DNA of 23,758 nt, taken from IMG/VR virus record IMGVR_UViG_3300028610_001178, positions 1 to 23,758 of that record; one strand, written 5' to 3'. Numbering within the stretch: position 1 is the stretch's first letter; each line of letters begins with the position of its first letter. Positions 1 through 23,758 of the stretch are shown here, one piece after another. The DNA is from a virus. The position numbers and the translations under genes are program-made. The notes beneath the pieces are model-generated. The model saw only the letters and a list, made by a program, of their open reading frames with translations, was not told where the DNA came from and ran no database searches.

Positions 1-672
1 CCAGGTAAAACGGTCGCCCGTGTCGCGCTCGAATCGGGTCTCGTCCAGGACGACAAACAATAGCCGGCGGATCGCTTCCTTTCGTTTACTGTCGTCGGTT
101 TGTTTCGGGTCGGCGGTCTGAGTCAGGTCGTCCCAATTGATTAACTGGCTCGCCGGATACTGGACTATTACCGGCAAGTCTCTCGACGGATCGACGTCGA
201 CCAGGAGCCCGAGGCGGCCGTATAAAAGCTGATTCATGTGGATTTGAACGAGGAGATCATTCAGCGATTCGGCTTTCGGTGTCGCGATCTCGCGCATATC
301 CTCGAGCGCCTCGGGGAGCTCGATATTCGCCGGCTCCCGGTCGAGGATGCCGGCCAGGGCTCGGACGGTTTCCTTTACCAGGTCAGGGAAAAAGGCGCGG
401 GTCAAATAGGAGTCGTATAAAAGGGCGCCCTCGTCGGTCGCATTTTCCAGGCCGAGGGCTCTCATTCCCGAGGTCGGCGGCAAGTAGATATTTTTTCGGC
501 TTTTGATGTGGCGCTGGCCCTCGTTCGCGTCGAACATCAAAGTCCAGTCGGGTCGCCTGGCCAGAAAGTCGGGGTGTGGATTTGAGACGGCGGAGCCGCC
601 GGCGGTCGCCACGGCCGGCGCTGAGATTCCGGCCTGGAAAGGCGCGGTTTGATTTGTGGCAAGTGTAGACAT
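1..672 (-). CDS. Portal protein, DUF4055 type (C-terminal part outside window)
   Basis: The portal forms the dodecameric ring at the capsid vertex through which terminase pumps DNA and to which the tail joins. The first 224 residues are present and the frame is open at base 1, so the 3' part is missing. After a low-complexity N-terminus (about residues 1-33) comes a segment typical of DUF4055 portals: PDFLARRPDWTLMFDANEGQ (about 34-53), then KNIYLPPTSGM, then a helical stretch ending in YGRLGLLVDVDPSRD (roughly 155-170). The start is ATG at 672, with AGGAG at 685-681. It follows the large terminase by 55 bases, the usual terminase-portal order, and a GUGAG-loop hairpin lies in that gap. The family assignment comes from remembered sequence pattern, not a search. 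Confidence 0.85.
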   Translation of the reverse strand, partial: MSTLATNQTAPFQAGISAPAVATAGGSAVSNPHPDFLARRPDWTLMFDANEGQRHIKSRKNIYLPPTSGMRALGLENATDEGALLYDSYLTRAFFPDLVKETVRALAGILDREPANIELPEALEDMREIATPKAESLNDLLVQIHMNQLLYGRLGLLVDVDPSRDLPVIVQYPASQLINWDDLTQTADPKQTDDSKRKEAIRRLLFVVLDETRFERDTGDRFTW

Positions 673-699
673 TGAGCGGGCTCCTGTTAATTAAAACCG

Positions 700-714
700 A
701 GCGCCTCACACGCT
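700..714 (-). promoter_or_regulatory. GUGAG-loop hairpin before the portal gene
   Basis: On the leftward transcript this reads AGCGU-GUGAG-GCGCU: a 5-bp stem closed by a U-G pair with a five-base loop. It lies between the terL stop and the portal Shine-Dalgarno, 14 bases before the AGGAG. It is one of five strict hairpins in the window with the same loop and unrelated stem sequences. The function is unknown. Confidence 0.5.
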
Positions 715-727
715 ACATTTATCCGAC

Positions 728-2275
728 CTAGTGAGCGCCCTTTATCGCGCCCGAAATTGGTCGACCTGGTTGTCTAACCGCCCGATGATATGCGCGAGAG
801 AACGCGTCGACCTGGTCGGCAAATGCGCCACCAGGGAACGCACAAAGCTCGGTTAAAAATTCCGCGTTCCATGCGCCTCGAACTATGTACACGTTACCCG
901 CCTCGGCTTGTGCGGCCGGGGCTTCGGCTCGAGTTGTTTTAGCGCCAGACTCCGGCGAATAATGGACTCGATACCTCGGAAAGTCGGCGGCAATATCGAC
1001 CGCCTGGGACTTTCCGGCTTGTCCTGGGTCTTGGGGAAAATCGATTGTTACGCCTTTTCCGTCAAGCTCCGCGACTTCTCTCATTGTTTTACGTACTACA
1101 CCAGGCGATCCTCGAAAACGATTCACGTCCTCGACGTATATTTTGCGCCCGACATATCGCAAACGCAAGCCGACAGTGTAGGCGGCCGTCGATCCGCCCG
1201 AGGCCGAGGCGTCGGTCGCGGCTAAATCCCAGCCCCGACAAACGGCTCCGCCTTTCGGTGCCGCGTCGACGAAATTGCCGTCAAACCAGGCGCGTTTAAA
1301 CAGTCCGCCCTCTCGAGGGTGTGGTCGCTGTTGGAGCTGGCCGGCCGTGGCATAGCTCCCGATCTCGACCTCGAGGGAGCCCAGGCGCTCCTCGTCAAAT
1401 AGGCCAGGCCATAGGAGCTCGCGCTCGTCGGTTCGGAAATCGCCAGGGAGCTCCCGGCCTGACTTTTTGAGAGTGATCGGGACGGATACGAATGGATGCT
1501 TTTTTTCGTACCTGGACGGGAGGCACAAATGGACGAGGTCGGTCGCGTCGGCAATCATGGCGCCGGCGTAGTCGCGCTCGTGGAGCCGTTGCATCATTAC
1601 GCAAACGCCACCATTCGGAGATCGGACTCGAGTCGGGAGTGCCATCCGAATCCGCTCGACGGTCTGGTCGCGCTGGTAATCGCTCTCGGCCGACTCGACA
1701 TTGTGAGGGTCGTCGAGGATTATAAAGTCGCCGCCCTCGCCCATAATGCCGGACGTCGAGGTCGAGAATCTATACCCGCCTTTGCTATTTTGGAAGCGTG
1801 TTTTTTGATCCTGGTCGCGGCGAATCTGGAGCTTAGTCTCGCGCATTGATCCGACGACATTACCCCATCGTTCTTGATACCAGGGCGAGCGGATCAGCTC
1901 GCGGGTTTTGTCCGCGTCTCGGAGTGCCAGGTCGGCCCGGTAGCTGGTAGCCATAAACCGGAGCCCCGTCCTCGAGGGTTTCGTCCAGGCCCAGGCGTTC
2001 AACAAAACCGAAACCGAAAGGCTTTTCATGTGGCCGGGCGGAATATTTAACAGGAGGCGGGGAATCTCGCCGGCGATAAATGCCTCGAGATACTCGTCCA
2101 TTAGATCGATATGCCGGCCGTCGATAAACGGGACAGGGTCTAAATGTTGCCACGCCTGGCGCGTGAATATCCTTAAATGGTTTTCGCACTCCTCGGCCAG
2201 CCTGGCCTCGAGGGCCGGCATATTCTCGAGCGTGGCGGTTTCAGTCGTGACCGGCTTCGCGGTCGCGGACGGCAT
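728..2275 (-). CDS. terL: Terminase large subunit (ATPase and nuclease)
   Basis: This is the packaging motor: it cuts concatemeric DNA and drives it through the portal by ATP hydrolysis. Visible motifs are Walker A NIPPGHMKS (residues 77-85), Walker B FIILDDP (184-190), a coupling motif VMMQRLHERD (226-235), and an RNase H-like nuclease with Asp350 in RGWDLA, Asp412 and Asp416 in IDFPQDPGQ, and Asp487/Asp490 in ADQVDAF. The length of 515 aa is normal for the family. The ATG at 2275 overlaps terS by 35 bases and has no good Shine-Dalgarno. The in-frame ATG at 2221 (residue 19), 20 bases after the terS stop, is an alternative. No key residue looks lost. Confidence 0.96.
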   Translation of the reverse strand: MPSATAKPVTTETATLENMPALEARLAEECENHLRIFTRQAWQHLDPVPFIDGRHIDLMDEYLEAFIAGEIPRLLLNIPPGHMKSLSVSVLLNAWAWTKPSRTGLRFMATSYRADLALRDADKTRELIRSPWYQERWGNVVGSMRETKLQIRRDQDQKTRFQNSKGGYRFSTSTSGIMGEGGDFIILDDPHNVESAESDYQRDQTVERIRMALPTRVRSPNGGVCVMMQRLHERDYAGAMIADATDLVHLCLPSRYEKKHPFVSVPITLKKSGRELPGDFRTDERELLWPGLFDEERLGSLEVEIGSYATAGQLQQRPHPREGGLFKRAWFDGNFVDAAPKGGAVCRGWDLAATDASASGGSTAAYTVGLRLRYVGRKIYVEDVNRFRGSPGVVRKTMREVAELDGKGVTIDFPQDPGQAGKSQAVDIAADFPRYRVHYSPESGAKTTRAEAPAAQAEAGNVYIVRGAWNAEFLTELCAFPGGAFADQVDAFSRAYHRAVRQPGRPISGAIKGAH

Positions 2276-2750
2276 GGAGTTTACGCTGGAGGATTGTTAA
2301 TTGTTCGATCTCGTCGGGCGTCAGGTTCGCCCAGGTCGGCGCCTCGCCAGGCGGCGGGATCGGCGGGCCGTCGGGAAACTCGATAGCCTTCGTCGGTTTA
2401 TAAGCCGGGTGTCTGGATTTCAGGCAAAGCTCGAGGAGGCGATCCGACTTTGTGTTGATCTTGTAAAACTTCGTTTCGCGATCGTCGCCATTAACCTCGA
2501 CATAAGGGAGCGATTTAGTCTCTCCCTCGCGAGCACGTTTAAACGCCTCGGCCTCGACGTCGTCCATAAACTCGGCGTCGGCGTCGTCCCATAGCAGGGC
2601 GAAATCTGGATCGCGTTCGCGGAGATCATACCAGGAGGATCGGCCGATCCCGCTGGCCCGTGCCGCTTTAGTGACGGCTCCGGTCTCGAGGAGGGCGGCC
2701 AGGAATGTCGCCCGCCGGCGGCTGGTGATCTTTCTTTTTCTGCCCATCAC
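2241..2750 (-). CDS. terS: Terminase small subunit
   Basis: The small terminase recognises the phage packaging site and regulates the large subunit. The N-terminus is basic (GRKRK) and is followed by a helix-turn-helix: RRRATFLAALLETGAVTKAA, then RASGIGRSSWYDLRERDPDF (about residues 12-51). A helical region with DDVEAEAFKRAREG follows, then an acidic C-terminal tail. Position directly before terL supports the call. The start is GTG at 2750 or ATG at 2747, with GAGAGGAAAG just upstream. A short CGCG-TGA-CGCG hairpin lies immediately before that. The 123-base gap to DUF1064 holds no convincing gene and only a poor candidate promoter. Confidence 0.9.
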   Translation of the reverse strand: MMGRKRKITSRRRATFLAALLETGAVTKAARASGIGRSSWYDLRERDPDFALLWDDADAEFMDDVEAEAFKRAREGETKSLPYVEVNGDDRETKFYKINTKSDRLLELCLKSRHPAYKPTKAIEFPDGPPIPPPGEAPTWANLTPDEIEQLTILQRKLHAVRDREAGHD

Positions 2751-2873
2751 GGACTTTCCTCTCGCGTCACGCGGTCGGTTTTATTGTAGGGTTGTAGGGT
2801 CATAGAATAACAAGTCGGCGGGAATAGTACCCGACAAAGTTACAAAACGGCCCTATTCGGTATCGGTTCGGTC
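2751..2873. other. Gap between terS and the DUF1064 gene
   Basis: This is AT-richer than its surroundings. Leftward it holds TTGTTA and TACAAT separated by 19 bases, too far apart for a confident promoter. The inverted repeat CGCG-TGA-CGCG lies next to the terS ribosome binding site. A 17-codon reading frame ending at the terS start has no Shine-Dalgarno and is not annotated. Confidence 0.3.
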
Positions 2874-3230
2874 TCAAATTAGCACGATTTTGACGTGATA
2901 TTGCGATTCGACGACAGCTCGCTTTAACCTCGAGAGCGGCGTATCGATCCCTTTCACGTCCTCGATCACGGTCTCGCCCTCGTGTCGATAACGAAAGTCC
3001 GCCAGGTAAACCGCCCGCCTCCCGTTCGGACAGCGATCGGATCGGTAGAGGACGGGAGCGTCGTCGGTGCCGAGTTTAAATTTCGGCTGGAGCTCGAGCT
3101 CGGTCACAAAGCCGCCGGCCTCGAGGAGCTTTAAATCGCGGTATCGTTTGGCCTCTCGCCTGGACGCGAATCGAATCCCGTCGACGATTTCAGGTTTTGC
3201 TCGATACTTGTTTCGGCGGTAGCCTCTCAC
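2874..3230 (-). CDS. DUF1064-type putative nuclease
   Basis: This 118-aa protein has the DUF1064 layout. The basic N-terminus RGYRRNKYRAKP leads into FASRREAKRYRDL (about residues 21-33), QPKFKL (48-53), the YLADFRY strand with Asp78, and VIEDVKG with Asp91-x-Lys93. The spaced Asp and D-x-K pair, with an upstream Glu (Glu26), resembles a PD-(D/E)XK nuclease core. Small single-domain members occur in phages, often near packaging or replication genes; a role in DNA processing is inferred, not shown. The start is GTG at 3230, with GAGAGGG upstream. It is the first gene after a 98-base gap and precedes the terminase genes. Confidence 0.75.
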   Translation of the reverse strand: MRGYRRNKYRAKPEIVDGIRFASRREAKRYRDLKLLEAGGFVTELELQPKFKLGTDDAPVLYRSDRCPNGRRAVYLADFRYRHEGETVIEDVKGIDTPLSRLKRAVVESQYHVKIVLI

Positions 3231-3328
3231 GGGCGGCCCTCTCTCTGAATGAATCGACTCGCATATCGTAAAGCGCCTGTTTAACGCCCCGACAAACTCG
3301 GGTCAAATGGACGACTTTCGTCGGTGCT
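3231..3328. other. Gap upstream of the DUF1064 gene, with small hairpins
   Basis: No gene is supported here. Leftward it can form CCCGA-GUUUG-UCGGG (3288-3302), a 5-bp stem with a five-base loop but not the GUGAG loop. Just after the 221-aa gene it can form CGAC-GAAA-GUCG, a 4-bp stem with a GNRA loop. Neither is followed by a T-tract, so neither looks like an intrinsic terminator. Confidence 0.35.
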
Positions 3329-3994
3329 TTATTGCGCCGAACATTCACAAGCCGGCACCGATTGAACGGGGACGACCAGGAGCTCGGGGACTGGCTCCGG
3401 ATCGGTTCGCTCGATCGCCTGGATAATCAGGACGTCGAGGATCGGATCGGCCGATTTTTCTGGCGGGAGGATCGTCCGTTTTCTGATCTCGGGCTCGGGC
3501 TCCTGGATTGTTTCACGTGGAACAATTGGCTCCGGCGCCGGCGAGCTGGTCTCGATTAATGTCTCGATTATTGTCGCGGTTTTTGTCTCGACTTTTGTCT
3601 CGACTTTTGTCTCGCTCCTGGTGACGATCGCCGTCCCGATCACCTGGCCAAAAGCGCCGTAATATTGGAACACGCCGGGCGCGATTTCGGTCGGCCCTCG
3701 GTCGCGTTTCGGCCTGGCCATCATGCAAGGATTAACGCCATTGATCGCCGCGCACTCTCCGCCGCCATCGTGCTCGCGGGACGGTTTGCTTTTCCCGTTC
3801 CCGTTCCCGTTCGTCGGGCCTGGCGGATCAGGGTCGTCGTGATCGTCGTCGTGGCCGTGGCCGTTGCCGTGGCCAGGGCCGTCGCTGTGATCGTGGCCGT
3901 GGCCGCCTCGGTTTTTAGCCTCGACGCCGTTTATCACGATCACGATCGACACGATCAGGGCCAGGATTAAAAGCCGATTTTTGCCATTACCCAC
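3329..3994 (-). CDS. Secreted His/Asp/Gly-rich repeat protein, unknown function
   Basis: This predicted 221-aa protein is not recognised as a known family. Residues 8-22 are strongly hydrophobic (LLILALIVSIVIVIN) after a basic start, which reads as a signal peptide or N-terminal anchor, with a possible cut near VEA-KN (26). Residues 31-55 are packed with His, Asp and Gly (GHGHDHSDGPGHGNGHGHDD), a plausible metal-binding stretch. NGNGNGK (62-68), two cysteines (81, 90), ETK-V repeats (128-138) and a Pro/Glu-rich C-terminus with two cysteines near the end follow. The start GTG at 3994 overlaps the preceding 37-aa peptide gene by 28 bases; longer in-frame starts lack a ribosome site. The position among membrane-associated small genes suggests an envelope role. 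Confidence 0.6.
   Translation of the reverse strand: MGNGKNRLLILALIVSIVIVINGVEAKNRGGHGHDHSDGPGHGNGHGHDDDHDDPDPPGPTNGNGNGKSKPSREHDGGGECAAINGVNPCMMARPKRDRGPTEIAPGVFQYYGAFGQVIGTAIVTRSETKVETKVETKTATIIETLIETSSPAPEPIVPRETIQEPEPEIRKRTILPPEKSADPILDVLIIQAIERTDPEPVPELLVVPVQSVPACECSAQ
3581..3614. repeat. Tandem 12-bp repeat inside the His-rich gene
   Basis: TTTTGTCTCGAC is repeated at 3581-3592 and 3593-3604, with a partial third copy at 3605-3614. On the coding strand it encodes the ETK-V repeat of the protein at 3329-3994. Related CCCGTT repeats near 3790-3810 encode NGNGNGK. Confidence 0.85.
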
Positions 3995-4080
3995 GCCTGG
4001 GCTTTTTTGGCGATTTCCGGTTGCGGGAGGTTCCAGCCGATCACAATGCCGGCGACTAATACGGTCGAGTATATCCACAT
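3967..4080 (-). CDS. 37-aa single-span membrane peptide
   Basis: The sequence begins MWIYSTVLVAGIVIGWNLPQ and continues with PEIAKKAQAWVMAKIGF. Residues 2-16 form one short hydrophobic span, followed by a small amphipathic basic tail. The start ATG at 4080 has CCAGGAG nine bases upstream, one of the clearest ribosome sites in the region, which is the main support for so short a gene. The 3' end overlaps the start of the His-rich secreted protein, suggesting coupled translation. A GUGAG-loop hairpin lies upstream at 4110-4124. The function is not recognisable; a lysis accessory or host-membrane effector is possible. Confidence 0.55.
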   Translation of the reverse strand: MWIYSTVLVAGIVIGWNLPQPEIAKKAQAWVMAKIGF

Positions 4081-4109
4081 TTTTCGAGCTCCTGGTTTGG
4101 TTTGAGAGA

Positions 4110-4124
4110 CCGGCCTCACGCCAG
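4110..4124 (-). promoter_or_regulatory. GUGAG-loop hairpin before the 37-aa peptide
   Basis: On the leftward transcript this is CUGGC-GUGAG-GCCGG, a 5-bp stem including one U-G pair. It lies in the 59-base gap between the 82-aa gene and the 37-aa gene, about 16 bases before the AGGAG. Confidence 0.5.
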
Positions 4125-4139
4125 GGTCGTCGGGTTGAT

Positions 4140-4388
4140 TCATGCGCCGATTCCCTCGGCCTCGTGATCGCCTTGCGGGTGATCGGCGGCGACCTCGGAA
4201 ATCCGTTTATAGGCTGCGACCGTGTCGTCGTATCCGCCCTCGTCGACTGGATCGCCCGAGTAAAATTTCGCGACGTTGCGGGTTTCCTCGTATACGATCC
4301 GGTGCTTTTTACCGACGCGCTGGACGCGTAATTTCGGCATTTCATAAAGCGCCGCGCCGTCCTCCTCGTTTTCTTTTTCGTCAGGCAT
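4140..4388 (-). CDS. Hypothetical acidic 82-aa protein
   Basis: This protein is not recognised. It starts MPDEKENEEDG, has a short basic patch (PKLRVQRVGKKHR) and ends acidic (EVAADHPQGDHEAEGIGA). No membrane segment is visible. The start at 4388 was chosen over an in-frame ATG at 4430 because GGAGGG lies seven bases upstream of 4388. The gene overlaps the end of the preceding 59-aa membrane protein by 8 bases, so the two are probably translated together. Nothing in the sequence points to a catalytic role. Confidence 0.7.
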   Translation of the reverse strand: MPDEKENEEDGAALYEMPKLRVQRVGKKHRIVYEETRNVAKFYSGDPVDEGGYDDTVAAYKRISEVAADHPQGDHEAEGIGA

Positions 4389-4560
4389 CACGCCCTCCAA
4401 GTTGTTTATTAATTTCGTCGATTCGCGCAAGCTCCTCGGCCCGCCATTTCGCGCCGAGCTTGCGGAGCCTGATCGCGTTTAAACGTCCTAACAGTAACGA
4501 CGTTGCGACGCCCAGGCCGGCCGCAATATAAAACCAGGGCTCGGCTAAGAATTCAAACAT
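4381..4560 (-). CDS. 59-aa membrane protein with cytoplasmic helix
   Basis: This short gene starts at ATG 4560 and reads MFEFLAEPWFYIAAGLGVAT, then SLLLGRLNAIRLRKLGAKWR, then a helical tail AEELARIDEINKQLGGRDA. Residues 9-25 form one membrane span, followed by a basic stretch expected to stay inside. It lies directly after the spanin pair and overlaps the start of the 82-aa gene. Upstream there is only GCCGGCGCC, so the ribosome site is weak. The topology would suit a small holin, antiholin or membrane regulator, but that is inference from neighbours. Confidence 0.55.
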   Translation of the reverse strand: MFEFLAEPWFYIAAGLGVATSLLLGRLNAIRLRKLGAKWRAEELARIDEINKQLGGRDA

Positions 4561-4600
4561 GGCGCCGGCGATCGTAGCAGATCACACGACGGCCCGCGAT

Positions 4601-4963
4601 CTATTCCGCTGGTTTGATCGTGCCGTTATGGGACTCGATACAATCGACCAGGCTCGAATTAATCCCTCGGAGCTGTTTCATATAGCGACGCATGGCCTGG
4701 AGGTTTTCCGCCAGGGCGGCGTATAGCTCGGACGGAAACCAATAGCCCCAGGTTTCGGTCTCGTCCATTACCAGCGTCGGCGGAGTGTCCTGGAGCTCGA
4801 GGGCGTCGGGCGACTGATCGATCGACGAGCAAACCACGGGGACGGGATTCTCGCGGATCACGACGTCCGGCGGTTTCGGTGAAAAGAGCGAGCAACCAGA
4901 CACGAGGAGCGATACGAACAAGGCGACGCGGATCACTGAGATTCGTCCTCGATCGTTTTCCAT
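4601..4963 (-). CDS. o-spanin, outer-membrane lipoprotein (Rz1-like)
   Basis: o-Spanins are small lipoproteins that join an inner-membrane partner across the periplasm and fuse the membranes at the last step of lysis. The 120-aa product has a basic N-terminus, a hydrophobic signal (VALFVSLL) and the lipobox VSGC, with Cys24 as the lipidated residue. The mature part begins SLFSPKPPD and is proline-rich near its start, as o-spanins usually are. It starts at ATG 4963 inside the 3' end of the i-spanin gene (31-base overlap), the common overlapping spanin arrangement. This pair implies a Gram-negative host. Confidence 0.85.
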   Translation of the reverse strand: MENDRGRISVIRVALFVSLLVSGCSLFSPKPPDVVIRENPVPVVCSSIDQSPDALELQDTPPTLVMDETETWGYWFPSELYAALAENLQAMRRYMKQLRGINSSLVDCIESHNGTIKPAE

Positions 4964-5295
4964 ACCGCCGTCGTGGCCTTTCTGGCCTTTAACTCGAGGA
5001 GACCAGGTTTTGCACTGGTTAATCTCTCGAGGCGTTTGCGATCCTGGAGGACGGCCGTCGACGCGCTCTCGTTTGCGCGGGCCTCGTCGAGCTCCTGGAG
5101 GAGTAGCGCCTGGCGCTCGCGATCTGCGACGAGCGCGGCCTCGAGGCGCTCGACTTGTTTCTCTGATAGGTCGGCCCGTGTCCGCTCGGCCGTGGCGCTG
5201 ATCTCGGCGACGACTCGGGCGTCGATCTGGCCCTTAACAATCCAGCCGCCGGCGGCGATCATAAGGCCGGCGATTATCAGGACTTGGAAATTCAC
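4933..5295 (-). CDS. i-spanin, inner-membrane coiled-coil protein (Rz-like)
   Basis: The protein has an N-terminal membrane anchor (MNFQVLIIAGLMIAAGGWIV, residues 1-20) and a long, highly charged helical domain in the periplasm (about 30-105). That domain has heptad-like sequence such as VERLEAALVADRERQALLLQ. This is the Rz topology. Its job is to pair with the overlapping o-spanin at 4601-4963 and disrupt the outer membrane after the endolysin has cut the wall. The start is GTG at 5295, overlapping the stop of the holin-like gene in a GTGA. Confidence 0.88.
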   Translation of the reverse strand: MNFQVLIIAGLMIAAGGWIVKGQIDARVVAEISATAERTRADLSEKQVERLEAALVADRERQALLLQELDEARANESASTAVLQDRKRLERLTSAKPGLLELKARKATTAVWKTIEDESQ

Positions 5296-5570
5296 GGCGG
5301 CGAGCTCGAGCCGGTTCTAAAATAGTTATTCGTCAGCGAGCCGAGGACGGTCGTTATCACGCCGAGAATAATGGCCGGGAATCCGACGACGGCCAGGGCG
5401 ACGACCTCGCTCTCGAGGCTGGCGAAATCGTAAGCCATAAACCAGCGAACGACGAACTGCCAGGCCCATATCGAAAACACGTAATAGACCAGGATCAGGA
5501 CTCGAGGGATCAGGCGCCAGGCGTCGGCCCGGCTGGCCCAAACTTTCCAGGGATCGAGCTCGTCAGTCAT
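5292..5570 (-). CDS. Holin-like membrane protein, two spans
   Basis: This 92-aa protein has two strong hydrophobic segments: IPRVLILVYYVFSIWAWQFV (about residues 21-40) and VVALAVVGFPAIILGVITTV (about 56-75). The N-terminus is charged and the short tail is polar. The size, topology and place between endolysin and spanin genes suggest a holin, which would release or activate the endolysin. No holin family could be named from sequence alone. It overlaps the upstream gene in ATGA and the downstream i-spanin in GTGA, so the whole lysis set is translationally coupled. Confidence 0.7.
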   Translation of the reverse strand: MTDELDPWKVWASRADAWRLIPRVLILVYYVFSIWAWQFVVRWFMAYDFASLESEVVALAVVGFPAIILGVITTVLGSLTNNYFRTGSSSPP

Positions 5571-6025
5571 GGCGCCGAGAGTATCCTGGTAAACAATAGA
5601 TCGCGCTGGACTTTGAGATCGGCTAGAGCCTTGTCGCGGTCGCGCATCGTTCGCTCGTTCCGAGCTGTCCAGGCCGAGCCGGCGGCGGCTTTGTCCGCCT
5701 CGAGATCGATCAGGTCGTCCTCGAGGTCGCGAATCCGTAAGTCCAGGACGACCAGCGTCAGGCCGTCGACCGAGCTCGAGGTCGCTTGCACGGTTTTTGT
5801 GTTCGCCTGGACGGTGTGCTGGATCGCCTCGAATTGTTGGACGACGGTCTCCTGGACGGCCTTCACGTCGGCGTCGGTCGCGTATTTGAGATCGATAACG
5901 GTATCACCAGCCGACCAAACGGCCGCGCCGAATCCGCCAAACACGACCGCGATAATCCCGATAATCGCCGACCATTGTTTTCCGGCGCTTTGATCGGTAA
6001 ATTTTTTATGATTGCTTTCACTCAT
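5567..6025 (-). CDS. Membrane-anchored coiled-coil protein in the lysis cassette
   Basis: This 152-aa protein has one hydrophobic span (about residues 18-38, WSAIIGIIAVVFGGFGAAVW). A long helical, heptad-like region follows (about 50-145), with VKAVQETVVQQFEAIQHTVQ and LRIRDLEDDLIDLEADKAAA. It sits between the endolysin and the holin-like gene and shares ATGA overlaps with both. The family was not recognised. Lysis-cassette proteins of this build may act as a holin partner, antiholin or extra spanin-like factor; the data do not choose between these. Confidence 0.7.
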   Translation of the reverse strand: MSESNHKKFTDQSAGKQWSAIIGIIAVVFGGFGAAVWSAGDTVIDLKYATDADVKAVQETVVQQFEAIQHTVQANTKTVQATSSSVDGLTLVVLDLRIRDLEDDLIDLEADKAAAGSAWTARNERTMRDRDKALADLKVQRDLLFTRILSAP

Positions 6026-6504
6026 GCCGCGATAGTCCTCGGCCGGCGGGCCGCGTTAGTGCGTTGAACGTGTCCGAGATCGGCGAGCGTTTGATCCTCG
6101 GTTGATCCGTCCCGATCGAAATCTCCGCCCCAGGTCAGCTCGACGCCCTCGAGCTCGGCGGCCGCCAGGATGATCCCCGCGAGTAAACAGAACAATTTAT
6201 TATCCGACCAGGGGATTCCCTTTTTCCCACTCCGGAGCGTGATATAAGGCGCAAAATCGACCGCGTCCGAGAATGGATCGCCCTGGTCGTCGGTCGCGTT
6301 ATGGTATGACATTGGCCAGCGGGCATTAGTGAAACGAGCGTCGATCGAGTTTTGCTCGGCCTTGTTCCGGAATCCCCAAACGATCGTTATATCGATCGCG
6401 CTCGGCGTTAGCCTGAGAGCGCGTTTAAACACTCTCTCGAGGTCAGGGTGACAGGATTCGAGCTTGGCCTGGCTGGCCGCGCCGTATTGATGAAAGTCCG
6501 CCAT
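6022..6504 (-). CDS. Endolysin, M15-type zinc peptidase
   Basis: The enzyme should cut peptidoglycan peptide cross-links or stem peptides at the end of infection. Zinc ligands of the M15 (VanY/L-Ala-D-Glu peptidase) fold are visible: His68 in PMSYHN, Asp83 in DAVDFAPY and His145 in DLGHVQ. WGFRNKAEQN (43-52) is the usual segment ahead of the first ligand, and TWGGDFD (124-130) is also typical. There is no signal peptide, so export depends on the holin. The start ATG at 6504 was chosen because AGGAG lies eight bases upstream. A longer in-frame TTG start at 6567 lacks a ribosome site and would run through the hairpin at 6530-6546. Confidence 0.9.
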   Translation of the reverse strand: MADFHQYGAASQAKLESCHPDLERVFKRALRLTPSAIDITIVWGFRNKAEQNSIDARFTNARWPMSYHNATDDQGDPFSDAVDFAPYITLRSGKKGIPWSDNKLFCLLAGIILAAAELEGVELTWGGDFDRDGSTEDQTLADLGHVQRTNAARRPRTIAA

Positions 6505-6529
6505 GTGAGAGGCTCCTGGTCGTGTGACG

Positions 6530-6546
6530 CGAATCCTCACGACTCG
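6530..6546 (-). promoter_or_regulatory. GUGAG-loop hairpin before the endolysin
   Basis: On the leftward transcript this is CGAGUC-GUGAG-GAUUCG, a 6-bp stem with one G-U pair. It sits between the terminator at 6576-6615 and the endolysin ribosome site, so it would lie near the 5' end of the lysis transcript. No promoter with good -35 and -10 boxes was found beside it. Confidence 0.5.
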
Positions 6547-6575
6547 GCTGTCCGGCATTTTAAACAATGCGAGGG

Positions 6576-6615
6576 AAAAAGAAAAGGCGCCCGAGTCACT
6601 TGGAGCTCGAGCGCC
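6576..6615 (-). terminator. Intrinsic terminator between early and lysis genes
   Basis: Leftward, a 10-bp stem GGCGCTCGAG / CTCGGGCGCC (one T-G pair, ten-base loop) occupies 6615-6586. It is followed directly by TTTTCTTTTT (6585-6576). It would end transcripts from the operon at 6664-9629 before the endolysin gene. Confidence 0.88.
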
Positions 6616-6663
6616 CTGGTTTGAGACGAGGCGCTGGTCGGGTGAACCGGTTAGCTTGCCCGA

Positions 6664-6906
6664 TTAATGCCTGGTCTCGTCCCTCGGTGTGCCGACCTTG
6701 TCGGGCCGGATTGATCCAATCGTTCCCGTTTTGAGTAAGGTCTGGACGACCTCGATCGCGGTTTTATTGGCCAGGAGTCTCGCCAGGCGTTTCCGCTCGA
6801 GGCGCCGGCCGAAATAGAAGCCGAGCGAATGGCCGGCCAGCCAGCCGAGCGCGATCCCGCAACCGACGCCGCCGGCGAAAATCGCGACGAGCTGCCAGGT
6901 ACTCAC
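6664..6906 (-). CDS. Small membrane protein, 80 aa
   Basis: The N-terminal half is hydrophobic and glycine-rich (LVAIFAGGVGCGIALGWLAG, about residues 6-25). A very basic patch FYFGRRLERKRLARLLANK and a polar tail follow. This is the pattern of a membrane anchor with a positively charged cytoplasmic side. The start GTG at 6906 overlaps the stop of the 110-aa gene (GTGA), which fixes it; a much longer open frame to 7215 only runs antiparallel in frame to the 110-aa gene and is not used. It is the last gene before the terminator. The function is unknown. Confidence 0.72.
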   Translation of the reverse strand: MSTWQLVAIFAGGVGCGIALGWLAGHSLGFYFGRRLERKRLARLLANKTAIEVVQTLLKTGTIGSIRPDKVGTPRDETRH

Positions 6907-7235
6907 TGAATCGTCGCCTCGCTTCGCGAATCCCATAGCTCGCTTAAATGGCCCTGGCTGATTCGAGGCGTCCGGAGCCGATAATTCCGGCGGGCTGGTG
7001 CGACCTCGATCTGAATCCAGCGGCCATAAACGTCGCGGGCATAAATCCGGAATTGGAAAAGCTGCAAGTCCTTTGCGATCCTGGCCTCGATATGTCGGAT
7101 CACGTCCTGGATCGCCTCGGTTACAAATCGGATTTCGGGGTGATCCTGGCCAGGGTGATCGTCGACGAGCATAATTAAACCGGGCTGGCCATCGACGGGC
7201 GGTTGCCAAAACCAATTAAACGCGACGTCGTCCAT
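6903..7235 (-). CDS. Hypothetical 110-aa protein, paralogue of the 113-aa protein upstream
   Basis: This protein is not recognised as a named family. Its middle resembles the product of 7537-7878: both have a short strand followed by VDD or VDSD, then an acidic-basic helix beginning VT, then a strand ending RD-x-x-G-x-W-x-x-I (ARDVYGRWIQI here). This suggests a duplicated small fold. It starts at ATG 7235, only two bases after the stop of the 100-aa gene, and ends in a GTGA overlap with the membrane protein gene. No catalytic or metal-binding motif is evident. Confidence 0.72.
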   Translation of the reverse strand: MDDVAFNWFWQPPVDGQPGLIMLVDDHPGQDHPEIRFVTEAIQDVIRHIEARIAKDLQLFQFRIYARDVYGRWIQIEVAPARRNYRLRTPRISQGHLSELWDSRSEATIQ

Positions 7236-7237
7236 AG

Positions 7238-7540
7238 CTACAAATTGAGCGGCGGCTGGTGCCGTTCTCTGAGACCTCTTTCCATTGCCGTATAGCGTCG
7301 AGTCAAATGGCCACAGCGAGACTTTAAATCGGCGATCGCGTTCCCGATCTCGTCGTCGGTCGCCGACGGGAATCGCTTATATCCTTGCTGAGTCGAGATA
7401 AATTTCGTCGGATAGGCCGAGCAAACGGCGCGGATCATGCGCGAGCCCATATCTATATCTTTCGCTTTGTGAAATCGGCCGTCGTCGAGGAGGTTCCAGA
7501 GCCTTTTCCCGTCCTCGGCGTTCGCTTTCGGGGAGCTCAT
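7238..7540 (-). CDS. Putative winged-helix DNA-binding protein
   Basis: The 100-aa protein has the build of a small winged helix: LWNLLDDGRFHKAKDI (helix), MGSRMIRAVCSAYPTKFIST (recognition helix), QQGYKRFPSA (wing), then a helical tail DDEIGNAIADLKSRCGHLTR. Phage proteins with a 'GYK + T.EEI..A...L.SR' ending are common and probably regulatory or replication-linked, but this is recalled pattern only. The start ATG at 7540 overlaps the preceding gene in ATGA. It sits within the recombination operon. Confidence 0.7.
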   Translation of the reverse strand: MSSPKANAEDGKRLWNLLDDGRFHKAKDIDMGSRMIRAVCSAYPTKFISTQQGYKRFPSATDDEIGNAIADLKSRCGHLTRRYTAMERGLRERHQPPLNL

Positions 7541-7878
7541 TGTCGGGCCGCCTGTAGGAAATCAGCGTTCGGCGGCGGCTCGTTCCTGGCGCTCACGATC
7601 TCGGCCGTAAACGAACTATCGAATCCCTCGAGGCGCTCGATAATAATCCGATCCCATTCGCCCATCGTGTCGCGATAGCGAATTTTTAGATCGGCGTAAT
7701 CGATCTCGGACGGCACCAGGCGACGGAATACCTCGAGGAGCACGGCCTCGAGGTCATTCGTAACGGATCGATTGCCGAGGTCGGAGTCGACGATCAACAG
7801 CTCGTCGTCGACCAGGCCGGCCCAATAGTCGGCCCGCACGGGAGGCGGGAATGGTCTGCAATCAATATTGATTTTCAT
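7537..7878 (-). CDS. Hypothetical 113-aa protein, paralogue of the 110-aa protein
   Basis: This is an unrecognised acidic protein. It shares a core with the product of 6903-7235: ELLIVDSDLGNRSVTNDLEA, a helix EVFRRLVPSEID, then LKIRYRDTMGEWDRIIIE. The end Arg-Asp-x-x-Gly-x-Trp is the best conserved point. It starts at ATG 7878, overlapping the coiled-coil gene in ATGA, and overlaps the winged-helix gene the same way at its end, so expression should be tightly coupled to the operon. Confidence 0.72.
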   Translation of the reverse strand: MKINIDCRPFPPPVRADYWAGLVDDELLIVDSDLGNRSVTNDLEAVLLEVFRRLVPSEIDYADLKIRYRDTMGEWDRIIIERLEGFDSSFTAEIVSARNEPPPNADFLQAARQ

Positions 7879-8591
7879 TTGACGATCGCGGACACGTTAG
7901 CGAAAAATTTAACGCCGTCCTCCTCCCGATTTTTCTTAGTCTCGCGGCTGACTTTATTTAATCCCGCCTGGCTTTCCTTTATACAATCGAGCGGGAGCCG
8001 GCCCTCGCCGACAGCGAGCGCGAGGAGTTTCAGATCGACGACGTGAGCCGTCCAATCCTTACGCGTCGAGGTCGTCGAAACGTCGCCCCGTGCGAGCGTC
8101 AATTTCGTTTTCTCCTCGGCTTTCGCGACGTTTTTCTCGGCGACCTCGATCACGGCGGCGGCCGTCGGTTCGGCGTCCTCGCCGGCGGCGGCGAGCAATC
8201 GATCGGCGAGAGCTTTCGCCTCGGCCTCCTCCCTGGCCGCCTCCTCCCGAATCACTCGGGCCTCGGCGTGTTTTATTGCCTCCTGGGCCTGGGCGTATTC
8301 GTTCATTTTCCCGGCGGCCTTAAAAAGTAACGCCTCGATCCTGTCCCGCGTCGGCTTGAATAGGGCGTTAATGTCTTTGACGACCTTGTTCAGCGGGTCG
8401 ACCAGGCTTTTCCGTTTGTCGTCGAGTTTCGCCTTTCCCGCTCGCAAGTATTTGACCAGGTCGCCGACGGCCGCGTGGCTTTCGTCGTCGACTATGTCGA
8501 TCGAGTCCAGCGTCGTGTCGTAAGCCGAGACGGTCGTTACCATGTCCTTTAATTGAGACGTGGCCATAGCTCTGATTGTATCTGAATCCAT
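7875..8591 (-). CDS. Coiled-coil phage protein linked to the annealing-protein gene
   Basis: This 238-aa protein is mostly helical. Residues 45-100 carry KAKLDDKRKSLVDPLNKVVK and NALFKPTRDRIEALL; residues 100-165 are an Ala/Glu-rich coiled coil. The end WTAHVVDLKLLALAVGEGRL, PLDCIKESQAGLNKVSRETK and EDGVKFFANV matches a known type of phage protein found next to annealing proteins or recombinases. A structural or accessory role in recombination is inferred from that company. The ATG at 8591 has AGGAG six bases upstream, and a GUGAG-loop hairpin abuts that AGGAG. Confidence 0.72.
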   Translation of the reverse strand: MDSDTIRAMATSQLKDMVTTVSAYDTTLDSIDIVDDESHAAVGDLVKYLRAGKAKLDDKRKSLVDPLNKVVKDINALFKPTRDRIEALLFKAAGKMNEYAQAQEAIKHAEARVIREEAAREEAEAKALADRLLAAAGEDAEPTAAAVIEVAEKNVAKAEEKTKLTLARGDVSTTSTRKDWTAHVVDLKLLALAVGEGRLPLDCIKESQAGLNKVSRETKKNREEDGVKFFANVSAIVK

Positions 8592-8602
8592 TATTATCTC
8601 CT

Positions 8603-8615
8603 GGGCCTCACGCCC
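8603..8615 (-). promoter_or_regulatory. GUGAG-loop hairpin abutting the ribosome site of the coiled-coil gene
   Basis: On the leftward transcript this is GGGC-GUGAG-GCCC, a perfect 4-bp stem, and its last base is next to the AGGAG at 8602-8598. It lies in the 36-base gap after the annealing-protein-like gene. A folded hairpin here could limit ribosome access or protect the downstream mRNA end. Confidence 0.5.
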
Positions 8616-8627
8616 TCGGATTGAAAA

Positions 8628-9629
8628 TTAAGCGTCGCGCAGATCGACCGATCGTTTCGCCAGGTAGGCGCGAAAAACCGGAGCGAGCTCCGCTGGCATA
8701 TCCTCCTTAATAAACTTGATCTCGTCAAGCGTTCGAGCGTTCGCGATCGCAGCCGCGAACATATCGAGCCGGGCCTGTTTTGATTGCGGCGCGAATTTGA
8801 TGCCGTCGGCGCCCGTGTGATCCGGAGCGGCCTCGTCCTTTCGGCGGTCGCTCGACTCCTGGCTCTCGAGAGATCGGCCCTCTAGCTCCTTTTGAGCTCG
8901 GGCGTTTAGTGGTTTATTGTCGAGGATATTGTGCATAATCCAGGACAAATAACTGTCGGGGACTTTGTCCCACGGGTCGCCCTTGTGTTTGCCGAGCGGG
9001 CAATGAGTCGCCAGGGACGTCCCCGAGGGCGCGTTCGTATCCCCGCCCCAATCGTTCGGACTCCTCGAGTACGTGGCGCTGGCCTCGTCCTGGAGCGCCT
9101 CGGGCGGCATATCCTCCAAGTCCTGAGAGTAGAGCTCGGAGAGGCCGCCGCAATTCAGGACGGCGTCGATCAGGCTCGACTTTTTGGCCATCTTAAAAGC
9201 CTTGTTTAGATCGCCCTGGTCGGTCTCGATTAGCCTGGCCCCGACGCCCTCGGATACGATCCGATCCTCGACGTCGAGGAGCTGACATTTCAGGATAACG
9301 CAATTCGCCCCGCCCTGGACGCGGTCGATTTGTTCGTCGATCGTCGGCCACCTGGAGCGGACGCCCAGGAGCCCGGCAATTTTCTCGGCGCCTGGTTTAA
9401 ACAGCGTCGGACACTTGCGGCCCTGGACGACGATCTCGCCGAAATCGGTGCCGGGGATTAGCTGTTTATTGATCTTAGTTATGAACGTCCGGCGGTTCGC
9501 GAATCGGCGATTAATGCCGGCGCGGAAATCCGCCGGCTCGAGGTCGTAGGCGTTGCGCGTTTCGATAATTTGGTTGTGCTCGTGGGATGATTCCAGGACG
9601 ACGAGCTCGGCCTGTTTCGGGTCTGGCAT
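8628..9629 (-). CDS. Annealing-protein-like DNA-binding protein with DUF3820-like insert
   Basis: Residues 35-175 resemble phage proteins that sit in recombination operons, with FKPGAEKIAGLLG (77-89), a strand pair VILKCQLL / RIVSEGVGARL, and GDLNKAFKMAKKSSLIDAVL (139-158). This build is like single-strand annealing proteins of the Rad52/Erf kind, but which family is uncertain. Residues 211-230 (PLGKHKG, then VPDSYLSW) match the short DUF3820/ExoX C-terminal motif 'GKHKG...VP.YL.W'. A helical end (282-326) is also usual in such proteins. The start ATG at 9629 has AGGAG nine bases upstream. It leads its operon, downstream of the repeat-bearing control region. Confidence 0.68.
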   Translation of the reverse strand: MPDPKQAELVVLESSHEHNQIIETRNAYDLEPADFRAGINRRFANRRTFITKINKQLIPGTDFGEIVVQGRKCPTLFKPGAEKIAGLLGVRSRWPTIDEQIDRVQGGANCVILKCQLLDVEDRIVSEGVGARLIETDQGDLNKAFKMAKKSSLIDAVLNCGGLSELYSQDLEDMPPEALQDEASATYSRSPNDWGGDTNAPSGTSLATHCPLGKHKGDPWDKVPDSYLSWIMHNILDNKPLNARAQKELEGRSLESQESSDRRKDEAAPDHTGADGIKFAPQSKQARLDMFAAAIANARTLDEIKFIKEDMPAELAPVFRAYLAKRSVDLRDA

Positions 9630-9688
9630 TTTCTACTCCTGCAAAGTGAGCGCCAATTGTAGCACCTGGCGCGACGGAAATCGACAGG
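9630..9688 (-). promoter_or_regulatory. Leader of the recombination operon
   Basis: On the leftward strand this contains TACAAT (9663-9658), a fair -10 box, 29 bases upstream of the gene start. No good -35 box is found at the right distance. The stretch links the operator-like repeats at 9689-9735 with the ATG at 9629. Confidence 0.3.
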
Positions 9689-9735
9689 GTTATCGATAAC
9701 TATAGTACCCATTAGCGATAACTATAGTACCCATT
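9689..9735 (-). promoter_or_regulatory. Operator-like palindrome and two 22-bp-spaced direct repeats
   Basis: GTTATCGATAAC (9689-9700) is a perfect 12-bp palindrome. CGATAACTATAGTACCCATT occurs exactly at 9694-9713 and again at 9716-9735, a period of 22 bp or about two helical turns. Each copy contains the 8-bp palindrome ACTATAGT, and leftward each also offers TATAGT as a possible -10 box. The AT-rich block stands out in this GC-rich genome. It is probably a repressor or activator site for the operon starting at 9629; iterons of a replication origin are the alternative. Confidence 0.6.
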
Positions 9736-9740
9736 TTTTC

Positions 9741-9762
9741 GGGACTATTTAGGGACTATTTA
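9741..9762. repeat. Two tandem 11-bp repeats
   Basis: GGGACTATTTA is present at 9741-9751 and 9752-9762, one helical turn apart and six bases from the 22-bp-spaced pair. The second copy overlaps the stop codon of the 85-aa gene. It may belong to the same control region. Confidence 0.7.
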
Positions 9763-10013
9763 AGCGGGCAAAAACGGCCGTATTCAAACGGGAATCGGTC
9801 GGCTCGGCGATAGACCAGGGAGTTACAAAAAATATAAGTCGCGTCGTAATAGACCTGGATCGAAAGGTTCCGGGCCTGGCGCCGGCGATAGCATCGTCCG
9901 CACGTGTAGACCTTGCGCTCGGGCGTTGTGAATTCGAGCGGCGGGTCGACGTTGTGATCGGTGTATTTAACGAGCGGTTGAATCGGGGACGTGTAGACGT
10001 GGACGCGGTTCAA
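9756..10013 (-). CDS. Small cysteine-containing phage protein, 85 aa
   Basis: The core is VYTCGRCYRRRQARNLSIQV, then YYDATYIFC, and a further Cys near the end (FCPLK). A 'C-x-x-C-x-R-R-R ... NL.VQ.YYD ... C' pattern is familiar from short phage early proteins and suggests a zinc-binding knuckle; no function is assigned. The start is TTG at 10013, overlapping the stop of the preceding gene (TTGA). It ends inside the repeat region that controls the next operon, so it is the last gene of the early unit. Confidence 0.68.
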   Translation of the reverse strand: MNRVHVYTSPIQPLVKYTDHNVDPPLEFTTPERKVYTCGRCYRRRQARNLSIQVYYDATYIFCNSLVYRRADRFPFEYGRFCPLK

Positions 10014-10237
10014 TTTCGTTTAACCTTGATCGGAGTAAACGGGTCGGAGTTTGCAGCGCCGCCGAGATTGCTCGAGCCACAGTGCGGACATTTATATTTG
10101 ACGACCTGGCCTCGAGGGAGGCTCGGATCGTCGTCCGAGATTATGCCGGTCAGCGGGAGCTTTACATTCACCAGCGAATAATCGGGATCGTGAAATCGAA
10201 ACGTGCAATCGTGGCAAAACCAGCGGGCGAGTTTCAC
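10010..10237 (-). CDS. Zinc-ribbon protein, 75 aa
   Basis: Two CxxC pairs frame the protein: WFCHDCTF near the N-terminus and YKCPHCGSSN towards the C-terminus, with about 40 residues between them. This is a zinc-ribbon arrangement. The start GTG at 10237 was chosen because it overlaps the preceding stop (GTGA), like the neighbouring junctions; an upstream in-frame GTG at 10285 would overlap the previous gene by 52 bases. Nucleic-acid or protein binding is likely, but the target is unknown. Confidence 0.7.
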   Translation of the reverse strand: MKLARWFCHDCTFRFHDPDYSLVNVKLPLTGIISDDDPSLPRGQVVKYKCPHCGSSNLGGAANSDPFTPIKVKRN

Positions 10238-10452
10238 GGGACGCGCTCGAGCTGGTCGGTCTCGCCGAAATGAATATCGAGCCACCAGACCAGGGCGCGA
10301 TTAATCCAGGTCGCCGGGAGCGATACGACCTGGCCCTTAAAATGGCCGACGACGATCAGCTCGTCGAGCTGGCCGCAAGGCGTCCCGTGTTCGATCACAT
10401 AACCGCGCCGGTGAACCGACGGCAACCAGGGGCCGGAGATTATGAACCTCAC
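10234..10452 (-). CDS. Hypothetical 72-aa protein
   Basis: This protein is not recognised. The sequence begins MRFIISGPWLPSVHRRGYVI and has a mostly beta-like character, with aromatic-rich ATWINRALVWWLDIHFGETD near the C-terminus. No metal or membrane motif is seen. The start GTG at 10452 overlaps the stop of the winged-helix gene in GTGA, and its own stop overlaps the next start the same way. Its place in a tightly packed early operon is the main evidence that it is real. Confidence 0.62.
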   Translation of the reverse strand: MRFIISGPWLPSVHRRGYVIEHGTPCGQLDELIVVGHFKGQVVSLPATWINRALVWWLDIHFGETDQLERVP

Positions 10453-10757
10453 GCCTCGATCCTCGTATCCATCCAGGGGAGCAACCGACTAAATAATTCG
10501 GCCTGTTTAAACGAGTCGGGGCCGGTATGGATTGCTCGATACATCACTCGAGGCCGGCCCCACTTTCTCGCGCTCACGGTCTCGATCGCCTCGAGCTTTC
10601 CTCGATCGAGTAAATGTTCGACGATCTCGCGCACCAGGACGCGGGCGATTTTGGTCTGGCTGGCGACGTGCTCGATCGTAAATAGCTTGCGGGCGTGTTC
10701 GTGGAAATACAGGAACACGCGCTCGGGCGGGACTTCGGTTTTTTTCCACTGTCTCAT
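10449..10757 (-). CDS. Putative winged-helix regulator, 102 aa
   Basis: The protein reads as a small winged helix. The first helix is VFLYFHEHARKLF, then TIEHVASQTKIARVLVREIV (helix-turn-helix with recognition helix, about 27-46), LLDRGKLEAIE and a wing WGRPRVMYRA. It has the look of MarR- or replication-initiator-like wings used for DNA binding, though the exact family is not clear. It starts at ATG 10757 with an ATGA overlap. As an early gene between the repressor region and the recombination operon, it could control the 9689-9762 repeats; this is inference. Confidence 0.68.
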   Translation of the reverse strand: MRQWKKTEVPPERVFLYFHEHARKLFTIEHVASQTKIARVLVREIVEHLLDRGKLEAIETVSARKWGRPRVMYRAIHTGPDSFKQAELFSRLLPWMDTRIEA

Positions 10758-11044
10758 TTTGTGAAGTCGGGGAGCTCGATCTCGGCCGACCAGGCTTTCG
10801 TCGCGAATGAATAGTGATAAATCCGGCCGTAATTTGTGAGCCCGACAAACTTGCCGACGCCGGTTTCCTTGATCTCGCAGACTTGAATAAAAAACTCGTC
10901 GCCGCCTCGAGCCGCGTCCGCCAGGGCGCGGGCGTATTCGTTTGAATAATAGGGGACGGCCTCGACGGCCGCGTCCGGATCGGGCTCGGTTTTCATCGAC
11001 GCGAGGACGCGAGGATCGAGGTAAATCACGTGCGGCCCGCTCAC
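10754..11044 (-). CDS. Hypothetical 96-aa protein
   Basis: The protein is acidic at the start (PDPDAAVEAVPYYSNEYARA) with a beta-rich second half, FIQVCEIKETGVGKF then LTNYGRIYHYSFATKAWSAE. The latter looks like a single repeat of a 'G-x-hydrophobic ... aromatic ... W' sheet. No known family is named. The start GTG at 11044 was chosen because it overlaps the stop of the 25-aa peptide (GTGA); a longer in-frame start at 11164 would run over that peptide and its hairpin. Confidence 0.65.
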   Translation of the reverse strand: MSGPHVIYLDPRVLASMKTEPDPDAAVEAVPYYSNEYARALADAARGGDEFFIQVCEIKETGVGKFVGLTNYGRIYHYSFATKAWSAEIELPDFTK

Positions 11045-11118
11045 AAGTACACCACGAAAATAGTTTGGATGATCCCGAGCGCCAGGACGACGCCGGTCGC
11101 GATTGTTAAATTCTGCAA
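11041..11118 (-). CDS. 25-aa membrane peptide with TTG start
   Basis: The reading frame begins at TTG 11118 and gives MQNLTIATGVVLALGIIQTI then FVVYL. It is almost wholly hydrophobic, so it would form one membrane helix. AGGAGGAG precedes it with the last GGAG eight bases from the start, the strongest Shine-Dalgarno in the early operon, and its stop overlaps the next start in GTGA. This ribosome site has no other obvious user. The GUGAG-loop hairpin at 11131-11149 overlaps the upstream half of the purine run. The function is unknown. Confidence 0.55.
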   Translation of the reverse strand: MQNLTIATGVVLALGIIQTIFVVYL

Positions 11119-11130
11119 AGCGTTTGCTCC

Positions 11131-11149
11131 TCCTGGCCTCACGCCAGGA
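11131..11149 (-). promoter_or_regulatory. GUGAG-loop hairpin overlapping the early-operon ribosome site
   Basis: On the leftward transcript this is UCCUGGC-GUGAG-GCCAGGA, a perfect 7-bp stem and the strongest of the five strict hairpins. The 3' arm includes the first AGGA of AGGAGGAG, so folding would partly cover the ribosome site of the 25-aa peptide. Confidence 0.55.
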
Positions 11150-11171
11150 TAAAAATCCGACCACGGCGCCA

Positions 11172-11190
11172 GGGGAGTCTCACGCTCCCC
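11172..11190 (-). promoter_or_regulatory. Second hairpin with GUGAG in its loop
   Basis: On the leftward transcript this is GGGGAG-CGUGAGA-CUCCCC: a perfect 6-bp stem and a 7-base loop whose middle is GUGAG. It lies between the repressor gene stop (11241) and the hairpin at 11131-11149. There is no T-tract directly after it; the nearest T-run (ATTTTTAT) comes 17 bases later, so it is a weak terminator candidate at best. Confidence 0.45.
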
Positions 11191-11240
11191 GAGAAAATGG
11201 CGCACACAAAACGCACGGGCGCCGAGTCGGATAAATCGGA

Positions 11241-11468
11241 TCAGGCCGCCGCGTCCAGCGCCCGATAAAAATCTGGATCATAAATAAAGCCGAGAGGGAC
11301 GGCCCCGCCATAGAGCTCGAACAATGCGCGGGCGGTTCGGCGCGTCGGCAAATGCTCGCCCTTTTCTAGCCGGTAAAGTGTCGCTCGATCACAGCCGGCG
11401 GCCGTGGCCGCCGCCTGGGCGGTGAGCCCGCTTTCTCGCCTCGCCTGGCGGAGTGTTTTCCATCCCAT
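11241..11468 (-). CDS. XRE-family helix-turn-helix repressor-like protein
   Basis: The protein is a single Cro/CI-type DNA-binding domain: MGWKTLRQARRESGLTAQAA, then ATAAGCDRATLYRLEKGEHL, then PTRRTARALFELYG. The turn with LTAQAAATAAGCDRATLYRLE is the helix-turn-helix, and 'EKGEHLPTRRT' is the classic following loop. A short tail ends in FIYDPDFYRALDAAA. The start at 11468 (GAGG seven bases upstream) gives 75 aa. An in-frame ATG at 11522 would give 92 aa but has no spaced ribosome site and would make the palindrome at 11485-11501 coding. It probably regulates the divergent promoters between it and the SprT gene. Confidence 0.8.
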   Translation of the reverse strand: MGWKTLRQARRESGLTAQAAATAAGCDRATLYRLEKGEHLPTRRTARALFELYGGAVPLGFIYDPDFYRALDAAA

Positions 11469-11484
11469 CGAATAGCCTCGGGTT

Positions 11485-11501
11485 GTCGTACCTGGTGCGA
11501 C
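11485..11501. promoter_or_regulatory. 17-bp operator-like palindrome
   Basis: GTCGTACC-T-GGTGCGAC is symmetrical at seven of eight paired positions. It lies 17 to 33 bases upstream of the chosen repressor start. Leftward, TTGATA and TTAAAG spaced by 17 bases lie just upstream, a weak promoter whose start would fall in the palindrome, which suits autorepression. Confidence 0.5.
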
Positions 11502-11540
11502 TTTAACACGGGCATAGTTCATTTATCAACATAAAGTGTG

Positions 11541-11623
11541 ACTCCTGTCGCAAAGGGTTTAAATAGTCGCGTATTGTGCGATATTTACCCTGTCAATAGT
11601 CGCATGGTGTACTACACTATAAG
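11541..11623 (+). promoter_or_regulatory. Divergent control region with repeated GTCGC half-sites and a candidate promoter
   Basis: GTCGC occurs in three places here: 11547-11551, 11566-11570 and 11599-11603. AGTCGCATGGTGTACTACAC (11598-11617) aligns to the palindrome at 11485-11501 (12 of 17 matches), and GTGTACTACAC (11607-11617) is itself a perfect palindrome. TATAAG (11618-11623) is a good -10 box for the rightward genes but has no good -35 box. The cluster looks like a set of repressor binding sites. Confidence 0.45.
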
Positions 11624-11653
11624 GAGTAGTAAACAACAAAAGGAAACGAGAAA

Positions 11654-12271
11654 ATGAAAAACACTAACAGAGAATTATGGTTGAACCGAGTCGCAAAAGA
11701 GCTCGAGAAACTTTTTAAATCCGTCGGCGCTCCCGCGCTTCCTGCCTACCGCGTGACTTGTGGCTGGCCCTCGAGAAAAGCCCTCACTCGTAAAAATAAA
11801 GTGATCGGCCAATGTTTCGATAAATCTTGTAGCAAGGACAAAACGACCGAAATGATCGTTTCGATGTTTATCGATAACGAGGCGGACGCCGCTCAAATCC
11901 TGGCGCATGAAATGATCCACGCCAGCGTCGGAACTGCGGCCGGGCATGGTAAGCCTTTTCGTGACGTTGCGATCGCTATCGGCCTCACTGGTAAAATGAC
12001 CGCCACGGTCGCCGGCCCTGAGTTTACAAAATGGATCAAGCCGGTACTGAAAAAAATCGGTAAGTATCCCCACGCCACGGTCGACGCTGCGAGTGCCACT
12101 CGTAAACAGGGAACGCGAATGATTAAAGTTAGCTGTCCCGAGCATCCCGAGTTTAGCGTTCGCATGACTCGCACCTGGTTAGACGCTGACACGTTCGGCG
12201 CTCCTATCTGCCCGAACTGTCACTCGACAATGATCGAAGCCGTCGCCGGCGCAAACCGGAAAGCGGCTTAA
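11654..12271 (+). CDS. SprT-like zinc metalloprotease
   Basis: SprT-like proteins are HExxH metalloproteases; the eukaryotic relative Spartan cleaves proteins crosslinked to DNA. Here the catalytic motif HEMIH is at residues 85-89, and the third ligand His98 is in GHGKPF. A C-terminal zinc-ribbon-like part has Cys161, His164, Cys186 and Cys189 (CPEH ... CPNC). The length of 205 aa is normal for phage members. The ATG at 11654 has AGGA nine bases upstream. It is the first gene of the rightward unit and has its own terminator, so it is probably controlled directly by the nearby repressor. A role in protecting or remodelling phage DNA-protein complexes is inferred. Confidence 0.85.
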   Translation: MKNTNRELWLNRVAKELEKLFKSVGAPALPAYRVTCGWPSRKALTRKNKVIGQCFDKSCSKDKTTEMIVSMFIDNEADAAQILAHEMIHASVGTAAGHGKPFRDVAIAIGLTGKMTATVAGPEFTKWIKPVLKKIGKYPHATVDAASATRKQGTRMIKVSCPEHPEFSVRMTRTWLDADTFGAPICPNCHSTMIEAVAGANRKAA

Positions 12272-12278
12272 ACCTCGA

Positions 12279-12308
12279 GGGCGGCCGACCTGGCCGCCCG
12301 CCTTTTTT
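12279..12308 (+). terminator. Intrinsic terminator after the SprT gene
   Basis: GGGCGGCC-gacct-GGCCGCCC forms an 8-bp perfect stem, followed by GCC and six Ts. It sits eight bases after the SprT stop, so the downstream genes need read-through or their own promoter. None is obvious in the 16 bases left. Confidence 0.92.
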
Positions 12309-12324
12309 CATAACGGAGAAAATT

Positions 12325-12831
12325 ATGGATATGCACGATTTAGAAAAGAAGATTAATACCGTCCTGGTCGAGGCTCAAACTCTCGGCTATTCGTTTGTAG
12401 AGCTCGGAGCTCGGCGCGTCAGTATTTGCCCGGTCGGGAGCAAATCTTTTTCGCTCCAGTTTCGCGATCAGGGTTTCGACATTGCGAACACGATCCACGG
12501 CGGCGACGTCCCGCGCCTGAAATTCGACGCCGCGAAAATCGCGATCGTTGTTTTTCTGGACGGCTTTCGACTGGACGACGACGAGGATTATTTCGACGAG
12601 TTTATTAACCAGGCCGATCGCGAATGTTTTGTCGTCGAGGATTCGGCCACGCCGACCAGGCTCCGCATACAATACGATATGCCGGCGGCCGGCCCGACGA
12701 AAGCCTGGCGCCATCATGTGAGCTTTAACACGTACCGGAGCGAGGACGAGATCGAGCGCCGCACCAGGCACCGAGCCCGACGCTCCGACGAGCATTTGCA
12801 GACTACCCGCTATATCGCGAGGCTCTACTAA
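12325..12831 (+). CDS. Hypothetical 168-aa protein
   Basis: This protein is not recognised. The N-terminal helix (DMHDLEKKINTVLVEAQTLG) is followed by beta-like sequence, an acidic patch RLDDDEDYFDEFINQADREC (about residues 82-101), and a basic arginine-rich C-terminus (EIERRTRHRARRSDEHLQTT). There is no membrane segment or obvious metal site. The ATG at 12325 has GGAG nine bases upstream, and the stop overlaps the next start (TAATG). Codon use is like its neighbours. Confidence 0.75.
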   Translation: MDMHDLEKKINTVLVEAQTLGYSFVELGARRVSICPVGSKSFSLQFRDQGFDIANTIHGGDVPRLKFDAAKIAIVVFLDGFRLDDDEDYFDEFINQADRECFVVEDSATPTRLRIQYDMPAAGPTKAWRHHVSFNTYRSEDEIERRTRHRARRSDEHLQTTRYIARLY

Positions 12832-13184
12832 TGAACGCCGAGCTCGAAAAAGTCCTGGCTCGGATCGATGCCGATACGAAAGTGATCTCGAGCCGCGATC
12901 TCAATCCCCGACAGCGCCGGAAAGTCCGGTCGATCGTCCGCTGGTATCGAGAGCGAAACGCCTATAACGGCGTGACCTCGATCCGGTTCATTTTGACCGA
13001 CTATAACGGGACGACCTGGATCAGGCTCAAAACCCGGCGCTCGGACTGTGGCAAGTATTCGCCGAGGGCGCTCGTGTGCGAGGAGTACCTCCACGCCAGG
13101 ATCGGGCCGCGTGGTGGCGTCCGAGTTTATACCGCTCGCTCGGGTCTCACGAGCGAATTAACCCGCGTTCAGAAACGCCTTTAA
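12831..13184 (+). CDS. Hypothetical basic 117-aa protein
   Basis: This is a basic protein with arginine-rich stretches: NPRQRRKVRSIVRWYRERNA (about residues 25-44) and GPRGGVRVYTARSG near the end. One short segment, GTTWIRLKTRRSDC, suggests a beta hairpin. It is probably nucleic-acid binding by composition only. It starts at ATG 12831, sharing one base with the preceding stop. The family is unknown. Confidence 0.7.
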   Translation: MNAELEKVLARIDADTKVISSRDLNPRQRRKVRSIVRWYRERNAYNGVTSIRFILTDYNGTTWIRLKTRRSDCGKYSPRALVCEEYLHARIGPRGGVRVYTARSGLTSELTRVQKRL

Positions 13185-13196
13185 CAGGAGTAAATT

Positions 13197-13469
13197 ATGA
13201 ACCACGCAATACAACATTATTACAAAGCCGCCCGAGACTGGCAGCGCGAAGTCTATGCAAACGGCGGTGGCATGATTACCAGTTTTACCGATGGCACGGC
13301 GTCGCAGCTTTCGTATGCCAGCGCCCCTTATGGTGAACACGCTTTAAGTGCATTAGCCAGCGCAAAAAGCCAGATCGCTTTCCGCGCTAGACTTTCCGCA
13401 TCTGTTAAAGCGTACAAAAAGCGAAGCGCCGCCGCTAAACGAGGATGGAAAAACAGGAGAAAATTATGA
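13197..13469 (+). CDS. Hypothetical 90-aa protein
   Basis: A tyrosine/tryptophan-containing start (MNHAIQHYYKAARDWQREVY) leads to a glycine-rich middle (ANGGGMITSFTDG). A long basic helix SVKAYKKRSAAAKRGWKNRR ends the protein. CAGGAGTAAATT stands directly before the ATG at 13197, the same leader seen before the gene at 14673. The stop overlaps the next start (ATGA). It is not recognised as a known family. Confidence 0.72.
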   Translation: MNHAIQHYYKAARDWQREVYANGGGMITSFTDGTASQLSYASAPYGEHALSALASAKSQIAFRARLSASVKAYKKRSAAAKRGWKNRRKL

Positions 13470-13978
13470 AAGCTAAAATCTATCATTTCGATTCGACCGT
13501 CGAGGCTTACGAAAGCGCCCAAACCGACGAGACTATTAACGACGGCGACGTCCTGATTATCGAGCCCGAGAAAGTCGTCGGCCTGGTCGGCGACTTCCCG
13601 ATCGCCGTCACTGAATGGACGGGCGACCTCCACGACCTCGCCGCCGGCGACACGCTCGAGAGTTTGGGATTCTCGGACAAGTCGATCGCCCTGGCCAGGG
13701 ACGCCGCCAAAACGCTCGGCTATGATCTGGCCGTGCTCGAGGCCGAGCCCGTGCTCGAGCTGGTCTCGGTCGGAGCCGCCGACGCGTGTCTGACGAATAC
13801 GCTCCAGGCCAGGGACGCGGCCGTGGTCAAAGCCTGGGATTCTCTCGCCCGTTATAAATTTGAAATGTTCGGATATTGGGCGAGCTCCTGGGTCAAGTTT
13901 AACCAGGTACTCCCGAAATCGCACCGACAAGGGAACCCGTTTAAACGCGCTGTCGATCTGGCTCGGAGTATGAAATGA
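13466..13978 (+). CDS. Hypothetical 170-aa protein
   Basis: The sequence starts MKAKIYHFDSTVEAYESAQT and continues as strand/helix units: an acidic half (INDGDVLIIEPEKVVGLVGD), a helical stretch with SLGFSDKSIALARDAAKTLG, and a helical end KAWDSLARYKFEMFGYWASS. No named domain is identified. The start at 13466 was chosen because AGGAG lies eight bases upstream and it overlaps the preceding stop; an ATG at 13445 in the same frame lacks both features. Confidence 0.74.
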   Translation: MKAKIYHFDSTVEAYESAQTDETINDGDVLIIEPEKVVGLVGDFPIAVTEWTGDLHDLAAGDTLESLGFSDKSIALARDAAKTLGYDLAVLEAEPVLELVSVGAADACLTNTLQARDAAVVKAWDSLARYKFEMFGYWASSWVKFNQVLPKSHRQGNPFKRAVDLARSMK

Positions 13979-14241
13979 AAAAGGCCGACGATACGACCTG
14001 GTTCGACGAGGTAAAGGACGACGCCGAGCGCCAGCATAACCAGCGAGCGACCGACTCGGAGCTCGCGGCCACGATCGCAGCGGTCGAGCCTGGGCTCCGC
14101 CGAGCTCAATTTCGGAGAGCGATTAAAAAACTCGAGGGATATTTCGAGACGGCCCTGGACTCTACTGGCCCGCAAAAGGCTCGCCAGGTACTCGAGAGAA
14201 TCCACCAGATAACGGGCGAAAGGAGGCGCGGATCAAAATAA
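13975..14241 (+). CDS. Hypothetical helical 88-aa protein
   Basis: A charged, largely helical protein: WFDEVKDDAERQHNQRATDS, then LRRAQFRRAIKKLEGYFETA and ARQVLERIHQITGERRR. The pattern is that of a small helical bundle or coiled coil. It starts at ATG 13975, overlapping the preceding stop in ATGA. It is the last gene before the terminator at 14275-14310. Confidence 0.7.
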   Translation: MKKADDTTWFDEVKDDAERQHNQRATDSELAATIAAVEPGLRRAQFRRAIKKLEGYFETALDSTGPQKARQVLERIHQITGERRRGSK

Positions 14242-14274
14242 TTTGACGGGAGTTTTAAGAGGGTGTAAAAAGGT

Positions 14275-14310
14275 AAGCCCCGCGAGAGTGATCTCGACGG
14301 GGCTTTTTTT
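14275..14310 (+). terminator. Intrinsic terminator after the five-gene unit
   Basis: AAGCCCCG ... CGGGGCTT pairs as an 8-bp outer stem, then CGAGA-GTGA-TCTCG forms a 5-bp inner stem with a GNRA-type loop, and seven Ts follow. It is one of the strongest terminators in the window. Confidence 0.94.
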
Positions 14311-14314
14311 CGGT

Positions 14315-14430
14315 GTTGATGCTTTGCAGGCTGACTCCGAAGTCGACAAAATACCAGACTCCGGCCCTCCCTGCAAACACTTTTCACCGACTCCGACGTG
14401 AGCGGCTAACGCGAGCGCGTCGGCTGTTTT
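14315..14430 (+). ncRNA. Candidate structured RNA, 116 bases, in a non-coding stretch
   Basis: No gene is supported between the terminator and 14673. Inverted repeats do stand out. TTTGCAGG (14323-14330) pairs perfectly with CCTGCAAA (14370-14377), enclosing a small GACT-CCGA-AGTC hairpin. CCGACGTG (14393-14400) pairs with CGCGTCGG (14416-14423), one T-G pair, around an inner GCG-gctaa-CGC, and is followed by CTGTTTT, which is terminator-like. GACTCCG occurs three times (14333, 14357, 14389). A small RNA is one reading; a replication or regulatory site is another. Confidence 0.32.
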
Positions 14431-14460
14431 ATCTATACTCGGGGATTCGGATAATAGATA
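14430..14460 (+). promoter_or_regulatory. Inverted repeat TATCTAT / ATAGATA with -10-like box
   Basis: TATCTAT (14430-14436) and ATAGATA (14454-14460) are perfect inverted copies with 17 bases between them. GATAAT (14450-14455) is five of six matches to a -10 box but no good -35 box lies 17 bases upstream. It may control the three-gene unit at 14673-15621. Confidence 0.35.
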
Positions 14461-14540
14461 CACGAGGCAAGCCTGGAACCGTGCCGATGAGCGTCCAGGG
14501 CCGACCATAAAACGCGACGAGTCTTAATCGTTTTTTAGGT

Positions 14541-14580
14541 GAGGCGTCCGAGGAGTCTCGATCTATATCGGGACGGCCTC
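14541..14580 (+). other. Possible three-way-junction RNA fold
   Basis: GAGGCGTCC (14541-14549) can pair with GGAC-g-GCCTC (14571-14580) as nine pairs with one bulge. Inside it lie two short hairpins, GAG-gagt-CTC and GAT-ctat-ATC. It lies in the leader about 95 bases before the gene at 14673, after the TTTTTT at 14531-14536. This is seen by eye only and may be chance. Confidence 0.25.
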
Positions 14581-14672
14581 GGGCTGCCTCTCTTTCCGCT
14601 CGGAATCTTAGATAAAAAAAAAGATTTTCTTTTAACTGTTGCCGTTACCGTGCATAAAACCAGGAGTAAATT

Positions 14673-14999
14673 ATGGCCGCGAGTGCCTGTAAAGATTGCC
14701 ACGCCCCGATCGATTTCATTCAATTAGATAATGGACGCTGGAAGCCTGTCCGACCAGGGACTCGGGAATTCCATCGATGTCAGCTCGAGCAAACTTGCGC
14801 CGACTGTACTCATAAATTCGAGGGAGCTCCCTGGATGACTCAATGCCCGACCTGTTTTAAAAATAGCCGGCCAGGTCGTGAGGGATTCCGGCCTCGAGAG
14901 ACCGGCAATTTCGGAGAGCCGACCAGGCAACCAAAACGGGAAGCCGTCCGGATGCCCGCCGGCCACGACGACGACAATTTCGACGATATTCCGTTCTAA
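14673..14999 (+). CDS. Zinc-finger protein with SSB-type C-terminal tip
   Basis: Residues 1-65 carry zinc-type pairs: CKDC (6-9), His34 and Cys36, CADC (42-45) and CPTC (58-61). Then comes a basic, disordered-looking linker rich in Gly, Pro and Arg (62-98). The last ten residues are DDDNFDDIPF. This closely matches the acidic tip of bacterial SSB (DDDIPF in E. coli), which docks proteins such as RecQ, PriA, RecO, ExoI and chi. The protein has no visible OB fold. CCAGGAG precedes the ATG at 14673, and the stop overlaps the next start (TAATG). A role in recruiting host replication or repair proteins is inferred. Confidence 0.72.
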   Translation: MAASACKDCHAPIDFIQLDNGRWKPVRPGTREFHRCQLEQTCADCTHKFEGAPWMTQCPTCFKNSRPGREGFRPRETGNFGEPTRQPKREAVRMPAGHDDDNFDDIPF

Positions 15000-15220
15000 T
15001 GAATATCAGAGATCAGGCGCCGGCCTGGACAATTCCGGAATTAATGAAGCATTGGAAAATGAGCCGCAACACTCTCGGGAAATTAATCGCGAGCGGCTCG
15101 CTCAAATATATGAATCTGAGCTGGCAACAGCGACGGAAAAAAGGCGAGAAACCGCCGAGGAAATATATCCGAGTCCGCGACTCCGACCGGCTGCATTTTG
15201 AAAATACCCGCTTACGGTGA
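14999..15220 (+). CDS. Small helix-turn-helix protein, 73 aa
   Basis: APAWTIPELMKHWKMSRNTL (about residues 7-26) is a helix-turn-helix of the excisionase/MerR kind, with the recognition helix SRNTLGKLIASGSLK. A basic stretch LSWQQRRKKGEKPPRKYIRV and a short wing-like end follow. It is probably a DNA-binding regulator or excisionase-like factor. It starts at ATG 14999, sharing a base with the preceding stop, and overlaps the next gene in GTGA. Confidence 0.72.
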   Translation: MNIRDQAPAWTIPELMKHWKMSRNTLGKLIASGSLKYMNLSWQQRRKKGEKPPRKYIRVRDSDRLHFENTRLR

Positions 15221-15621
15221 ACAAGGCCGATCGAGACGCTCTAATTAAGCCCAGGCGCGACGATCTTTTTCCTGATCCTGACATAGATCAGGCACCATTC
15301 GAGGAGCCTGGCGATACCGATCCGATCGACTCTCGCCTATTCGGAGCCAGTGCTCCCGATCCCGATCCGATTCCGTTCAATCATGCAAAGCTCGCGATCA
15401 ACCTGGACGACTGTCGCGAGCTCGAGAGCTGGATTTATAAACAGGATTTCCCGATCCATCGACAGGTCACGGCCGCGCACCTGGTCACGGCCTTATCGGG
15501 AATGATACGAGACGATTTTCGCTGGCTCTGCTATGCAATGAACCAGGCGAATCGAGCGCCGGCGCCGTCAGTAATGCACCAGGCGCTCGTCGCCAGGGAC
15601 GTCGCGATCCTACGCGATTAG
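15217..15621 (+). CDS. Hypothetical 134-aa protein
   Basis: This protein is not recognised. The first third is acidic and proline-rich (LFPDPDIDQAPFEEPGDTDP). The rest is helical (NLDDCRELESWIYKQDFPIH, then ALSGMIRDDFRWLCYAMNQA), with conserved-looking aromatics. The start is GTG at 15217, overlapping the helix-turn-helix stop in GTGA. The gene ends against the leftward 92-aa gene: the two stop codons overlap on opposite strands (15618-15621), so transcription is convergent there. Confidence 0.7.
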   Translation: MNKADRDALIKPRRDDLFPDPDIDQAPFEEPGDTDPIDSRLFGASAPDPDPIPFNHAKLAINLDDCRELESWIYKQDFPIHRQVTAAHLVTALSGMIRDDFRWLCYAMNQANRAPAPSVMHQALVARDVAILRD

Positions 15622-15896
15622 ATGATCGGAATCCCGAGAGCCTCGGTTCGATCGATGGCGGTTACTCCGCGCTGATAGGCGGCTTTCATATCTCGGACGC
15701 CGTTCGGATTAAACGCCGTGTTATTCCTGATCGAGGCAATGACCTCGGACGGCGTCACGCCGACGACTCCATTAATCGCGTTTAACTGAGCGGCGACCTC
15801 GACCGCGTGAGCGTTCAATTTTCGTAAATGGTTGCTCGGAGTCTCGACGCGGTTTCGGTGCCGTAAATGGTGAGTGTGCGGGCCTGGTGATTTCAT
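15618..15896 (-). CDS. Hypothetical 92-aa protein, last gene of the tail unit
   Basis: The protein is His/Arg-rich at the start (MKSPGPHTHHLRHRNRVETP) and helical after (AHAVEVAAQLNAINGVVGVT, then SEVIASIRNNTAFNPN). Nothing matches a named family. The ATG at 15896 has GAGGA upstream. The 58-base gap before it contains GCGTTTAAACGC, a perfect 12-bp palindrome at 15925-15936. Confidence 0.62.
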   Translation of the reverse strand: MKSPGPHTHHLRHRNRVETPSNHLRKLNAHAVEVAAQLNAINGVVGVTPSEVIASIRNNTAFNPNGVRDMKAAYQRGVTAIDRTEALGIPII

Positions 15897-15954
15897 GGTG
15901 TTATCCTCGTTAAAATTAAAGAGTGCGTTTAAACGCGTCGTCCTGGTGTCCCTG

Positions 15955-16587
15955 TTAGCCGCTGATCCACGTATCCGCCGCGACCTTAACTATCCGGAGT
16001 CGATCACGATCGCCGGCTAGAGACGCGATTCCGCGAGTCGTGAGCCCTGCTAGTGTGAACGTCACGGCGTTAGTGCCGGAGTTATTCACGACATAAAAGG
16101 CGAAATGTATCGGCAACAGATCGCCGGCGTCGGTCTGGATCGTCACGTCTCGAGCGGCGGCCGTCGTGTCGAGCTCGATCGTCGCGTCCATGTGAAAGCC
16201 GTCGATCGTTATATCGGCCGCCTGGGCGATTACCTGGCCGATCGCTTGCCACCTGGTTCCGTCCCATCGACGATTAACATTTAGTAATCGATCCCAAATT
16301 TCCCAGCCGATAACCGGGACGGCGAAAACCCATAGCGAGGACGCGGCATTGAAAACCGCGAGCTCGTTATTATGGCCGGCCCACTCGGCGCCCGTGGCGG
16401 CGTCGCCGATTATGTAGGCGTCCGATAATGCCGGCCCTCCTGGCTGCGCGTTTCGCTGATCGATCACAGTGCCGAGCGCGAACGCGTCGAGGAGCATAGC
16501 GTTATTATCATAAGCCGCTTTCCAGCCGTCCGAGCCGCTGTCGTGTTCGTAATTCAGGCCGAGATTTAAAAGGGCGGTTTGTGGCAT
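15955..16587 (-). CDS. DUF2793-like tail-associated protein
   Basis: Residues 1-110 follow the DUF2793 pattern: a start like MPQTALLNLGLNYEHDSGSD, a helix with AYDNNAMLLDAFAL, then SDAYIIGDAATGAEWAGHNN, ELAVFNAASSLWVFAVPVIG, and WEIWDRLLNVNRRWDG. The C-terminal half is beta-rich (ITIDGFHMDATIELDTTAAA and others). Such proteins occur next to GTA/phage tail genes and may belong to the tail tip or fibre; a precise role is not known. TAGGAGG lies just before the ATG at 16587, overlapping the stop of the 1319-aa gene. Confidence 0.78.
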   Translation of the reverse strand: MPQTALLNLGLNYEHDSGSDGWKAAYDNNAMLLDAFALGTVIDQRNAQPGGPALSDAYIIGDAATGAEWAGHNNELAVFNAASSLWVFAVPVIGWEIWDRLLNVNRRWDGTRWQAIGQVIAQAADITIDGFHMDATIELDTTAAARDVTIQTDAGDLLPIHFAFYVVNNSGTNAVTFTLAGLTTRGIASLAGDRDRLRIVKVAADTWISG

Positions 16588-16596
16588 GGTTGCCTC

Positions 16597-19500
16597 CTAT
16601 TGCGTAAAGGACTCGACGAGGAGCTCGAGGCCGTGGCTCGCTCGAGCCTCAAATGTGAAAGTCGTATTCGCGACGTTGCGCTCGATCTCTATCGATGTGA
16701 CATAGGTCGCGCCGCCGATCTCGCGGGTCGCTAGATTAGTATTAACGACGGTAAAATTCGCCGAGAGATTAATCGCGGTCGTAAGCCTAGCATAAATATC
16801 GTCGCGATAAGGCGAGTCGGCCACGTCGGGAGCGGCGGCGGTTTCCTGGAATAGCGTCCCGTCGAGGTCGATCGTGTACACCTGGCCGAGCTCGACCGGC
16901 GAGATCGGAGTCGATTGTTCGCGGTACTCGGTGACGAACGAGACGCGGATCGCCTGGTGGCGACCTTGTTGGCTGAACTGTTGCGGCTTAAATAATTGCT
17001 TTCCGAGCAATCGGATCGGCCCGAATCCGCCGACATAGATCGTATTGTCCGGCGTGGTTTCCCAAAACTCCGGAGCGACCAGGGCGAATTCTTGTTTCAT
17101 TGTGACCTCGATCCCGACGCGATCCTGGGGCTGGCCGAAAGCCGGATTTCCGGCGGCCGGTACTGGCGAATAATTCGACCAGCGGACGGCCAATATATAT
17201 TCCGACCATTCATTCGAGGCGAGCTCCTGGAGCTGCGACAATAGATCGGAGGCGCCAGGAATCCCGATTTCCGTCGTCCCGTCTCGGAGAGGTATCGAGC
17301 GATTGATCGCCTGAGTCCCTGGCGAGACTTCACGGCCTCCCCAGGAGAGCGCGACCGAATTAATCCCGCCGGCGTCGATCGACTTCCTCGCCTCGGCCGT
17401 CAATCCGACCACGGCGAGGTCGAGCTTATTGGTTCGATCGACCGCGCTGTTATAGGTCGCGGCAATGTCTGGCGCCAGGCTCTCGATCGCGGGGCTCACT
17501 GAGTCGTCGCCCTGGAATAAATCAAAGTGCATTATCTGAGGTTTACCGTTTAGGATCGAGCTCGCCTCCTCGATTATGTCAGCTCGAGAGCCGGCCGAGT
17601 TATTCTGGATCGAGCCGCCGAGCGATCCGAAAAAGCTCGACACGGTGAGCACGTCGCCGACCACGCTGGCCGAGACTTTGACCGGGTCGAAATCGGCCGC
17701 GATCAGATCGCGGAGCTCGATCAGGTAGTCGCGGATTTCAGTTTTCCCGCCGGCCGTGCCGAGGATAATATAATTCTCGTCCTGGCCGACCGAGCCGCCG
17801 AGCTCGAGGAAAGTAATTTTCACGTGGAGGTCGTCGTCACTGTCGAAAGTGCCGGACGCCGTGAGGCGGAAAATAGCCTCGGTCGACACGCCAGGGACGG
17901 GGACGATCTGGACGGGCGGCTGGCCTTTGACCAGGATCACGCCGGCCGAGTCGCCGCCGAATTTTTCGTCGAATTTATAACCCATCCCATAGATCGCGAA
18001 CGGCCCGACGCTCCAGATTTGCGACTCCCCGAATACGTTTTGACTCGAGAGCTCGAATTGATATTGATCCGAGACCGTGTCGTCGGCGAATCCTTGCGCG
18101 TTATAAGCGCCCTCGGTCGGCCCGGCCGGGATGCCGCCGACGTCGAGCACGACGACAGGGATGCCGAGCGGGTCTTGAATGATCCGCAAATGAAAGCCGA
18201 CGCCATTCTCCTCGGCCACGTGAGCGTCGTCCCAGGCGGTCGCCCTGGCTTGCGTGAATTTGTCGGAGCCGTGCCAGCGGATCGCGAACGTCCCGACCAG
18301 CTCGGCGCCGGATGGCGAGCCGGCGTCGACGGGGAAATGCCCGCCGCCTGGTGTACCTGGATTAATCTGGACGTCTCGAGGCGGATAGCCAAACGAGCCC
18401 CGCCCGGTCGTGGTGATTCCGATCGCGATTATCGAGGCAAACGGGAACACGGCGAACGGCGTTTTAGTCTGGTTTTTAACCTGGACGTTGCTCGTCCGAT
18501 CCTCGAACGGGAGCTCATTAACCAGGCCGATCCCATAAGAAAAAATAAACACTTCTGAATCGTCAGCGTGAGGCGCGGGGATCGTATCGAGTGAGCCTCG
18601 CACCAGGTCGGAGATCGTAAAAGTATCGTTTAGATTGTCGACCACTGTCGAGAAAAGGATCAGCTCGTCGTCGATCAATAGGAGATTTTGCAGCTCCTCG
18701 AGCTCGATCGCGTCAGCGTCGCGCACTCGATCCAGGTCGATCGGGGCGTCGATCGTGAAGCCGACCGCGTCCTGGAATCCATTGGCCTCGCCACGATCGA
18801 GCGCGGCGGTCAATAATCCATAGGGCGAAAACTCTCCGCCCGTGCCTGGCGGAATAACGTCGGCCTCGGTCGGCTCGAGCGCCGGCCCTGGCGCGTCGGC
18901 CTCGGTCGCGAAAATGTTATAGTCGACGGTCATGCTCGAGCCAGTCTGGACGACTATATCGCCGACCTGGAGGAGCGTCGTATTTAGTCCGGTATCGCTG
19001 ACGTCGGTCAGGACGAACGGGAGCTCGAGGAGCCGTTCGGCGAACGCTGCGACGGCCGCGTCCGACGGCGGAATCCAGAGCGAATCGGTCGGATCGGCGA
19101 ACGCTGCGACGCCAGTCGTAAATATATCCTCGCTGAAATCGATCCGGATTTTATTCTCGAGTATCTTGCCGCGATTAACTTTCGTTATCCGGATCGGGAG
19201 CCTGGTCAGGCCGAGCACACTCCAGGACAGCTCGCGCACGTCGCCGGGTTTGAGATCGAACTGGCTCCGATCCGAGACCAGGGAACCAATCGCGAGCGGG
19301 AACGATAACAGGCGGAGCTCACGCCAGGCGATCAGGTTCGCGAGCTCCGGCGTTTTGACGCCCGGCGCTTTGATCTCGACGGCATTGATGGCCTGATTAA
19401 TATCGACGTTTGCCATATCTTGCGCGAGTGCGTAGCTCACGGCGTAATTTTTATTTCGCGAATTAAAATTGATGTTTACGACGTTCGAGGTCGACGCCCA

Positions 19501-20556
19501 GGAGGGCCGGGAGAATTTAATTATCTCGGTGACGTTCGACTCGTCCAGGAGCGGGAGCGTTCCCGGCGTGTAATCGTCGCGGATCAATGTCATATCAAAC
19601 GAGCCCGTTATAGGGTCTTGAAATAGCACGGCGTCGATTTGCTCCTCGACCTGACGAATAACCGCGAGGACGTCCAGAGTCCTGTCCCAAATCCAGGCGA
19701 ATCCCTGGCCCTCGGTTGCGAGCGTGGCGGCCAATACCCGAAAGTTTGCGACGTTAATCTGAGTCGGCGAAATCGCCAGTCCCCACTCGTCATTATTCAA
19801 AACCTCAAAAACAACATTCATAGGATTAGCGCCGAGCCCGACGATCTCGTCGCCTGGCTGGAGTGTCGCCAGGTCGAGGCCGTCAGGATAGCGAGAAAGC
19901 TCGAAAGCGAACGGCCGGAGATTCGGGCTCGTGCCGATGTTGCCATGTTGCCAAACGATATAAACCGTCCCTCGATAGGCCACGCCCGCCGGCACCTGGA
20001 ACGGCGCGAGATAGTTGCTCGCGTCCTGTATCTCTGAGCCTCGAAAAAATCGAAACGTCCCGATCAGTCCGCCGCCGCCGCCGGCGTCGTCGCCGCCGAA
20101 AAATTTTGGCTGGTCAATATTACCGATCGAGCCGACGTCGGTCGGTATGAGCGGCGGGTCGGCCGTGTCCGCCTGGAGTCCCCAGGCATAATTATCGTCG
20201 ACGCGTATGTGGTGCAAGGCGTCGCCGAGAGCGCCGTTAAAAGGCCCGCGACATAATGCAAACTGGAGGCCGATAAAATACGTGTATCCGGTCGTTTGCC
20301 TGGTGCTCGAAAATAGTCCCGTTTTGACTTTGACCGTGATCGCGGTATTCGTCAGGTCGCCATACCAAACTATATTCGGCCCCTGGAGTTTTATTTTTCC
20401 CCAGATGATCGGGACGACTCGGCCCTCGGTCGCGGTCGGGACATTGAAGTCGCCCAGGCCGGCCGGCTTTGCGTTCTCGAGATTCGGTTTCGGCCTTAAC
20501 AATTCGGTGATTAAAAACGTCACCAGGTAGCTTAAAAGCATTGTAAAAAACGGCAT
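16597..20556 (-). CDS. Large tail-tip protein (GTA/lambda-J-like)
   Basis: A 1319-aa protein in the position of the central tail-tip/fibre component that touches the host receptor. The N-terminus is hydrophobic (FFTMLLSYLVTFLITELL, residues 3-20), common for this class. Roughly residues 270-490 look like a Phage-tail_3-type region, with TSNVVNINFNSRNKNYAVSY and KILENKIRIDFSED. Segments around 645-665 (ELQNLLLIDDELILF) and DLVRGSLDTIPAPHADD resemble repeats of related GTA tip proteins. The last few hundred residues are beta-rich and probably variable. It starts at ATG 20556, one base shared with the hub stop. Confidence 0.82.
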   Translation of the reverse strand: MPFFTMLLSYLVTFLITELLRPKPNLENAKPAGLGDFNVPTATEGRVVPIIWGKIKLQGPNIVWYGDLTNTAITVKVKTGLFSSTRQTTGYTYFIGLQFALCRGPFNGALGDALHHIRVDDNYAWGLQADTADPPLIPTDVGSIGNIDQPKFFGGDDAGGGGGLIGTFRFFRGSEIQDASNYLAPFQVPAGVAYRGTVYIVWQHGNIGTSPNLRPFAFELSRYPDGLDLATLQPGDEIVGLGANPMNVVFEVLNNDEWGLAISPTQINVANFRVLAATLATEGQGFAWIWDRTLDVLAVIRQVEEQIDAVLFQDPITGSFDMTLIRDDYTPGTLPLLDESNVTEIIKFSRPSWASTSNVVNINFNSRNKNYAVSYALAQDMANVDINQAINAVEIKAPGVKTPELANLIAWRELRLLSFPLAIGSLVSDRSQFDLKPGDVRELSWSVLGLTRLPIRITKVNRGKILENKIRIDFSEDIFTTGVAAFADPTDSLWIPPSDAAVAAFAERLLELPFVLTDVSDTGLNTTLLQVGDIVVQTGSSMTVDYNIFATEADAPGPALEPTEADVIPPGTGGEFSPYGLLTAALDRGEANGFQDAVGFTIDAPIDLDRVRDADAIELEELQNLLLIDDELILFSTVVDNLNDTFTISDLVRGSLDTIPAPHADDSEVFIFSYGIGLVNELPFEDRTSNVQVKNQTKTPFAVFPFASIIAIGITTTGRGSFGYPPRDVQINPGTPGGGHFPVDAGSPSGAELVGTFAIRWHGSDKFTQARATAWDDAHVAEENGVGFHLRIIQDPLGIPVVVLDVGGIPAGPTEGAYNAQGFADDTVSDQYQFELSSQNVFGESQIWSVGPFAIYGMGYKFDEKFGGDSAGVILVKGQPPVQIVPVPGVSTEAIFRLTASGTFDSDDDLHVKITFLELGGSVGQDENYIILGTAGGKTEIRDYLIELRDLIAADFDPVKVSASVVGDVLTVSSFFGSLGGSIQNNSAGSRADIIEEASSILNGKPQIMHFDLFQGDDSVSPAIESLAPDIAATYNSAVDRTNKLDLAVVGLTAEARKSIDAGGINSVALSWGGREVSPGTQAINRSIPLRDGTTEIGIPGASDLLSQLQELASNEWSEYILAVRWSNYSPVPAAGNPAFGQPQDRVGIEVTMKQEFALVAPEFWETTPDNTIYVGGFGPIRLLGKQLFKPQQFSQQGRHQAIRVSFVTEYREQSTPISPVELGQVYTIDLDGTLFQETAAAPDVADSPYRDDIYARLTTAINLSANFTVVNTNLATREIGGATYVTSIEIERNVANTTFTFEARASHGLELLVESFTQ

Positions 20557-21383
20557 TATTTACCGCCTCTCAAACTCGAATTAAACGGATTTTTGATTGG
20601 CACAAATGGAAAGCCGCCGTAATTAATCACGTTCGCGAATTTGCTCTCGCAGATCGCCAGCGAATGATCGCAGCCAGCGAACACGTCGACGGTGCCGAGG
20701 AGCGGGGACTCGGCGAAATCGTTTAACAGCGAGAGCGTGTCGCCCGACTGTGACAGGATCAGGCGGGCGTCGTCGCTCGTGCCGGCCGGCGATCGAACAA
20801 AACCAGAGACCGCCCAATCGGCGCCCTCGGCCGCTAACAATCCGGAAACCTCAATGGTTCGAGGCCCGACGGCGACCACTGTCCCCGTGAATCGGAACGC
20901 GTCCTCGAGGATTTTACAGCGGGAATCGTAGAGCACGTGATTACACAGCGATTGATAATTGAACCGAGGGCCGGAGCGTTTAAACACGCTCGTTGATGGC
21001 GAGAGAGATAGCGTCGCGACCAGGGCGCCGTCGAATTTTGCCTGGCTCACAAAGCCGTCGAATATTAAAATCGTTTCCTCGGCCGGGTCGTCAGCGTGAG
21101 CTCGGAAAATCCGAATCGATCCGACTTTGCCAGGCACGTTTCCAATGTACTGCGAGGCGATCGGATGGCTCAATGGCATATCGACCTTTAATTCGTTGAC
21201 GGCTTGCTCGGCGCTGTTTTGAACCTCGCCTCGGGAAATCTGGATCGCCGTCCAGGTCACGCCGCCGAAAACTATATCGCGGTTGTAGCTGGTGAGCCTG
21301 GTCGTATCGACGCCGTATTTAAACTCGTAAAGCTCGAGGACGTTCCCGTCCTCCCGGCTGGTCTCTATCGGTTCAAAACTCAC
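20556..21383 (-). CDS. Tail hub protein, DUF2163/BR0599 type, probable 4Fe-4S site
   Basis: The 275-aa protein has the DUF2163 N-terminal domain (LELYEFKYGVDTTRLTSYNR, with FGGVTWTAIQISRGEV) and a C-terminal BR0599-like part (CDHSLAICESKFANVINYGG, then FPFVPIKNPF). Four cysteines, Cys147, Cys156, Cys238 and Cys245, are in the arrangement of the iron-sulfur hub proteins related to lambda gpL and the GTA hub. It bridges the distal tail and the tip protein. The start is GTG at 21383, overlapping the upstream stop in GTGA. Confidence 0.86.
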   Translation of the reverse strand: MSFEPIETSREDGNVLELYEFKYGVDTTRLTSYNRDIVFGGVTWTAIQISRGEVQNSAEQAVNELKVDMPLSHPIASQYIGNVPGKVGSIRIFRAHADDPAEETILIFDGFVSQAKFDGALVATLSLSPSTSVFKRSGPRFNYQSLCNHVLYDSRCKILEDAFRFTGTVVAVGPRTIEVSGLLAAEGADWAVSGFVRSPAGTSDDARLILSQSGDTLSLLNDFAESPLLGTVDVFAGCDHSLAICESKFANVINYGGFPFVPIKNPFNSSLRGGK

Positions 21384-23266
21384 GACGGTATCCCGATCGA
21401 TTTAATCGATAGTCTCGCCTCGCCTGGCCGGCGGTGTTCCATTGTCACTTTGTCGTCGGTGATCCTCGACAGCGTTAAAACTGTCATTCGATCGAGCTCG
21501 ACGAGCGGGAGCGCCGGCGTAATCGGCGGCGAGATAGTGATCGTTTCCTCGTCCTCGCTGGCCACGCTCGACCCGGTGATTAAATGGAGGCTTTGAGTCC
21601 CGTCGGTTCGGAGGATTAGGAGATCGCTCCGAGGCGTGACCGAGCCGACGAAATCAGTCCAGCCTATATTCGGAATCGTGAAGCCGGTCGCGCTGTCGCC
21701 AATGTCGGCCAGCGGTTTAAAATCACGCCGGCCGGTCGGGATATAAAAGGCGGTTTGTGAGCCGTTCAAAAAGTGCATTAGCTTACGAAAGTCCCAAACC
21801 TCGAGCTGGCTTTTCGCCTCGGTCGCGAATTGATAAAGCGGCTTGCCTTTCGACCAGGGCGAGAATGTAACTTTCGGGCCGGTCTGGTGATCGAGCTCGA
21901 TAGTCCGCCGGCGGATTCCCTCCTGGATCGTGTTCCCGCTCATAAAGTTAAGGCCGTCGAGGACGGGTTTCGCGATCGTTTGGCCAGTGCCGAGGAACGT
22001 CGTCGCGGCCCCAATGTCCGAGAGGTCGACATTATCGAGGACGTCGAACGCCATCGAAAAATCACTCGGGCCGATCGCGAAACGATTATTCTGGAGGCTC
22101 GGCTTTGTGTAGGCGGAGCGGAGCGGCATAACGATCGCCGACAGCGGATCGAAAGCATTTAAAAATCCTGTCTTGACCGTGATCGAGCCGGCCGTGAACG
22201 AGTCGACCTCGAGCGCCTCGAAATTAAAATCGCCGTCGTAAACCATAACCAGGGAGTCGACACGATAGTCGCTCGTCGTCGTGTCGACCTGGATCACCAG
22301 GTCGTTAATTGCGATCGGCGCCAGGAGCTCCTCGGACTCGTGCCAAACCGGGACGCCAAAAACTCGCGCTTGCCAGTCGAAAAGGACGGCGTTTATTTTG
22401 TCCCGTGTCCGGTCGTCGTCGGTGCGGACAGTGAACGCGAACGATTGACGCGGCGCCTCGCGGAGTTTGATCCGTTGCTCGGTGCCATCGAATAGCTTAA
22501 TAATATCGGTTTTAAATGCCAGGGTTTCTCGGATCGGGTGTTGTGGCCGATACTGAAAAATGGTGATCCGGTTGCCAGTGACCGGGACGGAGATCGTCGC
22601 GGCCGTCGGTGCCGAGAAAGTAAAGTCGAGAGTCCCCGAGATCGACGGCGGCCCGCTGGTCGAGATCGTCACGTCGGCGATAAACGAGGCAAAGGCATTT
22701 ATCACAAAGGGCAAGCCGGGGAGGTTCGTTATCACGATCCCGCCGCTGGTATTGTTGACGAAAGTTTCCCAGGTAACAGGCTCGGGCGGCCGGCGGAAAG
22801 CATTAAACAATTCGAGCTCGCGGATTTGAATCGAGAGCACGTTCCCGAGATCGATCCGGCCGGGGAATACGTGACACTTCTCGAACCACTCCACGCCGAC
22901 AGCCAGCGCCAAATCGCCCGCGATCTCGGACTCGATCACGGTCTGGCGATTGGTTTCAACAGCGGCGACCGCCCGGCGATTAACCTCCCTCGTCAGCGTC
23001 AGGCCGGCGCCGCCGATTCCCCAGGTCGACGCGGCCGCCGAGGTTGCCGTCCGATAGAAAACCGCGAGGCGCTGGCCAGATCGCGATCCGTCACTGACTC
23101 CGACCTCGCCGAGCGGGACACGGTCGAGCGGGACAGGATTATCCGGCGGGTCGAAATAGGGAGTCGTGCCGAGACCTGGGATATAAAGCCGGAGCGTTCG
23201 AGGGCTTCCGACCTGGTCGTTAATCGAGAGGGCGGGAAAGCCCTGGACTGTTGGAAAATCCGCCAT
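21380..23266 (-). CDS. Distal tail protein (Dit-position), 628 aa
   Basis: This is the gene directly upstream of the hub, the position of the distal tail protein in lambda- and GTA-like tails. It is longer than usual for that class. Visible features are beta-rich sequence throughout, RVFGVPVWHESEELLAPIAI (about residues 318-337), and a C-terminal WDFRKLMHFLNGSQTAFYIP (about 492-511) that resembles the end of other tail-tip assembly proteins. The family was not identified, so the name rests on position and composition. Start ATG 23266, three bases after the preceding stop; stop overlaps the hub start in GTGA. Confidence 0.68.
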   Translation of the reverse strand: MADFPTVQGFPALSINDQVGSPRTLRLYIPGLGTTPYFDPPDNPVPLDRVPLGEVGVSDGSRSGQRLAVFYRTATSAAASTWGIGGAGLTLTREVNRRAVAAVETNRQTVIESEIAGDLALAVGVEWFEKCHVFPGRIDLGNVLSIQIRELELFNAFRRPPEPVTWETFVNNTSGGIVITNLPGLPFVINAFASFIADVTISTSGPPSISGTLDFTFSAPTAATISVPVTGNRITIFQYRPQHPIRETLAFKTDIIKLFDGTEQRIKLREAPRQSFAFTVRTDDDRTRDKINAVLFDWQARVFGVPVWHESEELLAPIAINDLVIQVDTTTSDYRVDSLVMVYDGDFNFEALEVDSFTAGSITVKTGFLNAFDPLSAIVMPLRSAYTKPSLQNNRFAIGPSDFSMAFDVLDNVDLSDIGAATTFLGTGQTIAKPVLDGLNFMSGNTIQEGIRRRTIELDHQTGPKVTFSPWSKGKPLYQFATEAKSQLEVWDFRKLMHFLNGSQTAFYIPTGRRDFKPLADIGDSATGFTIPNIGWTDFVGSVTPRSDLLILRTDGTQSLHLITGSSVASEDEETITISPPITPALPLVELDRMTVLTLSRITDDKVTMEHRRPGEARLSIKSIGIPS

Positions 23267-23269
23267 TGT

Positions 23270-23758
23270 TTAGGCTGTTTCCTGACGATAGGCGAGTCCG
23301 CCGTTCCAGCTCTCCTCGGTGTCGTTTTGTAAAAATTGCTTTCTAACCCACGGGAAAACGAACCAGGTCTCGCCGGCAATAACGAATTGCTCGCTCGGGT
23401 CGAGGTTCGCCATGTTGACCAGGCGGACGTCGGGCTGTGTTCCCAATAGCCGAGACGCGTCCGGCGCGGGCGACGTGTTCGCCATGTGGACGACGATCGG
23501 GATCAGCGGTTTAAAAGCGGTTAATTGTGAGATTCTAAACGGCGACATTTGCGAATTGATCCCGCCCCTGGTGCCACCAATACACGGGAGTTTATCATTA
23601 CCGGCGCGGTCGAGTCCTTGCGGAAAATTCCCACGCGTCCCGACTCCCGCCCATCGATCGGCGGCGGCCTGTTCGGGCTGGTCGCGGACGTGCATGGTCG
23701 CGTAATGGGTTTGACCAGCGCCCGCCGAGTTTGCGTCGAGGCCGAGCGTGTGAGCCGA
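23270..23758 (-). CDS. Structural/tail protein (N-terminal part outside window)
   Basis: The frame is open to the end of the window, so only the last 162 residues are seen. It includes SAHTLGLDANSAGAGQTHYA, CIGGTRGGINSQMSPFRISQ and the end FVFPWVRKQFLQNDTEESWN. The last part (VIAGETWFVFPWVRKQ) has the look of a beta-strand ending of a phage structural protein. It is three bases upstream of the Dit-position gene and probably belongs to the tail module. The family is not recognised. An ATG at 23695 is not the true start because the frame continues upstream. Confidence 0.6.
   Translation of the reverse strand, partial: SAHTLGLDANSAGAGQTHYATMHVRDQPEQAAADRWAGVGTRGNFPQGLDRAGNDKLPCIGGTRGGINSQMSPFRISQLTAFKPLIPIVVHMANTSPAPDASRLLGTQPDVRLVNMANLDPSEQFVIAGETWFVFPWVRKQFLQNDTEESWNGGLAYRQETA

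Follow-up and report, generated by a model that had tools for sequence, protein, structure and literature searches.

A phage protein with two predicted zinc sites and an SSB-like C-terminal tip as a candidate mimic of the SSB tail

The stretch of DNA analysed here (the window) is a 23,758-base IMG/VR virus record of tailed-phage type with a terminase. It encodes a small protein in which a conserved part with two predicted zinc sites is joined, through a drifting linker, to a conserved C-terminal tip like that of bacterial SSB, and no OB-fold SSB was found in 15 contigs of its family. On balance, we favor the reading that this protein is a phage mimic of the SSB tail, that is, a zinc module displaying the SSB-Ct docking peptide to host SSB-interacting proteins; the virus would probably use the tip to hold or divert host repair and replication enzymes. 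The nearest precedents are the SSB of phage HK620, whose variant NDYPPF tail recruits Sak4 (PMC5928155), and the engineered PriB-SSBc chimera (PMC8509808). The former is likewise a phage protein whose variant SSB tip serves for docking, but it is a true SSB (PMC5928155). The latter also carries an SSB tail on a different scaffold, but it is a laboratory construct, and PriB itself has an OB fold (PMC8509808).

Anatomy of the zinc/tip protein

The gene lies immediately downstream of an AGGAG ribosome site and its predicted product is MAASACKDCHAPIDFIQLDNGRWKPVRPGTREFHRCQLEQTCADCTHKFEGAPWMTQCPTCFKNSRPGREGFRPRETGNFGEPTRQPKREAVRMPAGHDDDNFDDIPF. Its parts, and the two genes that follow it, are:

14673–14999, + strand: coding sequence of the zinc/SSB-tail protein, ATG start, 108 aa
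14688–14780, + strand: predicted zinc site 1, C6-x2-C9 ... H34-R35-C36, with 4/4 ligand candidates invariant in 16 distinct members
14796–14855, + strand: predicted zinc site 2, C42-x2-C45 ... C58-x2-C61, invariant in 16 members
14862–14972, + strand: disordered, non-conserved linker (residues 64–100), with pLDDT mostly below 50 and low identity
14973–14996, + strand: SSB-Ct-like tip DNFDDIPF (residues 101–108), defined by sequence, conservation and codon variation
14999–15220, + strand: HTH_17-like gene, 73 aa, overlapping the zinc/tip stop codon (TAATG)
15217–15621, + strand: conserved partner gene, 134 aa, adjoining the zinc/tip gene in sufficiently long family contigs

A preliminary description of this DNA had pointed to a seven-cysteine zinc region. 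The seven cysteines (C6, C9, C36, C42, C45, C58 and C61) are indeed present and invariant in 16 members, but that description had missed His34, an eighth invariant ligand candidate with which two four-ligand sites can be predicted. Metal binding at both sites is likely, to judge from these invariant residues. Between the two CxxC pairs of zinc site 2 stands a GA(P/S/N)WM segment. Its small domain, with two predicted zinc sites built on CxxC pairs, resembles that of double zinc ribbon proteins (Pfam DZR, zf_Tbcl and similar), although matches to these were sub-threshold at most and define no common sequence family. Sequence and fold searches against Pfam, PHROGs, NCBIfam and PDB gave no significant match for the zinc part, and no curated zinc-ribbon family in Pfam, NCBIfam or PDB was matched more than weakly. 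DUF6083 weakly matched three members (best E 8e-4), and a piece of the structural model overlaid a viral zinc-ribbon model at 0.7 Å over 29 columns, but with an E of 0.2.

AF2 prediction on the family alignment yielded an ordered zinc part, with block pLDDT of 81–88 over residues 11–60. The linker, described earlier as disordered-looking, had pLDDT below 50 over residues 74–84 and 86–99 and is thus predicted to be disordered. The core model contained a few short strands and lacked an OB barrel, and the fold search carried out with it returned no OB-fold match. Moreover, PF00436 matched neither the 108-aa protein nor anything in 15 family contigs, four of them 40–45 kb long, in agreement with the original observation that the tip is not attached to an OB fold. 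With no OB fold detected, the protein does not belong to the SSB family (PF00436). Like bacterial SSB, it has a non-conserved disordered linker and an acidic tip ending in Pro-Phe; unlike bacterial SSB, its family has two predicted zinc sites, no OB fold and a variable residue (I, V, L, D, N or P) before the Pro.

Conservation of the tip and drift of the linker

A direct search returned three relatives at 68–69% identity, two of them identical proteins, and all with the tip. Scanning with a DNA pattern of zinc site 2 that left out the tip gave further members, and a pattern of zinc site 1 plus the HRC motif, which used neither zinc site 2 nor the tip, gave five more. The family totals 16 distinct proteins including that of the window, all from uncultured phage contigs and most of them found by zinc-domain patterns without the tip; outside the closest group, identity to the window protein drops to 38–50%. 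A tip-plus-zinc DNA pattern, over-strict on codons, had no match in reverse orientation. L007, L018, L020–L022 and most of L035–L062 were rejected as chance sequence matches. Searches by tblastn with four members or queries detected no relative in cultured phages, where the best matches, short ones to streptococcal helicase-loader zinc fingers (E 0.1), were not accepted; 84,980 species genomes held no real relative and three chance matches.

All 16 distinct members share the ligand candidates C6, C9, H34, C36, C42, C45, C58 and C61 without exception, and W23, P25, P28, F49, G51, A52, W54 and M55 are likewise invariant. The preliminary description had likened the end of the window protein, DDDNFDDIPF, to that of SSB, and this likeness is confirmed: the last eight residues read DNFDDIPF, versus DFDDDIPF in E. 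coli SSB (PMC10164576). An acidic stretch and a Pro-Phe end close every one of the 16 proteins, with an invariant final Phe, Pro and Asp (residue 105 of the window protein, P0001). By member count the tips are DDIPF (3), DDVPF (3), DDVPPF (2) and DDDPF (2), with DDLPF, NDIPF, NDVPF, ADVPF, DDPPF and DDNPF in one member each. The C-terminal Phe, penultimate Pro and acidic residues of an SSB-Ct docking peptide are therefore conserved. In E. coli SSB, loss of the last Phe or a Pro-to-Ser change abolishes or weakens partner binding, and deletion of the tip or of the last Phe is lethal (PMC10164576). Replacement of the I of SSB by D, N or P in several members (DDDPF, DDNPF, DDPPF) counts against mimicry, as it might weaken docking. 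DDVPPF and DDPPF are plausible docking ends, given that the NDYPPF tail recruits Sak4 (PMC5928155).

The linker behaves quite differently from the parts that flank it. Its length ahead of the last eight residues varies from 23 to 49 aa. Mean pairwise identity among the first 11 members was 0.53 for the core, 0.20 for the linker and 0.77 for the last five residues, and mean column entropy in a larger alignment was 1.25, 1.98 and 0.76 for core, linker and tip, respectively. In E. coli SSB, a linker of about 11–20 residues is enough and its sequence is immaterial (PMC10164576). By analogy, a conserved tip behind a drifting disordered linker is the architecture of an SSB tail. Loss of the tip from homologues had been named at the outset as the outcome that would speak against mimicry; all 16 distinct proteins keep it while their linkers have diverged. 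The SSB-mimic interpretation of the preliminary description is thus partly supported, in that the comparison of homologues did not overturn its central idea, a zinc scaffold carrying a mimic of the SSB-Ct.

Phage setting and possible roles of the tip

The long structural genes of the window are on the − strand; in two larger relatives the corresponding genes encode portal, tape-measure and tail proteins. The zinc/tip gene is one of the last in a run of small + strand genes (11654–15621). This region also includes a gene for an SprT-like metalloprotease (11654–12271, + strand), 88–97% identical in the closest relatives only, and in one relative the same small-gene cluster has a PAPS-reductase-domain protein (L029:3423–4319, − strand). 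On the 5' side of the zinc/tip gene, a non-coding stretch (14394–14600, + strand) is conserved in L001, L003, L040 and L050/L056, with an apparent intrinsic terminator ahead of it at about 14277–14310. This stretch folds well (z −2.9), includes a hairpin, GTCTCGATCTATATCGGGAC / GTCTTGGCTTAATGCCAGGAC, with paired changes, had no match in Rfam, and is possibly a structured leader or small RNA. On the 3' side, the 73-aa HTH_17-like gene separates the zinc/tip gene from the 134-aa gene in the window only, and is absent from the compared relatives.

The larger ORFs of the 43 and 45.5 kb relatives matched structural proteins and a family of Holliday junction resolvases (DUF1064 in Pfam), whereas a Pfam scan at E 1e-5 gave no match to a polymerase, a helicase or a primase; one gene was named 'DnaT_2, putative DnaT-like ssDNA binding'. 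As neither SSB nor polymerase, helicase or primase was found in records that may be incomplete, these phages likely need host replication proteins; the same possible incompleteness of the family contigs makes the absence of an SSB or polymerase gene provisional.

In the mechanism that we favor, the N-terminal part would be a compact module with its two zinc sites, from which a flexible linker would extend to a working SSB-Ct docking peptide. The free C-terminal Phe of this peptide, the preceding Pro and the acidic residues would fit into the pocket with which host SSB-interacting proteins (such as PriA, RecO, RecQ, RecG, ExoI or the chi subunit of the polymerase) bind the SSB-Ct. Phage DNA, or a partner protein of the phage, would be where the zinc module anchors the tail, and the most likely purpose would be to bring in host replication or restart proteins for a phage that lacks a replisome. 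We prefer recruitment over blocking in view of the strong conservation of the zinc core and the seeming lack of replication enzymes in these phages. A broader version, to which we hold only tentatively, makes the protein an OB-less analogue of SSB: the zinc module would bind ssDNA or phage DNA and display a portable tip, of a kind that phages attach to many unrelated proteins, thereby steering the host SSB-partner network.

It is also conceivable, though somewhat doubtful, that the tip recruits a partner encoded by the phage itself, as the HK620 SSB does with Sak4 (PMC5928155). The 134-aa gene next door in long-enough contigs would be one such partner. Another would be the product of a 333-aa gene (8628–9629, − strand) that, together with a 238-aa gene (− strand), is common to most longer family contigs; Holliday junction resolvase family matches in both large relatives fit as well. 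The 333-aa protein matches phrog_10048 and combines a KAxKMAKKSxxIDAVLNxGGLSEVFTQDxED motif with an ExoX-like C-terminal piece, and is a candidate recombination protein. A distant relative in Geobacillus virus E2 is encoded between Gp157 and the replication genes. This interval is the usual site of recombination genes, and the position is at most suggestive of such a role. That the 333-aa protein is a Rad52-like annealase was suggested by a sequence pattern alone and found no support in profile and fold searches, so that it stays a candidate. Against a phage-encoded partner, structural searches identified neither the 333-aa nor the 134-aa protein (low-confidence model, no match).

Two further readings appear unlikely to us, and about equally so. 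According to one, the double zinc module is itself what coats or marks ssDNA, with the tail as a hub, so that the protein replaces SSB without an OB fold. This would suit family contigs in which no OB-fold SSB was found, and many viral DDIPF-ending proteins among the matches listed are annotated as ssDNA-binding. The net charge of the core, 0 to +5 across the family, could be taken in its favor, but in the window protein it is weakly basic (+1), the zinc part is small (63 residues) and fold searches gave no match to an ssDNA binder. According to the other, the protein is an inhibitor used in host takeover, its free tails filling the SSB-Ct pockets of host nucleases or helicases (ExoI, RecQ, RecO and others) and keeping these enzymes away from phage DNA. 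A free mimic would contend for the same pockets, and the gene ends a run of small + strand genes of no assigned function, separate from the 238- and 333-aa genes of the − strand; however, outcompeting abundant tetrameric SSB at the peptide level requires high expression, and conservation of the zinc core speaks for a tethering role. The confidence we give to these several readings overlaps in part, since binding to ssDNA or to a partner from the phage would be compatible with a tethered mimic.

The tip peptide against chance, and its occurrence across viruses

Among distinct ORFs of at least 40 codons in the DNA sampled for this count, 21 of 4314 ended in PF and 12 of 4314 in [DEN][DEN].PF, all 12 being members of the zinc/tip family. 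In viral_contigs, a DDIPF-stop pattern, which also demanded an ATG five codons downstream, had at least 120 matches, versus 1 for the permuted DIDPF-stop of the same composition. Both counts argue that the tip is not due to chance. Moreover, its codons differ synonymously between members (for example GAC GAT ATT CCG TTC; GAC GAC TTG CCG TTT; GAC GAC GTC CCC TTC), and it is kept with a 14–26-base overlap by the next gene as well as with hardly any, so that, as far as the sequences tell, selection acts on the peptide. It is thus very improbable that the DDIPF end is a by-product without a docking role, for instance of an overlapping start: the start of the 134-aa gene does often overlap the tip codons in relatives, and the next gene begins 14–26 bases before the end of the tip gene in roughly nine or ten members, but in the window, L001, L003, L011 and L016 the tip is present although the overlap there is 4 bases or less, the tip codons vary, and DDIPF-stop is more than 100 times commoner than the permuted motif, all of which disfavors such an origin.

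The 120 sampled DDIPF-ending viral ORFs (L063–L182) fell into about 42 blastp families. PF00436 was matched by 27 of the 84 representatives among the matches listed, where the others included helicases, a clamp loader, Sak4, a DnaB-like helicase, a polymerase processivity factor, a topoisomerase zinc ribbon and DUF669, and where the named functions were mostly in DNA metabolism. The DDIPF tip is thus, by these assignments, widespread in phages on proteins other than classical SSBs. Individual non-SSB examples among the matches listed are the SF2 helicases L115 and L179, the clamp-loader-like L085, the Sak4-like ATPase L087 and the zinc ribbon L144; a family of small 'MAYE..' proteins annotated as ssDNA-binding has 16 members there with L063.

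No description of SSB-tail mimicry in phage proteins was found in the literature covered, a scope outside which most subscription journals fall. Among the peptides that organize genome maintenance in bacteria, the SSB-Ct is the principal hub. If the favored reading is true, a natural SSB-Ct peptide on a zinc scaffold would mean that phages enter the SSB hub by mimicry, and would also provide a tool and test system consisting of one peptide, known pockets and known point mutations that kill binding. The wider DDIPF count suggests that mimicry of the SSB tail is common in phage DNA-metabolism proteins and has gone largely unremarked.
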